Part shown: in pieces, positions 1 to 64,000 of the stretch | Position numbering within the stretch: position 1 is the first letter of the stretch | How the letters are laid out: every line of letters begins with the position of its first letter | Program-made: the position numbers and the translations under genes | The notes under the pieces: generated by a model | Database searches by the model: none | Told to the model about the DNA's origin: nothing | What the model saw: the letters and a program-made list of their open reading frames with translations, nothing else | Assembly (NCBI RefSeq): GCF_032393985.1 | Contig: NZ_CP135918.1 | Location: 4,154,001-4,218,000 of the forward strand | DNA: 64,000 nucleotides | Origin: Fischerella sp. JS2 | GTDB taxonomy: Bacteria; Cyanobacteriota; Cyanobacteriia; Cyanobacteriales; Nostocaceae | Direction of reading: 5' to 3'

Positions 1-2
1 AG

Positions 3-263
3 TACAACGATCTAGATTTATGTATTATTTTACCGAATGATATACCAGACTTTGACCGGATTGAATGGGGAGTAAAGGCAATAAATGCTCTTGATGACCT
101 GATGATTGATGTCGATGTTCTCATTAAAACCAAAACTGATGTAGCAACATTTAAAACAGTTCCTGCATCCCTTACTAGAAAAATATTAGAACAAGGTAAA
201 TTACTCTACAGAAAACGCAAAACGCATTCTGGTACATTTTTGGTTGAAAAAAGCTCAACGTGA
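3..263 (+). CDS. Nucleotidyltransferase-domain protein (MntA-like), 5' end outside window
   Basis: An open frame enters from the left edge and stops at 261-263. The visible 86 residues begin with NDLDLCIIL and continue to DVDVLIKTKTD, the pattern of the second half of a minimal nucleotidyltransferase domain (PF01909/MNT), where Asp residues bind metal. The upstream GSxxxG part lies outside the window. Its 3' end overlaps the frame of a HEPN-type protein, the usual order in MntA/HepT-type toxin-antitoxin pairs, in which the MNT protein is the antitoxin that AMPylates the HEPN RNase. Family assignment rests on motif pattern only, and the partner is broken. Confidence 0.55.
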   Translation, partial: YNDLDLCIILPNDIPDFDRIEWGVKAINALDDLMIDVDVLIKTKTDVATFKTVPASLTRKILEQGKLLYRKRKTHSGTFLVEKSST

Positions 264-621
264 TTTGAGTGCAGCACAAAAATTAGCTCAAGAATTATCG
301 GTTATAGCAATTTATCATTGTTAGCAAGGAGCAGAAAAAGCACTTAAAGGCTTCCTTGTTTTTCACGATACTGATCCAGGAGATACTCATAACATTAACA
401 CTTTAGTGAAATTAGCTTCCACATTTAAACCAGAATTTGCAACAGTCTTAAAAGCAGCAGGATATTTAAGTCTATATAACCAAACATATCGCTATTCAAT
501 GGAAGCAACAGAAGATTTTAACCCTACTCCTGGAGAATTAAAGCAGGCCTATAAATTGGCAATGGAACTTTATAGAAATGTAATTAATTCTATGTCTCAT
601 GAAATTACTAAAAAATCTTAA
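238..621 (+). pseudogene. HEPN-domain protein (HepT-like) with in-frame stop
   Basis: Frame 1 reads FWLKKAQRDLSAAQKLAQEL, then an amber codon (TAG, 322-324), then QGAEKALKGFL to the natural stop at 619-621. The order WxxxAxxDLxxA, YHCxQxAEKALKxxL, then an HNIxxL segment is the standard HEPN (PF05168) layout, so the TAG sits where the family has Gln. No ATG is visible at the 5' end, and a non-ATG start overlapping the upstream gene would be needed. The stop falls at the core helix, so the product should be non-functional unless read through or restarted at the ATG at 406. The frame before and after the stop is otherwise intact, which suggests recent decay or a sequencing error. Confidence 0.65.
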
Positions 622-659
622 AATATAATGCCGATTCAAGTAATATTTGCGACAGATAA

Positions 660-713
660 CCCCACCCGCCTAACGGCACCCTGCCTTTAGCAAAGGGAGG
701 GTTGGGGTGGGGT
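660..713. repeat. Imperfect palindromic repeat (CCCCACCC...GGGGTGGGG type)
   Basis: The arms CCCCACCC (660-667) and GGGGTGGGGT (704-713) flank an inner stretch containing CGCCTAACGGCACCCT. The same inner words recur at about 18823-18841, also between CCTCAC/GTGAGG arms. This is a dispersed palindromic repeat family of the kind common in cyanobacterial intergenic DNA. Confidence 0.5.
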
Positions 714-801
714 CTTATATAATCCATGTGTTGTATTCTTTTCTCAAATTGGTATAAGTCTGGATTAACCGGGATAAAATTCAAAATCCAAAATTGAATG
801 G

Positions 802-900
802 TTACTCAGACAACTGCCAAATTTTGATAGTCGCGTCAGTACTACCACTAGCTAAAGTTTTGCCATCAGGGCTAAACGCGACTGATCGAACCCTTCAGAA
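802..900 (-). pseudogene. WD40-repeat fragment
   Basis: Read on the minus strand, the frame ending at a TAA (802-804) gives [16 protein letters not shown] followed by [11 protein letters not shown]. This is the last blade of a WD40 beta-propeller. Just upstream in the same frame there is a stop, and no further WD40 repeats can be read, so only the 3' scrap of a larger gene remains. The rest was probably lost by deletion or by insertion of the neighbouring small gene. Confidence 0.5.
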
Positions 901-914
901 TACTCTTAAAGAGA

Positions 915-1310
915 TTACGCGGTTTGACCTTTCTCAGTCGATGTCTCCTCTGCACCACCTTTCAAACGGCTGGCCGTACTTTTACGGACACGTTCGCTTT
1001 TGCGAACACCACCCGCCATTTCATACTCGCGGCTATCTTTGCCATACTTAAAGGCAACTCCAATCAACATTTTGTCCATGAGTTCGCCTAAGGTTTTTTC
1101 CAACTCTTGAATCTCTATTCTAGAACAGTCAATCACCGCTAGAGCAGTATTATAGGCATCAATTTTTGTACGTAACTGTTCCATTAGTTGTGTCATATTT
1201 TGGAGATTGCGAGTATCCCCAAAATCCATGTTTGAATCAATCGCTCTTAGTCCACAGAATCTTAATTGAGCTTTTTCCAGAATCCGAGATGTGCGTCTTT
1301 GACGAGTCAT
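915..1310 (-). CDS. Conserved hypothetical protein, 131 residues, basic tail
   Basis: I do not recognise a named family. The start ATG at 1310 is preceded by AGGAG about nine bases upstream, which supports it. The N-terminus is basic (RQRRTSR), the middle (about residues 35-90) is predicted helical with heptad-like Leu spacing (NLQNMTQLMEQLRTKIDAY, IQELEKTLGELMDKML), and the C-terminus is rich in Lys/Arg/Ser. It has no signal peptide and no membrane segment. It lies between a WD40 scrap and the 21-bp direct repeats at 1537, so it may be cargo of a decayed mobile element. Function unknown. Confidence 0.6.
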   Translation of the reverse strand: MTRQRRTSRILEKAQLRFCGLRAIDSNMDFGDTRNLQNMTQLMEQLRTKIDAYNTALAVIDCSRIEIQELEKTLGELMDKMLIGVAFKYGKDSREYEMAGGVRKSERVRKSTASRLKGGAEETSTEKGQTA

Positions 1311-1536
1311 AGATATGCTCCTAAAAAAAGATTATAGAGCTAGCTTGCCTTACTAAAGCTGAATTCTAAATCAGCAGAATTAGCATATTATTGTATTTTT
1401 TCTAACAATATTTTGTGTTTATTTTGGTGATTTCTCTTAAGTATTGCTGTTGTCTAAACAGATTACCCTACCGCTATGCCATTTTTTGTTAGAGGTTGTG
1501 AGAAGTTATTTTTTTCTAAGCAGATGCATGAAATTA

Positions 1537-1594
1537 TCGTGATCTAACGACAGAAGTTCGTGATCTAACGACACAAGTTTGTGATCTAACGACA
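1537..1594. repeat. Three 21-bp direct repeats (TGATCTAACGACA core)
   Basis: The word TGATCTAACGACA recurs three times at exactly 21-bp phase, with units starting at 1537, 1558 and 1579. The complementary strand reads TGTCGTTAGATCA. Arrays of TGTCGTTAG-like words are known as transposase (TnsB) binding sites at the ends of cyanobacterial Tn7-like/CAST elements, so this may be a remnant transposon end. No tnsB, tnsC, tniQ or cas12k is in the window. Confidence 0.75.
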
Positions 1595-1747
1595 GCTTGT
1601 TGGGGAATAGCGATCGCTCATTTTTATTCTGGGCTGAGTATGTGCGATCGCAACATTTATAATGTCGAGCTTGAGGCAATTAAGATTATGAAAAGCAATC
1701 TCGACAATGTGAATATATCTGTGTGAAACAACACAGAGGACAAGAGG

Positions 1748-2953
1748 ATGGAACAAAATCCAAAAGTCATGACTCAGCCAAAAATTTTGTGGTTGCAAGT
1801 TTGGAGTTTAGCTGGAGTGCAGGGAGCAATTATCATCTGTTGGTTGATTTATAACCTGTATTTACCCAAACTGCTAGTTGGGTTTGACTTTCCTGAGTCT
1901 TTGGCAGTAGGAATAATTATTTTAGAAAATGCCTTGGCGGTAGTTATGGAACCACTCATGGGTGCGCTTTGTGATCAAGCCAAGTATCGAGTCGGAAGCA
2001 GTTTCCCTTTTATTACCTTGGGAGTTATCCTCTCTTCGGTTTTGTTTATTGCTATCCCCTGTATCGTTACCTTTGTCCCACCATCAGATGTGACAAGATT
2101 ACTGTTACCTTTAGCATTGGTGGCGTGGGCGTTAGCAATGACGGTATTTCGCAGCCCAATCTTTGCATTATTAGTTTACTACGCAATACCACCTCAGTTA
2201 CCTTCAGCACTCAGCGTCGTGATTTTCGTAGGTGGAGTAGCTGGTGCGTTCAGAGCGGTAGCCAGTAATTTTATTCTCAGTTTAGGGCCAATTTTTACCT
2301 TTGTAATTGGTTCTTTTACTCTTTTAGGGGCGGCGGCGACATTACGCTTGTTTAACCCACCAGATTCACCGATAGATCAAATACAAACACGGACAAACCT
2401 AGAACAATTTCTCCGGTCATTAGCTTTAATTTTAGGTACTGGGGTTGGTATAGCTTTGGGTTCCCGATTATTGATGGATGCTTTGAGTAAACTGCTCAAG
2501 GTTAATTTAAATACTGATAATGTTGATGGTTTAATGTTGATCATCAACCTTACTATAGCGTTTGCATTTATACCAGCAGGAGCATTGGCTGTGAAAATTA
2601 GTAATCGTGTAGCCATGATTATTGGTGTTGGGATCACTACTATATTTTTGATGATAATTTTATATTTAGGCACATATATTCCTGTAATATTACTAGGTGT
2701 ATGTGGCTTTAGTTTAATATTTAACGGTGGCATTCCCTTTTATTTTTCGCTAGTGCGTCCTCGTTGGGCAGGATTAGCGGTAGGAATGTATTTTGCGGGA
2801 TTTGCCTTAGTAGGAAGTTTATTTCCGGTAGTATTTCCTCAACCACAGTTAATTACACCAGAAATTGGGGTTTGGGTAAGTGCGATCGCATTTGTGTTTG
2901 CGGGTATATGTGTCGCTTCAAGCCGCACACCCAGCGAAGAATTAGAAGGGTAA
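1748..2953 (+). CDS. MFS-type membrane transporter
   Basis: A 401-residue, very hydrophobic protein with about 11-12 membrane-spanning segments spread from residue 15 to the C-terminus. After the second segment it reads MEPLMGALCDQAKYRVGSS, matching the loop 2-3 signature of the major facilitator superfamily (GxLxDRxGRR type) in the variant seen in GPH/SLC45-like sugar carriers. The substrate cannot be read from sequence. Start choice: ATG at 1748 with AGAGGA just upstream; a second Met (codon 8) is possible. It stands alone and converges on the next gene, with a perfect palindrome between them. Confidence 0.75.
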   Translation: MEQNPKVMTQPKILWLQVWSLAGVQGAIIICWLIYNLYLPKLLVGFDFPESLAVGIIILENALAVVMEPLMGALCDQAKYRVGSSFPFITLGVILSSVLFIAIPCIVTFVPPSDVTRLLLPLALVAWALAMTVFRSPIFALLVYYAIPPQLPSALSVVIFVGGVAGAFRAVASNFILSLGPIFTFVIGSFTLLGAAATLRLFNPPDSPIDQIQTRTNLEQFLRSLALILGTGVGIALGSRLLMDALSKLLKVNLNTDNVDGLMLIINLTIAFAFIPAGALAVKISNRVAMIIGVGITTIFLMIILYLGTYIPVILLGVCGFSLIFNGGIPFYFSLVRPRWAGLAVGMYFAGFALVGSLFPVVFPQPQLITPEIGVWVSAIAFVFAGICVASSRTPSEELEG

Positions 2954-2978
2954 TTCGTTATATAATTTCTGATTGGAT

Positions 2979-3012
2979 AGATCCCCGACTTTTTTAAAAA
3001 AGTCGGGGATCT
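2979..3012. terminator. Perfect palindrome between convergent genes, bidirectional terminator
   Basis: A 17+17 nt perfect inverted repeat with arms AGATCCCCGACTTTTTT and its complement. The T6 and A6 runs at the centre give a T-run in either direction. It sits 26 bp after the transporter stop and 33 bp before the 3' end of the convergent lipoprotein gene. Confidence 0.7.
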
Positions 3013-3045
3013 GGCAGAGCCGATCATAATTAATCCGATAAACTA

Positions 3046-3717
3046 CTAAGGTGTGGTAGTGGGGGATGGTGTGGTAGTACCTGTGGTTTGATCTGCAAGT
3101 GATTGAGCTTGCTGCAAGTGCTGTTGAAGAGTTGGTAATGTTTTAGTAGCAAAAGCTTGTAGGTCAGGATCTTGTCCTTTCCCAGCTTCATTTTGGAACA
3201 AGGAAATTGTCTTTTGGTGATCTTGCACCATCTGATTCATATATGCTTGATCAAAATCTGCACCAGATAGCTTGGACAGGTTAGCTGCTACTTGTTTATT
3301 TTGTTCACCAACGCTTTGTGGTACGGTAAGTTTTTTCTGTGCAGCTAACTGTTTAAGTTGATTTTGAGCTTGAGTATGATCTGTGATCATCTGTTGACCA
3401 TACTGCTTGACTTCAGCGCTTGCTGCTTTTTTTTGCGCTAGTTGCCCAAGCTCAATTTCTGCCAAATTACCTTGTGTGGCTTGAGTTACAAACTCTTGAT
3501 TGGAGATAGGGGTAGTGTTTTGATTAGTGGGAGTGGTTGTCTGGGTAATTGGGGTAGTAGATTGGGGCGTAGCTGGGTAGGTTTGGGTTGTACCTGTTTG
3601 AGTCGCCGTTTCATTTGGTTGAGTTGCACTTTGGTCTGACTGATTTGTTGTAGTGCAACCAGCAGTGGTCGATAAAGCAACAAGTACAGCTGTAAAAAGT
3701 GTTACTGGTTTAAGCAT
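3046..3717 (-). CDS. DUF4142-domain lipoprotein
   Basis: The start is set at the ATG at 3717, because AGGAGG lies eight bases upstream, inside a longer open frame. The product is 223 residues. Residues 1-20 form a lipoprotein signal (MLKPVTLFTAVLVALSTTAG followed by Cys), then a Thr/Gln/Pro-rich linker to about residue 70. From there runs a four-helix DUF4142 domain (FVTQATQGNLAEIELGQLA, then HTQAQNQL, then DHQKTISLF), a ferritin-like helical fold found in cell-envelope proteins. The C-terminal tail is again Thr/Pro-rich. It is probably anchored in the envelope; the biochemical role is not established. Confidence 0.82.
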   Translation of the reverse strand: MLKPVTLFTAVLVALSTTAGCTTTNQSDQSATQPNETATQTGTTQTYPATPQSTTPITQTTTPTNQNTTPISNQEFVTQATQGNLAEIELGQLAQKKAASAEVKQYGQQMITDHTQAQNQLKQLAAQKKLTVPQSVGEQNKQVAANLSKLSGADFDQAYMNQMVQDHQKTISLFQNEAGKGQDPDLQAFATKTLPTLQQHLQQAQSLADQTTGTTTPSPTTTP

Positions 3718-4425
3718 ACTTTCCGTTCCTCCTAGCAAGAATATTTTTGTTCACTTTAAACCAACTTCAGATTGTTATTGGGAATAAACACAGCAGACGT
3801 GCCTTCTTCGACGACTCTACGACAAGGGCTACAGCCTGGGAATGCAAAAACTAACAAACAAAAAATTCATTACAACTAAAGCAATGTCTTTTGTGCATAT
3901 GGAAAGTAAAAAATACTTCATAGTTAAGGGCAGCCAAAACTAAGAATTAATGACTGCCGACAAGAAATAGACATGCTATTTGTGTGTATAACTATCTGAG
4001 CTTTTCAGTCAATCTTAAAAAACTAAAATCTTTCTTTCCTCTAACTTATGATGGTGAAACTTTATTTACCACTACTCCTTCAGGAATAGACTATGTGAAA
4101 TTTAAATGTAATTTTGAATACAGGTTTAGGTTTTAACCAAACTATTTCTGCACCATTAAAGCGTATTATCCCAATATTTAGTTAAAAAGATTTTTTTTCT
4201 ATCCAAAGAATGAGTATTGATTTAAACATTTATTTAGCAAAATGTGTCACAGGAGACATGATATGTATCCCACTTTTTGAGCCAAGATAAAGCAGAAAAC
4301 GTGTACGAGGATGAAAGCCAAAATGGCAAAAATACAGCAGGATTGCAGATAGTGGCAATTGAAAATATTCACTGCACTATTATTTGAAAACTACTGTAGA
4401 AATTAGGTTGACTTAAAAATTTACA
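3718..4425. other. AT-rich intergenic region, no gene seen
   Basis: About 700 bp without a credible reading frame on either strand; frames are under 30 codons. No tRNA-like or strong hairpin structure was recognised. Confidence 0.5.
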
Positions 4426-5127
4426 ATGGAGGATTTTGTGCAACCTATTTACGATGAATCATATGAGATGGTAGTCCAAGGTGTTGAAGTTGAACAACAG
4501 CAGGAAGAATATTATCCAGTTAAATTAATTACGAGTTTGGGTACAATTCACTGTCGTTACTATTCAGTTCCAAGCAGCGAGAAAGCAGTAATTTGGGTTG
4601 GGGGTATCGGTGGTGGTTGGGATACACCTGCTCGTGGACTTTACCCCCTACTTTGTCAGCAGTTAATCAAGGATGGCATAGCTTCTTTGAGAGTACGTTT
4701 CCGCTATCCAACACAATTAACAGACTCTATTATGGATGTATTAGCTGGTATTAGCTACTTACATGAGGAGGGTATTAAAAATTTTGCTCTTGTTGGTCAT
4801 TCTTTTGGAGGTGCGGTAGTTATACAGGCTGCTACCCAATCTCCAGATGTCAGCACTGTTGTCACCCTTGCTACTCAATCCTACGGCACAGATGTAGTTT
4901 CTGAACTAGCAACCCAGTGTTCGCTATTATTGTTGCATGGTACGGCGGATCAGGTACTACCACCCTATTGCTCCCAAAGTGTTTATCAACTTGCCCTGCA
5001 ACCCAAACGCCTAATTCTGTATCCTAATGCCGGTCATGGTTTAGATGAAGTGGCTGATGAAGTTACTCAAGTTGTCCGGGATTGGATCGTTGACCAGTTA
5101 AATAGTTCTTCAGTACGTGTACTTTAG
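4426..5127 (+). CDS. Alpha/beta hydrolase (dienelactone-hydrolase-like)
   Basis: A 233-residue cytoplasmic serine hydrolase. The nucleophile elbow is GHSFGG, the acid is the Asp in LLHGTADQVLP, and the catalytic His is in NAGHGLDEV, in the normal order and spacing for the alpha/beta fold. An oxyanion/loop segment VGGIGGGWDTPARGLYP precedes it. Substrate unknown. Start: ATG 4426 is possible, but GGAGGA at 4428-4433 sits correctly for a GTG start at 4438, which removes only four residues, and I consider the GTG equally likely. The gene is isolated by about 700 bp upstream and 320 bp downstream. Confidence 0.75.
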   Translation: MEDFVQPIYDESYEMVVQGVEVEQQQEEYYPVKLITSLGTIHCRYYSVPSSEKAVIWVGGIGGGWDTPARGLYPLLCQQLIKDGIASLRVRFRYPTQLTDSIMDVLAGISYLHEEGIKNFALVGHSFGGAVVIQAATQSPDVSTVVTLATQSYGTDVVSELATQCSLLLLHGTADQVLPPYCSQSVYQLALQPKRLILYPNAGHGLDEVADEVTQVVRDWIVDQLNSSSVRVL

Positions 5128-5450
5128 TCTTTGCAATTCACTTTAAATAATTTTACTAAAACTATAAACAAATATAAATGTTTATAGTCTTTTTATTAAG
5201 TGATTAAATTATCGTCAGAAAATGCAAGATTACTTTAGAATACACTTGAATTTACACAAAAAAATTAAGATAAAAATATTCCTTAAGTATGATACCGTCA
5301 AGCTACAAGGAAGAAGCTACCATTTTTTATCTGATTGATAATTTAATATATTTTAAATACACTCTCATGAAAAATAGAGGCTAAAGTAAAGAATAAGGGT
5401 GAAAAGATAGTCAACTTGATCTATTAGCTTTACAAGAAAACATCGACTTT
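5128..5450. other. AT-rich intergenic region, nothing recognised
   Basis: This stretch of about 320 bp has no convincing reading frame or structured element. Confidence 0.45.
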
Positions 5451-5723
5451 ATGTTTATTCAAGATTTATTAATTTGCTTACAAATTACAGCAGATATCTT
5501 CAAACACAAAAAGCCTTCTGATTGTCTATCAAATCTTCCCTGTCATTGTTCTAATCCAGGAAAAAAACTAGAGTGTGAAGATTGTGAATATCTAGAGGCT
5601 TGTTTATCTGCTTTTCCACCGATTGATTCCCAAATAGCAGCATCAAATTTGTCTACATCGCCTGTTTCCGCTAGGAGCTGCTCGTCGTCGTGTGACACAG
5701 ATTTTGAAACAGCAGTCGTTTAA
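5451..5723 (+). CDS. Cys-rich small protein, 90 residues, unknown
   Basis: ATG start at 5451. The protein is short and has a Cys-dense middle, CLSNLPCHCSNPGKKLECED followed by CEYLEAC, i.e. seven Cys within about 27 residues, which could bind zinc or an Fe-S cluster or form disulfides. A helical N-terminus precedes it and a Ser-rich tail with two more Cys follows. I do not recognise a family. It is not clearly in an operon with either neighbour. A real gene is favoured by the clustered Cys pattern, but coding potential is modest. Confidence 0.45.
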   Translation: MFIQDLLICLQITADIFKHKKPSDCLSNLPCHCSNPGKKLECEDCEYLEACLSAFPPIDSQIAASNLSTSPVSARSCSSSCDTDFETAVV

Positions 5724-5908
5724 GGAAAGACGCTTTTAACAATGGCTGATACCAATTTTGGATTTTAAATTTTAGATTGCAGTCTTTGGCAAAAGGCTAT
5801 ATCAGGAATCTCCAACAACACTAACTATGACGTGAGTTCGAGAGATTTGATAAGCCCAACATCCCGCGCTCAAATAAATAGCTGGCTCATAACAAAAACC
5901 CACTTTCA

Positions 5909-5945
5909 CAGTGATCAGTGATCAGTTATTGATCACTGATCACTG
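5909..5945. terminator. 16-bp perfect inverted repeat at the 3' end of the SDR operon
   Basis: Arms CAGTGATCAGTGATCA (5909-5924) and the exact complement (5930-5945) around a 5-nt loop. It abuts the stop codon of the minus-strand gene at 5946, so it is the first structure a transcript of that operon would form after its stop. No clear T-run follows, so it may act as a 3' stability hairpin rather than a classical terminator. Confidence 0.5.
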
Positions 5946-7394
5946 TTAACTGACCACTGATTCCCATTGAACGGGAAAGCGATCGCTTGTTTGCTGAATG
6001 AATTGATCTAGCTGTTCTAGCATTAGCGAACCAGGAACCGGATAACGCGCTGAAATAACTCGTTGTAAATCTGTGTAATAGCGAATTAACGTGGCAAAGT
6101 TTCTAGGGAATTTATCTTCTTCTACTCCAATAAACTCGCCATGCTTACGAGATCGCTTGAAGACTTCGCGCCAGCGTTCTATTGAAGGTAAACCAACTGC
6201 ATTTACTCCGTGAGAGAAAAGGAACATGTAAATTTCATCGTATGGATCAGTGCTGTCTAAATAATTTTCAATCCAATCTAAAGAAGACTGCATGTTAAAC
6301 TTCATCCAGAATGGCACAGAACCAGTGCGTAAAGTCCACATTGGTTCTAGAAGAATAAACGATTCCACTAACAGGCGGTTGGCAATGATGCCACGTTGTT
6401 TATACCACCAACGATAAAGTTCAGCGACAAAAGGACTGAGATGTTCTGGTTCTTGAAAGATGATCCGCCGAATTTGATAACCGCGATCGCGCGCGAAATT
6501 TTCAATATCGTCTCGCAAAGTCGCCTCAAAACCCCACTCTGCCTCTGGTCTTTCTCCATCTGGTGTGGGCGGATTCCACTGTCGTCGTGGTGACTGGTAG
6601 CGTTGCAAATACTCTGCTACACTTTCACCACCTTGAAAAAAGTCCGCTTCTGTAGCGCCACCTAATGCCCCAAATTGGAAAATGTGGCGATCATCTACTT
6701 GCGTAGTGGACCAGGTACGTTGACACTCAACGATAAAAATAGTAGCGCCTTTTGGTAAACAGTTTTCCAAAAAGTACTTGTAGATTTCACCAAGATGTAG
6801 ACGCTTGACGCGAAAATAATTCATACCCCGCAAACTCAATCGATCTTGGTTGGGATCATACATGTGATGCAGTTGTAGATCGGGGTTAGCAGCCAACAAA
6901 GGTTTGGCTTTTTCCCTACCCCACTCCATCGCCTTTTTTGGTTCGTCTGGATGGATCTCCGGATGGAGTACAGGGATCATAAAGGTTTGTGGCAACCAAG
7001 GTATACCCAAGACAGCACACAGATGTACAATAGCACCACTAGCTGAACCAATTGCCACCGCCGGATACTGACGTTGAGGATACTCGTTTATAATCCATTG
7101 TGAGGCTACCTCAGCATTCACATCTTTTAAGCGTTCTGGAGGAATTGCTTCGCCTGCACTACCAAGAGTGTAGATGACTTCTTGCACTTGTCGAGGCAGC
7201 TTGTTAATTAAAGTTGCGATCGGCTCAATGGCAGGTGGCTGCACACCCATCCCGGGAAAATCTTCCCCACGTAGGTAAGCAGCAGTAGCACGTAGCATTG
7301 CGGAACCAGAGTCGAAGCCAGCGATGTAAGGCGGAGCTAATCGTAATTTTGTGGTTAAAGAAGCCAAAATTCCATCATAGAAAGGTGTTTTCAT
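5946..7394 (-). CDS. Conserved protein of unknown function, 482 residues
   Basis: I do not recognise this family. The protein is soluble (no membrane segment or signal peptide), with many aromatic and acidic residues. Features that may help are an early GFDSGSAMLRATAAY segment, a central GSASGAIVHLCAVLGIPWLP stretch, GATIFIVECQRTWSTTQV around residue 220, and RTGSVPFWMKFNMQSSLDW around 355-375. The GSASGA motif resembles a Gly/Ser nucleotide- or phosphate-binding turn, which is inference only. The ATG at 7394 overlaps the upstream hydrolase by 20 bp, so the two are translationally coupled. It is the last gene of an SDR-hydrolase-unknown operon, suggesting a role in a small-molecule or lipid conversion. 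Confidence 0.7.
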   Translation of the reverse strand: MKTPFYDGILASLTTKLRLAPPYIAGFDSGSAMLRATAAYLRGEDFPGMGVQPPAIEPIATLINKLPRQVQEVIYTLGSAGEAIPPERLKDVNAEVASQWIINEYPQRQYPAVAIGSASGAIVHLCAVLGIPWLPQTFMIPVLHPEIHPDEPKKAMEWGREKAKPLLAANPDLQLHHMYDPNQDRLSLRGMNYFRVKRLHLGEIYKYFLENCLPKGATIFIVECQRTWSTTQVDDRHIFQFGALGGATEADFFQGGESVAEYLQRYQSPRRQWNPPTPDGERPEAEWGFEATLRDDIENFARDRGYQIRRIIFQEPEHLSPFVAELYRWWYKQRGIIANRLLVESFILLEPMWTLRTGSVPFWMKFNMQSSLDWIENYLDSTDPYDEIYMFLFSHGVNAVGLPSIERWREVFKRSRKHGEFIGVEEDKFPRNFATLIRYYTDLQRVISARYPVPGSLMLEQLDQFIQQTSDRFPVQWESVVS

Positions 7395-8190
7395 CTAATC
7401 TTTCCTTTTGGAGCAACTGCGATCGCGTAGCTTCGATAAATGCTCGAGTTACACGAGATAGTTCTAGTGGTGCGCTGTAATTGAGGGTGTGTCCTCCACC
7501 CGGAATCACAGCTAATCGAGCATTTGGTAGGAGATTAACAACTTCTTCTGCCCATTGTTGTGACACAACAGGATCTTCTTGACCACGCACTACTAACGTG
7601 GGTACGTGCAGGTAAGGTAGTTTTGTCTCAATGCGGTCTGACAGCGCAATTTGGATAGTACGGACAATGCGTGGTAGGCCAGCTAACCAGTAATCGTATA
7701 CTTGCAGTGGAGCTTGGGAAGGATCTTCAAAAGGAGCATTGAGCATAAAACGCCAAAGCTGTTGCGGTAAGTTACGAGCGTGTCGGTCAATCGTTGGCCC
7801 TTGCAACACTGCTCGTTCCAGGCGGTCAGGGTAACGCAAACCAAACTCTGCTATTACCTGACAACCAAAGGAGTTTCCTAGCATAGTTGCCCGTTCAATT
7901 CCGACTGCATCCATCCACCGACATAAAATATTTGCCAACTCTGGCAATTCCAATACATGCTTTGGTTTCTCACTTTCACCGTAACCAGGGAAGTCTGGAG
8001 CATACACCTGATAATACGGCGCTAGCAACTCCGCAGTTGGAATCATGTAGCGACTGGAAACCACTACTCCATGCACCAGAATCACTACGGGGGTAGATTC
8101 TAGCAAAGGCTCCTGTGATTTGCGTGCATGTATTATTAGACCATCAACTGTTGTGTAGTGGCTTTGCAATCTCCCCTTAGGTAGATTCAT
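7375..8190 (-). CDS. Alpha/beta hydrolase, second gene of three-gene operon
   Basis: A 271-residue hydrolase of the alpha/beta fold. VILVHGVVVSSRYM carries the oxyanion-hole HG, GNSFGC is the nucleophile elbow with Ser, the acid Asp is in RGQEDPVV, and the catalytic His is in PGGGHTLNY. The cap region (about residues 130-190) is Pro/Trp/Tyr-rich. The layout resembles C-C bond hydrolases and haloperoxidase-type esterases; the substrate is not readable. It starts 18 bp after the SDR stop codon and overlaps the next gene, so the three are almost certainly one transcript. Confidence 0.85.
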   Translation of the reverse strand: MNLPKGRLQSHYTTVDGLIIHARKSQEPLLESTPVVILVHGVVVSSRYMIPTAELLAPYYQVYAPDFPGYGESEKPKHVLELPELANILCRWMDAVGIERATMLGNSFGCQVIAEFGLRYPDRLERAVLQGPTIDRHARNLPQQLWRFMLNAPFEDPSQAPLQVYDYWLAGLPRIVRTIQIALSDRIETKLPYLHVPTLVVRGQEDPVVSQQWAEEVVNLLPNARLAVIPGGGHTLNYSAPLELSRVTRAFIEATRSQLLQKERLDENTFL

Positions 8191-8208
8191 ATTTGTTGTT
8201 TTTATAGC

Positions 8209-9174
8209 TTAAATTTGCATCCCAAATACACGTGCTACCTGCCTGGCCATATCCCAAACATCTTGGGTTGTAATTCCACCAGTACCCAACCAATTACCAC
8301 TGATGCCTGTATAGTCTTCCATTGGTTGGAACACATTACCATCGGTTGGAGCTGCTGGCTTTCTGTCTTGGAAGTGATCTTGATCAACTTGGCGCGCCAT
8401 CATTCGTTCTTCAAGATCAGGTGCTAATGTTTTCTCTAAAGCTAGCAGATAGCCTGCTTGCCCAACAATGATTTCTCGCTGTGGTCTATTTACTAGCCCG
8501 ACAATTGCCTCTGCAACGTCTTTGGCAGGATAGACTGGGCTGAGTGGCTTGGTTTTGCGACCAGTGTAGTTGGCTGCGTGCTGAAAAATTGGTGTATCAA
8601 TCGAGGCTGGCAACACCGTACAAACATGGATGTCAGGTGCATTGTCTAGATACAACTCCATCCGCAGGGAATCGGATAGTCCACGAATCGCATATTTGCT
8701 GATGGTATAAGGGCTGGTATATGGCTGACCACTAATCGCCACAACCGAGGAAACATTGATCAGGATACCACTACCTTGTTCTCGGAAGTAGGGTAGAGCT
8801 GCACGCGCACCATGTACATAACCAAATAAATTGGTGTCAATCACTCGCCGGAAAGCTTCCGGAGGAACATCTTCAAAGCGGGCAAATAAAGAAACAGCAG
8901 CATTGTTTACCCAGACATCAAGCCGACCAAAATTTTCAATTGCACGCCGTGCTAATGCTTGTACAGCTGACTCATCGGTAACGTCTATGGGTACTGCTAG
9001 AGCTTGTCCACCCAATTGTTTACACTGTTGAGCAACGTCCTGCAAAGCAGTTTCCCTGCGAGCTGCTAATAGTAACGTTGCACCCTGTTTCGCAAATTCA
9101 AGTGCTGTGGCACGTCCTATGCCACTAGAAGCACCTGTAATGACGATAACTGAATCTCTAATTCGCCGTGGCAT
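8209..9174 (-). CDS. Short-chain dehydrogenase/reductase (SDR)
   Basis: A 321-residue classical SDR. VIVITGASSGIGRATALEFA is the TGxxxGIG NAD(P)-binding turn, AARRE follows beta-2 and suggests NADPH preference, NNAA is present, INVSS supplies the catalytic Ser, and YTISKYA is the YxxxK active site. It is about 70 residues longer than minimal SDRs; the C-terminal extension (from about residue 235) is charged and ends RVFGMQI. The start ATG at 9174 has AAGGAGA a few bases upstream. It heads an operon with a hydrolase and an unknown protein. Confidence 0.9.
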   Translation of the reverse strand: MPRRIRDSVIVITGASSGIGRATALEFAKQGATLLLAARRETALQDVAQQCKQLGGQALAVPIDVTDESAVQALARRAIENFGRLDVWVNNAAVSLFARFEDVPPEAFRRVIDTNLFGYVHGARAALPYFREQGSGILINVSSVVAISGQPYTSPYTISKYAIRGLSDSLRMELYLDNAPDIHVCTVLPASIDTPIFQHAANYTGRKTKPLSPVYPAKDVAEAIVGLVNRPQREIIVGQAGYLLALEKTLAPDLEERMMARQVDQDHFQDRKPAAPTDGNVFQPMEDYTGISGNWLGTGGITTQDVWDMARQVARVFGMQI

Positions 9175-9330
9175 ACTACTTTCTCCTTAAGCGATCGCAC
9201 TGGTTAAGAGTAAACATCCACTCTCTTTGATGTAAGTTGTCTGTGCAATTAATTGTCCTCTTCCTAGAGAGTGAAACAAAGTTATATTTAGTCGAAACCC
9301 ATTAGCAATTACCCATTACCTAATTAGAAA

Positions 9331-9362
9331 TCTCCCTCTATTCCATCAGGGATAGAAGGAGA
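9331..9362 (-). terminator. Possible terminator of psaB
   Basis: On the minus strand, 39 bp after the psaB stop, TCTCCTTCTATCCCT pairs imperfectly with AGAGGGAGA, followed by TTTCTAATT. Weak T-run, moderate stem. Confidence 0.42.
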
Positions 9363-9400
9363 AGATAGCAGAAGTCAGAGAATCTTCTATCTTAAATTTG

Positions 9401-11629
9401 TCAACCAAATTTTCCAGCATTGGCAGCAATTAGGAATGCTGCGTAGGTAAGGATGTAGCCAACTGTGAAGTGAGTTAGACCAACCAACCAACCTTGAACA
9501 ATAGACAGAGCCACGGGTTTATCTTTCCAGCGCACTAGATTTGCTAGTGGAGTACGTTCGTGCGCCCAGACTAAAGTTTCAATTAACTCTTGCCAGTACC
9601 CACGCCAGCTAATCAGGAACATAAAACCAGTAGCCCAAACCAGGTGTCCAAAAAGGAACATCCAAGCCCAAACAGACAGGTTATTCATGCCGTAGGGATT
9701 GTAACCGTTGATTACCTGAGCCGAGTTAGCCCAGAGATAATCACGGAACCAGCCCATCAAGTATGTCGAAGACTCATTGAACTGAGCCACGTTGCCTTGC
9801 CAGATACCCAGATGTTTCCAATGCCAGTAAAAAGTTACCCAGCCAAGCAGGTTCAACATCCAGAATATGGCGAGGAAGAAAGACTGTTCCCAAGCAGATG
9901 TTTGGCAAGTACCACCACGACCAGGTCCATCACAAGGGAAGGTGAAGCCGAAGTCCTTCTTGTCAGGAAACAGCTTACTACCACGAGCATCCAACGCACC
10001 CTTGACACAAATTAAGGTAGTAGTATGCAGACCAAGGGCGATCGCATGGTGAACCAAAAAATCACCAGGGCCAATAGTTAAGAACAAAGAGTTGGTGCCG
10101 GAATTGATAGCATCTAGCCAACCTGGCAACCAGACGTTAGCATAGTTGGGCCATGCTGTGTGAGCAATGCTATCGGGATTGGATAACAACACATTCATGC
10201 CATATACCGCTTTCCCGTGAGCAGCTTGGATGAATTGAGCAAATACCGGCTCAATCAGGATTTGCTTTTCAGGTGTGCCAAAGGCAACAACTACATCGTT
10301 GTGGACGTATAGACCCAGCGTATGGAAGCCCAAGAATAGGGACACCCAACTGAGGTGGGAGATAATCGCTTCTTTGTGCTTCAGCACTCGCTCCAAGACA
10401 TTGCCCTTATTTTGTTCAGGGTCGTAGTCCCGCACCCAGAATATTGCACCGTGGGCAAATGCACCAACCATAAAGAACCCAGCTAGGTATTGATGGTGGG
10501 TGTACAGACAGGCCTGCGTTGTGTAATCTTTAGCCATAAAGGCGTAAGGAGGCAGGGCATACATATGTTGCGCCACTAGGGACAGAGCAGTTCCCAAAGC
10601 AGCTAAGTGAATACCTAACTGAAAGTGCAACGAGTTGTTATAGGTGTCATACAAACCTTGGTGCGGCAGGTTGAACTGACCTTCAGTTTGGACACCAAAG
10701 AAATTTTTAGCATCAAGCATATCTTTGATGCTGTGACCAATCCCGAAGTTAGTTCGGTACATATGACCAGCGATGATAAAAATAACCGCGATCGCCAAAT
10801 GGTGGTGAGCCATATCACTCAGCCACAGCGATTCTGTTTGCGGATGGAAACCACCCAAAAACGTGAGAATCGCATTACCTGCGCCAGCAGATGTACCAAA
10901 TATATGCTGTGCCGTATCCGGGTTTTGAGCGTAGACGCCCCAGTTACCAGTGAACAAAGGTTGCAAACCTGCTGGATGTGGTAGAGTCGTCAGAAAATTA
11001 TTCCAACCAACGTGCTGTCCGCGAGATTCGGGGATAGCAACATGAACCAAGTGACCAGCCCAAGCTAGGGAACTGACACCAAACAGACCTGCTAGGTGGT
11101 GGTTTAATCGAGGTTCGGCGCTCTTAAACCAAGCTAAGCTGGGACGGTATCTAGGTTGCAAGTGCAACCAACCAGCAAACAAGAACACTGCTGCCAACAA
11201 CAGCAGAAAGATAGAACCCATGTAAAGGTCATTGTTCGTCCGCATACCGATGGTGTACCACCAGTGGTAAACACCAGAGTAAGCGATATTCACTGGATAG
11301 TTAGTTCCGCCTTGAGTGAAAGCCTCTACCGCAGGTTTACCAAAGTGGGGGTCCCAAATCGCATGGGCGATGGGGCGGATATGAACAGGATCTTTGATCC
11401 AGGTTTCAAAATTACCTTGCCAGGCTACATGGAACAACAAGCTAGAAGCCCACAAGAAAATGATTGCCACATGACCGAAGTGAGTAGCGAAAATCTTTTG
11501 ATAAAGATTTTCTTCTGTTATGTCATCATGGCTTTCAAAATCGTTGCCCTGAGCCATCGCATACCAGATGCGACGTGTCGTCGGATCTTGAGCAAGATCC
11601 TGGCTAAATTTGGGAAATTTTCTGGCCAT
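9401..11629 (-). CDS. psaB: Photosystem I core protein PsaB, stand-alone paralogue
   Basis: The 742-residue product is full length for PsaB, the reaction-centre subunit that with PsaA binds P700, most antenna chlorophyll and the F_X 4Fe-4S cluster in the thylakoid membrane. The F_X loop [12 protein letters not shown] with both Cys is intact, as are the eleven membrane helices with their His ligands and the C-terminal [15 protein letters not shown]. The N-terminus [20 protein letters not shown] is typical. Several segments differ from mainstream Nostocales PsaB, for example [20 protein letters not shown] and [16 protein letters not shown]. psaA is not upstream: the gene stands alone next to the SDR operon. 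Some Nostocales, such as Anabaena PCC 7120, carry a second psaB (psaB2), and this copy fits that type. SD AGGAGG lies about 15 bases upstream of the ATG. Confidence 0.96.
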
Positions 11630-12080
11630 GTACTTTAATTACATCCTCCTGTTAGCTAATCCAAGTTGCTAGATCTTTTAAACCAGCAACATCTAGCAAT
11701 TGAATAAAAAAGTCTTACAGCATCAAGTCGGAGGTCAATCTTGAAATCAACAAAGCTAGTAGGTATGAGGATTACAACGGGTTTAGCTCCCACAGATACG
11801 TCCCCATTAAGAGTGACGCGATTCATTTCTTAGTAGTACTAAACAAATTTACTAATACTACTTCCATCGCATTTCTGACTCAGGGGAGAGATTAGTATTA
11901 CATCAACTTGTCATCTTCAACACAAATTGAAGTTCTGCTACTTAAACAACATTTTCCTAGAACAGCGATTTAGCAGAACTTTTGTATCTTGCCACATCTA
12001 AAAACTTCAAATTACTTTGCGCTCTTTGCGTTCTTTGCGGTTCGTTTCTAAAACCACTCAAAATTAATGCAATAAACTTA
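11630..12080. other. psaB upstream region, no gene seen
   Basis: The 5' region of psaB (minus strand). One inverted repeat is visible: AAGTTCTGCTA (11930-11940) with its complement TAGCAGAACTT (11971-11981). No credible reading frame; promoter elements could not be fixed by eye. Confidence 0.45.
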
Positions 12081-12231
12081 ATACCAATTCTCCAAAAGAT
12101 GACTATGAATGAAACGCTCTAACATGGAGATTTATAAACATGGGTAACAACAAAACAAACCACAGAGTACAAACAGAAATAAGAATTTGAGAAAGTTTTT
12201 GCGTAAGTCCTAATTTATAGAGAATTGGTAT
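12081..12231. mobile_element. MITE-like element, 151 bp
   Basis: Perfect 12-bp terminal inverted repeats ATACCAATTCTC (12081-12092) and GAGAATTGGTAT (12220-12231) are flanked on both sides by TTA, which would be a 3-bp target duplication. There is no coding capacity. Similar ATACCAATT words appear elsewhere in the window (5750, 18786, 43134, 57472), in line with a dispersed non-autonomous family. Confidence 0.45.
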
Positions 12232-12854
12232 TTAAGTTAGATATCGCAGAGGATTTAACATGAGTAGACTTGTTGAGCCAAGAATCTCCCAAATTCAATT
12301 TAGGAGAGATCAACAAAGTCTGTTTCTTGTTCACAAAAAATATCTTAAAATTATCCCAATATTGATAGTTTTTTATCTACCACTGCCACGACCATCACTA
12401 TCGATATTAGTAATATACTGCCCAAACCCTTGAAGTTTCATAAGATGCTCCCTAATAACCTATCTAATATCATCTACAAAAATAAGTGAGAATAACAGGA
12501 TCACTGAGCTAACATTTGGCATTTTGGCAGAAAGCGAACTTCAAGGCATTTTTTCGACAGTTATTAATTAGTGCTTATCAACGAGGAAGGTTGAGTTTCT
12601 GTAATTGCGCCAACCTGTAGGTGTTTTATACACAGAGGAAAATTTTATGCTTGAAAGCTTTGTCAGTTATGGGTTTGAAGTCCTCACATCTCATCAGAGG
12701 TTGACGCAATGTCTAAAACTCTGACCAGTAAAGCTTTTGAAGTGATTTTTTCCGAGCCATTCTTGACAATGCGAGCGCTCAAACGCTATATTTACCCTAG
12801 ATGTACGCAACTGAACCTTGAAAATCAAATACAGCAAGGCTTCTAAATTGAGCG
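12232..12854 (+). promoter_or_regulatory. CRISPR leader region
   Basis: The sequence upstream of the first repeat. The repeat's 3' end is ATTGAAAC, the usual crRNA 5' handle, and the degenerate repeats lie at the other end, so transcription should run left to right and this side is the leader. It is AT-rich and ends CTTGAAAATCAAATACAGC shortly before repeat 1. No -10/-35 pair could be fixed with confidence. A 45-codon frame at 12709-12846 is noted among rejected items. Confidence 0.5.
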
Positions 12855-15800
12855 GTTGCAACTTACACTAATCCCTATTAGGGATTGAAACCCAGTAGTC
12901 TGTGTTTTGTTCTCTATCATCCATTATGTCAGTTGCAACTTACACTAATCCCTATTAGGGATTGAAACAATCTACCAAAAGATAGAGAAGCATCGGTTTG
13001 AGTTGCAACTTACACTAATCCCTATTAGGGATTGAAACGGTTACTATACAATCTCCGATGTTTTGCCTGGATCGGTTGCAACTTACACTAATCCCTATTA
13101 GGGATTGAAACAGAAAAATTCCAGGCCCTGGGGTTGCTCCGCGACGTTGCAACTTACACTAATCCCTATTAGGGATTGAAACAAGTACGGTATAGGAGAC
13201 GTTTCGATCCAACATCAGGTTGCAACTTACACTAATCCCTATTAGGGATTGAAACCATTCAAACCTCCTTAATCAACGTCCCTACGAATGGCTGTTGCAA
13301 CTTACACTAATCCCTATTAGGGATTGAAACCGCTTTCCCATTAATTCATTGACCATCTTCTCAAGAGTTGCAACTTACACTAATCCCTATTAGGGATTGA
13401 AACTTGCCTAGACCGTGCTATGATCTAGATATCCAAGTTGCAACTTACACTAATCCCTATTAGGGATTGAAACAATCTATCTAGAGGTAGATAACAGGGA
13501 GATAGTCGCTGGTTGCAACTTACACTAATCCCTATTAGGGATTGAAACGCTGTGCCCCCCCAGGGACTGGCGTTTTTCTGACCTGTTGCAACTTACACTA
13601 ATCCCTATTAGGGATTGAAACCACCAGAGATGTCTGGATGAATTGCAGATATCGTATGTTGCAACTTACACTAATCCCTATTAGGGATTGAAACTTGGTC
13701 ATGCCCACCCCACTCATCACCAGCGGGGTCAGTTGCAACTTACACTAATCCCTATTAGGGATTGAAACTCCAATGTTCTCCTTAGATCGTGCTATGATCT
13801 AGAGTTGCAACTTACACTAATCCCTATTAGGGATTGAAACACTTCGTCCTGTTCCCCTACCCCAATAGTGGGCTGCGAGAGGTTGCAACTTACACTAATC
13901 CCTATTAGGGATTGAAACATCCCCACTCCACTCATCACTGCCGGGGTCAACAAAGTTGCAACTTACACTAATCCCTATTAGGGATTGAAACAATACGTCT
14001 GCAGATAGATAGTCGCGGAGCAACCCGTTGCAACTTACACTAATCCCTATTAGGGATTGAAACTGCGTGGAATGTTGTCTTGGCATGTTTCTCTTTCAGT
14101 TGCAACTTACACTAATCCCTATTAGGGATTGAAACTCCTGACCTAAGAGCCAGAAAACCCAGGCCCTGGTTGCAACTTACACTAATCCCTATTAGGGATT
14201 GAAACGTTGTGTTGTCACACCGTCTGCTTCTGTATCCATGTTGCAACTTACACTAATCCCTATTAGGGATTGAAACGGAAAAACGCAGGTTCTGGGGTTG
14301 CTCCGCGACGTTGCAACTTACACTAATCCCTATTAGGGATTGAAACAAATAAGATACAAACGCAGATTTGACCCCACGTGTTGCAACTTACACTAATCCC
14401 TATTAGGGATTGAAACTTCTGGGTGGGCGCATTTGGACTGGTCTGAGTCAGGTTGCAACTTACACTAATCCCTATTAGGGATTGAAACTCAGCATCGAAC
14501 CTGCTGACACTAGCAGTTTCCCGTTGCAACTTACACTAATCCCTATTAGGGATTGAAACAGCCTCTGTGCTGTCTGCGATGAATGTGTACCAAGGTTGCA
14601 ACTTACACTAATCCCTATTAGGGATTGAAACGGATTGGCGGATGGTGGCGATGTTGAGAAGTTCAGTTGCAACTTACACTAATCCCTATTAGGGATTGAA
14701 ACCCATTTCTCGTGTCTCGACTGACCAAAAACTTGTAGAGTTGCAACTTACACTAATCCCTATTAGGGATTGAAACGCATCTCTACAAGCAGTTATCGCC
14801 CAACTCATTGCGTTGCAACTTACACTAATCCCTATTAGGGATTGAAACAATCCGGATGGTTCAACAACAATTCATGAAATAGTAGTTGCAACTTACACTA
14901 ATCCCTATTAGGGATTGAAACAAGGTTGAACATCGGAGACTGAATAGTAACTTCCACGTTGCAACTTACACTAATCCCTATTAGGGATTGAAACAAGAAG
15001 GAGCTAGGGACTGCAGCAATGATAGGTGCATAAAGTTGCAACTTACACTAATCCCTATTAGGGATTGAAACTTTGGCTTAGGCACTGTACCTTCCACCCC
15101 AGAACCCCAGGGTTGCAACTTACACTAATCCCTATTAGGGATTGAAACCAGGTACTAGAAAGATGATGAAAGAAAAGTACGCCGTTGCAACTTACACTAA
15201 TCCCTATTAGGGATTGAAACCGTACTTCCCCCTTCTCGCTGCCGTTGACTGTACGGTTGCAACTTACACTAATCCCTATTAGGGATTGAAACAATTTAGC
15301 TTTCTCGCCAGAGTACAACCCCTTCACGGTTGCAACTTACACTAATCCCTATTAGGGATTGAAACGTGCTAAAGAGTAGACAGCTTGGGATGAGCGAGAG
15401 TTGCAACTTACACTAATCCCTATTAGGGATTGAAACAAGTGGTGCTGGTTCCAGAAGAAGAGACACCCGCTGTTGCAACTTACACTAATCCCTATTAGGG
15501 ATTGAAACGACCGAGTACATTGCTATAGCTGATGCACCCAATCAAGTTGCAACTTACACTAATCCCTATTAGGGATTGAAACTACCTTTTAGGATTGCGT
15601 TGGAAAGGCTCACCAATCGTTGCAACTTACACTAATCCCTATTAGGGATTGAAACAGCTTCAGCTTCAGCTTCAGCTGCGATAGTTTCAAGTTGCAACTT
15701 ACACTAATCCCTATTAGGGATTGAAACATATTCAGGAGTGGGGGCGATAAGGTGAAAAAGGTTGCAACTTACACTAATCCCTATTAGGGATTGAAACTAG

Positions 15801-16371
15801 ATTTTCTTGTGCTTTGAACCCCATATCTTGTTGCAACTTACACTAATCCCTATTAGGGATTGAAACAAGGAATGCTCTAACTCTCACAGGCTCGGAAGTA
15901 ATACGTTGCAACTTACACTAATCCCTATTAGGGATTGAAACTCCTATAAGATTGACCGCAATTCGGGTACTACTTTTCAGTTGCAACTTACACTAATCCC
16001 TATTAGGGATTGAAACTTCAAAGAACTCTTGAGCCAGTTGGGGTAAAGTTGTTGCAACTTACACTAATCCCTATTAGGGATTGAAACAAAAGCAAGCCAA
16101 AGTAAAAGAACAAATAAGAAAGTGTTGCAACTTACACTAATCCCTATTAGGGATTGAAACCCAACTGACTTGCATCGAACTGAGTCTTAGAGAAAATGTT
16201 GCAACTTACACTAATCCCTATTAGGGATTGAAACGTGATGCAAACATTGCCTGGACTCGCAATATGGTTGCAACTTACACTAATCCCTATTAGGGATTGA
16301 AACTCCGTCATAGGATCCTCTTGCTGGACACCAAAAGGTTGCAACTTACACTAATCCCTATTAGGGATTGA

Positions 16372-17125
16372 GGCGTTGCTGAATAAAGGTATGTTTTAGG
16401 CAGGTAAGGGAACAGAACGATATTTGAGGTAGTGCAATAACAATCGAACAGAGTATCTCAGCATTTCCTCAGTTTTGGAATAACATAAAGTTTTACGATG
16501 AAGACGAGCCAAATAATGTCTAAGCCTTGTGTTTTCATTTTCGACTCGTGTCATGTAGGTCTTACTCACAATTTGGTCACCATCAGGAACAAAACAAGGG
16601 TAAACAGGGTATCCATCTGTGACGTAAAAATAACTCTGCCAACACTGGACAATGTTCCATAACTGTTGGAAAGTAGTCGAACTACGATCACCTAAAACCC
16701 AAGCAAGAATACCTTGAGTAAAGTGATTTACCGCCGTCCACAACCAGATTTTATTTTTTGAACCAATAAATGTTTCTAATTCATCTAGTTCTCCCACCTG
16801 CGGAATTTCCTTTGAATTTGGTGTATCCGCCAATTGTGTACCCACTCGTTTAACCCAATGAATAATGGTAGTATGATGAACGTTTTTCACCCTTTCAATT
16901 CCACGAAATCCCATACCATTGACGTACATTTTTAGGCATTCTTGTTTGATTTCATCCGAGTAGCCCCTGGGTGGTTTATAGACATCAATGAATTGACGAC
17001 CACAATCACAGCAAATGTGATTCTGTTTACCTCTTTTCTTTCCATTCTTACGGTTATGACAAGATCCACAGCGTGGACATTCCATGATTAATTGACCTCA
17101 ATTCATACCGCTATTATGCAACGCC
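16372..17125 (-). mobile_element. IS1-family insertion sequence, copy 1, inside a CRISPR repeat
   Basis: The element is 754 bp with inverted ends GGCGTTGCTGAATAAAGG and (complement) GGCGTTGCATAATAGCGG. It is inserted 34 nt into the 49th repeat; GGGATTGA at 16364-16371 is duplicated at 17126-17133 (8-bp target duplication), after which the repeat finishes with AAC. It carries one transposase gene. Copy 2 at 52077-52832 matches except for two extra A in one homopolymer. Clean ends and target duplication imply a recent insertion. Confidence 0.94.
16396..17085 (-). CDS. IS1-family transposase, intact
   Basis: 229 residues in a single frame. The N-terminal zinc ribbon uses MECPRCGSCHN and CCDCGRQF (two Cys pairs). 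It is followed by a helix-turn-helix (residues 45-85, MGFRGIERVKNVHHTTIIHW) and then the DDE-type catalytic part: an Asp/Glu pair in QVGELDELETFIG, Asp in YVTDGYPVYP, and the C-terminal VENENTRLRHYLARLHRKT where the final Glu and basic helix lie. In IS1 itself InsA and InsB' are joined by -1 frameshifting on an A run; here an A6 run leaves both parts already in one frame. It acts on the IS ends at 16372 and 17125. Confidence 0.93.
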   Translation of the reverse strand: MECPRCGSCHNRKNGKKRGKQNHICCDCGRQFIDVYKPPRGYSDEIKQECLKMYVNGMGFRGIERVKNVHHTTIIHWVKRVGTQLADTPNSKEIPQVGELDELETFIGSKNKIWLWTAVNHFTQGILAWVLGDRSSTTFQQLWNIVQCWQSYFYVTDGYPVYPCFVPDGDQIVSKTYMTRVENENTRLRHYLARLHRKTLCYSKTEEMLRYSVRLLLHYLKYRSVPLPA

Positions 17126-18815
17126 GGGATTGAAACTTGCTAGATGTAGGGGAGAGACAAGTTGTTACTCTGAAGTTGCAACTTACACTAATCCCTATTA
17201 GGGATTGAAACGTGTAATCAGTTGCTGGAATCTTAAGAACATTATGTTGCAACTTACACTAATCCCTATTAGGGATTGAAACCTACCTTTATGTACTTTC
17301 CTGTTGTTTGCTGAGATGTTGCAACTTACACTAATCCCTATTAGGGATTGAAACGAAAGAACTTATGAACCCATACCTTGCTGGTGATTGTTGCAACTTA
17401 CACTAATCCCTATTAGGGATTGAAACAGGTCGAATGATGCCACTAACACTGACGATTTGTTGCAACTTACACTAATCCCTATTAGGGATTGAAACATTGC
17501 ATTAGACATATTTACTTTACCTCCTAATTGTTGCAACTTACACTAATCCCTATTAGGGATTGAAACAAGCTTGTGTAAGCTGTCGATGGTAATGCTGAGG
17601 GCAGTTGCAACTTACACTAATCCCTATTAGGGATTGAAACGTTAGTGGTAGCAGTGGAGGTGGAGAAGTGATTTTGTTGCAACTTACACTAATCCCTATT
17701 AGGGATTGAAACCTTGTTTACATCTATTAATAATCTGGCTAACTTGCGTTGCAACTTACACTAATCCCTATTAGGGATTGAAACCGGTTCTCTGGTGAAG
17801 CGATCGCTCGACGGGAGCTGTTGCAACTTACACTAATCCCTATTAGGGATTGAAACGGGCTTTGGCAGTAATGTGAAGCCCCTTTTTTTTAGTTGCAACT
17901 TACACTAATCCCTATTAGGGATTGAAACATTGCATTAGACATATTTACTTTACCTCCTAATTGTTGCAACTTACACTAATCCCTATTAGGGATTGAAACA
18001 AGCTTGTGTAAGCTGTCGATGGTAATGCTGAGGGCAGTTGCAACTTACACTAATCCCTATTAGGGATTGAAACCAGTGGCTCTGTAATAACCTCCGGCTC
18101 AACTGGAAAGGTTGCAACTTACACTAATCCCTATTAGGGATTGAAACAATTACAGTGATCCTTTGAACACTCCCAACTCGCCCACTGTTGCAACTTACAC
18201 TAATCCCTATTAGGGATTGAAACAAGACGGAAAATTCTTTTGAGTCGGGGGTGCAAAAAAAGTTGCAACTTACACTAATCCCTATTAGGGATTGAAACAA
18301 TGGGGAGGTGAGCAAACCAATATAACTGTTGATATGGTTGCAACTTACACTAATCCCTATTAGGGATTGAAACATCTAGTGAACGACCACACCCCAGGTC
18401 TGGCGTTTCCTGGTTGCAACTTACACTAATCCCTATTAGGGATTGAAACGGCAGCATGGTACAAAACCAACAGATACGGCAGGGCAAAGTTGCAACTTTC
18501 ACTAATCCCTATTAGGGATTGAAACAAAAAAGCTAATAACCCGCAGGTTACGGGAAGCACTGTTGCAACTTACACTAATCCCTATTAGGGATTGAAACGC
18601 CTCACTTACCACCGGAAAAATCACATCTTTGATTGTTGCAACTTACACTAATCCCTATTAGGGATTGAAACCGATTACGGTTGCCTGTGGATATTTCCTA
18701 GCAAGTTGCAACTTACACTAATCCCTATTAGGGATTGAAACTACAGTATGCTGTACGGGGGATAGTACCAATTGAGTTGCAACTTATACCAATTCAAAAA
18801 AAATTTAAGGGCAAT

Positions 18816-18887
18816 AACCTCACTCGCCTAACGGCACCCTCCTCGAGATCGAGCTATGCATTATGTGGAAGAGAGAGGAGTGAGGTT
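18816..18887. repeat. Palindromic repeat with AACCTCACTC / GAGTGAGGTT ends
   Basis: 10-bp perfect inverted ends (18816-18825 and 18878-18887) followed by TTTTT, directly after the CRISPR stub. The inner CGCCTAACGGCACCCT equals that of the repeat at 660-713. It could work as a terminator for the array transcript. Confidence 0.55.
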
Positions 18888-18919
18888 TTTTGGTAGCGAT
18901 TACCTTATGACTTAAAAGT

Positions 18920-19052
18920 AACCTCACCCCCTTCCCCTCTCTTTACTAAGGGGTGAAAAATGAATGATTTTCTTGTTCGAGAAGGGCAAGATCATCCCCT
19001 TCCCCTCTCCGCGAGTTCACCAGAGGGGTGTCCTATCGGACGGGGTGAGGTT
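18920..19052. repeat. Second palindromic repeat with AACCTCACCCC / GGGGTGAGGTT ends
   Basis: 11-bp inverted ends at 18920-18930 and 19042-19052, followed by TTTT. The interior repeats CTTCCCCTCTC twice and contains no credible gene. Same repeat family as the preceding element. Confidence 0.5.
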
Positions 19053-19100
19053 TTTTCATGCTTGATGGTGAAATTTTTTCATCGGGACTGCCCTCTGCCT

Positions 19101-20342
19101 TCAAGTGGTATACTCAGCGTTAATTTTCACGTAGTCATAACTTAAATCACAACCCCAAGCTATACCGGAACCATGACCGTTACCAACACTTACAGAAATT
19201 AACACGCTATCTTCCTGAAGATACGCACCCGCAGCTGCTTTTTGTAGATATTCAGTTGCTGCTTTGCGATCAAAAGCTAGGGGTTGACCATTTTCCATCA
19301 TTAAAAAATTCCCTAGCTGAATTCTCAGGTTCTCTAGTTCAAAAGGCACACCTGCACGTCCCGCAGCCGCCGCAATGCGTCCCCAGTTAGGATCACGGCC
19401 AAAAATCGCAGATTTGACTAAAGATGAACTTGCAATAGTTTTGGCAATTTGACGTGCTGCTTGTTCATCTTGTGTGCCAGTGACTTGCACTTCTATCAAA
19501 CAAGTTGCGCCTTCACCATCACGAGTGATCGCTTTTGCTAAATGCTGACATACTGCTGTTAACATCGCTTCTAATTTTTCGGCTTCGTGTCCTATTTCAG
19601 TAATTGCTGGGGTGCGGGATTCACCATTAGCAAGGGCGATCAAACTATCATTAGTACTCGTGTCGCCATCAACGGTAATCGCATTAAAACTTTTATCTGC
19701 TGCCCTACTTAACATCTGTTGCCAAAGATGAGGGGAAACGGCGGCATCACAAGTGACAAATGCTAGCATTGTAGCCATATTTGGATGAATCATCCCAGAA
19801 CCTTTGGCAATACCACCAATTCTAACTGGGCGATCGCCGATCATTGTTTCTAGGGCAATTGATTTTGGCACTAAGTCTGTAGTAATAATTGCACCGGCGG
19901 CAGCATCGGAACCAGTTTCTGATAGTGCTGCTACTAGTTGGGGGATTCCGGCTTTGAGTTTATCCATCGGTATGCGCTGCCCAATTACCCCAGTCGAAGC
20001 CAGTAGCACAGAGTCACTGGAGATATTCAACGCTTGAGCGATCGCCATTGCAGATTCTAGGGTATCTAGCCAGCCTTGTTCACCTGTAGCAGCATTTGCC
20101 TGTCCAGCGTTGCAGAGAATGGCACGGGCACTTTGTTTATATTGCAGACGTTGACGACAATAATCTACACACGCCGCCCTCACTTGAGAGGTTGTGAATA
20201 CTCCGGCAGCGATCGCTTCTACATCTGATACTATCAACGCTAAATCTGGCAACCCCGAAGGTTTTAATCCTGCCTTAATTCCAGCTGCCCGATATCCTCT
20301 CGGTGCAGTTACACCACCAGTAATTTCATGCCAGTCTGCCAT
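19101..20342 (-). CDS. argJ: ArgJ: glutamate N-acetyltransferase / amino-acid N-acetyltransferase
   Basis: Bifunctional ornithine acetyltransferase and N-acetylglutamate synthase of the cyclic arginine pathway. From the ATG at 20342 (AAGGGG just upstream) it has 413 residues, the normal length; the open frame extends 31 codons further but that part is low-complexity intergenic sequence. ArgJ cleaves itself before a conserved Thr into two chains, and the site is present as KGSGMIHPNMATML, with Thr near residue 191. FGRDPNWGRI near the end of the beta chain and the conserved N-terminal GGVTAPRGYRAAG are also typical. It lies downstream of the three small-RNA units and reads in the same direction. 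Confidence 0.96.
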   Translation of the reverse strand: MADWHEITGGVTAPRGYRAAGIKAGLKPSGLPDLALIVSDVEAIAAGVFTTSQVRAACVDYCRQRLQYKQSARAILCNAGQANAATGEQGWLDTLESAMAIAQALNISSDSVLLASTGVIGQRIPMDKLKAGIPQLVAALSETGSDAAAGAIITTDLVPKSIALETMIGDRPVRIGGIAKGSGMIHPNMATMLAFVTCDAAVSPHLWQQMLSRAADKSFNAITVDGDTSTNDSLIALANGESRTPAITEIGHEAEKLEAMLTAVCQHLAKAITRDGEGATCLIEVQVTGTQDEQAARQIAKTIASSSLVKSAIFGRDPNWGRIAAAAGRAGVPFELENLRIQLGNFLMMENGQPLAFDRKAATEYLQKAAAGAYLQEDSVLISVSVGNGHGSGIAWGCDLSYDYVKINAEYTT

Positions 20343-20489
20343 GATTTTCCCCTTGCAACTATTACCCGGCTGACTGGCGATTATATCAGTTATTAGTCCT
20401 TTGTCATTTGTCGTTTGTCCTTTATCCTGACTCACAACTCTAGAGTAAGAGTTCTATTCCAACTAAATAATGACCAATGACTAATGACC

Positions 20490-20544
20490 AAAAAAAAGAG
20501 AGAGCCACTTGGGCAGCTCTCCAGATCATCAGGGTGCATCTATA
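20490..20544 (-). ncRNA. Candidate small RNA, unit A of a tandem array
   Basis: On the minus strand: TTGCCC (20573-20578), 16 bp, TATACT (20551-20556), then a predicted start near 20544. The transcript would read TAGATGCACCCTGATGATCT, then a strong stem GAGAGC...GCTCTC and a T8 run ending at 20490, which is an intrinsic terminator. No reading frame. The same unit occurs at about 20711 and 20932. Confidence 0.62.
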
Positions 20545-20710
20545 TAACATAGTATACCATGTTTGGGGTGAGGGGCAATACACCTCAATGAACTTTTTTT
20601 GTTTCTAGTTAACTCACTGGATGTAACAAAGTAATAGGGAAAAATTAGGAAAAATATCTTGTGTTGATAGTTGCCAAATCATACTGCAATCGCAACAAAT
20701 AGCAACAAAT

Positions 20711-20762
20711 AAAAAAAGAGAGCCTTTTGGGCAGCTCTCCAGATCATCAGGGTGCATCTACT
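20711..20762 (-). ncRNA. Candidate small RNA, unit B of a tandem array
   Basis: Same layout as unit A: TTGCCC, 16 bp, TATATT (20769-20774), the conserved body TAGATGCACCCTGATGATCT, then GGAGAGCTGCCC, a changed loop (AAAAGG instead of AAGTGG) and GCTCTCT7. The loop change keeps the stem, which speaks for selection on structure. Spacing from unit A is about 218 bp. Confidence 0.62.
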
Positions 20763-20931
20763 TATCACAATATATCATATTTGGGATGTGGGGCAATACC
20801 CCCTACTAAGTTTTTTATCAAAATTTCCTGAAAAATCTCCGTAAATGCACTATTAGGGAGAACAACAGTTTGTTTTGCCATTTTAATTCGTCAAAGATAC
20901 CCAGTAAATAACCTGAGTAAAAATTAATCAT

Positions 20932-20985
20932 AAAAAAACAGAGAGCTACTTGGGCAGCTCTCCAGATCATCAGGGTGCATCTAAC
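20932..20985 (-). ncRNA. Candidate small RNA, unit C of a tandem array
   Basis: TATACT at 20992-20997, predicted start near 20985, the conserved body TAGATGCACCCTGATGATCT, stem GAGAGC/GCTCTC with AAGTA in the loop, then a T7 run (after one intervening G) at 20932-20938. The -35 region is less alike than in A and B. Spacing from unit B is about 223 bp. A separate GGGGTGTCACCCCC hairpin at 21014 lies upstream. Confidence 0.6.
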
Positions 20986-21152
20986 TAGCACAGTATAGCA
21001 TTATGGGCATGAGGGGTGTCACCCCCCTTTTTGAATTGATTTATTAAAAAATTGTAAAAGTATCGGCAAGGGATCGGGGAATAGGGGGACAGGGGGACAA
21101 GGGGGACAAGAGAAATATCACACTCCTCACACTCTCCCCACCTCCCCAACCC

Positions 21153-22628
21153 CTAAACATTCAACTTCTTCTCTACCAATTGGTTAGTCAGCTTGGGGTC
21201 AGCGCGTTTGTTGGTCTTTTTCAGGACTTGTCCGACAAAGAAACCTTTAAGATTGACGTTACCGTTGCGGTATTTCTCTAATTCTTTGGGGTTTGCAGCA
21301 ATCACTTCATCGATGATGGGTTCTAGGACGCTGGGGTCAGTGATTAACTCTTGACCTGCAAACGCTTTTTCGGGAGAGACACCACTCAGCAAATCGGGCA
21401 ATTTTTCTTTAGCTTGGGCGTTGCTAATTTTGCCTTTTTCAATTCGACTGATGACATCAGCGAGATTCGCAGGTGTAAGAGCAATTTCGGTAATCCCGAG
21501 TTTATTTTTGTTGAGGTAAGCAGCGATATCTTGAGTAATCCAGTTAGCAGCAGCTTTAGGGTTAGCACCACAAGCGATCGCCGCTTCAAAATACTCAGCA
21601 GTAGCACGTTCCTCAGTCAAAACTCGCGCATCGTAGGTTGAAAGCCCCAATTCATCTTCGTAGCGACGGCGTTTTTCGGCTGGTAGTTCCGGTAATTCAG
21701 TTCGCCATTCTAATAATTGTTCTTCTGAGACTTCAATTGGTGCTAAATCTGGTTCTGGGAAGTAGCGATAATCGCTAGAACCTTCTTTAGTTCGCATACT
21801 AACTGTACGTTGAGCGCTTTCTTCCCACAACCGGGTTTCTTGGATAATGCGTTCACCCGCTTCTATAGCTGCTATTTGACGTTCAATTTCGTATTCAATT
21901 GCCTTTTGGATGGCGTTGAACGAGTTCATATTTTTAATTTCTACTTTCGTGCCAAACTTTTCTTGACCGATAGGACGCACAGAAATATTCACATCACAGC
22001 GTAGTGAACCTTCTTGCATATTCCCATCACTGACACCGAGATAACGCATAATCCGGCGTAACTCTTGAGCGTATTCCGCAGCTTCTTGTCCAGAACGTAA
22101 ATCTGGTTCTGAGACAATTTCTACCAAAGGCACACCAGCACGGTTGTAGTCTACCAAAGAATAGGAAGAACCAGACAGGCGATCGCTACCCGCGTGTACC
22201 AATTTCCCTGCATCTTCTTCCATGTGCAGACGAGTGATACCAATTTTTTTACGAACAGGATTCCCATCTTGGTCTACCAACTCAATTTCTAACCAACCGT
22301 GTTCGGCAATGGGTAAATCATATTGGGAAATTTGGTAATTTTTGGGAAGGTCAGGATAAAAATATTGTTTGCGGTCAAACTTGCTGTATTTAGCAATTTG
22401 ACAGTTTAGTGCCAAACCTGCTTTGACAGCGTATTCTAAAACTTTTTCGTTGAGTACCGGCAATACCCCTGGCAAACCCATGCAAACAGGGTCAATATTA
22501 GTATTGGGGTCAGCCCCGAATTCTGTGGAACTACTAGAGAAAATTTTAGTTTTGGTATTCAGCTGACAATGGGTTTCTAGACCAATTATCGCTTCGTACT
22601 CTGTTTTTACTGTTGTAGCAGCAGTCAT
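21153..22628 (-). CDS. gatB: Aspartyl/glutamyl-tRNA(Asn/Gln) amidotransferase subunit B
   Basis: 491 residues, the standard GatB length. GatB, with GatA and GatC, converts Glu-tRNA(Gln) (and Asp-tRNA(Asn) in many bacteria) to the amide form; GatB binds the tRNA and contains the kinase-like site. Diagnostic segments: IIGLETHCQLNTKTKIF, DPVCMGLPGVLPVLN, KFDRKQYFYPDLPKNYQISQ and SLVDYNRAGVPLVEIVSEPD. The C-terminal helical and YqeY-like domains end GQVLKKTNKRADPKLTNQLV. In the cradle domain EIKNMNSFNA and SSDYRYFPEPDLAP are present. It stands alone, as usual in cyanobacteria. Confidence 0.97.
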   Translation of the reverse strand: MTAATTVKTEYEAIIGLETHCQLNTKTKIFSSSSTEFGADPNTNIDPVCMGLPGVLPVLNEKVLEYAVKAGLALNCQIAKYSKFDRKQYFYPDLPKNYQISQYDLPIAEHGWLEIELVDQDGNPVRKKIGITRLHMEEDAGKLVHAGSDRLSGSSYSLVDYNRAGVPLVEIVSEPDLRSGQEAAEYAQELRRIMRYLGVSDGNMQEGSLRCDVNISVRPIGQEKFGTKVEIKNMNSFNAIQKAIEYEIERQIAAIEAGERIIQETRLWEESAQRTVSMRTKEGSSDYRYFPEPDLAPIEVSEEQLLEWRTELPELPAEKRRRYEDELGLSTYDARVLTEERATAEYFEAAIACGANPKAAANWITQDIAAYLNKNKLGITEIALTPANLADVISRIEKGKISNAQAKEKLPDLLSGVSPEKAFAGQELITDPSVLEPIIDEVIAANPKELEKYRNGNVNLKGFFVGQVLKKTNKRADPKLTNQLVEKKLNV

Positions 22629-22732
22629 AAAAACACAAATTATGGTTAATTCTTGTTTAGGCTACTATTTTAGATCGGCATGGACAGTGCTTGAATACGG
22701 TTGTTTGGATAGATGTGGTGTGTTGGCGCTAG

Positions 22733-23059
22733 GCTTGACATCCTCCCACACCTAAAAGCCAGTGGGATTTCAAGAATCACTTCTTGGGTTTCCTCTTTCT
22801 GCAAGGTAAAGTGAAAGATGCTGTATCCTGCTTCTAGATTTGTTTGGACAGAAGTTTTGCTAGCTACATTGTTAGAAATCCGCTTGGTGGTGGGGGAAGA
22901 GTTGGGAAATGATCGCAAATTCGACTTAGATGTGGTTGCGTTTGCATTCTCACCCGTCTTGAACTGAAAGTTCTGGGCTAATAACTCAAGTCCATTAAAA
23001 ACTTCAGTACACTTAATGTTTCCCCTTCGCCCCTCTTCATGATTAAGTTCATCAATCAA
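22733..23059 (-). pseudogene. Decayed mobile-element 3' fragment (IS200/IS605-like right end)
   Basis: A minus-strand frame of about 100 residues (GNIKCTEVFNGLELLAQNF onward to EVILEIPLAFRCGRMSS) without a clear family or good start. It is followed by GTGGGAGGATGTCAAG (complement of 22733-22748). The same kind of boundary, GGGGAGTGTCAA, follows the tnpB gene at 50846, so I read this as the degraded 3' part of a similar element. The assignment is tentative. Confidence 0.35.
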
Positions 23060-23298
23060 ACCGAATTCTTATATGAGAAATCCTGTGAGTTACTTTTAGA
23101 TACTCACAGGCAACTCCTAAGTGAGGGTGTTAATGTGAGATACCAAATATCAAGAATATTGTATAGTTATCTACAAAAAAATTAATATAATTGGCAATAA
23201 GTCAATCGTCAAAACTTGATGGTAATCAGTTAACAGTTAACAGTGAGTAATATAATTTGATAACTGATCGCTGATCACTGAACTACACTCCCCACCTC

Positions 23299-23520
23299 CT
23301 ACTCTTCCACCTCTGGGACAGGATCATAACCACCTGGATGAAATGGATGACAACGTAGAATGCGTCGAACTGCCAACCAAGAACCACGTAATGGCCCAAA
23401 TCTTTCTATGGCTTGGAGGGCATACATAGAACAGGTAGGCTGAAAACGACAAGTAGGAAGAAATAAAGGTGAAATAAACATTCGGTAGAACCGGATCAGC
23501 CAGATTAATAATAGTTTCAT
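23299..23520 (-). CDS. yidD: YidD, membrane protein insertion efficiency factor
   Basis: 73 residues from the ATG at 23520, the usual YidD size. YidD is a small amphipathic protein at the inner face of the membrane that assists YidC-mediated insertion. The conserved core is complete: [29 protein letters not shown], and the end [13 protein letters not shown], with the three family Cys. It is divergent from the kinase gene to its right with about 58 bp between starts. Confidence 0.95.
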
Positions 23521-23578
23521 CAGGATCACATTTTTCTAATAAATTGGTAACAAAGGTCAAAAATTTTTATTTAAATCT

Positions 23579-24289
23579 TTGCTGTTGTTAAGTTTGTTTT
23601 TCGGTTTAGAGTTAATTCCTCCTTTAGGACTGCAACTTGCTAGCGTTGCAGCTTGGTTATCCCTCGTGATGTTAACTGCGTGGGGGGTTAGTCGTTTTGC
23701 TCAAGCAGATTCAGAAATTGTGCGGAAGATAGTACATATAGGAACTGGTAATGTGATTTTGCTAGCTTGGTGGCTGCATATTCCAGCGATCGCAGGTATT
23801 ACAGCCTCAATTTTAGCGAGTGCTGTTACTTTATTGTCCTACCGTTTTCCTATTCTCCCTGGTATTAATAGTGTGGGAAGGCTGAGCTTTGGGACTTTCT
23901 TTTATTCTATGAGTATTGGTGTTTTAGTTGCTTGGTTTTGGTATCTGCAACAACCCCATTATGCAGCACTAGGAATTTTAATTATGTCTTGGGGTGATGG
24001 ACTAGCTGCCCTGGTAGGACAACGATTTGGTAAGCATAAATATTACCTTTTTGGAGGACAAAAAAGCTGGGAAGGTTCTTTGACAATGGCTATTGTTAGT
24101 TTTCTTATTTGCAGCTTGATTTTGATGAGTGTGCAAGGTAACTCTTGGCAAGTCTGGGTTATATCTGTGGTAGTGGCTTTAGCAGCTACTGGGTTAGAAA
24201 CTATTTCTTTTGTTGGTATTGACAATTTGACAGTTCCCTTAGGTAGTGCTGCCCTGGCTTTTGTGTTAACTAAGTTTATAAGTGGTTGA
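23579..24289 (+). CDS. Phytol/polyprenol kinase-like membrane protein (VTE5/DGK family)
   Basis: A 236-residue integral membrane protein with about six or seven spanning segments. RKIVHIGTGNVILLAWW, ILIMSWGDGLAALVGQRFGK and KSWEGSLTMAIVSFL are the signature blocks of the CTP-dependent dolichol/phytol kinase family. The cyanobacterial and plant members (VTE5 type) phosphorylate phytol for tocopherol and chlorophyll recycling. No ATG is available in frame upstream, because a stop lies at 23560-23562; translation probably starts at the TTG at 23579 or a nearby Leu/Val codon. It diverges from yidD. Confidence 0.85.
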   Translation: MLLLSLFFGLELIPPLGLQLASVAAWLSLVMLTAWGVSRFAQADSEIVRKIVHIGTGNVILLAWWLHIPAIAGITASILASAVTLLSYRFPILPGINSVGRLSFGTFFYSMSIGVLVAWFWYLQQPHYAALGILIMSWGDGLAALVGQRFGKHKYYLFGGQKSWEGSLTMAIVSFLICSLILMSVQGNSWQVWVISVVVALAATGLETISFVGIDNLTVPLGSAALAFVLTKFISG

Positions 24290-24329
24290 TTGTTGTTTGT
24301 TGGTGGTTTGTGGTTAGTAGTTAGGATAG

Positions 24330-24351
24330 AGACGCGAGGAACATCGCGTCT
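24330..24351. repeat. Dispersed hairpin AGACGCGA-N6-TCGCGTCT, copy 1
   Basis: 8-bp perfect stem with loop GGAACA, embedded in GTTAGT-type heptamers, 40 bp after the kinase stop. An identical copy lies at 46309-46330, also just after a gene. Confidence 0.75.
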
Positions 24352-24419
24352 GTACGTTAGTGGTTGGTGGTTGGTGATCAAAAAAGGTAAAAGTAACTAG
24401 ACAAATAACCTTTCCCCTA

Positions 24420-24815
24420 TTACCTGTGATAGTAGTATCTACGATAGTAATAGTTTTGTTGCGGAAAATTGACACCGTGACGGTAGATTCTACGGTAGCG
24501 TACTCTGGGATGGTAGTTATAAACTCTTTGATAATGAGGTTTATAGTGATACCGTCTGTAGTAACGATGCCTATAATAACGGCGTCTATGATGAAGATTT
24601 TGTCTGTAATGGCGCGTTCTTCTATAGCGATAGCGTCTGTGTCGTTGACTAATTTTATAATCTTGGTTTTGTGTTGTTTGTTGCAGTTCTATTGCATCGG
24701 CTTCTTGCTGTGAAATAATGGGTGCTTGAGTAGATGACAAGGTGTGTGCTGCGGCTACTTCTAATCCCAAGCTAATAGGCAATACTAAAGTACTGACTAC
24801 GAACTTCCAAAACAT
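24420..24815 (-). CDS. Secreted Arg/Tyr/His-rich low-complexity protein
   Basis: 131 residues. Residues 1-23 (MFWKFVVSTLVLPISLGLEVAAAH, minus the last) form a signal peptide with an AAA-type cleavage region. From about residue 58 to the end the mature chain is almost entirely Arg, Tyr and His (for example RHRRYRYRRTRHYR, then YYRRYHYKPHYQRVY), with predicted pI above 11. Such a chain could bind acidic polysaccharide, nucleic acid or metal in the periplasm or sheath; no family is recognised. The ATG at 24815 is preceded by GGAGC. Codon use in the repeat part is biased to TAT/CGT/CGC. Confidence 0.6.
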   Translation of the reverse strand: MFWKFVVSTLVLPISLGLEVAAAHTLSSTQAPIISQQEADAIELQQTTQNQDYKISQRHRRYRYRRTRHYRQNLHHRRRYYRHRYYRRYHYKPHYQRVYNYHPRVRYRRIYRHGVNFPQQNYYYRRYYYHR

Positions 24816-25211
24816 TATTCTACGCTCCTAATTGTTTGTTTTTTAACAAACCTTTCTCAATCCTTGATTTACTACTCACCTATAAGGTTGGAAGGTTTAT
24901 TGTTTATGCTTGGTGGTTCACGCAGTTCTTATTTACTGCCAACTAATGGCTAGTTTTAGATTCCGTCCTATTTTCAAGATCAAGTGTTTGGTCTAGGAAA
25001 CGATTATCACTAAATGTTGTGATGAAAATTGTTCTTGGTGAACTGACACCAATTCAAAAAATGTTTAAGAGCGGATAATCTTACCCCGAGATCAAGGACA
25101 GTTGGGGAGGGTCTAATTCAAAATAATTTTGCTATTTGGGAAAACTTTACAAAAATACAAAAATATATAAACTTAGTAATATCTACTGAATTATGACAAC
25201 GAAAATTTCGG
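24816..25211. other. Intergenic region, no gene seen
   Basis: About 400 bp. It contains CACCAATTCAAAAAATGTTTAAG (25049-25071, first 20 bases like the repeat at 18788) and no credible frame. The start of the right-hand gene (25212) has only a weak ribosome binding site. Confidence 0.4.
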
Positions 25212-25907
25212 ATGACTTTTTTGCCTTTATCTCAGCCACTACTACGTGACAAACAAGAAGATTTAGATGTTCAAGATTTACAAGGTTTATTACGCCTGAA
25301 TTGGAAACTAGGTAAGTTTAATCTTTGGTCAGGTTTTTATACCCGAATAGATCAAGTATTTATCTTCTGGGGTTTGATTTGTGCTGGTATTTTTATTACA
25401 GCACAATTTTTACCTGTTAGCTGGTATACACAAGCTATTTTATGGTCATTTCTCACTCTCATTGGTAGTGTGAGTATGATAATTTTGACATGGTTTTGGG
25501 TAAGTGTAGAAAAGTTGCGTTGGCTGTTATATGGTTGGGTAATCTTAATGATTACAGGTGTTACCCTGACTAATTTAGGAATTTTCTATGGCTGGAGTAC
25601 TGTTTTGATAAACTTATGTCCTTTGTGGTTAACAATAACCGCTCTTGGTTACTTATTGACAGCTTGGGGTGTGCGATCGCGTACTTTTTTACTGATGGCT
25701 ATAATTCACTGCATCAGTATTGCTATTTTACCATTGTGTGGTGGTTGGCAATTTGGCGCTACTGGAATTGTTATGGCAATTAGTTTACTAGTATTGGCAG
25801 AGTGGCAATGGGATATGCGCCAACCAATCGAAGATTACGATCTTTTAACGCCAGAACAAAAGTTATTTAATCAACAACAATATGAACGGCGTTTAGTTGC
25901 AAAATAA
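25212..25907 (+). CDS. Conserved membrane protein of unknown function, 231 residues
   Basis: About six hydrophobic segments between residues 52 and 200 (for example VFIFWGLICAGIFITAQFLP, WSFLTLIGSVSMIILTWFWV, LLYGWVILMITGVTLTNLGI), then a charged cytoplasmic tail (EWQWDMRQPIEDYDLLTPEQ). The N-terminal 50 residues are soluble and acidic (DKQEDLDVQDLQGLL). I do not recognise a named domain. It stands alone, followed by a strong terminator hairpin. Confidence 0.6.
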   Translation: MTFLPLSQPLLRDKQEDLDVQDLQGLLRLNWKLGKFNLWSGFYTRIDQVFIFWGLICAGIFITAQFLPVSWYTQAILWSFLTLIGSVSMIILTWFWVSVEKLRWLLYGWVILMITGVTLTNLGIFYGWSTVLINLCPLWLTITALGYLLTAWGVRSRTFLLMAIIHCISIAILPLCGGWQFGATGIVMAISLLVLAEWQWDMRQPIEDYDLLTPEQKLFNQQQYERRLVAK

Positions 25908-25994
25908 AAGGTTTCTGACACTGTTTAAGACAAAGCTGAAGAGTCGGGATGTTGTTGTTTTTTAACAGAATTTTTGTAAGTTGATAATAAATTT

Positions 25995-26029
25995 AACCCG
26001 CTTATAATAAATTTGTTTGCAAGCGGGTT
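25995..26029 (+). terminator. Terminator hairpin after the membrane protein gene
   Basis: Arms AACCCGCTT (25995-26003) and AAGCGGGTT (26021-26029), followed by ATTTATTTTAT. Located 88 bp after the stop at 25907. Confidence 0.65.
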
Positions 26030-26396
26030 ATTTATTTTATAAACATCATTTTAGGTAAGGGGTGATTGGTAATTGGAGTATTATCTAATACCTGTGTTTG
26101 TAGTGGAAATATAACTCATACTAATTTTGGATTTTAATTTTTGGATTAAAACCATTGATTAATAAGTTATTCCAGAATCTTGAAACAAGACTTCTTATGC
26201 CTATTTGATAGGATATCTTGCACCTACCCAATTTACTGGTGTGAGAATAAATTCTGTCGTCTTGATCGCCTAAATCCGTTAAAACGGACTCAAATCTTGT
26301 TGCAGTCAGATTTATCTGACTTTAGCTATAAGCCAAGAAATTTATTTTTTGGTGGATCTTAATTTGCACTTCACGCAACATATAACCAACATATAA

Positions 26397-26431
26397 AAAA
26401 TCGGTGAATAACAATCATATTCACCGATTTT
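26397..26431. terminator. 14-bp perfect hairpin, terminator for the minus-strand small gene
   Basis: AAAATCGGTGAATA (26397-26410), loop ACAATCA, exact complement (26418-26431). On the minus strand it lies about 50 bp after the stop of the 45-residue gene and runs into TTTTTATATG, so it can end that transcript; it may also serve the plus strand. Confidence 0.65.
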
Positions 26432-26482
26432 GAATTGAATGACTCATCTTAGATCTTTTATCAATCACTGATTCATTTTTGC

Positions 26483-26620
26483 TTATTCAGAATAAACATC
26501 TCCTGTGTAGGGTTGGACACCGATATTGGGATAAGCATCGTCATTAGGGCCAAATATCCGTACCGCAGCTTCAGTAATATAGCGAGTGACACTAGCGATG
26601 AGATTCGAGATAGCCCTCAT
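26483..26620 (-). CDS. Small protein, 45 residues, conserved-looking
   Basis: Minus-strand ATG at 26620 with GAGGGAG eight bases upstream, stop at 26483-26485, and a strong hairpin terminator downstream. The product starts MRAISNLIASVTRYITEAAV, then RIFGPNDDAYPNIGVQPYTG, then DVYSE. The first half is an amphipathic or membrane-associated helix; the second half is a polar tail with a DDAYPNIGVQP motif. The complete gene architecture (ribosome site, frame, terminator) makes it credible despite its size. I believe similar short proteins occur in other cyanobacteria but cannot name a function. Confidence 0.65.
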   Translation of the reverse strand: MRAISNLIASVTRYITEAAVRIFGPNDDAYPNIGVQPYTGDVYSE

Positions 26621-26992
26621 AATTAGACTCCCTCTTAATTTATTAGTTTTATAGGAATATCTATACTCTAATTCTAGGATTTTTGATTTGCTTTCAACTT
26701 CAACATATTGATATTTATGGCAATGTTACTTGATAAATGTTTGCAGAGGTTTAGCTTCAGGAATAGTGATACCGTCTAGTTTAAGTCTGACTGTAAATAA
26801 CAGGCTTACAGCATCTAGATTATTGTTGATTATAACCATTAAAATAATTTAATTTTTAACAAAAAATATATGATTATTCTTGTAAAAGTTGTATGAATAG
26901 TCTTTTCGGGATGTTACATTTCTAGACATTGACAATATTTATAGTGAAAATTACCATAAAGTAAATAAGCATCCTTGAAGGGAGGCGATCGC
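26621..26992. other. Intergenic region upstream of the NAD operon
   Basis: About 370 bp, AT-rich, holding the divergent promoters of the 45-residue gene and of pncB. No palindrome strong enough to call an NrtR operator was found by eye. Confidence 0.4.
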
Positions 26993-28363
26993 ATGACCTG
27001 TCACCCAGGAATATTGAACCAGGAATTAACTCCGCGTGCAGAAGATTACAGCCTATTGACAGACCTTTACCAGTTGACGATGGCAGCTTGTTACACTGGT
27101 GAAGGTATAGAACAACGAAGAGCTAGCTTTGAGTTATTTGTCAGAAAATTACCAGAAGGTTTTGGCTATTTGATCGCAATGGGACTAGCCCAAGCGCTGG
27201 AATATTTAGAAAAATTTCGCTTTACTCCTGCCCATATAGAAGCTTTGCAATCCACAGGAATTTTTGCTCATGCACCAAAACAGTTTTGGTCACTGCTAGA
27301 ATCAGGAAGTTTTAGTGGGGATGTATGGGCTATACCAGAAGGCACAGCAGTATTTGCCAATCAACCACTGTTGCGCGTAGAAGCACCATTGTGGCAAGCA
27401 CAACTGGTAGAAACTTATTTACTTAATACCCTCAATTACCAGACATTGATTGCAACACGCGCTGCTAGAATCCGCGATGTGGCGGGCGAAAAGGCAAATT
27501 TGTTGGAATTTGGTACTAGAAGGGCGTTTAGTCCCCAAGGGGCGCTGTGGGCGGCACGGGCAGCTTTAGCGGCTGGATTTGATGCCACATCAAACGTATT
27601 AGCAGCGCTACAACTTGGTGAAAAACCAAGTGGTACAATGGCCCACGCTTTAGTGATGGCGCTAGCGGCAACTGAAGGTAGCGAAGATCAAGCTTTTGCT
27701 GCATTTCAACAATATTTCCCAAATGCAACCTTGTTAATTGATACTTACGATACCATTGCTGCTGCCGAACGATTAGCTCTTAAAGTTAACTCTGGAAACA
27801 TGAAATTGAGAGGGGTGAGGTTAGACTCTGGTGATTTGGTGACATTATCAAAAAAAGTGCGATCGCTTCTACCGGATGTATCAATAGTTGCTAGTGGAGA
27901 TTTAGATGAACAAGAAATTCTTTCCTTAAAAAATGCAGGTGCAGAGATTGATAGTTATGGCGTGGGAACCCGGCTAGTAACAGGAAAACCTGTAAGTGGA
28001 GTCTATAAACTAGTAGAAATTGATGGCATTCCGGTAATGAAACAATCAAGTGGCAAGATGACTTATCCGGGACGCAAACAAGTTTTCCGTTCATTCGTAG
28101 AAGGTAAGTTGAAAACAGATTGTTTAGGATTAGCAGATGAAAATAATCTCCAAGGATTACCTTTATTGCAACTATTTATGCAACAAGGTAAACGGATGCA
28201 AACATCAGAAACATTAGCAACAATTCGCCAGCGTACCACCGCTTCCGTAACGAGTTTACTCCAACAAACTCGATATTTAGAAAATCCTATACCAGTGGCA
28301 ATGAAAATCTCTGATAAATTACAGTTATTGACTGAAGAAACCAAAAAAATCAGCATTAGTTAG
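26993..28363 (+). CDS. pncB: Nicotinate phosphoribosyltransferase
   Basis: Salvages nicotinate to nicotinate mononucleotide with PRPP. The ATG at 26993 is chosen because GGAGG lies six bases upstream (a TTG further 5' is in frame but includes that site). The 456-residue product has YSLLTDLYQLTMAACY at the N-terminus, FELFVRKLPEGFGYLIA, LLEFGTRRAFSPQGALWAAR, TMAHALVMA, the LIDTYDT motif, LRGVRLDSGDL (PRPP/phosphate-binding region) and DSYGVGTRLVTG. First gene of pncB-nadD-nrtR-nadE; nadD begins 38 bp after its stop. Confidence 0.95.
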   Translation: MTCHPGILNQELTPRAEDYSLLTDLYQLTMAACYTGEGIEQRRASFELFVRKLPEGFGYLIAMGLAQALEYLEKFRFTPAHIEALQSTGIFAHAPKQFWSLLESGSFSGDVWAIPEGTAVFANQPLLRVEAPLWQAQLVETYLLNTLNYQTLIATRAARIRDVAGEKANLLEFGTRRAFSPQGALWAARAALAAGFDATSNVLAALQLGEKPSGTMAHALVMALAATEGSEDQAFAAFQQYFPNATLLIDTYDTIAAAERLALKVNSGNMKLRGVRLDSGDLVTLSKKVRSLLPDVSIVASGDLDEQEILSLKNAGAEIDSYGVGTRLVTGKPVSGVYKLVEIDGIPVMKQSSGKMTYPGRKQVFRSFVEGKLKTDCLGLADENNLQGLPLLQLFMQQGKRMQTSETLATIRQRTTASVTSLLQQTRYLENPIPVAMKISDKLQLLTEETKKISIS

Positions 28364-28401
28364 TGGTTAGTAACCAATTACCAATTACCAATTACCAAAA
28401 A

Positions 28402-29001
28402 ATGAAAATTGCCTTATTTGGAACTAGTGCCGATCCACCAACTGCTGGACATCAAGCGATTATCAAATGGTTGTCACAACATTATGACCGTGTAGTTATT
28501 TGGGCAGCAGATAATCCCTTTAAATCCCATCAAACACTTTTACAGCATCGGGTAGCAATGTTACATCTACTCATAGATGATATACATGCGCCACAGCATA
28601 ATATCAGTTTGGAACAAGAACTCAGTAGTCTAAGAACCCTCGAAACTCTGGACAAAGCCAAGCAACGTTGGGGAACACAAACAGAGTTTACTTTAGTCAT
28701 AGGTTCAGATTTACTCCCTCAACTACCACACTGGTATCGGGTAGAAGATTTGTTACATCAAGTCCAACTTTTGGTTGTACCACGACCGGGATATGTAATA
28801 GATCAATCTAATTTGCAAACAGTGGAAGATCTCGGAGCAAAAATAGCGATCGCCCAGTTACATGCTCCAGATGTATCCTCTACAGCTTATCGTAACAGTG
28901 GAGACTCCGAAGCTCTCACACCCTCTGTAATTGACTATATTCATCAACAGCATTTGTACAAATGCCAGGACGCATCCAAAAAAAGCTTGCAGATACGCTA
29001 A
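28402..29001 (+). CDS. nadD: Nicotinate-nucleotide adenylyltransferase
   Basis: Makes nicotinate adenine dinucleotide from NaMN and ATP. From the ATG at 28402 the protein is 199 residues; upstream codons in frame are intergenic repeat (CCAATTACCAATTACC). It has the (T/H)xGH signature as GTSADPPTAGHQ, the central EFTLVIGSDLLPQLPHWYR, and DVSSTAYRNSG as the (I/V)SSTxxR motif of the nucleotidyltransferase superfamily. It sits between pncB and nrtR and overlaps the latter by 40 bp, so the enzymes of consecutive NAD steps are translated from one message. Confidence 0.92.
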   Translation: MKIALFGTSADPPTAGHQAIIKWLSQHYDRVVIWAADNPFKSHQTLLQHRVAMLHLLIDDIHAPQHNISLEQELSSLRTLETLDKAKQRWGTQTEFTLVIGSDLLPQLPHWYRVEDLLHQVQLLVVPRPGYVIDQSNLQTVEDLGAKIAIAQLHAPDVSSTAYRNSGDSEALTPSVIDYIHQQHLYKCQDASKKSLQIR

Positions 29002-29708
29002 ACCAACAACCTTTGGCTGATTTCAAAGTCGGCGTTGACAATGTAATTTTTTCAGTAGATACTGCCCAAAACCGACTGCTAGTACTATTAGTCATGCGAC
29101 AACAAGAACCCTTTTTAAATTATTGGGGTCTTCCGGGTACTTTAGTACGTCGAGGTGAATCGTTAGAAGACGCCGCCTACCGCATTCTGGCTGAGAAAAT
29201 CAAGGTCAAAAATCTTTATTTAGAACAATTGTATACTTTTGGTGGTCCTAATCGCGACCCAAGAGAAGCAAGCAACAGTTATGGGGTGCGTTATCTCAGT
29301 GTCAGTTACTTTGCCTTAGTGCGATTTGAAGAAGCCGAATTAATTGCTGATAAAGTTGCTGGCATAGCTTGGTATCCAGTCAAACGAGTCCCACAATTAG
29401 CCTTCGACCATAATGAAATTTTGGCATACGGACATAGACGTTTAAAAAATAAATTAGAGTATAGCCCGGTAGCTTTTGAAGTTTTGCCAGAAACATTTAC
29501 TTTGAATGATTTATATCAGTTGTACACTACCGTTTTAGGTGAAAATTTTTCCGATTATTCTAATTTTCGGGCGCGTCTACTCAAGTTAGGTTTTTTATGC
29601 GATACAGGTATTAAAGTATCACGGGGTGCAGGTCGTCCAGCTAGTTTATATAGATTTGATGCAGAAGCATTTGCCCCTTTTAAAGATCAGCCTTTAGTGT
29701 TTATTTAA
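28962..29708 (+). CDS. nrtR: NrtR-like regulator: degenerate Nudix domain plus winged helix
   Basis: 248 residues: residues 20-150 form a Nudix fold and residues 160-240 a winged-helix DNA-binding domain (SNFRARLLKLGFLCDTG, then RGAGRPASLYRFD). NrtR proteins repress NAD genes and sense ADP-ribose with an inactive Nudix domain. The Nudix box here reads GTLVRRGESLEDAAYRILAE followed by K: the REUxEE core has become RILAEK, losing the second catalytic Glu, which fits a sensor rather than a hydrolase. Its place between nadD and nadE supports autoregulation of this operon. An active ADP-ribose/NADH Nudix enzyme is the less likely alternative. Confidence 0.86.
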   Translation: MPGRIQKKLADTLNQQPLADFKVGVDNVIFSVDTAQNRLLVLLVMRQQEPFLNYWGLPGTLVRRGESLEDAAYRILAEKIKVKNLYLEQLYTFGGPNRDPREASNSYGVRYLSVSYFALVRFEEAELIADKVAGIAWYPVKRVPQLAFDHNEILAYGHRRLKNKLEYSPVAFEVLPETFTLNDLYQLYTTVLGENFSDYSNFRARLLKLGFLCDTGIKVSRGAGRPASLYRFDAEAFAPFKDQPLVFI

Positions 29709-29792
29709 TTGCTAGAAGGCAGGAGGCAGGAGGCAGAAGGTTTAATATTTGACTTCTGACAAATAACCAATGACAAATAACTATTGACCATC

Positions 29793-31541
29793 ATGAAAAT
29801 CGCGATCGCTCAACTTAATCCTACCATTGGTGATTTACCAAAAAATGCTCAAAAAATCCTTAAAGCTGCACAACAAGCAGTAGCCCAAGGTGCGCGTTTA
29901 TTGCTGACACCAGAACTGTCTTTGTGTGGCTATCCTCCCCGGGATTTATTATTAAATCCTAGTTTTATTGAGGCAATGGGTATTACCTTACAACAATTAG
30001 CTAGAGACTTGCCACCTAAGTTAGCAGTATTAGTCGGAACTGTAGACGAAAATTTTCAAGCCAAAACCACTGGCGGCAAAACTTTATTTAATAGCATCGC
30101 TTGGTTAGAAGCAGGTAAGGTAAAACAAATTTTTCACAAACGGCTTTTACCTACTTATGATGTCTTTGACGAACATCGCTATTTTGAACCAGGTTTACAA
30201 GCGAATTATTTCACTTTGGATGACATTAATATTGGTGTCACTGTTTGCGAAGATTTATGGAACGATGAAGAATTTTGGGGCAAACGTAGTTACACTGTCA
30301 ACCCGATTGCTGACTTAGCAATTTTAGGTGTGGATTTGATTGTGAATTTGTCCGCTTCACCTTATACACTCAGCAAGCAACGCTTCCGTGAAGCAATGCT
30401 AAGTCACAGTGCAGTACATTTTCGTCAACCGATTATCTATGCTAATCAAGTGGGCGGCAACGATGATTTAATTTTTGATGGCAGAAGTTTTGCTTTAAAC
30501 CGCCAAGGTGAAGTTATTTGTCGGGCGCGTGGATTTATCACTGATTTATTAATCATTGAATTTGATCAAGAAGTACGGGATTTTAACTTAGGTTTTATTG
30601 CACCTAACTATGAGTGCGAAGAAGAAGAAATCTGGCAAGCATTAGTTTTAGGTGTGCGAGACTATGTCCGTAAGTGTGGCTTTAGTCAAGTAGTTCTAGG
30701 TTTGAGTGGTGGGATTGATTCTTCTGTTGTGGCCGTGATCGCTACAGCAGCCCTTGGTAAAGAAAATGTCCTCGGTGTTCTCATGCCTTCTCCCCACAGT
30801 TCTGACCATTCCATCACTGATGCCTTGGCATTAGCAGCAAATCTTGGTATCAAAACTCATACCTTGCCCATCGGAGAATTAATGCAAGCATATGACAAAA
30901 CCTTTACAGATTTGTTTGCTGAGACTGAATTGGGACTAGCAGAAGAAAATATTCAATCCCGAATTCGGGGTAACTTATTGATGGCTATATCCAATAAATT
31001 TGGTCATCTTCTCCTCTCAACTGGCAACAAATCAGAAATGGCTGTTGGTTACTGCACCCTCTACGGTGATATGAATGGCGGTTTAGCAGTCATAGCTGAT
31101 GTTCCCAAAACCCGCGTCTATGCACTGTGTCGCTGGTTAAATCGCAACGGCGAAATCATTCCCCACAACGTCCTTACCAAAGCACCTAGCGCCGAACTTA
31201 AACCAGGTCAAGTTGATCAAGATTCCCTACCCCCCTACGATATTCTCGACGACATCTTGCAACGTCTAATTGAAGACCACCAATCACCCGCCCAAATTGT
31301 TAGCGCGGGACACGATCCAGTTATAGTTGATAAAGTCATGAAAATGTTAGCTAGGGCAGAGTTCAAGCGGCGACAAGCACCCCCAGGATTAAAAATTACA
31401 GACCGCGCTTTTGGTACTGGATGGCGGATGCCCATTGCTAGTAATTGGCTGGCTGTTAAAAATACTTATGATACGAGAAGTATACCTACACCTTCCTTGG
31501 CACTTTGGAACGGACAAAATACTCATCCCAGTATGAAATAA
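29793..31541 (+). CDS. nadE: Glutamine-dependent NAD(+) synthetase
   Basis: Final step of NAD synthesis: amidation of nicotinate adenine dinucleotide with glutamine as ammonia source. 582 residues from the ATG at 29793. The N-terminal nitrilase-type glutaminase has its Glu-Lys-Cys triad in TPELSLCGYPPRD, HKRLLPTYDVFDEHRYF and GVTVCEDLW (Cys near residue 152). The C-terminal synthetase has the PP-loop LGLSGGIDSSVVAV, LSTGNKSEMAVGYCTLYGDM and FKRRQAPPGLKI. Length and order match the two-domain enzymes of cyanobacteria. Last gene of the NAD operon, 84 bp after nrtR. Confidence 0.97.
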   Translation: MKIAIAQLNPTIGDLPKNAQKILKAAQQAVAQGARLLLTPELSLCGYPPRDLLLNPSFIEAMGITLQQLARDLPPKLAVLVGTVDENFQAKTTGGKTLFNSIAWLEAGKVKQIFHKRLLPTYDVFDEHRYFEPGLQANYFTLDDINIGVTVCEDLWNDEEFWGKRSYTVNPIADLAILGVDLIVNLSASPYTLSKQRFREAMLSHSAVHFRQPIIYANQVGGNDDLIFDGRSFALNRQGEVICRARGFITDLLIIEFDQEVRDFNLGFIAPNYECEEEEIWQALVLGVRDYVRKCGFSQVVLGLSGGIDSSVVAVIATAALGKENVLGVLMPSPHSSDHSITDALALAANLGIKTHTLPIGELMQAYDKTFTDLFAETELGLAEENIQSRIRGNLLMAISNKFGHLLLSTGNKSEMAVGYCTLYGDMNGGLAVIADVPKTRVYALCRWLNRNGEIIPHNVLTKAPSAELKPGQVDQDSLPPYDILDDILQRLIEDHQSPAQIVSAGHDPVIVDKVMKMLARAEFKRRQAPPGLKITDRAFGTGWRMPIASNWLAVKNTYDTRSIPTPSLALWNGQNTHPSMK

Positions 31542-31695
31542 AGGGGAAAGCACAAAAGAGGGCACAAAGAAGGAATAATCCCTTCTCCTGATTGCCCGAA
31601 CTGTCTGCGCGACAGTCTGTTGCCAGGGTTTAAGACCCTCATCAAATTTCCAACAGGCATATCACGGTAGGGTAGGGTTTGCTCCCTATCTAAAC

Positions 31696-32043
31696 TTAAA
31701 CTTTCTGCCCTTTGCCTCTTGCCTGTGTGCCTTCTTCAAGCCAATTTAGAAACTCGCTAACCTCACCAAATGAAGAGCGATCGCTTGCAAATTCTTGATA
31801 TAACAATCTTAATGCAGTTACGGTGAATTGTGGTATTTCTTCACCCGCCCAAAATTCCAACTCGCTTTTAGCATCATCTAATGCTTGTTCTTCGGTTGGT
31901 AGCCAAAAATTGAGAAATATCTTTCCTTCCTTATAGAAGTAAGTATCAAAACCAAGCCTGTTTTCTTGTTCGTATATCTTTGCCTGATATTTACCAATCT
32001 CTAAAGTATGCAGTAATTTCCGTTGGGATTGTATATGCAGCAT
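31696..32043 (-). CDS. Conserved hypothetical protein, 115 residues
   Basis: ATG at 32043. Soluble, acidic, mixed alpha/beta: GKYQAKIYEQENRLGFDTYF, then LPTEEQALDDAKSELEFWAG, then LNWLEEGTQARGKGQKV. No signal peptide, membrane segment or known motif. It is convergent to nadE and divergent from the ABC gene. A real gene is likely from its even codon use, but the function is unknown. Confidence 0.55.
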   Translation of the reverse strand: MLHIQSQRKLLHTLEIGKYQAKIYEQENRLGFDTYFYKEGKIFLNFWLPTEEQALDDAKSELEFWAGEEIPQFTVTALRLLYQEFASDRSSFGEVSEFLNWLEEGTQARGKGQKV

Positions 32044-32284
32044 TTCTATCACCAATTTTTTTATGTCTTAAGTTATATTGACACTTTTAAGTATCACTCA
32101 CCAGTGATATAAATCACCCCTATGGATTATGACAAAAAACTTTGACTAAGATATAAACAGCACAAGGCAATCAGGAATAGGGAAATTGCTGCGACCAGAT
32201 TTTGAAGGGTAGGTATCGCTCAGCCTAAAATTATAAATAGTGTTAATAAAACTTTACGCGCTCTCAGCAACACCCAACTTAATC

Positions 32285-33136
32285 ATGACCGTTGCCGTTT
32301 CTCTCGAAAACGTCTACAAAATTTACAACAAAGTCCCTGTAGTCGATAATCTTTCTTTTGACATTGCTGCTGGAGAAATGTTTGGTTTACTTGGCCCTAA
32401 TGGTGCAGGTAAATCTACCACAATTCGGATGTTGACTACTCTCACCAAACCTACACAAGGAAACATTGAGGTGTGTGGCTATGATGTGATACGCCAACCC
32501 TTGCAGGTAAAACAGTGTATAGGTGTAGTGTTACAGCAAATCAGTGTAGATGGCGATTTAACTGTGTGGGAAAATATGGAATTACATGGTAGGCTACATC
32601 ACATACAGAACCCACAGCGCCAACGTCTGATTAACCAATGGCTAGATTACGTGGAATTGACTCCAAAACGTAATGACCTAGTCAAAACCCTGTCTGGTGG
32701 AATGAAGCGGCGATTGCAAATTGCTAGGGCTTTGTTACATCAACCCCAAATTTTATTTTTGGATGAACCAACAGTGGGACTAGACCCCCAAACCAGGCGG
32801 CGTCTTTGGGAAATTATCAAAGATTTAAATAAGCAAGGTATGACCATGCTGTTAACGACGCATTATATGGAAGAAGTGGAATATCTATGCGATCGCATCG
32901 GCATTATGGATAATGGTAAGTTAATTTCTTTAGGAACTTTACAACAATTGCGCTCCACTCATGGTGAAGGCTTAGTAATGAAACAAGTAGGAGATCGTTG
33001 GGAATATGTCTTTTTCCCCACCTTGGGTGAAGCAAACAATTATTTAGACACGCTACAAGATAAGACAGGAATAATGGTGCGTCCCTCTAACCTAGAAGAT
33101 ATTTTTGTAGAACTAACTGGACGTCAGTTAGATTAA
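32285..33136 (+). CDS. ABC transporter ATP-binding protein (ABC-2/DrrA-like)
   Basis: 283 residues from the ATG at 32285. Walker A GPNGAGKSTTIR, Q-loop in VVLQQISVDGDLTV, ABC signature LSGGMKRRLQIARAL, Walker B LFLDEPTVGLD, and H-loop TTHYMEEVEYLCDRIG are all intact. The C-terminal 80 residues resemble the DrrA-type regulatory extension (ending LEDIFVELTGRQLD), typical of exporters of lipids, polysaccharide or drugs paired with an ABC-2 permease. No permease follows: the next gene is convergent, so the partner is encoded elsewhere. Confidence 0.87.
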   Translation: MTVAVSLENVYKIYNKVPVVDNLSFDIAAGEMFGLLGPNGAGKSTTIRMLTTLTKPTQGNIEVCGYDVIRQPLQVKQCIGVVLQQISVDGDLTVWENMELHGRLHHIQNPQRQRLINQWLDYVELTPKRNDLVKTLSGGMKRRLQIARALLHQPQILFLDEPTVGLDPQTRRRLWEIIKDLNKQGMTMLLTTHYMEEVEYLCDRIGIMDNGKLISLGTLQQLRSTHGEGLVMKQVGDRWEYVFFPTLGEANNYLDTLQDKTGIMVRPSNLEDIFVELTGRQLD

Positions 33137-33138
33137 TT

Positions 33139-33849
33139 TCATACCCCTAATTCACGTAAGGTTGCTTCCATTCTAGTCACACTGTCAAACTTACCCTGTT
33201 GTTCGTATAAATCACGGGCTTTTTTAAAAACAGCGATCGCTTCTTTGGATTTACCTTGTTTTTTTAACATAGTCCCCCGTAACTCATAAACTTGGGGATT
33301 TTTGGGAGCAAGTTTTACAGCTTCCTCATATGCCCATTGAGCATTTGTATATTCTCCCAATCGTGTCAGAATAGTTGCTAAACCTATATAGGCATTGACG
33401 TTACCACGGTTTAACTGTATTGCTTTGCGATAAGCTTCTTTAGCTCCATTGTTATTACCTAAATTCCCGCTGATATAACCCAAAGCATATTGATAATCAC
33501 TGTTATTAGGGTTAAGAGCAACAGCCCGACGGTAAGCGGTTAATGCTGCGGAAAAATTTCCTTGTAAAGCATACAAATAACCAATGCCAGAATAGATTGA
33601 AGCATTTTTTGGCTCTAGGTTTGCTGCTTGTTGGTAAACAGCGATCGCACCACTATAATCACCTGTCTCTACTAGGCTACGTCCTTGTTCCAATAGTTCT
33701 TTTACTTCTTGAGTACTTTGACGCTGTACTACTAATACCTGAGCCTGAGTCACTGAAGGCATTGTTGTAACAATGTTTCCCATCAACAGAACACTAAATA
33801 AGAATAAAGTTCCTTTGTACACAGTAAACAACCTGAAAGTTTGTGCCAA
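33139..33849 (-). CDS. TPR-repeat protein with signal peptide
   Basis: Up to 236 residues. A hydrophobic signal (YKGTLFLFSVLLMGNIVTTM, ending near TQAQ) is followed by five tetratricopeptide units from about residue 48 (GDYSGAIAVYQQAANLEPKN, GNFSAALTAYRRAVALNPNN, and so on, each with the W/L-G-Y-A-F/P pattern). Exported scaffold for protein contacts; partner unknown. There is no ATG at the 5' end: candidates are TTG at 33849 or GTG at 33822, the latter giving a more usual signal-peptide length. It converges on the ABC gene with only 2 bp between stops. Confidence 0.8.
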   Translation of the reverse strand: MAQTFRLFTVYKGTLFLFSVLLMGNIVTTMPSVTQAQVLVVQRQSTQEVKELLEQGRSLVETGDYSGAIAVYQQAANLEPKNASIYSGIGYLYALQGNFSAALTAYRRAVALNPNNSDYQYALGYISGNLGNNNGAKEAYRKAIQLNRGNVNAYIGLATILTRLGEYTNAQWAYEEAVKLAPKNPQVYELRGTMLKKQGKSKEAIAVFKKARDLYEQQGKFDSVTRMEATLRELGV

Positions 33850-34429
33850 TTGAACAGATTTTCTCTGATTGCTTGTCCATTAAAACAAAAATATTCTATT
33901 TTGCAAACTCCATATGCATCTTTTTTACCAAATATTTAAAAGCTCTTTCGTTTTCTGTCTTCTGGTTTATAGCTAATTTCCAGCATCTACTTTGATAATT
34001 ACAAAAATTACTGGGAATAGATAGGTAATCATAGTAATACCTGGACTACTGGTTGTAAATCATACAAAATACCAGATTTATACTCAAAATTCTAACTATT
34101 GACCCATGACGAGCTAAACCCACAAAGCAGATAATAGAATTTTATGGTAGACAGTCCTGTTTTCAACATGGGGTAAAAGTTGCGATCATCACAAGTTTTC
34201 ATGCTTTTTTAACAAAAGTCTATAGAGTCTCTAGCAAAAGTAACTTTTGTCAGGTGTGGAAAATTTGAGCCACCACTACTGATGAAAGCAGAGAGTTAAT
34301 ACACAGTTAAAGGATAAACAAAAAACTTCTTCTTTTAGCCCTTGTTATTTGAGTTTTCTGACTTTTGCAATCAGTTTAATGAACATAGGAATATATAAAC
34401 TTACATATTGATCTTTGTGAGGTAGACTT
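33850..34429. other. Intergenic region, no gene seen
   Basis: 580 bp, AT-rich, between divergent genes; presumably both promoters. No structured RNA or frame above 40 codons with a ribosome site was noticed. Confidence 0.45.
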
Positions 34430-34756
34430 ATGATTTTAACTACTACTGATGTCATCCAAGGAGCCGTTATCCAATCATATTTGGGTATTGTGACAGCAGA
34501 AATCGTCTATGGTAGTAACTTTCTACGAGACTTTTTTGCTGGTTTACGGGATATAATAGGTGGGCGTACAGGTAGCTATGAGCGCTTATTTGAAGAAGGT
34601 CAACGCAAAGCACTAGCAGAGTTAGAACAACGAGCGTTACGTTTAGGCGCAGATGCAGTAATTGGCATTGAAATTGATACAGGTACTATCAATGTTGACC
34701 AGTCAGGAGTATTACTCTTAATCACAGCTACAGGTACAGCTGTGAAAATGCGTTAA
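34430..34756 (+). CDS. YbjQ/UPF0145 family protein
   Basis: 108 residues, full length for the family. Diagnostic: an N-terminal TTTDVIQGAVIQSYLGIVTA, YGSNFLRDFFAGLRDIIGGR, the RLFEEGQRKALAELEQRA helix, and LGADAVIGIEIDTGTI. The YbjQ fold is a pentameric/decameric dodecin-like ring of uncertain function, sometimes described as heavy-metal binding without firm evidence. Start ATG with GAGG eight bases upstream. It stands alone. Confidence 0.88.
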   Translation: MILTTTDVIQGAVIQSYLGIVTAEIVYGSNFLRDFFAGLRDIIGGRTGSYERLFEEGQRKALAELEQRALRLGADAVIGIEIDTGTINVDQSGVLLLITATGTAVKMR

Positions 34757-35108
34757 GTAGTAAAGTGGAAAATATGCATGTAAGCAGCAAATAGCTCTAG
34801 CTCCTTGCCTGTTATTATGCATATTTCATAACAGTTACGTGTTTGAATAACGTATATATTTATTAATATTTGAAAAATTATTTTTACAGATTCTATGAGT
34901 TGAGACTTGCTCGTGTTGTTATTTATATCAAGAAAAAAATATGTAAAATCTTACAGGGTATACCTGTCAAATAAACTTAATACTCAAGGTAGACATATTA
35001 ACTCTTTCTATTGATAGATATTAAAAACAAGAGATAGCAATTTAATTTTAAGATAACTATCAAAATAGCAGAAAAAACCTTAAATTTTTATTCTGGAGAA
35101 ATGAGTTT
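34757..35108. other. Intergenic region, no gene seen
   Basis: About 350 bp of AT-rich DNA upstream of the membrane protein gene; no clear structure recognised. Confidence 0.4.
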
Positions 35109-35744
35109 ATGTCCTATGTAAATCGTCCTACTGGTGAAGTTATTAATGAACCTGTCGCAGTTACTCCAGTAGTTGATTACCACGATCGCGTCCGTTGGGG
35201 ACCTATTATTTCTGGTCTATTAGTAGCCATAGCAACTCAATTAATTTTAAGCGCTATAATTGCTGCCCTTGGAGCAGGTAGTATTGAAGCTTCCGGCAGA
35301 CCAAGAACAATTACACCCAATGTTGCTGGAAATGTTGGTATTTGGTCAACTATAGCCTTATTAATATCCCTTTTCACTGGTGGTTGGGTAACAACCCGTG
35401 CTTGTGGCCCTATGAACCGTAATACAGCCCTTCTTAACGGTGCAATTCTCTGGGCAACAACTTTAGCAGTTAGTTCTTGGTTATTGGCAAGTGGTGTATC
35501 CGGTGCTTTTGGTGTAGCAGCCTCCAATGCAGGGGAAGTTATTAACCAAATTCAGCAACCTGGTGGTGTAGCCATACCACAAAATCTACCGAACCTTACT
35601 GCTGAGCAAGCTCGTGATGTAGCTGCAAATTTACGCTCAGGGTTATGGTGGTTTGTATTCGGCTCTTTACTAGGTTTAATTGCTGCTATGATTGGAGCAG
35701 CTGTCGGCGCTCGTAGTCCTCGTACTCAAGCAAATTACAGATAA
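35109..35744 (+). CDS. Conserved membrane protein of unknown function, 211 residues
   Basis: The soluble N-terminus (to residue 30, ending DYHDRVRWG) is followed by four hydrophobic segments: PIISGLLVAIATQLILSAII, IWSTIALLISLFTGGWVTTR, LNGAILWATTLAVSSWLLAS and FGSLLGLIAAMIGAAVGARS. A polar loop (residues 150-178) lies between segments 3 and 4. Gly/Ala-rich helices of this type occur in small channel- or stress-related membrane proteins, but no named family is recognised. The ATG at 35109 has GGAG upstream. Single-gene unit. Confidence 0.65.
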   Translation: MSYVNRPTGEVINEPVAVTPVVDYHDRVRWGPIISGLLVAIATQLILSAIIAALGAGSIEASGRPRTITPNVAGNVGIWSTIALLISLFTGGWVTTRACGPMNRNTALLNGAILWATTLAVSSWLLASGVSGAFGVAASNAGEVINQIQQPGGVAIPQNLPNLTAEQARDVAANLRSGLWWFVFGSLLGLIAAMIGAAVGARSPRTQANYR

Positions 35745-35821
35745 AGTTAGTAGTTAGTAGTTGATAGTTAATAGTTGTTAGTTGTTGTACAAACAATAAC
35801 TAACAAATAACTATCAACTAT

Positions 35822-36082
35822 TTACCATTTCAAATATGAAGCTTCTACACCTTGTTCTCGCCTAATTTTGCCATCTTTTTCAAACCAGGCAATTACTTGC
35901 TCTGTTGACAAATCTTCGACAGAAACAGCGTATTCTTGGGCGATATGCTTCAAGAGTTTTAATGATGAAATAGTTAATCGAGATAAAAACTTTTCTGAGG
36001 AAGACAGCAAAGCAGCATCTACTTTTGCTGACTCTTCTAAAGTTAAAAATTGTTCTGATGGTTGTTGGGGTATTGAATTCAT
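35822..36082 (-). CDS. Conserved hypothetical protein, 86 residues
   Basis: ATG at 36082. A soluble, mainly helical protein (LTLEESAKVDAALLSSSEKF, RLTISSLKLLKHIAQEYAVS, DLSTEQVIAWFEKDGKIRRE, ending SYLKW). No metal or catalytic motif. It is upstream of and separate from sufR, which reads in the same direction. The conserved look of its C-terminal IRREQG segment suggests a genuine small cyanobacterial protein. Confidence 0.55.
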   Translation of the reverse strand: MNSIPQQPSEQFLTLEESAKVDAALLSSSEKFLSRLTISSLKLLKHIAQEYAVSVEDLSTEQVIAWFEKDGKIRREQGVEASYLKW

Positions 36083-36234
36083 AAATAGGTAGTTGGTTGT
36101 TGGTAATTGGCACTCTTGTAGTAGCCAATAAATATTAACTAAGAGTTAACAAGATCTTTGGTTTTCCGTTAAACAAATTACCAATTGCCCATTATCCTTG
36201 ACATACACTAAATATGAAAAGCTATATATATTTC

Positions 36235-36909
36235 TTATGATCTAACTTTTCTCGCTTGCACTAAGTAGCCACAACGATGCTCACCATTAATAATCCAGTG
36301 AGTACGTTCTACTGTACAATCTGGTAAAACAGCAGCAAACATTTCTAACTCATGCCCACAAATACTAGGAAAAGACTCTGCAAGATTAGAAATGGCACAG
36401 TTATGCTCCATTAAAATAAAGCGATCGCCACTACCTGACTCATGGGAGTCTATAGGGTGATACTCTGCCATGTAACCCTCTGCTTTCCTAAGTTCTACCA
36501 AAGTTTCTACTCTCTGGTGTAAAGAGCCATTACCCAGGTGTTCGCGATATTCTTGGGCTTTACGTTCCCACTGTTTTCTTAAAATACTGCTGACTTGGTC
36601 GTGTCCAACTGTTTGGGCTACTGTGTCTAGTAAGGAAACGGCAAACTCTCCATAACTATCAGCCGCTTCTCTTCGTAAGCGATCGCGTCCTTTACTACTT
36701 AACTTATAAACGTGCTGCGGCCGCCCCATCCCAGCCTGCACCGATGAATACACAATTAAATCTTCCGCCTCTAAATCCTTGAGATGGCGACGAATTGCTT
36801 GCGGGCTAATATCTAAAGCTGCGGCCAGTTCAACCGCCGTAGCTTGAGCGTGCTTAACGAGATATTCTAGGATATCTTGCTTGGTTGAGGACTGCTGGGT
36901 AGTCACCAT
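36235..36909 (-). CDS. sufR: SufR, Fe-S-sensing repressor of the suf operon
   Basis: 224-residue DNA-binding protein that represses sufBCDS and itself when it carries a 4Fe-4S cluster. The N-terminal winged helix (residues 10-75) has VELAAALDISPQAIRRHLKD and GMGRPQHVYKL. The C-terminal cluster ligands are four Cys with spacing CX12CX13CX14C (NCAISN, ICGHEL, DCTVER, RCGYLV), the SufR signature. It is divergent from sufB; the 220-bp intergenic region holds two CAAC-N6-GTTG palindromes. Confidence 0.97.
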   Translation of the reverse strand: MVTTQQSSTKQDILEYLVKHAQATAVELAAALDISPQAIRRHLKDLEAEDLIVYSSVQAGMGRPQHVYKLSSKGRDRLRREAADSYGEFAVSLLDTVAQTVGHDQVSSILRKQWERKAQEYREHLGNGSLHQRVETLVELRKAEGYMAEYHPIDSHESGSGDRFILMEHNCAISNLAESFPSICGHELEMFAAVLPDCTVERTHWIINGEHRCGYLVQARKVRS

Positions 36910-36946
36910 CGTCGTCCCAAAAAATCATGATTAAATTTCACTTTGA

Positions 36947-36960
36947 CAACAATATTGTTG
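36947..36960. promoter_or_regulatory. SufR operator 1 (CAAC-N6-GTTG)
   Basis: CAACAATATTGTTG, a perfect 14-bp palindrome 38 bp upstream of the sufR ATG. CAAC-N6-GTTG is the SufR recognition motif characterised in Synechocystis. Confidence 0.82.
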
Positions 36961-36991
36961 TTAATCTAGCGTAAAATGAAGATGTGTTAAA

Positions 36992-37005
36992 CAACATAGC
37001 TGTTG
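36992..37005. promoter_or_regulatory. SufR operator 2 (CAAC-N6-GTTG)
   Basis: CAACATAGCTGTTG within ACAACATAGCTGTTGT, a perfect palindrome whose centre is 45 bp from operator 1 and about 130 bp before the sufB ATG. Two sites in the divergent region fit dual control of sufR and sufBCDS. Confidence 0.82.
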
Positions 37006-37129
37006 TTTTAGTAGTTATCCCTATTGTAACAGTCGTGTGACTATTCGGTAACACGAATTGGGAATTGGTGACAAATCCCTCTCCCATCCTTAAAGAGTAT
37101 AGAGTTGCGAACACAAGAGAAAATTACTG

Positions 37130-38566
37130 ATGAGTGCCACTGTTAAAACCTTAGTAAATCAGCCTTACAAGTACGGCTTCGTTACCAACATTGAGGCAGA
37201 CACAATTCCTCGGGGACTAAACGAGGATATCATCCGCATGATCTCTGCCAAGAAAAACGAGCCAGAATTTATGCTGGAGTTTCGCCTCAGAGCTTATCGC
37301 CAGTGGCAAAAAATGACAGAACCAACTTGGCCTAGCATTAAGTATCCACCAATCGACTATCAAAATATAATTTACTATTCAGCTCCCAAGCAACAAGCAA
37401 AAAAGAAAAGCTTGGAAGAAGTAGATCCTACCCTTCTAGAAACCTTTGAAAAGTTGGGCATTCCTCTGTCAGAACAAAAGCGATTGGCGAACGTTGCCGT
37501 AGACGCAATTTTTGATAGCGTTTCCGTCGCCACCACCTTCAAAGAAAAACTGGCGAAAGAAGGAGTTATCTTTTGCTCTATTTCCGAAGCATTGCAGGAA
37601 CACCCAGAATTAGTGCAAAAGTACCTGGGTAGCGTTGTTCCCATTGCTGATAATTATTTTGCCGCCCTCAATTCTGCGGTATTTAGCGATGGTTCCTTCG
37701 TCTACATTCCTAAAGGTGTAAAATGTCCAATGGAACTGTCTACCTACTTCCGCATCAACAACGGCGACACTGGACAATTTGAGCGGACGTTAATTGTTGC
37801 TGAAGATGACAGCTATGTTTCCTATCTTGAAGGCTGTACAGCACCAATGTACGACAGCAATCAGTTACATGCTGCGGTTGTCGAACTTGTTGCCCTTGAC
37901 AATGCCGAGATTAAATACTCTACAGTCCAAAACTGGTACGCTGGCGATGAAAAAGGCAGAGGCGGTATTTACAACTTCGTCACCAAGCGCGGTTTGTGTC
38001 AGGGTGTAAATTCCAAGATTTCTTGGACACAAGTAGAAACTGGTTCTGCCATTACCTGGAAATACCCTAGCTGCGTACTAGTGGGTGATAACTCTGTAGG
38101 TGAATTTTACTCGGTTGCGTTGACTAATAATATGCAGCAAGCCGATACTGGCACCAAAATGATTCATATTGGGAAAAATACCCGCAGCACAATAATTTCT
38201 AAAGGTATCTCTGCTGGTAATTCTAGTAACAGTTATCGGGGTTTAGTGAAAATTAACCCGAAGGCACAAGGAGCTAGAAACTACTCCCAGTGCGACTCTA
38301 TGTTAATTGGGGATAATGCCCACGCCAATACTTTCCCTTACATTCAAGTACAAAATAATACTGGTAAGGTAGAGCATGAAGCTTCTACTTCTAAGATTGG
38401 GGAAGACCAACTATTTTACTTTGCACAGCGAGGTATTTCCACTGAAGATGCGTTAAAGATGATGATTAGCGGCTTCTGTAAGGATGTGTTTAATAACCTG
38501 CCGATGGAATTTGCTGTGGAAGCTGATAAGCTATTGAGTCTGAAGTTGGAAGGTAGTGTTGGGTAA
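37130..38566 (+). CDS. sufB: Fe-S cluster assembly protein SufB
   Basis: 478 residues, full length. SufB is the scaffold of the SufBC2D complex, on which Fe-S clusters are built from SufS-derived sulfur. Recognisable segments: [100 protein letters not shown], and [20 protein letters not shown] near the C-terminus with the conserved Glu/His used in cluster assembly. First gene of sufBCDS, transcribed away from sufR. Confidence 0.98.
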
Positions 38567-38576
38567 ATCGAACACA

Positions 38577-38616
38577 GATAAACACAGATGCACACAGATA
38601 AATATCTGTGTTTATC
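38577..38616. promoter_or_regulatory. Long hairpin between sufB and sufC
   Basis: 13-bp perfect arms GATAAACACAGAT (38577-38589) and ATCTGTGTTTATC (38604-38616), with ACACAGAT repeats in the loop. No T-run follows, so it could be a processing or attenuation structure within the operon mRNA. Confidence 0.45.
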
Positions 38617-38682
38617 GCCTTGCATCTGTGGTCGAAATAAAAAAACTACAGAGAGCGCAGAGAATATATAAAAAGAGAGAAC

Positions 38683-39471
38683 ATGATTATTGAAAATAGC
38701 GAAGTTGTACTCTTAGTAAGAGACTTGACGGCTGAGGTTGATGGGACATCAATTCTCAAAGGTGTAAATCTGGAAGTACGTTCTGGCGAGATTCATGCGA
38801 TTATGGGACCGAATGGTTCTGGTAAAAGTACCTTTTCTAAGGTGTTGGCTGGACATCCGGCGTATGAAGTGACTGGCGGTGAGGTGATTTTCCAGGGACA
38901 GAATTTGCTGGAAATGGAACCGGAAGAACGTGCTAGGAGTGGGATATTTTTGGCGTTTCAGTATCCTTTAGAGATTCCAGGTGTCAGCAATTTAGATTTC
39001 TTGCGCGTGGCGTATAATTCTAAGCGGAAGGCGCAGGGTTTGGAAGAAATTGATGCTTTTGATTTTGACGACTTGGTAGAGGAAAAACTGGAAGTTGTGA
39101 AAATGGACTCGGCTTTTCTCAACCGGAGTGTGAATGAAGGTTTCTCTGGTGGTGAAAAAAAGCGCAATGAGATTTTGCAAATGGCGTTACTAGAACCTAA
39201 ACTGGCAATTCTGGATGAAACAGATTCAGGTTTGGATATTGACGCCCTCAAAATTGTGGCAAATGGGGTGAATCAATTGACTAGTCCTGAGAATGCCACA
39301 ATTATGATTACTCACTATCAGCGACTGCTTAATTATATTGTGCCGGACTATGTTCATGTGATGGCACAAGGACGAATTATTAAGTCTGGTGGTAAGGAGT
39401 TAGCGTTAGAGTTAGAATCTCGTGGTTATGACTGGTTGTTAGATGAATTTGCGGCTGAGGTGGGTGTGTAA
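38683..39471 (+). CDS. sufC: SufC, ATPase of the SufBCD complex
   Basis: 262-residue ABC-type ATPase without membrane partner; it drives conformational change in SufB-SufD. Walker [18 protein letters not shown]-loop [17 protein letters not shown], signature [14 protein letters not shown] (typical SufC variant), Walker [17 protein letters not shown], and His switch in ITHYQRLL. Residues [12 protein letters not shown] are SufC-specific. Its stop overlaps the sufD start codon (ATGA-type junction at 39471), so translation is coupled. Confidence 0.98.
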
Positions 39472-40847
39472 TGACTATGCAAGTTTCTCCTAGTCCAATT
39501 CCTAACTCAAGTGCAGCTAGTTTGACTGGAACTTTGCTAGATAGAGATGCTTATTTAACTGAGTTATTAAATCGGGTGACTGTATCAAAGTCAGAGGGTT
39601 GGTTGCAAGAGGTACGCGATCGCGCGGCGAACTGGGTGCGTCATTCGACTCTTCCTACCACCCGCGATGAAGAATGGCGGTTTACTGATTTGTCTGCTTT
39701 ACGGCAGGTGAAGTTTAGTTTTCAACCGAGACAAATATCAGATGCAAAAGGTACACCTTTATCTCTGCCAGAAGCAATAACAAGTCGTTTAGTATTTGTC
39801 AATGGCAATTTTGCACCTGCTTTGTCCGCGATCGCAAACTTGCCACCAGGGGTTAAGGTTAGTAATTTAGATAATTTACCTGCGGAATATCAGAAACTGT
39901 TGCAGCAATATTTAGCACAATCTGAGGGTGCGCTGGAAGTGTTAACCGCCCTCAATACTGCTGGAATGACTGATGCAGCAGTAGTTTGGATTGACAAAAA
40001 TGTGATGGTGGAAACGCCTATTCATCTACAGTTTATAACTGTAGCTGAGCCTTCCATTATGTCTCTACCACGTTGTTTAGTAGTGGCAGAAACTGGTAGC
40101 AGCATCACTTTAATTGAAGAGTACACAACTCGCACAGGTGAAGTAGGTGTATTACCTGAGAATACTACTCCAGAATTTGTTGGCTTTACTAATGCGGTAA
40201 CAGAAATTTGGATTGGAGAAAATGCTCAGGTAAATCATACCCGAATTCAATGCGAATATGTAGCAGATTTCCACATTGGCAAAACTGCCGTTACGCAAGC
40301 ACGTTACAGTCGCTATACCTGTAATGCGATAACTTTAGGTGCTAAAATTTCGCGCCACAATTTAGAGATTTTGCAAACTGGTGAGCAAACGGAAACCACT
40401 TTGAATGGATTGACGGTGATCGGTGGTAATCAGTTAGCAGATACTCACAGTGCCATCGCTCTCAATTATCCTTATGGTACAAGTCGGCAATTGCACAAAA
40501 CTATCGTAGGCGATCGCGCTCATGCAGTGTTCAATGGCAAAGTTTTTGTTCCTAAACTAGCGCAGCTGACAGACGCAGCACAATTGAATCGCAATTTGCT
40601 GCTATCATCTAAAGCCAGAGTTGATACCAAACCCCAATTAGAAATTACCGCAGATAACGTTAAATGCGCTCATGGTGCGACTGTTAGTCAGTTGGAAGAC
40701 GATGAAATCTTCTACCTGCAAAGTCGGGGTATTGATGAAGAAAGTGCGCGCAGTTTATTAGTTCATGCCTTCGCTGCGGAAATTATTCACCAAGTACCAG
40801 TTCCTTCGCTGTGTGAAAAACTCACGCAAACCGTCAACCGATTTTAG
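39471..40847 (+). CDS. sufD: Fe-S cluster assembly protein SufD
   Basis: 458 residues. SufD is the SufB paralogue that completes the SufBC2D scaffold and is needed for iron entry. The beta-helix core is visible around residues 180-400: PRCLVVAETGSSITLIEEYT, ISRHNLEILQTGEQTETTLN, and HKTIVGDRAHAVFNGKVFVP. The C-terminal block KARVDTKPQLEITADNVKCA, HGATVSQLEDDEIFYLQSRG carries the conserved Cys/His pair. It begins at the overlap with sufC; ATG 39471 or ATG 39477 are both possible. Confidence 0.97.
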   Translation: MTMQVSPSPIPNSSAASLTGTLLDRDAYLTELLNRVTVSKSEGWLQEVRDRAANWVRHSTLPTTRDEEWRFTDLSALRQVKFSFQPRQISDAKGTPLSLPEAITSRLVFVNGNFAPALSAIANLPPGVKVSNLDNLPAEYQKLLQQYLAQSEGALEVLTALNTAGMTDAAVVWIDKNVMVETPIHLQFITVAEPSIMSLPRCLVVAETGSSITLIEEYTTRTGEVGVLPENTTPEFVGFTNAVTEIWIGENAQVNHTRIQCEYVADFHIGKTAVTQARYSRYTCNAITLGAKISRHNLEILQTGEQTETTLNGLTVIGGNQLADTHSAIALNYPYGTSRQLHKTIVGDRAHAVFNGKVFVPKLAQLTDAAQLNRNLLLSSKARVDTKPQLEITADNVKCAHGATVSQLEDDEIFYLQSRGIDEESARSLLVHAFAAEIIHQVPVPSLCEKLTQTVNRF

Positions 40848-40985
40848 ATTTTGGATTTTAGATTGTGTAGCGTTTGTTATTTGTTAAATGTTATCTGAAA
40901 CAATCATCCATTAACAACCAACCCATTCCCATTACCCAATCCCAAATCCAAAATCATAAATCCCAAATCCAAAATCCAAAATTCT

Positions 40986-42254
40986 ATGACTTTTACCCAA
41001 GAAAGAACCCTTGCTGATAAAGTCCGTCTTGACTTCCCAATTTTACACCAGGAAGTCAACGGCAAACCTTTAGTATACTTTGACAATGCTGCGACATCCC
41101 AAAAACCTCTGTTCGTACTCGATACTCTGCGAGACTACTACGAGCAGTACAATGCTAATGTCCATCGTGGCGTCCATACCCTCAGTGCTAAAGCTACCGA
41201 GGCTTATGAAGCAGCGAGAGATAAAGTTGCTGCCTTCGTTAATGCTGCATCACGTCAGGAAATTGTTTTTACCCGCAATGCAACTGAAGCGATCAACTTG
41301 GTTGCTTACAGTTGGGGAATGAACAATTTGCATCCAGGAGACGAGATTATTCTATCGGTGATGGAACACCACAGCAATATCGTTCCTTGGCAGTTTGTCG
41401 CCGCTAAAACGGGTGCAGTACTGAAGTTTGTGGAATTGACACCGGAAGAAACTTTGGATTTGGAACATTTCCAAAAGCTGCTTTCGGATAAAACAAAATT
41501 GGTGTCGGTGGTACACGTATCTAATACTTTGGGTTGCATTAATCCAGTGACAGAAATTTGCACTCTGGCACATAAATATGGAGCCAAAGTATTAATTGAT
41601 GCTTGCCAAAGTGTGCCCCACATGCCTGTTGATGTGCAGCAAATTGGCTGTGACTGGCTAGTGGCTTCGGGGCATAAAATGTTAGCTCCTACAGGTATTG
41701 GCATTTTGTATGGTAAGTTGGAACTACTGCAAGCTATGCCGCCATTTTTTGGTGGTGGTGAAATGATTGCGGAGGTGTTTTTAGACCATTCCACCTACGC
41801 AGATTTACCACATAAATTTGAAGCTGGTACACCTGCCATTGGAGAAGCGATCGCCCTTGGTGCGGCAGTAGATTATCTTACTAAAATTGGCATGAACAAA
41901 ATCCATGCTTACGAAGCAGAATTGACTGCTTACCTATTCCAGCAATTAGAAAAAATTCCCCAAATTAGAATATACGGCCCCAAACCAAATGCTCAAGGTG
42001 AAGGTAGAGCTGCTTTAGCTGCATTCACCGCCGCCGAAGTTCATGCTAATGACTTATCAACATTACTAGATACAGAAGGTATTGCCATCCGTTCTGGACA
42101 CCACTGTACCCAACCATTACACCGCTATCTCAAAATTCCTGCCACCGCACGCGCCAGTCTCTCTTTCTACAATACTTGTGAAGAAATTGATGTCTTCATC
42201 AAAGCCTTAAAAGAAACAATTGACTTTTTTAGTGGATTGTTCGGTGAGGAATAA
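40986..42254 (+). CDS. sufS: SufS cysteine desulfurase
   Basis: 422-residue class-V PLP enzyme that removes sulfur from cysteine as a persulfide. The PLP lysine is in [18 protein letters not shown], the active-site Cys in [11 protein letters not shown], and the cofactor Asp/His in [15 protein letters not shown] and [32 protein letters not shown] at the N-terminus is typical of SufS (group II) rather than IscS. It is separated from sufD by 138 bp of heptamer-type repeats, and ends the suf cluster before a strong terminator hairpin. Confidence 0.97.
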
Positions 42255-42283
42255 GGAGCAATACACCTCCTCAAGCTATAATT

Positions 42284-42303
42284 AAGTCCGCGTAGGCGGA
42301 CTT
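42284..42303 (+). terminator. Intrinsic terminator of the suf operon
   Basis: Perfect stem AAGTCCGC / GCGGACTT with loop GTAG, followed by TGTTTATT, 30 bp after the sufS stop. Confidence 0.8.
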
Positions 42304-42346
42304 TGTTTATTAGCTGCGATTTATTATTGCTTAGTATTTGGGTAAT

Positions 42347-42982
42347 ATGTCTGTCACCACATCAACACTCGCTGAACAAAGAACAGTCCTGCATAACATT
42401 AGTTGGGAAACCTTTGAAACCTTACTGAAAGAAACAGGAGAAGATAGAGGTTCCCGCTTTGCTTATGAGGACGGAACTTTAGAAATAATGACCCCACTTT
42501 TTGAACATGAAAATCCTAAAATTCAGTTTGACCGTTTTATATTAGTCTTAGCTGAAGAATTAGGAATTGAAATTAAAAGCGCTGGTTCTACAACTTTAAA
42601 AAAACGTATTACAAATCGAGGCATAGAACCTGATAATTGTTTTTATATACAAACTGAGTCAAAAGTTAGAGCTAGGGAAACAATAAATTTAGAAACCGAT
42701 CCTCCACCTGATCTAGCAATTGAAATTGATATTACAAATAGTTCAGTTAATAAATTTAGGATCTATTCAGCACTCGGTGTCCCAGAACTGTGGCGATATG
42801 ATGGAGAAATTCTGAAATTTTATCAGTTGGTAGAGGGACAATATACAGAGCGCAAATTTAGCGTTGCCTTTTCTATAATTTCGGTAAGTGATATTCATAG
42901 ATTTATTGAACAAAGTAAAACAATCGGAGAAATTGCTTTGCTTAAATCTTTTCGCGCTTGGGTGAGAAAGAAAATAAAATAG
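42347..42982 (+). CDS. Uma2-family (DUF820) PD-(D/E)XK nuclease-like protein
   Basis: 211 residues from the ATG at 42347. Uma2 proteins are very numerous in filamentous cyanobacteria. The core holds ISWETFETLLKETGEDRGSR, LEIMTPLFEHENPKIQFDR, GIEPDNCFYIQTESKVR (Asp of the nuclease core) and PPPDLAIEIDITNSSVNKFR (the ExD/E motif), then YSALGVPELWRYDGEILKFY. The restriction-endonuclease-like residues are intact. The cellular role of these proteins is unsettled; association with mobile elements has been suggested. Single gene. Confidence 0.88.
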   Translation: MSVTTSTLAEQRTVLHNISWETFETLLKETGEDRGSRFAYEDGTLEIMTPLFEHENPKIQFDRFILVLAEELGIEIKSAGSTTLKKRITNRGIEPDNCFYIQTESKVRARETINLETDPPPDLAIEIDITNSSVNKFRIYSALGVPELWRYDGEILKFYQLVEGQYTERKFSVAFSIISVSDIHRFIEQSKTIGEIALLKSFRAWVRKKIK

Positions 42983-43081
42983 TTGGATAGTGAAGAAATC
43001 TTGGAATTCACTCTCTTATTTTAATTCCACCAGGAAAAAGTATACTCTAACTTATCGTAATATTTAAGTGAGGTAAGAAAA

Positions 43082-43366
43082 ACGAACAGTGTTTTTGAAG
43101 AACTAGCTAATAAAGATGGGAAATATATTGTAATACCAATTCTCTAAAATCCGGCAACAGAATAATTTGGCAAATTAGTATTAGTTGATTTATCAAAACC
43201 TGATGAAATTGAAAAATTAGTTGTTGGTGGACAACAAGGAAATTATCCAGCAAAAATGTGTGTTGATTTACTGCATAGTCTGCTAGCTGCTAGAACTTTT
43301 ACAGAATTAGGAAAACTTGACCAATTACTCACCTGGGAAAAAGATAAATCTTTAGCAGTAGTGTAA
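43082..43366 (+). pseudogene. Small gene remnant with two in-frame stops
   Basis: One frame reads SVFEELANKDGKYIVIPIL, TAA, NPATE, TAA, FGKLVLVDLSKPDEIEKLVV and on to WEKDKSLAVV and a natural stop. The coding character continues smoothly on both sides of the two stops, which lie 18 bp apart, and no ATG is available upstream. I read it as a decayed gene for a small protein of unknown family, directly downstream of the Uma2 gene. Confidence 0.45.
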
Positions 43367-43600
43367 TATATAAACCTTTGTGTCTTTGTGGTTTAAAAAA
43401 GTATGATTTTTCACCACCAAGCCACCACAAGGTAAAGAGCGATCGCAAATCTCCATTAGGTGCAGCACTCCAAATGGCTGATAAAAAAAGTAGTATTTAG
43501 TCGTGGAGACTGATGAGATGGTGATGGATGCTCCCATCCCCCCTACCTCCCCGGCTAGCACGAATTAATTGCAACTCAGTATGAGTCAAGAGGAGAATAA

Positions 43601-45181
43601 ATGACACCTAAGCGGTTGGGTTTATTTTTGTTAACATTATTAGCGATTTTTGTTGCAGGTTCGTCCCTACTCAACAGTTGGAAAGAACCACAATTCCAAA
43701 GTCGCCTCGAACTTTATCAGACAAATATTGTCCTAGAAGCTTCCCAGTGGCAAATCTCAGATGGCAAGGATAATGATTTTCAAGCAGCCAAAGAAGCAAT
43801 CATCGGTGAAAAACCTCTGGAAACCGCCACTAAGCAGTATCAAGAAACACGGAAATCGGCTGAAATTAATTTAGAAAAAGCTCAAAAGCAGCTGGCAGAC
43901 TTAAGTTCTGAACCTGTTACAACTCCCGCAACTCCTAAACCCCAACCAGAAATTCCTCCTGCAACTAATACTTCTCGTTCAGTACAGCAAAAACAATTAC
44001 AAAAAACAATTGATCAACTGCAAAAATCAATTGCTGAGATCGATTTGCGCTTGGGAATTTTACAAGCACAGCAAAAACAAACAGATACAGCCTTAAAAAC
44101 TTGGCAGCAATTGCAGCAAAATCCCCAAAGTAAACCTGAGTTGCGCGAAACTGCTACGGCGTTAAGTGGAATGTGGAGTAGTCCGCCTCGTTTGCTTCCC
44201 AATGCTCAACAATTAATTCAAGATAATTTAGATGGCTGGTTTCGTTATACTGCTTTAACTCAACTCTACCAACTCCAGCAACGTCAAGAATCTTTAGCAA
44301 ACCTTAAAACAGCAGAACAAGAAGCTGCGGAACAAGCATTTGTGAAATTGGCGATTATTGGTACTATTCCAGCGTTAGGGGCTTTTGTTGGTGTAGGACT
44401 GCTGATTTTTCTAGTTGGTCAACGTGTTATCAAGGGTAAAACTAGTTTATTGGGACAAAATGCTGATGCAGCTTGGTCAGTACCTTGGGATGGTGAAACG
44501 ATTTTGCAGGTATTTGTCGTAGGTTTTTTCTTTATGGGACAGGTGTTGATCCCCATTGTCTTATCCCTACTTCCTATCCCTCGTTCTGCCCAAAATCTAC
44601 GACTGCAAGCATTTTATGTATTCTTGAGTTACATATTAGTGGCATCAGGTGCAATCTCGGTACTGTATTTATCTATTAAACGTTTTTTACCGCTAGAGTC
44701 TGGCTGGTTTCGCTTCAGTTTACGGGGTAAGTGGTTTTTATGGGGATTTGGTGGTTATTGCGCGGCTTTACCTGTGGTAGTCGTGGTGTCTTTGATAAAT
44801 CAACAAATATGGCAAGGGCAAGGTGGTAGTAATCCTCTGTTGCAGTTAGCATTGGAAAGTCAAGATTCTCTAGCATTAGGTATATTTTTCGTCACTGCCG
44901 CGATCGCTGCTCCTTTGTTTGAAGAATTTCTATTTCGCGGTTTTCTGCTACCTTCTCTGACTCGTTATATGTCGGTCTGGTGGGCTATTATTGCTAGTAG
45001 CTTTTTGTTTGCGATCGCTCATCTGAGTTTATCGGAAGTTTTACCACTATTCGCCTTAGGAATTGTTTTAGGAGTAGTTTACACGCGATCGCGTAATCTC
45101 CTTGCTCCCATGCTCCTTCATAGCCTTTGGAACAGTGGCACTCTACTTAGCTTATTTATCCTCGGTAGTGGCAGTAATTAA
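43601..45181 (+). CDS. CPBP-family intramembrane glutamic endopeptidase with coiled-coil N-terminus
   Basis: 526 residues. A signal-anchor (residues 5-25) is followed by a long periplasmic or lumenal helical region (to about 245) rich in Gln/Lys and coiled-coil heptads, including a Thr/Pro linker TTPATPKPQPEIPPATNTS. The C-terminal half has about eight membrane segments and carries the CPBP/Abi motifs: EEFLFRGFLLP (EExxxR), FAIAHLSL (FxxxH) and LLHSLWN (HxxxN/B). The family includes CAAX proteases and bacteriocin-processing proteins; the cyanobacterial substrate is unknown. SD GAGGAG precedes the ATG. Confidence 0.88.
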   Translation: MTPKRLGLFLLTLLAIFVAGSSLLNSWKEPQFQSRLELYQTNIVLEASQWQISDGKDNDFQAAKEAIIGEKPLETATKQYQETRKSAEINLEKAQKQLADLSSEPVTTPATPKPQPEIPPATNTSRSVQQKQLQKTIDQLQKSIAEIDLRLGILQAQQKQTDTALKTWQQLQQNPQSKPELRETATALSGMWSSPPRLLPNAQQLIQDNLDGWFRYTALTQLYQLQQRQESLANLKTAEQEAAEQAFVKLAIIGTIPALGAFVGVGLLIFLVGQRVIKGKTSLLGQNADAAWSVPWDGETILQVFVVGFFFMGQVLIPIVLSLLPIPRSAQNLRLQAFYVFLSYILVASGAISVLYLSIKRFLPLESGWFRFSLRGKWFLWGFGGYCAALPVVVVVSLINQQIWQGQGGSNPLLQLALESQDSLALGIFFVTAAIAAPLFEEFLFRGFLLPSLTRYMSVWWAIIASSFLFAIAHLSLSEVLPLFALGIVLGVVYTRSRNLLAPMLLHSLWNSGTLLSLFILGSGSN

Positions 45182-46000
45182 AAGTATCGGGGATCGGGGA
45201 ATAGGGATCTGGAAAGTAGAAGACAAGGGGGAAACAGAAGAAAATAAACACCAATGCCCAATCCCTGATCCCTAATCCCCTTCGTCACAAAAATCTACCA
45301 ACAGTATGTTGATATTAAGCATAAAAAAATGCTAGCTTGAGAGAAAATACATAGCTAATAAAATACTCAAGCAATTTAGTTAAATAAATAACAAATTAGC
45401 CATTAATGGCTAAACATTGCTTATTGACAGTTTCTGTCTGGGAATATTAAATTTTAGATTTCTGTTTTCAATTTAATGATTACGGAAAATTTACACAATT
45501 TAGTTTATAGCTATTTGTTTAGCTAAACTTAGAAAACCACCTGTAAAAAGCCGCTGAAATACGGTGTCTACATTACTCTTACTCAGTATCATCAATTCTT
45601 TACCGTGACAATTAAAAATCCGGAAATGATACTACCTGATGTGTATAAAGTATTATGACCCAATATGTTAGCCGTTAATTCTGTAATACGGAGTTTTCTG
45701 GCTTCAAGTTCAAAATTATAAATATATAGCGGTTTTTTATTGTTATCCAAAATAGTTTTCTGAAGATATCTAGTTTTAGACAATTTCTGAACACTATATC
45801 TTCAAAAAATAGCGTTACTTGTGAGGTCAAGTAACGTCAGTTCTATATTTTTACTTTTTCCAGTATTTATACTGAATTAAAAGTAAAAATTTATTGATTT
45901 TGCAAAAAGATAGTGTAAATAAGATAGTCAGTAGATTTACTTTTTGCTAGAAATATAGAATTTCAATTTTATACATTACTGATAAAGGAGTAATACTCAT
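45182..46000. other. Long intergenic region, no convincing gene
   Basis: About 820 bp. It starts with low-complexity GGGGATC/CCCCAATCCC heptamers, then AT-rich DNA. A 63-codon minus-strand frame (45592-45783) begins with TTG and lacks a ribosome site. The last 40 bp carry AAAGGAG for the TM2 gene. Confidence 0.45.
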
Positions 46001-46276
46001 ATGGCAAACCTCAACCCTAGTCATGCTACTAAACAACTATTAGCTGGTTACAGTGGCATTATGCTAGGAGGTCTTGGAATTCATAAGTTTGTTCTGGGTT
46101 ATACCACAGAAGGATTTATCATGCTCCTGATTTCTTTAGTAGGAGGTTATTTCACCTACGGTTTAACCCTATTCATTATGCAGCTTGTGGGTTTAATAGA
46201 AGGAATGATCTACCTAAACAAATCCTACAACCAATTTGTTGATACCTACTTTGTTAACAAACAAGGCTGGTTTTAG
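46001..46276 (+). CDS. TM2-domain membrane protein
   Basis: 91 residues, ATG at 46001 with AAAGGAG upstream. The two-helix TM2 domain (PF05154) fills most of the protein: QLLAGYSGIMLGGLGIHKFV, LGYTTEGFIMLLISLVGG with the loop GYFTYG, and a second helix ending GLIEGMIYLNKS. TM2 proteins are small inner-membrane proteins of unknown role. The conserved G-x-H-x-F-Y/V-L-G is present. A dispersed hairpin lies 33 bp downstream. Confidence 0.86.
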   Translation: MANLNPSHATKQLLAGYSGIMLGGLGIHKFVLGYTTEGFIMLLISLVGGYFTYGLTLFIMQLVGLIEGMIYLNKSYNQFVDTYFVNKQGWF

Positions 46277-46308
46277 TTAGTTGTTGGTTGTTGATGGTTA
46301 GTAGTTAG

Positions 46309-46330
46309 AGACGCGAGGAACATCGCGTCT
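46309..46330. repeat. Dispersed hairpin AGACGCGA-N6-TCGCGTCT, copy 2
   Basis: Identical stem and loop to 24330-24351, again flanked by GTTAGT-like heptamers and downstream of a gene. Confidence 0.75.
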
Positions 46331-46468
46331 GTACATAGTGGTTAGTGTTTTACTACTCCCCACACTCCACCCTTACCTTAAGCCGCTACGCGTCTACACA
46401 CCCCTCACACTCTTCACACCCCCCATCTCCCCACCCCCTCTGCTTTCTCCCTTCTACCAATATGTAAT

Positions 46469-46678
46469 ATGTTAATTTTCAAGCGTAAGTATACATTTTT
46501 AATATTTTTGGCTTTATTAGGATTGGTATATTTTACTACCATATCTCATTTAGAGATTAATCCTTTTTTAAGAAGTCAGGTCGCTTTGATACCAACACAG
46601 TTAGTTGTCATCATCTATCTGACATATCTGCGCTGGAGTCGTAGAGAGTCGACTCATACCTTTTCACAAAAATCCTGA
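46469..46678 (+). CDS. Small membrane protein, 69 residues, unknown
   Basis: Two hydrophobic stretches (YTFLIFLALLGLVYFTTISH and QVALIPTQLVVIIYLTYLRW) with a basic N-terminus (FKRKY) and a charged C-terminus, the topology of a two-span inner-membrane protein. The start ATG at 46469 lacks a good ribosome site. No family recognised; it lies between the TM2 gene and the copper ATPase. Confidence 0.45.
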   Translation: MLIFKRKYTFLIFLALLGLVYFTTISHLEINPFLRSQVALIPTQLVVIIYLTYLRWSRRESTHTFSQKS

Positions 46679-46871
46679 TACATATTGAGGGGTGTACGGC
46701 TGTACGCATGGTAGGTGCTACAACGGGGGTTCCTCGCAACGCACTGCCTCCCCTACTTAACAAAACTTCATATCCTTGACATTCTGTCATTGTTGCGAAT
46801 TTCGCCTACTCTCGAAATAGGGGTACACTAAGGCGTACTTTTACATTCGTAACAAATTTAAACACTATTCC

Positions 46872-49346
46872 ATGCAACTTGTCCCAAAAACTAACCTTTC
46901 CCCAGAGCCAACTCCGACAACTGAGAAAATCATCTTAGATGTTGGAGGCATGAAATGTGGTGGCTGTGTAAAGGCTGTAGAGCGCCAACTGTTTCAATAT
47001 CCTGGAGTGAAGAGCGCCAGTGTAAATCTAGCAACAGAGATTGCTGTTGTGGAGTTAGAGACTAGGGCGCTGGACGCAGATGCACTGGCACAGCAATTGA
47101 CTGCGGCTGGATTTCCATCTCAACCGAGGCAAACAAGTGGGAAAGTCGCGGATGAAAACCAAGGCAAATCTGATCCAGCAGAACGACAGCGCCAAGAGAT
47201 TCAGTCTGCACGTAGGCAGTTAATTATTGCTGCATTGCTGCTGCTGTTGTCAGGAATCGGACATTTTGGCAATAGTGGTGGCTTTGTACTGCCTGTTTTG
47301 CATAACATCTGGTTTCACTGCGGATTAGCAACGGTAGCGCTACTAATTCCTGGCCGCTCAATTTTGATAGATGGCTGGGTGAGCTGGCGACGGCTAGCAC
47401 CCAATATGAATACTCTCGTCGGCTTGGGAACACTGATTGCTTACACAGCTAGTTTAGTTGCTCTGCTGTTTCCCCAGCTGGGCTGGGAGTGCTTCTTTGA
47501 TGAGCCTGTGATGATGTTGGGCTTTATCTTATTGGGACGAACATTAGAAAAACAAGCCAGAGGTCGAGTTGTCGCTGCGTTTAAGAACTTGCTCGACCTC
47601 CAGCCCCAGTTAGCAAGATTGATTCCCAAACGGGGTGTACAGACGAGAGATGGCGCATCAGTGCAACCTTCTGCGACCGAAGTGATTGAAATTCCTGCCG
47701 AACAAGTACGTGTAGGCGAATGGTTACAAGTTCTGCCAGGAGACAAAGTTCCAGTTGATGGCGTAGTGATTGATGGTCAAACAACCATTGATGAATCAAT
47801 GCTGACTGGAGAAGCTGTACCAGTGCTGAAGCAAAGCGGAGATACGGTCACAGCCGGAACACTCAATCAGTCAGGAGCGATCGCAATTGAAGCGACTCGC
47901 ACTGGCAACGATACCACTTTGGCACAAATTGTGGCTTTAGTGGAAGCGGCACAAATTAGAAAAGCACCTGTACAGAAATTAGCAGATACAGTCGCAGGAT
48001 ACTTTACCTACGGTGTACTAGCGGCGGCTGTGCTGACATTTTTGTTTTGGTACTTTATCGGCACTCATGTTTGGCACGATGTTACCATCTCAGCTGGCAT
48101 GAATATGGCCCATCACTTCTATGTTGTACCCGTACCTACTCATCACTCTCCGTTGTTGGTGAGCTTGAAGTTAGCTATTGCAGTTATGGTGGTAGCTTGT
48201 CCCTGTGCTTTAGGACTAGCCACACCTACAGCTATTCTCGTAGGAACAGCGATCGCTGCTGAACGAGGTCTATTAATCAAAGGCGGTGATGTTTTAGAAA
48301 AAGTCCATCAGTTGGATACCATCGTTTTTGACAAAACAGGCACGCTGACTAGTGGTAATCCAACCGTAACGGATTGTATTGTGCTGGAGGGACAAGAGAA
48401 ACAGGGAGAAACAACTAATCCTCAATCCCCAATCCCTAATCCCCAATACTTATTACAACTCGCTGCTGCCGTAGAAAGGGGTACTTGTCATCCTTTGGCT
48501 ACAGCAATTCAGAATCAAGTACAGCAGCAACAGTTAACTATTCCACCAGCTACTGACTTTCACACAGAACCAGGGCTTGGTGTTTCTGCTGTAGTCGAAG
48601 GCAATTTAGTACTTTTGGGAAATTGGGATTGGTTGAGTTGGCACGGAATTGTCATTAATGAAAATGTACACAAGCAGGCACAGACTTTAGCAGAGGATGG
48701 TAAAACTGTTGTGGGAATGGCAATTGCAGGAACAATTGCTGGACTCATTGCGATTCAAGATATCCTTAGACCAGATGCGAAAGCAGCTGTAGACAAGTTG
48801 CGTCACATGGGACTACGAGTCATGCTCCTCAGTGGTGATACACCAACAGCAGCTTTCGCTACTGCTAACCAACTGGGATTAGATACTGCCGATGTCATGG
48901 CGGCTGTACCTCCAGCCAAAAAAGCAGAGGTGATACAATCTCTTCAAAACGGAGATATAGAAAGAAGTGCTAATCCAAAATCCGTAGTCGCAATGGTAGG
49001 AGATGGCATCAACGATGCTCCGGCTTTGTCTCAAGCAGATATTGGGATTGCCTTACACACTGGTACAGATGTGGCGATTGAAACGGCTGATATTGTTTTA
49101 ATGCGGAACTGTTTAAGCGATGTAGTCGCATCAATTCAACTCAGTCGTGCCACTTTCAATAAAATTCGCCAAAATTTATTTTGGGCTTTTGCCTATAACA
49201 CGTTAGGAATTCCTTTGGCCGCTGGTATATTATTGCCCAGTCTACATTTTGTTCTTAGTCCTGCTGGTGCTGCGGCTCTCATGGCTTTTAGCTCGGTTAG
49301 TGTTGTTACCAATTCCCTACTACTACGGCGGTTTTCTCATAGTTAA
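46872..49346 (+). CDS. ctaA: Copper-type P1B ATPase, CtaA-like
   Basis: 824 residues. One N-terminal heavy-metal domain with GGMKCGGCVKAVERQ (Cys 29 and 32), eight membrane segments, TGEAVPV in the actuator domain, the copper CPC motif VACPCALGLATP (Cys 443/445), phosphorylation site DKTGTLTSG (Asp 487), the HP motif CHPLA, and GDGINDAPAL. CPC defines Cu(I) transport. The KCGGC metal site is more like cyanobacterial CtaA (copper supply toward thylakoid proteins) than PacS; that subtype call is inference. Between residues about 510 and 520 a stretch NPQSPIPNPQY is encoded by CCCAATCCC-type intergenic heptamers, evidently a repeat captured in frame in the nucleotide-binding domain. Confidence 0.9.
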   Translation: MQLVPKTNLSPEPTPTTEKIILDVGGMKCGGCVKAVERQLFQYPGVKSASVNLATEIAVVELETRALDADALAQQLTAAGFPSQPRQTSGKVADENQGKSDPAERQRQEIQSARRQLIIAALLLLLSGIGHFGNSGGFVLPVLHNIWFHCGLATVALLIPGRSILIDGWVSWRRLAPNMNTLVGLGTLIAYTASLVALLFPQLGWECFFDEPVMMLGFILLGRTLEKQARGRVVAAFKNLLDLQPQLARLIPKRGVQTRDGASVQPSATEVIEIPAEQVRVGEWLQVLPGDKVPVDGVVIDGQTTIDESMLTGEAVPVLKQSGDTVTAGTLNQSGAIAIEATRTGNDTTLAQIVALVEAAQIRKAPVQKLADTVAGYFTYGVLAAAVLTFLFWYFIGTHVWHDVTISAGMNMAHHFYVVPVPTHHSPLLVSLKLAIAVMVVACPCALGLATPTAILVGTAIAAERGLLIKGGDVLEKVHQLDTIVFDKTGTLTSGNPTVTDCIVLEGQEKQGETTNPQSPIPNPQYLLQLAAAVERGTCHPLATAIQNQVQQQQLTIPPATDFHTEPGLGVSAVVEGNLVLLGNWDWLSWHGIVINENVHKQAQTLAEDGKTVVGMAIAGTIAGLIAIQDILRPDAKAAVDKLRHMGLRVMLLSGDTPTAAFATANQLGLDTADVMAAVPPAKKAEVIQSLQNGDIERSANPKSVVAMVGDGINDAPALSQADIGIALHTGTDVAIETADIVLMRNCLSDVVASIQLSRATFNKIRQNLFWAFAYNTLGIPLAAGILLPSLHFVLSPAGAAALMAFSSVSVVTNSLLLRRFSHS

Positions 49347-49592
49347 TACAAGAAGGTAGAGGGCAGAAGGCAGAAGGCGCAAAAGCTTATAATAAGAGCT
49401 TTCGTTATGTTACTAATAGTTGCCTTCTTTACGCTGATGTGTACTAGTAGAATATTTGCTCTTAATATTTCAAAAGAGTGAATATCCGTTCTGCCTGTCT
49501 CAGGTTAAACTAAATCGATAAGCCACTGTTAAAAAAAATCTCACAAAGTCATCGACTCTTTTCCCAGAGCGCCAGTAGATGCCACTGTAGAT
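49347..49592. other. Intergenic region between copper ATPase and FHA gene
   Basis: Heptamer repeats (GGCAGAAGG type) and AT-rich DNA; no gene. The hairpin that follows is listed separately. Confidence 0.4.
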
Positions 49593-49631
49593 ACTAAGAG
49601 TAAAACTATACTGTAGTGTTTTACTCTTAGT
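49593..49631 (+). promoter_or_regulatory. 14-bp perfect inverted repeat upstream of the FHA gene
   Basis: ACTAAGAGTAAAAC (49593-49606) and its exact complement (49618-49631) around an 11-nt loop, 36 bp before the ATG at 49668. Possible operator or 5'-UTR hairpin; no T-run, so it is not a classical terminator. Confidence 0.5.
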
Positions 49632-49667
49632 CATAACTATGCAGTACTAGAGACTCTGGTTTAGAAA

Positions 49668-50171
49668 ATGGCAGAAAACAATTCTAAACAATTCTTAATT
49701 GATAAGACATCAACCGATTTTAGTAACGATTTGTCAATGGCAGCAGAAAACCATGAAAGCCATATACTGATCGTGGAAGACGATCAAGGACGTAAGGAAT
49801 TTGCTCTGGAGCGTCCTATTTATTCCATCGGTCGAGACCGAGAATGTGATATTCGTTTAGTCTCACAATTTGTCTCGCGTCGTCACGCTACCTTAGTAAG
49901 GTTGCCCAGAGATGATAACAGCAAAAGTTATTATTATCGAATTGTTGATGGCGATGCTAAAGGCAAGCCCAGTTCCAATGGTCTGATGATTAATGGGCGC
50001 AAACTCCCTGCCCATGACCTTAAAAATGAAGATGAAGTTGTTTTTGGACCGCAGGTACGTGCTATTTATTACCTGTTAAAACGTGATACAATGCCCCCTG
50101 GTCAGGCTGATGTTAGTGAATATGACATTACACTTATCAACCCTGGTATGACTGACGATTTAGAAGACTAA
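49668..50171 (+). CDS. FHA-domain protein
   Basis: 167 residues with a forkhead-associated phosphothreonine-binding domain from about 45 to 135: IYSIGRDRECDIRLVSQFVS contains the GR and the first conserved turn, followed by RRHATLVR (SxxH), then DGDAKGKPSSNGLMINGRKL (the N-G pair), and EVVFG. All phosphopeptide-binding residues are present. Outside the FHA core the N-terminus (40 residues) and the acidic C-terminus ending DDLED are probably disordered. Such proteins pair with Ser/Thr kinases; none is nearby. A perfect inverted repeat precedes the gene. Confidence 0.92.
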   Translation: MAENNSKQFLIDKTSTDFSNDLSMAAENHESHILIVEDDQGRKEFALERPIYSIGRDRECDIRLVSQFVSRRHATLVRLPRDDNSKSYYYRIVDGDAKGKPSSNGLMINGRKLPAHDLKNEDEVVFGPQVRAIYYLLKRDTMPPGQADVSEYDITLINPGMTDDLED

Positions 50172-50266
50172 AAAGTTCGTTGGTAATATTTTTTATGGCG
50201 TTTTGCTCTAAGCTAGATTGGCACAAAGCTAGCTTTAGCAGGCGCCCTTGCTGTAAGCATTTATAT

Positions 50267-50614
50267 CTATCCTGCTAGGCTTTCAATCAGATGCCAATGA
50301 CGGCTTTCTTCTATTGCCTGCTTGATATACTCAAACACCTGCCGACAATGATTATCTAGCTGGAGTGGCAGTTCCTGGTTTTTAATCACAATGCTCATTC
50401 GAGTTTCTGTTTCGGTAGCTGTGCTTTTATCAATCAATATTTCTACTGTCACCATTTTTGAGTAGGAAACAGTACCGACAATCTCACGTGCCATGATGTA
50501 ATCCAATGTAGAGTACTGCACATCCAAGTTGCAGTCTTGTAGTAGTTCTACAAGTAGCGGCTGGAGATGGTGAACGGGAATAGAAAGAATAAACGAACAG
50601 GTATAGCGAGCCAT
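50267..50614 (-). CDS. Conserved hypothetical protein, 115 residues
   Basis: ATG at 50614. Soluble alpha/beta protein resembling a DUF of the cyclase/SRPBCC size class but without a recognisable motif: CSFILSIPVHHLQPLLVELL, LDYIMAREIVGTVSYSKMVT, then alternating beta strands (VEILIDKSTATETETRMSIV) and a final helix QVFEYIKQAIEESRHWHLIE. Convergent with the FHA gene. Function unknown. Confidence 0.6.
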   Translation of the reverse strand: MARYTCSFILSIPVHHLQPLLVELLQDCNLDVQYSTLDYIMAREIVGTVSYSKMVTVEILIDKSTATETETRMSIVIKNQELPLQLDNHCRQVFEYIKQAIEESRHWHLIESLAG

Positions 50615-52076
50615 AATAGACCCAAGGCTTGTAACACTCAGTCCATCCTATAATATCGAACCATCTTAAACGCAAGTAATTATAGATTCATTAAGGAAGT
50701 ACTTGATACTAGAGAAAAAGTTAAAAGACAAGAGTAAGAGTAAAGCAGTGCCTTACTCCTTGCCCTTTTCCCTGAACTCTAGCCCCCAACTTCTGTTCTC
50801 AGGTGCGATAAAAACTTTAATATAAGGTTTGATAGAGGTTAAATTTTGACACTCCCCTGGCTGAATAAATTTCGCTTCGCTCATTTATTCGGAAAGCTAG
50901 GGGATTCTAAGAAGTTGTACATAAGCGGGATAAATCCACGCTTGTGGACTTCTCCAATTTAAGAAGGTTAATCCTTCTTGGGGCGGTCAAAGACCCTCTA
51001 GACACTCGGTTAAAACCTTCATGCTTACTTTTTCTTCCAATATTCAATGAACCATTCAAATCACTATTAACCAGATGTCCACTTTTTGTTCTGTACAATC
51101 CGCGTTTAATTCGTAACCCGGAAAACAGGTACTCTTTGGGATTGTCGGCGTTATAAACAGGTATCTCATCACCATCAATCGCACTAGCAATGGATGTGTA
51201 GGATTCTTCCTGTTCAGTGTAATTCAACCCGTATCTTTTACACAGTGCTTTCAATTTGAACCGCAAACTGTGAAAAGGTATTTGGACAAAGTTTTGGTTA
51301 TTGCGCCCACCAATATTGATTTCTTTTTTGATGCCAAGATTGTACCCTACAATCAAGTTAGCAATACTGTTCTGGATGCAGTGGTTCACGATAAATCGTG
51401 CTGTCTTGTTCAGGTAATCTCTGACTTGATTATTGCGTTTTACCACAAGTTTCACTTGTTGATTAGTAATGCCCTTGATACCCTGTTTATCTTTAATAGA
51501 TTGCAGTTGGGCGTTACGCTTGTTAAACCACTGGTTAATAGATTTAATCGGTTTGCCATCCACAAGAAAGGATGCCCCATTGGTATCAACACAAGCTGCG
51601 AGATTATCTACTCCCAAATCAATACTAATAGCACTATCAGTTTTCACTTCTATGGTTTCAGGTGAAACTTCGCTGATAAACTCTACCTCAAAATATCGAG
51701 CATCGTATTTTGGGTGAACTCTAACTTCCTTAATCGAATTAATATTGAGTCGCTTAGGGAATGAAATCCAAACCTCACCAAGCTGCTTTTTAAAGGCGTT
51801 GGACATTGGGACTCTAAACTTCCCATCCTTAACAACAATTCGTGGAATTATCAGTGCAAAATAGCTATCCTTGGGCAAATAGCTCGGAAGTTTTACCTTC
51901 TGTTGGTAACTCCCGTTTTTAACTGCATTCAGCAACCCATAAAAGCTTTTGAATGTTCTATCTACTACCTTCAATGTTTGCTGTGCAATGTCTGTGTTGA
52001 GAAGTTTGTAATTCTCATTGGTTTTGCACAGGTGGTAAGCAGACTCATAACGCAAGTGTTTACGCTCCTGAAAAAA

Positions 52077-52832
52077 GGCGTTGCATAATAGCGGTATGAA
52101 TTGAGGTCAATTAATCATGGAATGTCCACGCTGTGGATCTTGTCATAACCGTAAGAATGGAAAGAAAAGAGGTAAACAGAATCACATTTGCTGTGATTGT
52201 GGTCGTCAATTCATTGATGTCTATAAACCACCCAGGGGCTACTCGGATGAAATCAAACAAGAATGCCTAAAAATGTACGTCAATGGTATGGGATTTCGTG
52301 GAATTGAAAGGGTGAAAAACGTTCATCATACTACCATTATTCATTGGGTTAAACGAGTGGGTACACAATTGGCGGATACACCAAATTCAAAGGAAATTCC
52401 GCAGGTGGGAGAACTAGATGAATTAGAAACATTTATTGGTTCAAAAAAAATAAAATCTGGTTGTGGACGGCGGTAAATCACTTTACTCAAGGTATTCTTG
52501 CTTGGGTTTTAGGTGATCGTAGTTCGACTACTTTCCAACAGTTATGGAACATTGTCCAGTGTTGGCAGAGTTATTTTTACGTCACAGATGGATACCCTGT
52601 TTACCCTTGTTTTGTTCCTGATGGTGACCAAATTGTGAGTAAGACCTACATGACACGAGTCGAAAATGAAAACACAAGGCTTAGACATTATTTGGCTCGT
52701 CTTCATCGTAAAACTTTATGTTATTCCAAAACCGAGGAAATGCTGAGATACTCTGTTCGATTGTTATTGCACTACCTCAAATATCGTTCTGTTCCCTTAC
52801 CTGCCTAAAACATACCTTTATTCAGCAACGCC
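52077..52832 (+). mobile_element. IS1-family insertion sequence, copy 2, inside tnpB
   Basis: 756 bp, ends GGCGTTGCATAATAGCGG and (complement) GGCGTTGCTGAATAAAGG. TGAAAAAA at 52069-52076 is repeated at 52833-52840: an 8-bp target duplication (10 bp if the shared CC is counted). It matches copy 1 (16372-17125, opposite strand) apart from two additional A at about 52443-52450. Confidence 0.94.
52117..52808 (+). CDS. IS1-family transposase requiring -1 frameshift on an A8 run
   Basis: Identical in protein sequence to copy 1 except at the junction. Frame 1 encodes the first 113 residues (zinc ribbon and helix-turn-helix) and, after the A8 run at 52443-52450, ends with KIKSGCGRR and a stop at 52474-52476. 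The catalytic part (MWTAVNHFTQGILAWVLGDR to SVPLPA) is in the -1 frame. A_AAA_AAA is the classical -1 slippery sequence used by IS1 to make InsAB', so the full transposase can still be made by slippage with one extra Lys. The alternative is a mutated, inactive copy. It is marked CDS because a known mechanism would express it. Confidence 0.8.
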
Positions 52833-53025
52833 TGAAAAAAAATATTGTCTTACTGTGTAAAGACCCACGTTATACAGGTTTTTACTCAGCCGACACAATT
52901 CCCGCACAGCCAAAAACTCAGACTTACTTAGGTCTCGGATTTGGTTCTTTTGGGTCAGGTACATCAACATATTTTCGCTACAATTAACAATGTGCAGCGA
53001 AAGTACAATTTAGACAAGATATGGA

Positions 53026-53080
53026 CACAGTGGGCTTTAGCCCACTGTGTTGTTTTTCCCTAGCTAGCTTCAAGCTAGGG
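53026..53080. repeat. Two adjacent hairpins at the left end of the tnpB element
   Basis: CACAGTGGGCT/AGCCCACTGTG with a 2-nt loop (53026-53049), and CCCTAGCT/AGCTAGGG (53058-53080). Subterminal hairpins are the recognition structures of IS200/IS605 transposases; the second stem matches the right-end stem AGCTAGGGG at 50895-50903. Confidence 0.5.
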
Positions 53081-53106
53081 GTTTCTAAACTCCCACGAGG
53101 CTTTTT

Positions 53107-54027
53107 ATGAAAGTAGCAGTAAGTGGTGCAACAGGATTTGTTGGTAGTCGCTTAGTAGAACAGCTCCACAAAGATGGTCATCGGATATTAGTATTAACTC
53201 GTAACATTGCCCATGCTCAAAAGGTTTTCCCCAATCAAGCTTTCTCTAATGTAGAAATTCTTGCTTATACGCCGACGGTATCTGGTACTTGGCAAGAGGC
53301 GATCGCTTCATGCGATGGTGTTGTTAATCTGACTGGCGAACCCATCGGTGAGGGACGGTGGACACCAGAACGAAAACAAGAAATTCTCAACAGCCGAAAA
53401 CTGACTACTCAAAAAATAGTGGAGGCAATAACTAAGGCTGATCCTAAACCTAGTGTTCTAGTTAACGCCTCTGCTATTGGTTACTACGGCACTAGTGAAA
53501 CTGCTACTTTCGACGAAACAAGCCCATCTGGTGATGATTTTCTTGCCCAAGTTTGTCAGGCTTGGGAAGCTGAAGCAACAAAAGTGACAGAAGTTGGTGT
53601 CAGATTAGTAATTCTACGATTCGGCATTGTTTTGGGTCTAGGTGGAGCCTTGGGTAAAATGATTACACCTTTCAAGCTCTTTGCTGGCGGGCCTATTGGT
53701 AGCGGCAAACAATGGTTTTCGTGGATTCATATTGATGATTTAGTTAACTTGATTATCCAAGCTTTAACTAAACCAGAAATGTCAGGTGTATATAATGCTA
53801 CTGCTCCTCATCCAGTCCGTATGTCAGAACTATCTACAACTATGGGCAAAGTCATGCATCGTCCTTCTTGGTTGCCTGTTCCTGACTTTGCCATAGAAGC
53901 TCTTTTGGGAGATGGAGCTGTGGTAGTTTTAGAAGGGCAACAAGTTCTTCCTAAACGTACTCTTGAAAGTGGATTTGAATTTCAATATCCTGATTTACAA
54001 CCAGCTCTAGAAACAATTTTGAAATAA
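53107..54027 (+). CDS. TIGR01777-family epimerase (SDR39U1/YfcH-like)
   Basis: 306 residues, extended SDR fold. The N-terminal VSGATGFVGSRLVEQL is the NAD(P)-binding turn, VVNLTGEPIGEGRWT and ERKQEILNSRKLTTQKIVEA are diagnostic of the TIGR01777 group, followed by NASAIGYYGTS (active-site Tyr region), FGIVLGLGGALGKM, GGPIGSGKQWFSWIHIDDLV and YNATAPHPVRMSEL. Members occur in nearly all cyanobacteria and plants (related to the cell-division-associated SulA-like proteins); the substrate is unknown. The ATG is only 27 bp from the tnpB element's hairpins, so its native promoter may have been separated by the insertion. Confidence 0.88.
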   Translation: MKVAVSGATGFVGSRLVEQLHKDGHRILVLTRNIAHAQKVFPNQAFSNVEILAYTPTVSGTWQEAIASCDGVVNLTGEPIGEGRWTPERKQEILNSRKLTTQKIVEAITKADPKPSVLVNASAIGYYGTSETATFDETSPSGDDFLAQVCQAWEAEATKVTEVGVRLVILRFGIVLGLGGALGKMITPFKLFAGGPIGSGKQWFSWIHIDDLVNLIIQALTKPEMSGVYNATAPHPVRMSELSTTMGKVMHRPSWLPVPDFAIEALLGDGAVVVLEGQQVLPKRTLESGFEFQYPDLQPALETILK

Positions 54028-54087
54028 CTGGTTGTTGGTTGTTAATTGTTGATGATTGATTGTTGGTTCAGGATAATTCCATAACAA

Positions 54088-54330
54088 CTAACTAGATTGG
54101 AATTTTCGGGAAATCCAATTGATGATACCACTAACAATTGCACCACCCATCAGGATTCCAATTGCTGGGTTAAAAACAGGTTGCCAGAGTTTGTACCATA
54201 AATCTAAACCTAAGGGTACTCCTGACGCTTTCCCAATCACTGCGATCGCTAACCAGCCAAAACCAAACAGAACAAGAAAGACATCGACTACTAAAATTAG
54301 GTTAAGCCAACTTAAAAATTTCTCTTTCAT
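54088..54330 (-). CDS. Small two-span membrane protein, 80 residues
   Basis: ATG at 54330. Hydrophobic segments NLILVVDVFLVLFGFGWLAI and PAIGILMGGAIVSGIINWIS, separated by GLDLWYKLWQPVFN, with a basic C-terminus (RKFQSS). No named domain. Between convergent/divergent neighbours; not obviously co-transcribed. Confidence 0.55.
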   Translation of the reverse strand: MKEKFLSWLNLILVVDVFLVLFGFGWLAIAVIGKASGVPLGLDLWYKLWQPVFNPAIGILMGGAIVSGIINWISRKFQSS

Positions 54331-54420
54331 AAGCTTAATATGAATAATGTTAGTGGTTAGCAGTTAGTGGTTAGTGGGAAAATTAACTACTAACTACTAT
54401 CAACTAACTACTAACACATA

Positions 54421-54843
54421 TTAATTTTCAAATAACCAATTTTTGACTTTTGCCAAACTCTGCCAATCTGGTTTTCTCTTAAAACCATCTTCGATGCTGT
54501 CTTTGATTTCCTGTTGCCATTCAGGGCTAAGTGTCAATAATTGATTAGCAGCATCAATATGTTGGCGTAAGCCTTTTTGATTGCTTTCCAACATGGCAAT
54601 AGCGAGATTTACCCTTGCCTGTGGGTCTTGTGGGTTTAACTTTACTGCTTTTTGTGCAGCCTTGAAAGCGGGGTTGGGTTTGTTATCCAACAGATACAAC
54701 CATGCTAAACAAGTCCAAGCAGCGCTACTTTTGGGAGCGCGATCGCAAACCTCTTTAAAAACAGGAATCAAAGTCTCTGGTGATTCCCCAGCTTTATAGC
54801 GTTCTAAACCTGTATCAAACAGGGATTCAACTGTATTAGTCAT
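54421..54843 (-). CDS. TPR-like protein, 140 residues
   Basis: ATG at 54843. Two to three tetratricopeptide units: SLFDTGLERYKAGESPETLI, AAWTCLAWLYLLDNKPNPAF followed by KAAQKAVKLNPQDPQARVNL. The tail has a charged segment EIKDSIEDGFKRKPDWQSLA. Cytoplasmic, no signal. It lies just downstream of the A-type carrier gene in the same direction, separated by CATTAGT heptamers, so co-transcription is possible. A scaffold function is the only safe inference. Confidence 0.7.
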   Translation of the reverse strand: MTNTVESLFDTGLERYKAGESPETLIPVFKEVCDRAPKSSAAWTCLAWLYLLDNKPNPAFKAAQKAVKLNPQDPQARVNLAIAMLESNQKGLRQHIDAANQLLTLSPEWQQEIKDSIEDGFKRKPDWQSLAKVKNWLFEN

Positions 54844-54921
54844 TGGTCATTAGTCATTAGTCATTAGTCATTGGCCATCAGTCCTTCGTAAAATGACAAA
54901 TAACAAAGGACAAATGAGATC

Positions 54922-55281
54922 TTACACCCCAAATGACTTCCCACAGCCGCAAGTTTGGCTGGCGTTGGGATTGGTGAATTGAAAGCCTCCACCAATCATG
55001 GCATCGCTATAATCAAGCATTAAGCCATAGAGATATAATAGGCTCTTGCGATCGCAAACTATTTTGAAGCCGTCATAATCAAAAACATCATCATTTGCGG
55101 TAATCTTACTAGGGTCTTCAAAGTCCATTAAGTAAGACATTCCAGAGCAACCCCCTTGACGTACTCCTACCCGCAAGCACAAGTCTTTGCCGCCTTGTTT
55201 TTCCTGCAAAAATTTCACTTGCCGCAATGCTGCTTCGCTTAACTGAATTCCCCTTTGTGAAGACTGAGTTGCCTGTGTCAT
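54922..55281 (-). CDS. A-type Fe-S carrier (HesB/IscA/SufA family)
   Basis: 119 residues, complete. The three cluster-binding Cys are present: [12 protein letters not shown] near residue 46 and [11 protein letters not shown] at the C-terminus (CGCG motif). [18 protein letters not shown] and [14 protein letters not shown] are family-typical. It takes clusters from the SufBCD scaffold (encoded at 37-41 kb) to target proteins. Cyanobacteria have two or three paralogues, so I leave the symbol open between sufA and iscA. The ATG at 55281 is preceded by AAGGAGTT-like bases. Confidence 0.93.
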
Positions 55282-55670
55282 CTGCTTTTTTAACTCCTTA
55301 TGTGGTTATCGATTACCCTATACAAGCAAAGCGGGAACCTTTAACCCAAAAGTTTCGTCATTGGGTAGCCCCGAATTTTTTAACAGACGCCTTATAAACC
55401 ACGCGTCTATAAAAACTTTTTTATCCATTTTAGCGATATTGATGTTCTAGATTGCCAAATTGTAAATACTCCGTCAAAAGCACGCAAAGATTTTTATTCT
55501 AGAATTGAGAGATTCAATGTGTTTTAGAGATTCGCTATTTTTGGAGTTTCAGCCTTTGGCAGCCCACAGTTACGATTACTCTTAATTCAACAGCTAAGGG
55601 AGTTTTCATTGGAGACTAGCCCTGACTCAAAAGTATATTTACAAATCCCTTGTTTTGATTCACTTACTCT
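55282..55670. other. Intergenic region, divergent promoters
   Basis: About 390 bp between the A-type carrier gene and the 550-residue gene. No gene, no strong hairpin. Confidence 0.4.
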
Positions 55671-57323
55671 ATGACAAGTTTTAATCGCTCTACCAGCCGC
55701 CGTTTACGGAAATTAACTCAAATTCCTTCTGTATGGGAGGGCGATCGCCGTCCATTGTCATCACCAACCCAGCACTCAGACTCCGAAACCAAGGGCGAAT
55801 GTATTCTGTGGGTGGATGGTACACAAGGCATTGTGCGGGGAATGGACGTAGTACCTCCAGAAAGCGGGCCAGAGGCAATTGTTCGCACTTTGATGCGAGC
55901 AATGGAGAATCCCCACAGTCCTGCTAAACCTGCGCGTCCCCAAAGAATTGTCGTCAGAGACCGGGAAATACAATTTTACTTACGTGGAGTCCTGCAAGAT
56001 TTAGATATTGCCATTGACTACTCGCCTGAGTTACCTCTAATTGATGAGTTATTTCGTGGGTTTGCCGAAATTCTCGACTCTCAAGTTCCCGAATTACCTC
56101 CACAGTATGCTAAAGCTTTGCGAGAAAAAGCTTTAGCAATTTGGCAAGCTGCCCCTTGGGAATTATTAGAAGAACAGCAGATTGTATCAATCGAAATCAA
56201 CAAATGGGATGTTGGCACACTCTACGCCTCAATGATGGGGATGCTAGGGATGGAATATGGAGTACTTTTGTATCGTTCAGAAGATTCACTGAAGCATTTT
56301 CGGGCCACAATTTTAAGAGAAGACGAATCACAAGGAAATTTAGAAGAAGCTTTCCTCAAGCAAGATTGTCTATTTCTGACGTTTGAACATGCTGACGAAA
56401 CAGACGAAGAGGAAGAATTTGAGGATTTAGCAAAACTGCCACTGTCAGAAATTGAACCTACCTTTGGTAATATTCATCCTCTTGAGGGACTACGCTCGGT
56501 TTTATACGATGAAGAAGCACTGATAGTATATGTTGCCCTAGAAAGTCTTTACCGTTTTATTCGCGATCATCGTCGTCATTTGGGTAGCGATTCTTTTCCT
56601 GCTTTGAATCGTCGCTACCGCATTTCCCTACCAGATTCTTGTGATGAGCAAACAAAATCAGTAGCTATAACTGTCTCTAGTATGCCGGAATTGGCAGCAG
56701 AGTTGGAGGAAATGGCAGGCTATGAAGATGAAGAAGACTCAGAGGATGAGGAGATAGAATCTGAATCTATGCCGATGTTTAGGTCATTGCGAGATGACTT
56801 AATACCGGAAGACTCTTTTCTCAGCTTGGGTGTAGTGTCTTGGGAAATGTTAGAGTACTTACGTCAAGGAGTTAATTACCATCAAGCAGGAGAAGTTAAG
56901 CCAGTCGGTGATGGTCTGCCAGTTATTCTAATTCAAACTTCGCGCCCTAAAGCTAAGACCGTAATTGAAAACATAGAAAAAGCAGGAGGTCTGAAAGCAA
57001 TTTGCTTCAATCCTGGTGCTGATCCTTTTGGTGGCGATCGCTATGATCTGGGTTTATTGCAAACTCAAAATGGCGAATTGTTCTTGTTTGGGGAGTTCTT
57101 AGATGATGATCCTGTTCACGTTGAGGCTAGAAGAAAATGGAATCAACGCTGTAAAAATACTAAAGGTTTCTGCGGTTTGATCATTGCCAAAGGACTTACT
57201 GGTGCTGCCCGTGGTAATCCCCAGTTGCGAGATATGATGGCTTTATTTGAGGCGCGATCGCTTTCACCTAAAGACTTAGGTATTGGTACTCTCCAGCTAA
57301 TGCCGCAACTGCAATTTGAATAA
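55671..57323 (+). CDS. Large acidic protein of unknown function, 550 residues
   Basis: I recognise this as a conserved cyanobacterial protein type with DUF6930-like N- and C-terminal parts but cannot assign a function. The N-terminal half (CILWVDGTQGIVRGMDVVPP, IVVRDREIQFYLRGVLQDLD) looks like an alpha/beta domain. The middle is acidic, with clusters ETDEEEEFEDLAKLP and EDEEDSEDEEIESESM (around 240 and 350). The C-terminal 150 residues contain ILIQTSRPKAKTVIENIEKA and GLKAICFNPGADPFGGDRYD, LFLFGEFLDDDPVHVEARRK. No membrane segment, no signal. Single gene; the left neighbour is divergent. Confidence 0.72.
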   Translation: MTSFNRSTSRRLRKLTQIPSVWEGDRRPLSSPTQHSDSETKGECILWVDGTQGIVRGMDVVPPESGPEAIVRTLMRAMENPHSPAKPARPQRIVVRDREIQFYLRGVLQDLDIAIDYSPELPLIDELFRGFAEILDSQVPELPPQYAKALREKALAIWQAAPWELLEEQQIVSIEINKWDVGTLYASMMGMLGMEYGVLLYRSEDSLKHFRATILREDESQGNLEEAFLKQDCLFLTFEHADETDEEEEFEDLAKLPLSEIEPTFGNIHPLEGLRSVLYDEEALIVYVALESLYRFIRDHRRHLGSDSFPALNRRYRISLPDSCDEQTKSVAITVSSMPELAAELEEMAGYEDEEDSEDEEIESESMPMFRSLRDDLIPEDSFLSLGVVSWEMLEYLRQGVNYHQAGEVKPVGDGLPVILIQTSRPKAKTVIENIEKAGGLKAICFNPGADPFGGDRYDLGLLQTQNGELFLFGEFLDDDPVHVEARRKWNQRCKNTKGFCGLIIAKGLTGAARGNPQLRDMMALFEARSLSPKDLGIGTLQLMPQLQFE

Positions 57324-58633
57324 CAACCTTACTAATAACACGATGTAATTGTATATTCATTTGAGTCAAAACTTTTTGCATCCTTTGTATATGGATGTAT
57401 ATGGAAGCAAGCGCTCTTAATCAAGTTATAAATTATTGTTGCAGTCAGGTTTATCTGACTTAATACCAATTTAGTGAAGCTGCATAGAAAATGTCTCAGG
57501 TGCTTTCTTAACTTCCAATAACTTAAAAAGCCTACTACATCAGTATTTCTGCAACCATCTTCTCACGGTTGAAGTTTCTCTGTCTGCCCAAGCATTTCCC
57601 TAGTTCCTCCTGTTGGTTTACCTACCCACTCTTGAGCTACCACAACATCTGTAGCTTTTCTTTCTAATTTCCCAACCTAGCTTAGGGTAGGCGTTTTTTT
57701 GAGTTCCTCTTCGCTCTATGCAATTTCAATCTTAAACACTCGGCTCATGAGTATTTAAACTTATTGAGTTTACTTCTCCTATTATATGCAGCTTCATATT
57801 TAATTGCTATAAGCTATGAGCCAATAAATGTATTTCTTGGCGGGATGAAAAGTAATGCAAGATCTAAGATTACCTATTATCCCTTCACAAAATTCTTGAT
57901 ATATATCCTCCCCTTTGTCCCTCTTCCCTTATCTGCTCGACAAATATATCAGAACTCATAGTAAAACAGCATAAGGGGTGTTTTTCCTATCCCTTTTCCC
58001 TTTTGACTAAGAAGTATTGGCTTGTCTTTACTGTTCAACCTATAACTATGTTCGTTAATTTTACTTTACTTCTTTCTATAGGAAGTTTTTTATTTAAATA
58101 TTGCAAAAACTAAACATGAATTATTGTTAATGGCAACTCACAGAAACTTTACTATGTACTTACAAAATTATAAATTTTCTTGATTAGTTTAGTTGTGTTG
58201 TGTGCATTTTGCCTTTCTTAAAGATCCTGTATGAGAACCCAATGATTTTATAAAAAACTACTAGTGTTTTATAAGTAAAAATATTTACTCTTTTTATATC
58301 TATTATTACTAAATATAGCTTCAATTTTTTTGTATAAAATAACACATGATTTTATTTCAAACTGATATTAATTTAAGCTCTATCTAGTTTAGGAAAATAG
58401 ACTTTCTATATAAGATGTATATTTTTGAAATTGTATAGTTGTTTATAATATCAAAACAAACTAATGTAATCTTTTTACTATTCCTTATTAAAATTTTCAC
58501 AAAAATAAAAATCTAACTTTAAGTACAAATTCAGTAAAGATTAAGTAAAGACAACCAATTAAATTAGAAAACATATACAATGAAAACATCAATAAATAGG
58601 GTGTTTATACGGCAATATTTACAGTATTAATAT
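57324..58633. other. 1.3-kb AT-rich intergenic region, no gene seen
   Basis: The longest gap in the window. It begins with repeat words (ACCAATTTAGTGAAGC) and becomes very AT-rich from about 58000. No frame has a ribosome site; a 65-codon frame at 57764 starts with TTG and is weak. It may hold long 5' regulatory DNA for the next gene. Confidence 0.5.
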
Positions 58634-59761
58634 ATGGAGATGAATGAGAACCCAGATAATAATTCAAAGGGTTTACTACAATTAGAAAAACAATCTGCTG
58701 TTTTATATTTAGCTCAACAATGGACCAAAAAGTATTTACAGAATGTAGAACTGAACTACTTCTATGAAGATAAGCAAGATGCTTTAAACTTTAAAAAGGT
58801 AGTATCTCCTGAAGGACGAAAAAGAACAGCACAAAAGCTAATGAATTCACTGCGTACTGTGAGTTTACAAGCTTGGAACAAAACAGAAGCATTGTTATCA
58901 GAGGAAATCAAAAGGCATCGTATTGACCCGAAATTAATTGATCCTTGGGAGATAACAGCAGATTCTTTTAAGATATACGAACAAGCATTGCATCTATATA
59001 TCCAGCAACAATCAAGTCAGAACTTACCGACACACATCCCATCATTGAATACAGAAAATTCAGTGTCTGAAAAGATTCAGCAGATGCAAGCACAACATTT
59101 TGTCTCTACTCAAATAGCAACAATCATTAGCACAAATGTTTGTTTGCTGCGGCAGAAATACACACAAAATGATCCAAGAGTGATTGGCTTTGTGAGTATG
59201 CAGTTTCACTATACTAACCTTGGCTTACTACAAACTATTTCACCTTTGGAACAAATTGTACTTGGCAGTTACTTAAAAGTCATAGACGATCATTTATATA
59301 TGCCATTACAGCGTGCTTATGATGCAGCAGCAGATCATGACTATAATTCTCAAGTTTTAACAGCAGTGCAAAAACTTTTACCTATTAGTACACAAATTGC
59401 CAATAAAATTTGCCAAAAGATAATTGATCTTTACCCTAATTATCATTCCCAGTCTGGTTTATTAAGTGAACCGCTAGTCAGACTTTCCAGTATCAGGGAT
59501 ATAGAAATGTTCCAAGTTTATCTTTGGGTTTGTAGCTTAGAGGGAAGTGTGAATGCAATTCAACAAGAATTGTTTCCATTGTGTGCAATGCTCTACCCAA
59601 GATTAAAAATTCAATGGGAGCTGATTCGCTGTATGCTACACCTACTAGAGCAAGAAATATCTCAACATCTGAATACTAAACAAGCTAATACCTTGATGCC
59701 TTATTTACAGGTGTTGTGGCACATGTTTTCTCCAAAAGTATTTGACAAACTCACATTGTAG
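58634..59761 (+). CDS. Unknown helical protein, 375 residues
   Basis: Not recognised. The start is ATG at 58634 or the second ATG at 58640. The protein is soluble and predicted nearly all helical with many Gln/Leu/Ile: residues 1-110 include QLEKQSAVLYLAQQWTKKYL and RKRTAQKLMNSLRTVSLQAW, a polar break lies near 130-145 (SSQNLPTHIPSLNTENSVSE), and then a repeat-like helical domain to the end (FVSTQIATIISTNVCLLRQK, SPLEQIVLGSYLKVIDDHLY). The C-terminal helices contain several Cys in hydrophobic positions (ELIRCMLHLLEQEI). It is isolated by 1.3 kb of AT-rich DNA upstream. It could be an accessory gene; codon use is slightly more AT-rich than that of the neighbours. Confidence 0.62.
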   Translation: MEMNENPDNNSKGLLQLEKQSAVLYLAQQWTKKYLQNVELNYFYEDKQDALNFKKVVSPEGRKRTAQKLMNSLRTVSLQAWNKTEALLSEEIKRHRIDPKLIDPWEITADSFKIYEQALHLYIQQQSSQNLPTHIPSLNTENSVSEKIQQMQAQHFVSTQIATIISTNVCLLRQKYTQNDPRVIGFVSMQFHYTNLGLLQTISPLEQIVLGSYLKVIDDHLYMPLQRAYDAAADHDYNSQVLTAVQKLLPISTQIANKICQKIIDLYPNYHSQSGLLSEPLVRLSSIRDIEMFQVYLWVCSLEGSVNAIQQELFPLCAMLYPRLKIQWELIRCMLHLLEQEISQHLNTKQANTLMPYLQVLWHMFSPKVFDKLTL

Positions 59762-60099
59762 AGGTAGCTAAGTTTCTTGTACATTGCTATCCTCGAACAA
59801 ATAGTTATTTAGTTAGCAGCAATCATTTTTGCTAAACTATAAAATTTTTGGTCAAGCTTGATTATTCCTCAGCAGAGTTTCTGTTGTGTAGTAACCAATA
59901 TACGCTATTGTTCCTGTCACAACAATACTTTATTCATTTGTTTTTTGATTCTATTAGAAAATAAAGGACACTTCAAGTAAACCAAATTTTTTACATCAAC
60001 GATTGCTTGTTTCCTGACAAAAACTCTGATATTCTTATCTCTTTCATCCTCACTAACATTTTGTCAATGATGTTGATATACAGCAAATAACATAATCAA
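59762..60099. other. Intergenic region, nothing recognised
   Basis: About 340 bp of AT-rich DNA before the small ribbon-helix-helix gene. Confidence 0.4.
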
Positions 60100-60270
60100 A
60101 TGACTAATAAAAAATGGGCTGTAAAACGTATTACTGTGAATTTAGCAGCACAGGAGGCCGAAAAATTGGAAAAGTATTGTCAGCAAACTGGTAGACCTGC
60201 AACTGACGTGATTCGGGAATTGATCCGAGGATTGTCTGTAGCTGAAGACACCAATGATGGTAACAGATAA
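60100..60270 (+). CDS. Small ribbon-helix-helix (CopG-like) DNA-binding protein, 56 residues
   Basis: ATG at 60100, stop at 60268-60270. The sequence KKWAVKRITVNLAAQEAEKL, EKYCQQTGRPATDVIRELIR has the RHH pattern: one beta strand with alternating residues (VKRITVNL), helix A (AQEAEKLEKYCQQTG), turn, and helix B (PATDVIRELIRGL). Such dimers bind the major groove, as antitoxins or autoregulators. No toxin gene follows. It sits about 210 bp upstream of crtQ in the same direction and could control it, which is inference from position only. Confidence 0.75.
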   Translation: MTNKKWAVKRITVNLAAQEAEKLEKYCQQTGRPATDVIRELIRGLSVAEDTNDGNR

Positions 60271-60478
60271 GGAGGCAGACAATAGATTAAGAGTACAAAG
60301 AAAAAGAAATAAAAAAGAAAGGAAAAATTTGTTTTTGCTTTCTACTTTTTACTTTATTTGACTCTTTTTGGGATTTGTCTGGGTGTTTTGAATCCTTAGA
60401 CTGTGGATGGAATACAAGTAGCAAATTCCGACACCAACCCAGTTACAATTTGTAAATAAATTGAAAAGGAAGGACGGA

Positions 60479-61918
60479 ATGCGCGTTGCAATCATTGGTG
60501 CGGGACTGGCTGGGCTAGCAACCGCTGTAGATTTAGCTGATGCTGGCTGTGAAGTCCAGATTTTTGAGTCCCGTCCGTTTGTTGGTGGAAAAGTTAGCAG
60601 CTGGGTAGATGAAGATGACAACCATATTGAAATGGGATTGCATGTCTTCTTTGGCAACTACAATCAGTTGTTGAAATTGATGAAGAAGATGGGAGCCTTT
60701 GAAAACCTGCTTCCTAAAGAACATATTCATACCTTTATCAATAAGGGAGGACAGATTGGTGCGCTTGATTTTCGTTTCTTTATGGGTGCGCCTTTCAATG
60801 GTTTAAAGGCCTTTTTTACTACCTCTCAACTCTCATGGCTAGATAAGTTGCAAAATGCTGTAGCACTTTCTACAAGTCCAGTTGTCAGGGGTTTGGTAGA
60901 CTTTGACGGTGCGATGCAGAATATTCGTAACTTAGACAAAGTTAGCTTTGCTGAATGGTTCCGTAGCCACGGTGGTAGTGATGGCAGTATTAAGCGGATG
61001 TGGAATCCTATTGCCTATGCTTTGGGTTTTATTGATTGTGAAAACATATCCGCCCGTTGTATGTTGACAATTTTTCAGTTATTTGCTGTAAGAACAGAAG
61101 CATCAAAACTGCGGATGCTTAAGGGTTCGCCCTATGAATACTTGCATAAACCGATTTTGGAGTATCTAGAGGCGAGAGGAACAAAAATTTATACTCGTCG
61201 GAGAGTACGAGAAGTTCAATTTGCTGAGAAAGAAGAACGAATCCGTGTCACTGGTTTGGTAATTGCTAATGGTGATACAGAAGAAAACATTACTGCTGAT
61301 GCTTATGTCGCAGCCTGTGATCTGCCAGGAATTCAGCGCCTCTTGCCTCAACAATGGCGTAAGTGGACAGAATTTGACAATATTTACAACTTAGATGCGG
61401 TTCCTGTGGCGACGGTGCAGCTACGATTTGATGGTTGGGTAACAGAACTGCAAGATACAGAGGCACGCAAACAGCTAAATCACGCAGCAGGGATTGATAA
61501 TTTGCTATATACCGCTGATGCCGATTTTTCTTGTTTTGCTGATTTGGCTTTGACTAGCCCTGCCGATTATTATCGGCAAGGGCAAGGATCTTTGTTGCAG
61601 TTAGTGTTGACACCAGGAGATCCTTTTATTAAAAAAAGCAATGAAGAAATTGCTCAGCACGTTTTAGCACAAGTACACGAGTTGTTTCCATCATCAAGGG
61701 AATTAAATATGACTTGGTACAGTGTAGTTAAGCTAGCTCAGTCTTTGTACAGAGAAGCACCAGGGATGGATATTTATCGTCCTCGTCAAAAAACCCCTGT
61801 GGCTAATTTCTTCCTCGCAGGCAGTTATACACAGCAGGATTACATCGATAGCATGGAAGGAGCAACGATTTCAGGAATGCTTGCCGCAAAAGCTATTTTG
61901 GAAACTGTGAAAAAATAG
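60479..61918 (+). CDS. crtQ: Zeta-carotene desaturase (CrtQ/ZDS)
   Basis: 479 residues from the ATG at 60479 (GGAAGGA upstream; six extra in-frame codons before it are ignored). Converts 9,9'-di-cis-zeta-carotene to prolycopene in the plant-type carotene route. The FAD dinucleotide-binding motif is at the N-terminus ([40 protein letters not shown]), then [40 protein letters not shown] separates ZDS from phytoene desaturase (PDS); the FAD-binding C-terminus reads [20 protein letters not shown]. It is followed 47 bp later by an SRPBCC gene, the usual neighbour in cyanobacteria. Confidence 0.94.
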
Positions 61919-61965
61919 TTTGCTGATCCAAAATCTCAAATCCAAAATCTTAAATCCAAAATCTA

Positions 61966-62412
61966 ATGTCTGATTGGTTAGAACATACAGTGCAGATGGA
62001 AGTAGAGGCTCCTATAGATTTAGTATGGAGTCTTTGGTCTAATTTGGAGCAAATGCCCCGGTGGATGAAGTGGATAGATTCGGTGACAGTTCCTGAAGAT
62101 AATCCCGATATCTCATTGTGGAAATTGAAATCTGGTGGTTTTGAATTTACCTGGAAATCCCGAATTCTCAAAGTAATTCCTCATCAAATCATCCAATGGG
62201 AATCTATTGATGGTTTACCGAATCGGGGAGCTATTCGTTTTTATGATCGCCATACCAGTAGTATCGTTAAACTTACTGTTGCCTATGCTATCCCCGGTAT
62301 CCTGGGCAAAATCATGGATAATCTATTTTTAGGACGAATAGTAGAATCAACTTTACACGCGGATTTAGAGCGATTTAAGCAATACGCCTTACAAAAAAAG
62401 GCTGAAGGGTGA
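61966..62412 (+). CDS. SRPBCC/polyketide-cyclase-like protein next to crtQ
   Basis: 148 residues. START/SRPBCC fold that forms a hydrophobic pocket for lipids or isoprenoids: HTVQMEVEAPIDLVWSLWSN, MPRWMKWIDSVTVPEDNPD, then alternating strands (FEFTWKSRILKVIPHQIIQW) and the final long helix ESTLHADLERFKQYALQKK. Its conserved place behind zds suggests a role in handling carotenoid intermediates or a related membrane-lipid step, but this is inferred from context only. Confidence 0.86.
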   Translation: MSDWLEHTVQMEVEAPIDLVWSLWSNLEQMPRWMKWIDSVTVPEDNPDISLWKLKSGGFEFTWKSRILKVIPHQIIQWESIDGLPNRGAIRFYDRHTSSIVKLTVAYAIPGILGKIMDNLFLGRIVESTLHADLERFKQYALQKKAEG

Positions 62413-62534
62413 AAGATGAAGGATAAAGGGTGAATATTAAACTATGAGATGAAGAGTTAAAAATTAAAGATAAAAAAATCCTTCATCCTTCATACTTAAT
62501 TCTTCATCCTTCATACTTAATTCTTCATACTTTT

Positions 62535-62777
62535 TTACCACGTTGGATCGCTAAACAAGTTTATCGTTAATTCTTCACATCCGTCTGGAACTGCGCTAAT
62601 ACAAGCACGAATGATTTCTCCATCTTCTAGTTCCACTGTACAAGCGTGACAAGTACCCATCAGACAACCAGTGGGAATAATTACCTCTGCTCGATCAGCA
62701 ACATCCAGCAGAGGTTCTCCCACTTGGGCGTCAACTGTAACATCATCTGGTAAGAAATGGACACGCACAGTCATCAT
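62535..62777 (-). CDS. [2Fe-2S] plant-type ferredoxin domain protein, 80 residues
   Basis: A single small ferredoxin with cluster ligands CLMGTCHAC (CX4CX2C) and a later Cys in IIRACISAVPDGCEEL. It is shorter than photosynthetic ferredoxin (about 97) and lacks its N-terminal acidic patch, so it is of the FdxD/accessory type. It is divergent from the SRPBCC gene and lies 10 bp downstream of cobQ on the same strand, so it is the second gene of a cobalamin-linked unit; an electron-supply role there is inference. Confidence 0.86.
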   Translation of the reverse strand: MMTVRVHFLPDDVTVDAQVGEPLLDVADRAEVIIPTGCLMGTCHACTVELEDGEIIRACISAVPDGCEELTINLFSDPTW

Positions 62778-62787
62778 TTTGAGCTTA

Positions 62788-64000
62788 CTACGACAATAAA
62801 GGAGTCAAATCTAAGTGCTGTTCAATTTCTGTGGCAAGAGAATCTAAAAGATTTTCGCGCTGATCTCGATAGTTAGCAACACCTGTAGGCAGAGATTTCA
62901 AACCTCGTTGTTGACGTAGACGATTTAACCAAGCACGACGCCAAGGCCCATTGTCAAATATACCGTGGAGATAAGTACCCCAAACTGATTGACAACTATC
63001 CACTAATCCTAAGTTCGGGTCGTCAAATAGAGGATAGTAGGATTGGGAATCTATTCCTTGGGTTTCGATGCGCGATCGCCCTTGATGAATTTCAAATCCA
63101 GTCACAGGTAAACCCATTTGGGGATGATTAGAAGTCACTTGACGTTGGCGGGCAATTTTTTGTCCCGTTATGACTGTTTTGATGGGTAATAGTCCTAAGC
63201 CTTGAAATCTACCTGCTTGTCCTTCTATACCTTCAGGATCGGCAATCATTTGACCAAGGATTTGAAAACCACCGCAGATACCTAAAACTGTACCACCTGC
63301 TGCTGCATAATTTTGAATTGCCTCTGCCATACCAGTTCTTTGGAGTAACAGCAAGTCAGCAATTGATGTTTTAGTACCTGGGAGAATTACGGCATCTGGG
63401 TGTCCTAATTCTTGCTTAGGGCTTAAGTATTTTATCATGACTGTTGATTCTGATTCCAATGGATCAAAATCGGTAAAATTAGATATTCTTGGTAAGCGAA
63501 TCACACTAATATTGAGATCTGTACCGGATTTATGCGATTTGCGTTCAAATAAGTCTAAAGAATCCTCCGCTGGGAATACAGTTTCTAAGTATGGAATTAC
63601 ACCAAGCACCGGAATACCTGTGCGTTCTTCTAACCATTTAATACCAGGTTCCAGTAGCGATCGCTGTCCCCGAAACTTGTTAATGACTACACCCCGAATC
63701 AAAGCCCGTTCTTCTGGTTCGAGTAATTCCAAAGTTCCAACTACATGTGCAAAAGCACCACCTCGATCAATATCAACTACCAGTAAAGTCGAGGCATTCA
63801 AATGTTTTGCCACTCGCATATTAGTTAAATCACGGTGCTTGAGGTTAATTTCTGCCGGACTACCAGCACCTTCACAAATCAGCAAATCAAATTCTGTTGA
63901 CAAATGCTGTAAAGACTCTTCGATTGAGCGCCATCCTAATTCAAAATATTGCTCGTAGTAATCCGCAGCGCTAACTTTTCCTATAGCTTTACCCTTAATA
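62788..64000 (-). CDS. cobQ: Cobyric acid synthase CobQ/CbiP, 5' end outside window
   Basis: Amidates the b, d, e and g side chains of adenosylcobyrinic acid a,c-diamide. The frame is open to the right edge, so about 403 of roughly 490 residues are visible. The ATPase half has FDLLICEGAGSPAEINLKHR and LVVDIDRGGAFAHVVGT. The class-I glutaminase half has Cys in GICGGFQILGQ and His in GTYLHGIFDN; the domain order is normal. The stop at 62788-62790 is 10 bp before the ferredoxin start, so the two genes form an operon. Confidence 0.94.
   Translation of the reverse strand, partial: IKGKAIGKVSAADYYEQYFELGWRSIEESLQHLSTEFDLLICEGAGSPAEINLKHRDLTNMRVAKHLNASTLLVVDIDRGGAFAHVVGTLELLEPEERALIRGVVINKFRGQRSLLEPGIKWLEERTGIPVLGVIPYLETVFPAEDSLDLFERKSHKSGTDLNISVIRLPRISNFTDFDPLESESTVMIKYLSPKQELGHPDAVILPGTKTSIADLLLLQRTGMAEAIQNYAAAGGTVLGICGGFQILGQMIADPEGIEGQAGRFQGLGLLPIKTVITGQKIARQRQVTSNHPQMGLPVTGFEIHQGRSRIETQGIDSQSYYPLFDDPNLGLVDSCQSVWGTYLHGIFDNGPWRRAWLNRLRQQRGLKSLPTGVANYRDQRENLLDSLATEIEQHLDLTPLLS

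Follow-up and report, generated by a model that had tools for sequence, protein, structure and literature searches.

A predicted family of small RNA genes between gatB and argJ, sibling to NsiR1 and preceded by HetR-type boxes, in Fischerella sp. JS2 and other HetR-bearing cyanobacteria

HetR is the master regulator of heterocyst development. Almost all filamentous cyanobacteria possess hetR and patX, and what these genes do in species that form no heterocysts has been called a mystery (PMC11298460). DIF1 promoters depend on HetZ, whereas HetR acts via its own sites (PMC7377430), such as the hetP site GAGGGGTCTAACCCCTC, for which GGGnnnnnCCC is the structural requirement (PMC4192349). The closest described small RNA is NsiR1 (RF02399), with HetR-dependent, heterocyst-specific expression from an array upstream of hetF in heterocyst formers. 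It is about 60 nt long and encoded in tandem copies, each with its own promoter and terminator (PMC9045159). A second relative, RNA162 of Limnospira indica, is 57 nt long and said to resemble NsiR1; it has expression values and, like the class described here, is an NsiR1-like RNA of a hetR-bearing species without heterocysts (PMC8400943). RNA162 may belong to either the DIF1 or the box class, and with that report NsiR1-like RNA beyond heterocyst formers is partly in print already (PMC8400943). The RNAs in Table 1 of PMC4734099 are all restricted to heterocyst formers. Within the open literature (subscription papers, including the 2010 NsiR1 paper, were outside its scope), we recognized no description of a small RNA (sRNA) class between gatB and argJ or of a HetR box on it.

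We analyzed a stretch of 64,000 nt of the Fischerella sp. JS2 genome, referred to here as the window, which carries three direct repeats on its minus strand with a spacing of 218 and 223 bp, in agreement with the preliminary description of three units about 220 bp apart. With ends inferred from the positions of the -10 box and the terminator, copy 1 spans 20491-20544 (predicted start near 20544; terminator stem 20522-20499 followed by a T-run), copy 2 spans 20711-20762 (start near 20762; stem 20740-20717, then a T-run), and copy 3 spans 20932-20985 (start near 20985; stem 20964-20939, then a T-run). The 20-nt body TAGATGCACCCTGATGATCT that had been described as conserved is exact in all three units, where the unbroken identical run is in fact 34 nt, and has no other exact site in the 7.02 Mb genome; allowing 3 mismatches gave two more places, compared to 0 for the reversed-pattern control. 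Terminator-like sites were found in all three units (7 in the 1-kb region versus 1.0 expected from shuffles), and the stem, previously reported as the six pairs GAGAGC/GCTCTC before a T-run, comprises 8 to 10 pairs. Fold energies relative to shuffled sequences gave z-scores of -1.90, -0.95, and -2.55 for copies 1, 2, and 3, respectively, clear only for copy 3. The predicted folds of copies 1 and 2 include a weak 5′ hairpin, and the identical 5′ region, described earlier as unpaired, is thus not wholly so.

The proposal that structure rather than sequence is kept finds no support in the three copies themselves, as their stem arms hardly differ. Across 74 aligned relatives, 94.1% of stem cells are paired and both-side changes occur in 16 cells versus 3.7 in shuffles; only 3 stem pairs show two-sided change, a number equalled in 65 of 500 shuffles and by slid controls, so that stem covariation is weak. 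The alignment showed that the most invariant part of the family is the 5′ seed rather than the terminator. Neither stem breakage nor loss of the -10 box is the rule among relatives, since TANNNT stands at a constant place in 169 of 189 unique units. A covariance model (R1), built from 74 of 172 distinct transcripts hand-picked for variety, matches all three window copies. Each copy thus displays the features of a trans-acting sRNA with an intrinsic terminator, namely a stand-alone promoter, a stem with a T-run, and no conserved frame. The earlier idea of a family of RNAs of about 55 nt is upheld by conservation, synteny, and the covariance-model search, and we consider it very probable that these predicted sRNA genes are real.

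The -10 boxes lie where they had been described, at 20551-20556 (TATACT, copy 1, with TG one base before), 20769-20774 (TATATT, copy 2, preceded by TG), and 20992-20997 (TATACT, copy 3), all on the minus strand; the first two were found by the promoter scan, from whose list the third is absent. TTGCCC does precede the -10 box by 16 bp in copies 1 and 2, but this supposed -35 element forms the right-hand part of GGG-N5-CCC, with a family consensus of approximately GGGGTNNNNCCCCTCA. The HetR-type boxes occupy 20570-20586 in copy 1 (GAGGTGTATTGCCCCTC; one core mismatch, 13/17 identical to the hetP site), 20788-20804 in copy 2 (AGGGGGTATTGCCCCAC; exact, 11/17 identical), and 21011-21027 in copy 3 (GGGGGGTGACACCCCTC; exact, 13/17 identical), on the minus strand and centered near -34 from the predicted start. 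The promoter site that marks the direct HetR regulon is therefore exact in copies 2 and 3 and has one core mismatch in copy 1. The same core is found in the HetR-box promoters of hetP and hetZ (PMC4192349). The hetP and hetZ boxes precede protein genes, while those in the window precede a small RNA, with constant spacing to the -10 box.

The box recurs at the same position in relatives. A locus scan covering 117 stretches found at least 80 loci; the set used here comprises 189 unique units from 98 loci, reduced from 216 by dropping duplicates and units with more than 3 mismatches to the selecting pattern. At -42 from the A of AGATGC, GGG-N5-CCC is exact in 99 of the 189 units and has at most one core mismatch in 151; when the register is allowed to vary from -43 to -41 these numbers become 107 and 169, respectively, leaving 20 units with 2 or more core mismatches even in the best register. 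Shuffled 75-nt upstream sequences gave 0.3 exact boxes anywhere and 0.9 with at most one mismatch in -47 to -40. Degenerate boxes are frequent at loci labelled Nostoc or Anabaena, to whose group the experimental models belong. In a panel of 30 HetR genomes chosen by hand (28 outside the order of the window), 27 have an exact box at -42 or -41, and the other 3 have TCCGGA. Genome-wide, the box pattern is not enriched in Fischerella sp. JS2 (77 places with at most 2 mismatches versus 105 for the reversed pattern), and the 26 HetR ChIP-seq regions listed in PMC4192349 name neither gatB nor argJ. The position of the putative HetR box over the -35 position suggests that HetR probably activates each copy directly, and we consider control of these predicted sRNA genes by HetR likely. 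Elsewhere in the genome, a near-perfect HetR-like palindrome (C1:6969482-6969500) lies about 206 nt upstream of an ORF that, judged by eye, encodes a putative group 2 sigma factor, and two protein fragments near HetR-like boxes gave no NCBIfam match.

We then compared the units with NsiR1. Rfam at its cut-offs gave no match at the three units, the 70 matches in the window being CRISPR repeats, and RF02399 scored them at 30.4, 27.0, and 22.1 bits (copy 2 being the best, 30.4) against a gathering cut-off of 39; in 20 relative loci, no unit reached this cut-off. The genuine NsiR1-type copies of this genome adjoin hetF at C1:18191-19711 (six above the RF02399 cut-off, two below), with a further copy above the cut-off outside that array at 670 kb (C1:670336) and two below it at 1.58 Mb (C1:1580366 and C1:1580523). 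While NsiR1 forms an array upstream of, and antisense to, hetF, which here lies near C1:19855, the window is at C1:4154001-4218000. The preliminary description had set the units apart from NsiR1 by place and spacing. The genuine NsiR1 array does lie elsewhere, but the NsiR1 5′ sequence GGUAGAUGCACCCUGAU is present here too, with UAGAUGCACCCUGAU identical in the three window units. The sequence around UAGAUGCACCCUGAU is common to the window units and all NsiR1-type copies of the genome, with mismatches in some, whereas their terminators are unlike each other. The common 5′ sequence, the unlike terminators, and the scores below the cut-off together indicate that the window units are siblings of NsiR1, outside the Rfam family as currently defined. 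They resemble NsiR1 in UAGAUGCACCCUGAU, in size, and in their tandem copies each with a promoter and a terminator (PMC9045159), and differ in the terminator itself, in a HetR-type box instead of DIF1, in their site between gatB and argJ, and in falling below the Rfam cut-off.

The DIF1 element (TCCGGA) was found in 0 of the 189 units of the gatB-side class. It is present in the NsiR1 copies of the genome at the array center and at 670 kb, and the seed-bearing RNAs at C1:670336, C1:1580366, and C1:1580523 have TCCGGA or CCGGAT in the promoter. Among 347 unique seed-bearing units (units without a T-run were left out), 43 have TCCGGA, 267 have a box with at most one core mismatch (168 exact, 99 with one mismatch), 37 have neither, and none has both. 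TCCGGA starts mostly at -39 or -38, the same promoter place as the HetR-type box, so that box and DIF1 are equally distant from the seed, at about -34 from the predicted start. HetR box and DIF1 thus appear as two interchangeable control elements at one promoter place in sibling genes. Given that DIF1 acts via HetZ and HetR via its own sites, the two sRNA classes would be under the control of two steps in a single cascade.

The units lie between two genes on their own strand that served as synteny anchors, gatB upstream (21153-22628, minus strand) and argJ downstream (19101-20342, minus strand; the longest ORF starts at 20435), both names being taken from the preliminary description. Short G-rich direct repeats of the GGGGGACA type are also seen between gatB and copy 3, at 21076-21108. 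Both anchors could be placed in 49 of the 98 loci, none of which has a unit outside the interval between gatB and argJ; in the other 49, gatB only was placed in 16, argJ only in 23, and neither within the available DNA in 10. The anchor genes are on the strand of the units in 137 of 137 cases. Among 27 loci of HetR genomes from other orders, gatB or argJ is within about 1.5 kb in 19 and neither is in 8. After removal of duplicates, there are 1 (46 loci), 2 (27), 3 (16), 4 (7), 5 (1), or 8 (1) copies per locus. This place, common to several families, bears on whether the units are ordinary NsiR1 copies moved to a second site, with no separate regulation or function. Such a move would account for a 5′ sequence and size the same as in NsiR1, for RF02399 matches with E-values of 0.0006 to 0.065 (in a small-region search), and for the further dispersed DIF1-type copies in the genome. 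It does not explain why terminator and promoter differ from those of NsiR1 or why neither the three units nor those of the 20 relative loci attain 39 bits, and a place shared across families indicates an old placement rather than a recent move; we consider this reading quite unlikely.

The same arrangement could also mean that the repeats act in cis, as promoters, terminators, or attenuators for argJ or the gatB end, given that they sit between two same-strand genes with intrinsic terminators facing argJ. Against this stand the separate promoter and terminator of each copy, the copy number of 1 to 8 per locus, a distance to argJ of anywhere between 70 and 1839 nt (72 measurements), the same-seed DIF1 siblings at other places, and a seed that is invariant when the terminator is not, making a cis-acting role improbable. 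A short leaderless peptide starting at the ATG within the seed is more improbable still. The preliminary description found no reading frame; open frames do start at the seed ATG (47 aa long in copy 2), and indels move the frame between relatives. Although almost every selected unit has ATG CAC CCT GAT unchanged and the frame is open in many cases, that invariance is imposed by the selecting pattern itself, the 3′ arm is in frame 2 in 148 units, frame 1 in 17, and frame 0 in 11, a stop occurs within 18 codons in 22 of 183 units, and only about 5 nt precede the ATG. We therefore retain the reading of the units as trans-acting sRNAs.

To place this class among cyanobacteria, its occurrence was compared with that of HetR. 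BLASTN detected the unit in 47 of 60 relatives, the 13 misses including one genome of the same genus (G002). Model R1 matched 208 of 388 genomes of the class at 1e-3 and 189 at 1e-5, and HetR (PF03574) is present in 185 of the same 388. At E ≤ 1e-5, R1 matched 178 of the 185 HetR genomes compared to 11 of the 203 lacking HetR (both, 178; RNA only, 11; HetR only, 7; neither, 192); at 1e-3, it matched 181 of 185 and 27 of 203, the additions being mainly weak matches in two families. These counts are uncorrected for descent, and common descent inflates all of them, so that a p-value for the co-occurrence is no sound test. Genomes with both RNA and HetR belong to 21 families, and 147 of the 178 are outside the family of the window. 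Four HetR genomes, 90 to 95% complete, gave no R1 match even at 1e-3 (G068, G098, G344, and G361). Low-scoring R1 matches in families f49 and f29 (E about 1e-4) were rejected as noise, one f49 locus that was examined having no seed. Some genomes, among them G043 and G144, contain several dispersed weak R1 matches (E 1e-5 to 1e-3), perhaps further seed-sharing RNAs with other terminators, such as L227, which has an exact-looking box. Among the loci listed, those of Symplocastrum, Microseira, Argonema, and Limnothrix carry gatB-side units. These four are non-heterocystous genera. Most HetR-bearing cyanobacteria, including lineages without heterocysts, carry the predicted gatB-side sRNA gene.

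The genomes that keep the RNA and lack HetR bear on what binds the box. In 6 of 10 such genomes the box is absent (five of one genus, and G052); an exact box is kept in the other 4 (G043, G065, G318, and G364), in which HetR was not found at E 0.1 and two of which are less than 96% complete. The eleventh, G274, was outside the box test, and its upstream region shows neither element. A different dimeric regulator might bind the box, GGG-N5-CCC being short and the box being kept in four genomes that lack HetR, three of them outside the f8 group; equally, HetR might repress instead of activate, as it is reported to raise some genes and lower others in Leptolyngbya BL0902 (PMC11298460). The tight co-occurrence with hetR, the position equal to that of DIF1 in the sibling promoters, and the loss of the box in 6 of the 10 HetR-lacking genomes argue for HetR, and we judge another regulator, or repression, unlikely. 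The sRNA and hetR may both track the filamentous habit.

A possible target of the seed is the hetF leader. The hetF gene of Fischerella sp. JS2 was identified by NF045509 (1419 bits versus a cut-off of 1200), and a hetF-family match was found in 30 of 30 genomes (29 with HetR), with 4 of them scoring above the family cut-off. In 14 of these 30, nine of them outside the order of the window, an NsiR1-type unit with TCCGGA lies upstream of hetF on the opposite strand. The antisense arrangement of NsiR1 and hetF thus extends beyond heterocyst formers, which suggests that both NsiR1 and its place opposite hetF predate heterocysts. Upstream of hetF, its sense strand carries 13 exact 14-nt complements of the seed and 1 with one mismatch, compared to 0 in shuffles and 0 on the other strand; in 16 of 30 genomes, no seed complement (at most 2 mismatches) was found within 1200 nt of hetF. 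In strain 7120, the hetF start site is 256 bp upstream, within nsiR1.2 (PMC8406250), so that the hetF leader there contains the seed complement. Duplexes of the three window RNAs with the hetF leader of their own genome gave -22.4, -25.5, and -22.8 kcal/mol versus shuffled means of -15.9 to -17.2, equalled by 2, 2, and 5 of 200 shuffles, respectively, while the central NsiR1 copy gave -28.8 kcal/mol, a value that none of 200 shuffles reached.

With NsiR1 genes placed antisense upstream of hetF, the seed complement is present in the hetF leader, which makes this leader the most plausible target in common. Partial regulation of hetF by other NsiR1 copies has been stated (PMC9045159) and suits action in trans; hetF-gfp was little changed when the nsiR1.1 promoter was altered (PMC8406250), an argument against hetF being a strong target. 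That the hetF leader is a true target of the gatB-side class is a prediction we regard as doubtful. Across the genome, 18 places match the seed complement with at most one mismatch over 13 nt; the majority are the sRNA genes themselves, and the remainder is about the number that we estimate to arise by chance. One perfect 12-base complement is positioned opposite the start codon of a glycosyltransferase gene within a cluster of polysaccharide type (C1:4449455; L315:7451-8668). This candidate was rejected, as the perfect match is seen in the own genome and G001, G002, and G006 and is absent from most of the other 18 loci examined, and the upstream sequences of the four genomes keeping it are similar throughout. 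The start region of a paralogous glycosyltransferase (L339, in G009) gave a duplex of -21.4 at a different site, with 0 of 100 shuffles as good.

On this sequence evidence, the reading that we find reasonably likely is that three genes for a trans-acting small RNA of about 52 to 54 nt are present here, copies from a family sibling to NsiR1; this RNA would be activated by HetR and work by a shared seed. HetR would bind a box overlapping the -35 position in the promoter of each copy, where NsiR1 copies have the DIF1 element, and the invariant 5′ seed UAGAUGCACCCUGAU(G) would base-pair with the leaders of mRNAs, while the 3′ half would serve mainly as an intrinsic terminator. If the hetF leader is a target, a HetR - sRNA - HetF loop would be closed. 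We suggest, with somewhat less than even confidence, that the sRNA is a direct output of HetR that is ancestral and perhaps more widely kept than any other; in the time before heterocysts, HetR would have driven the gatB-side class directly and NsiR1 via DIF1, with hetF and a small number of other mRNAs as the targets of both, and heterocyst formers would have inherited and amplified this circuit. If true, this would give a concrete first answer to the role of HetR in cyanobacteria that make no heterocysts, in which an sRNA gene that tracks hetR and has a HetR-type box at a fixed position offers a directly testable HetR output.

The window also contains a CRISPR-DR5 array of 70 repeats at 12855-18741. 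Between the repeats at 16267-16303 and 17175-17211, this array is interrupted by an ORF of 229 aa (16396-17085, minus strand) that, read by eye, looks like a putative insertion-sequence transposase.
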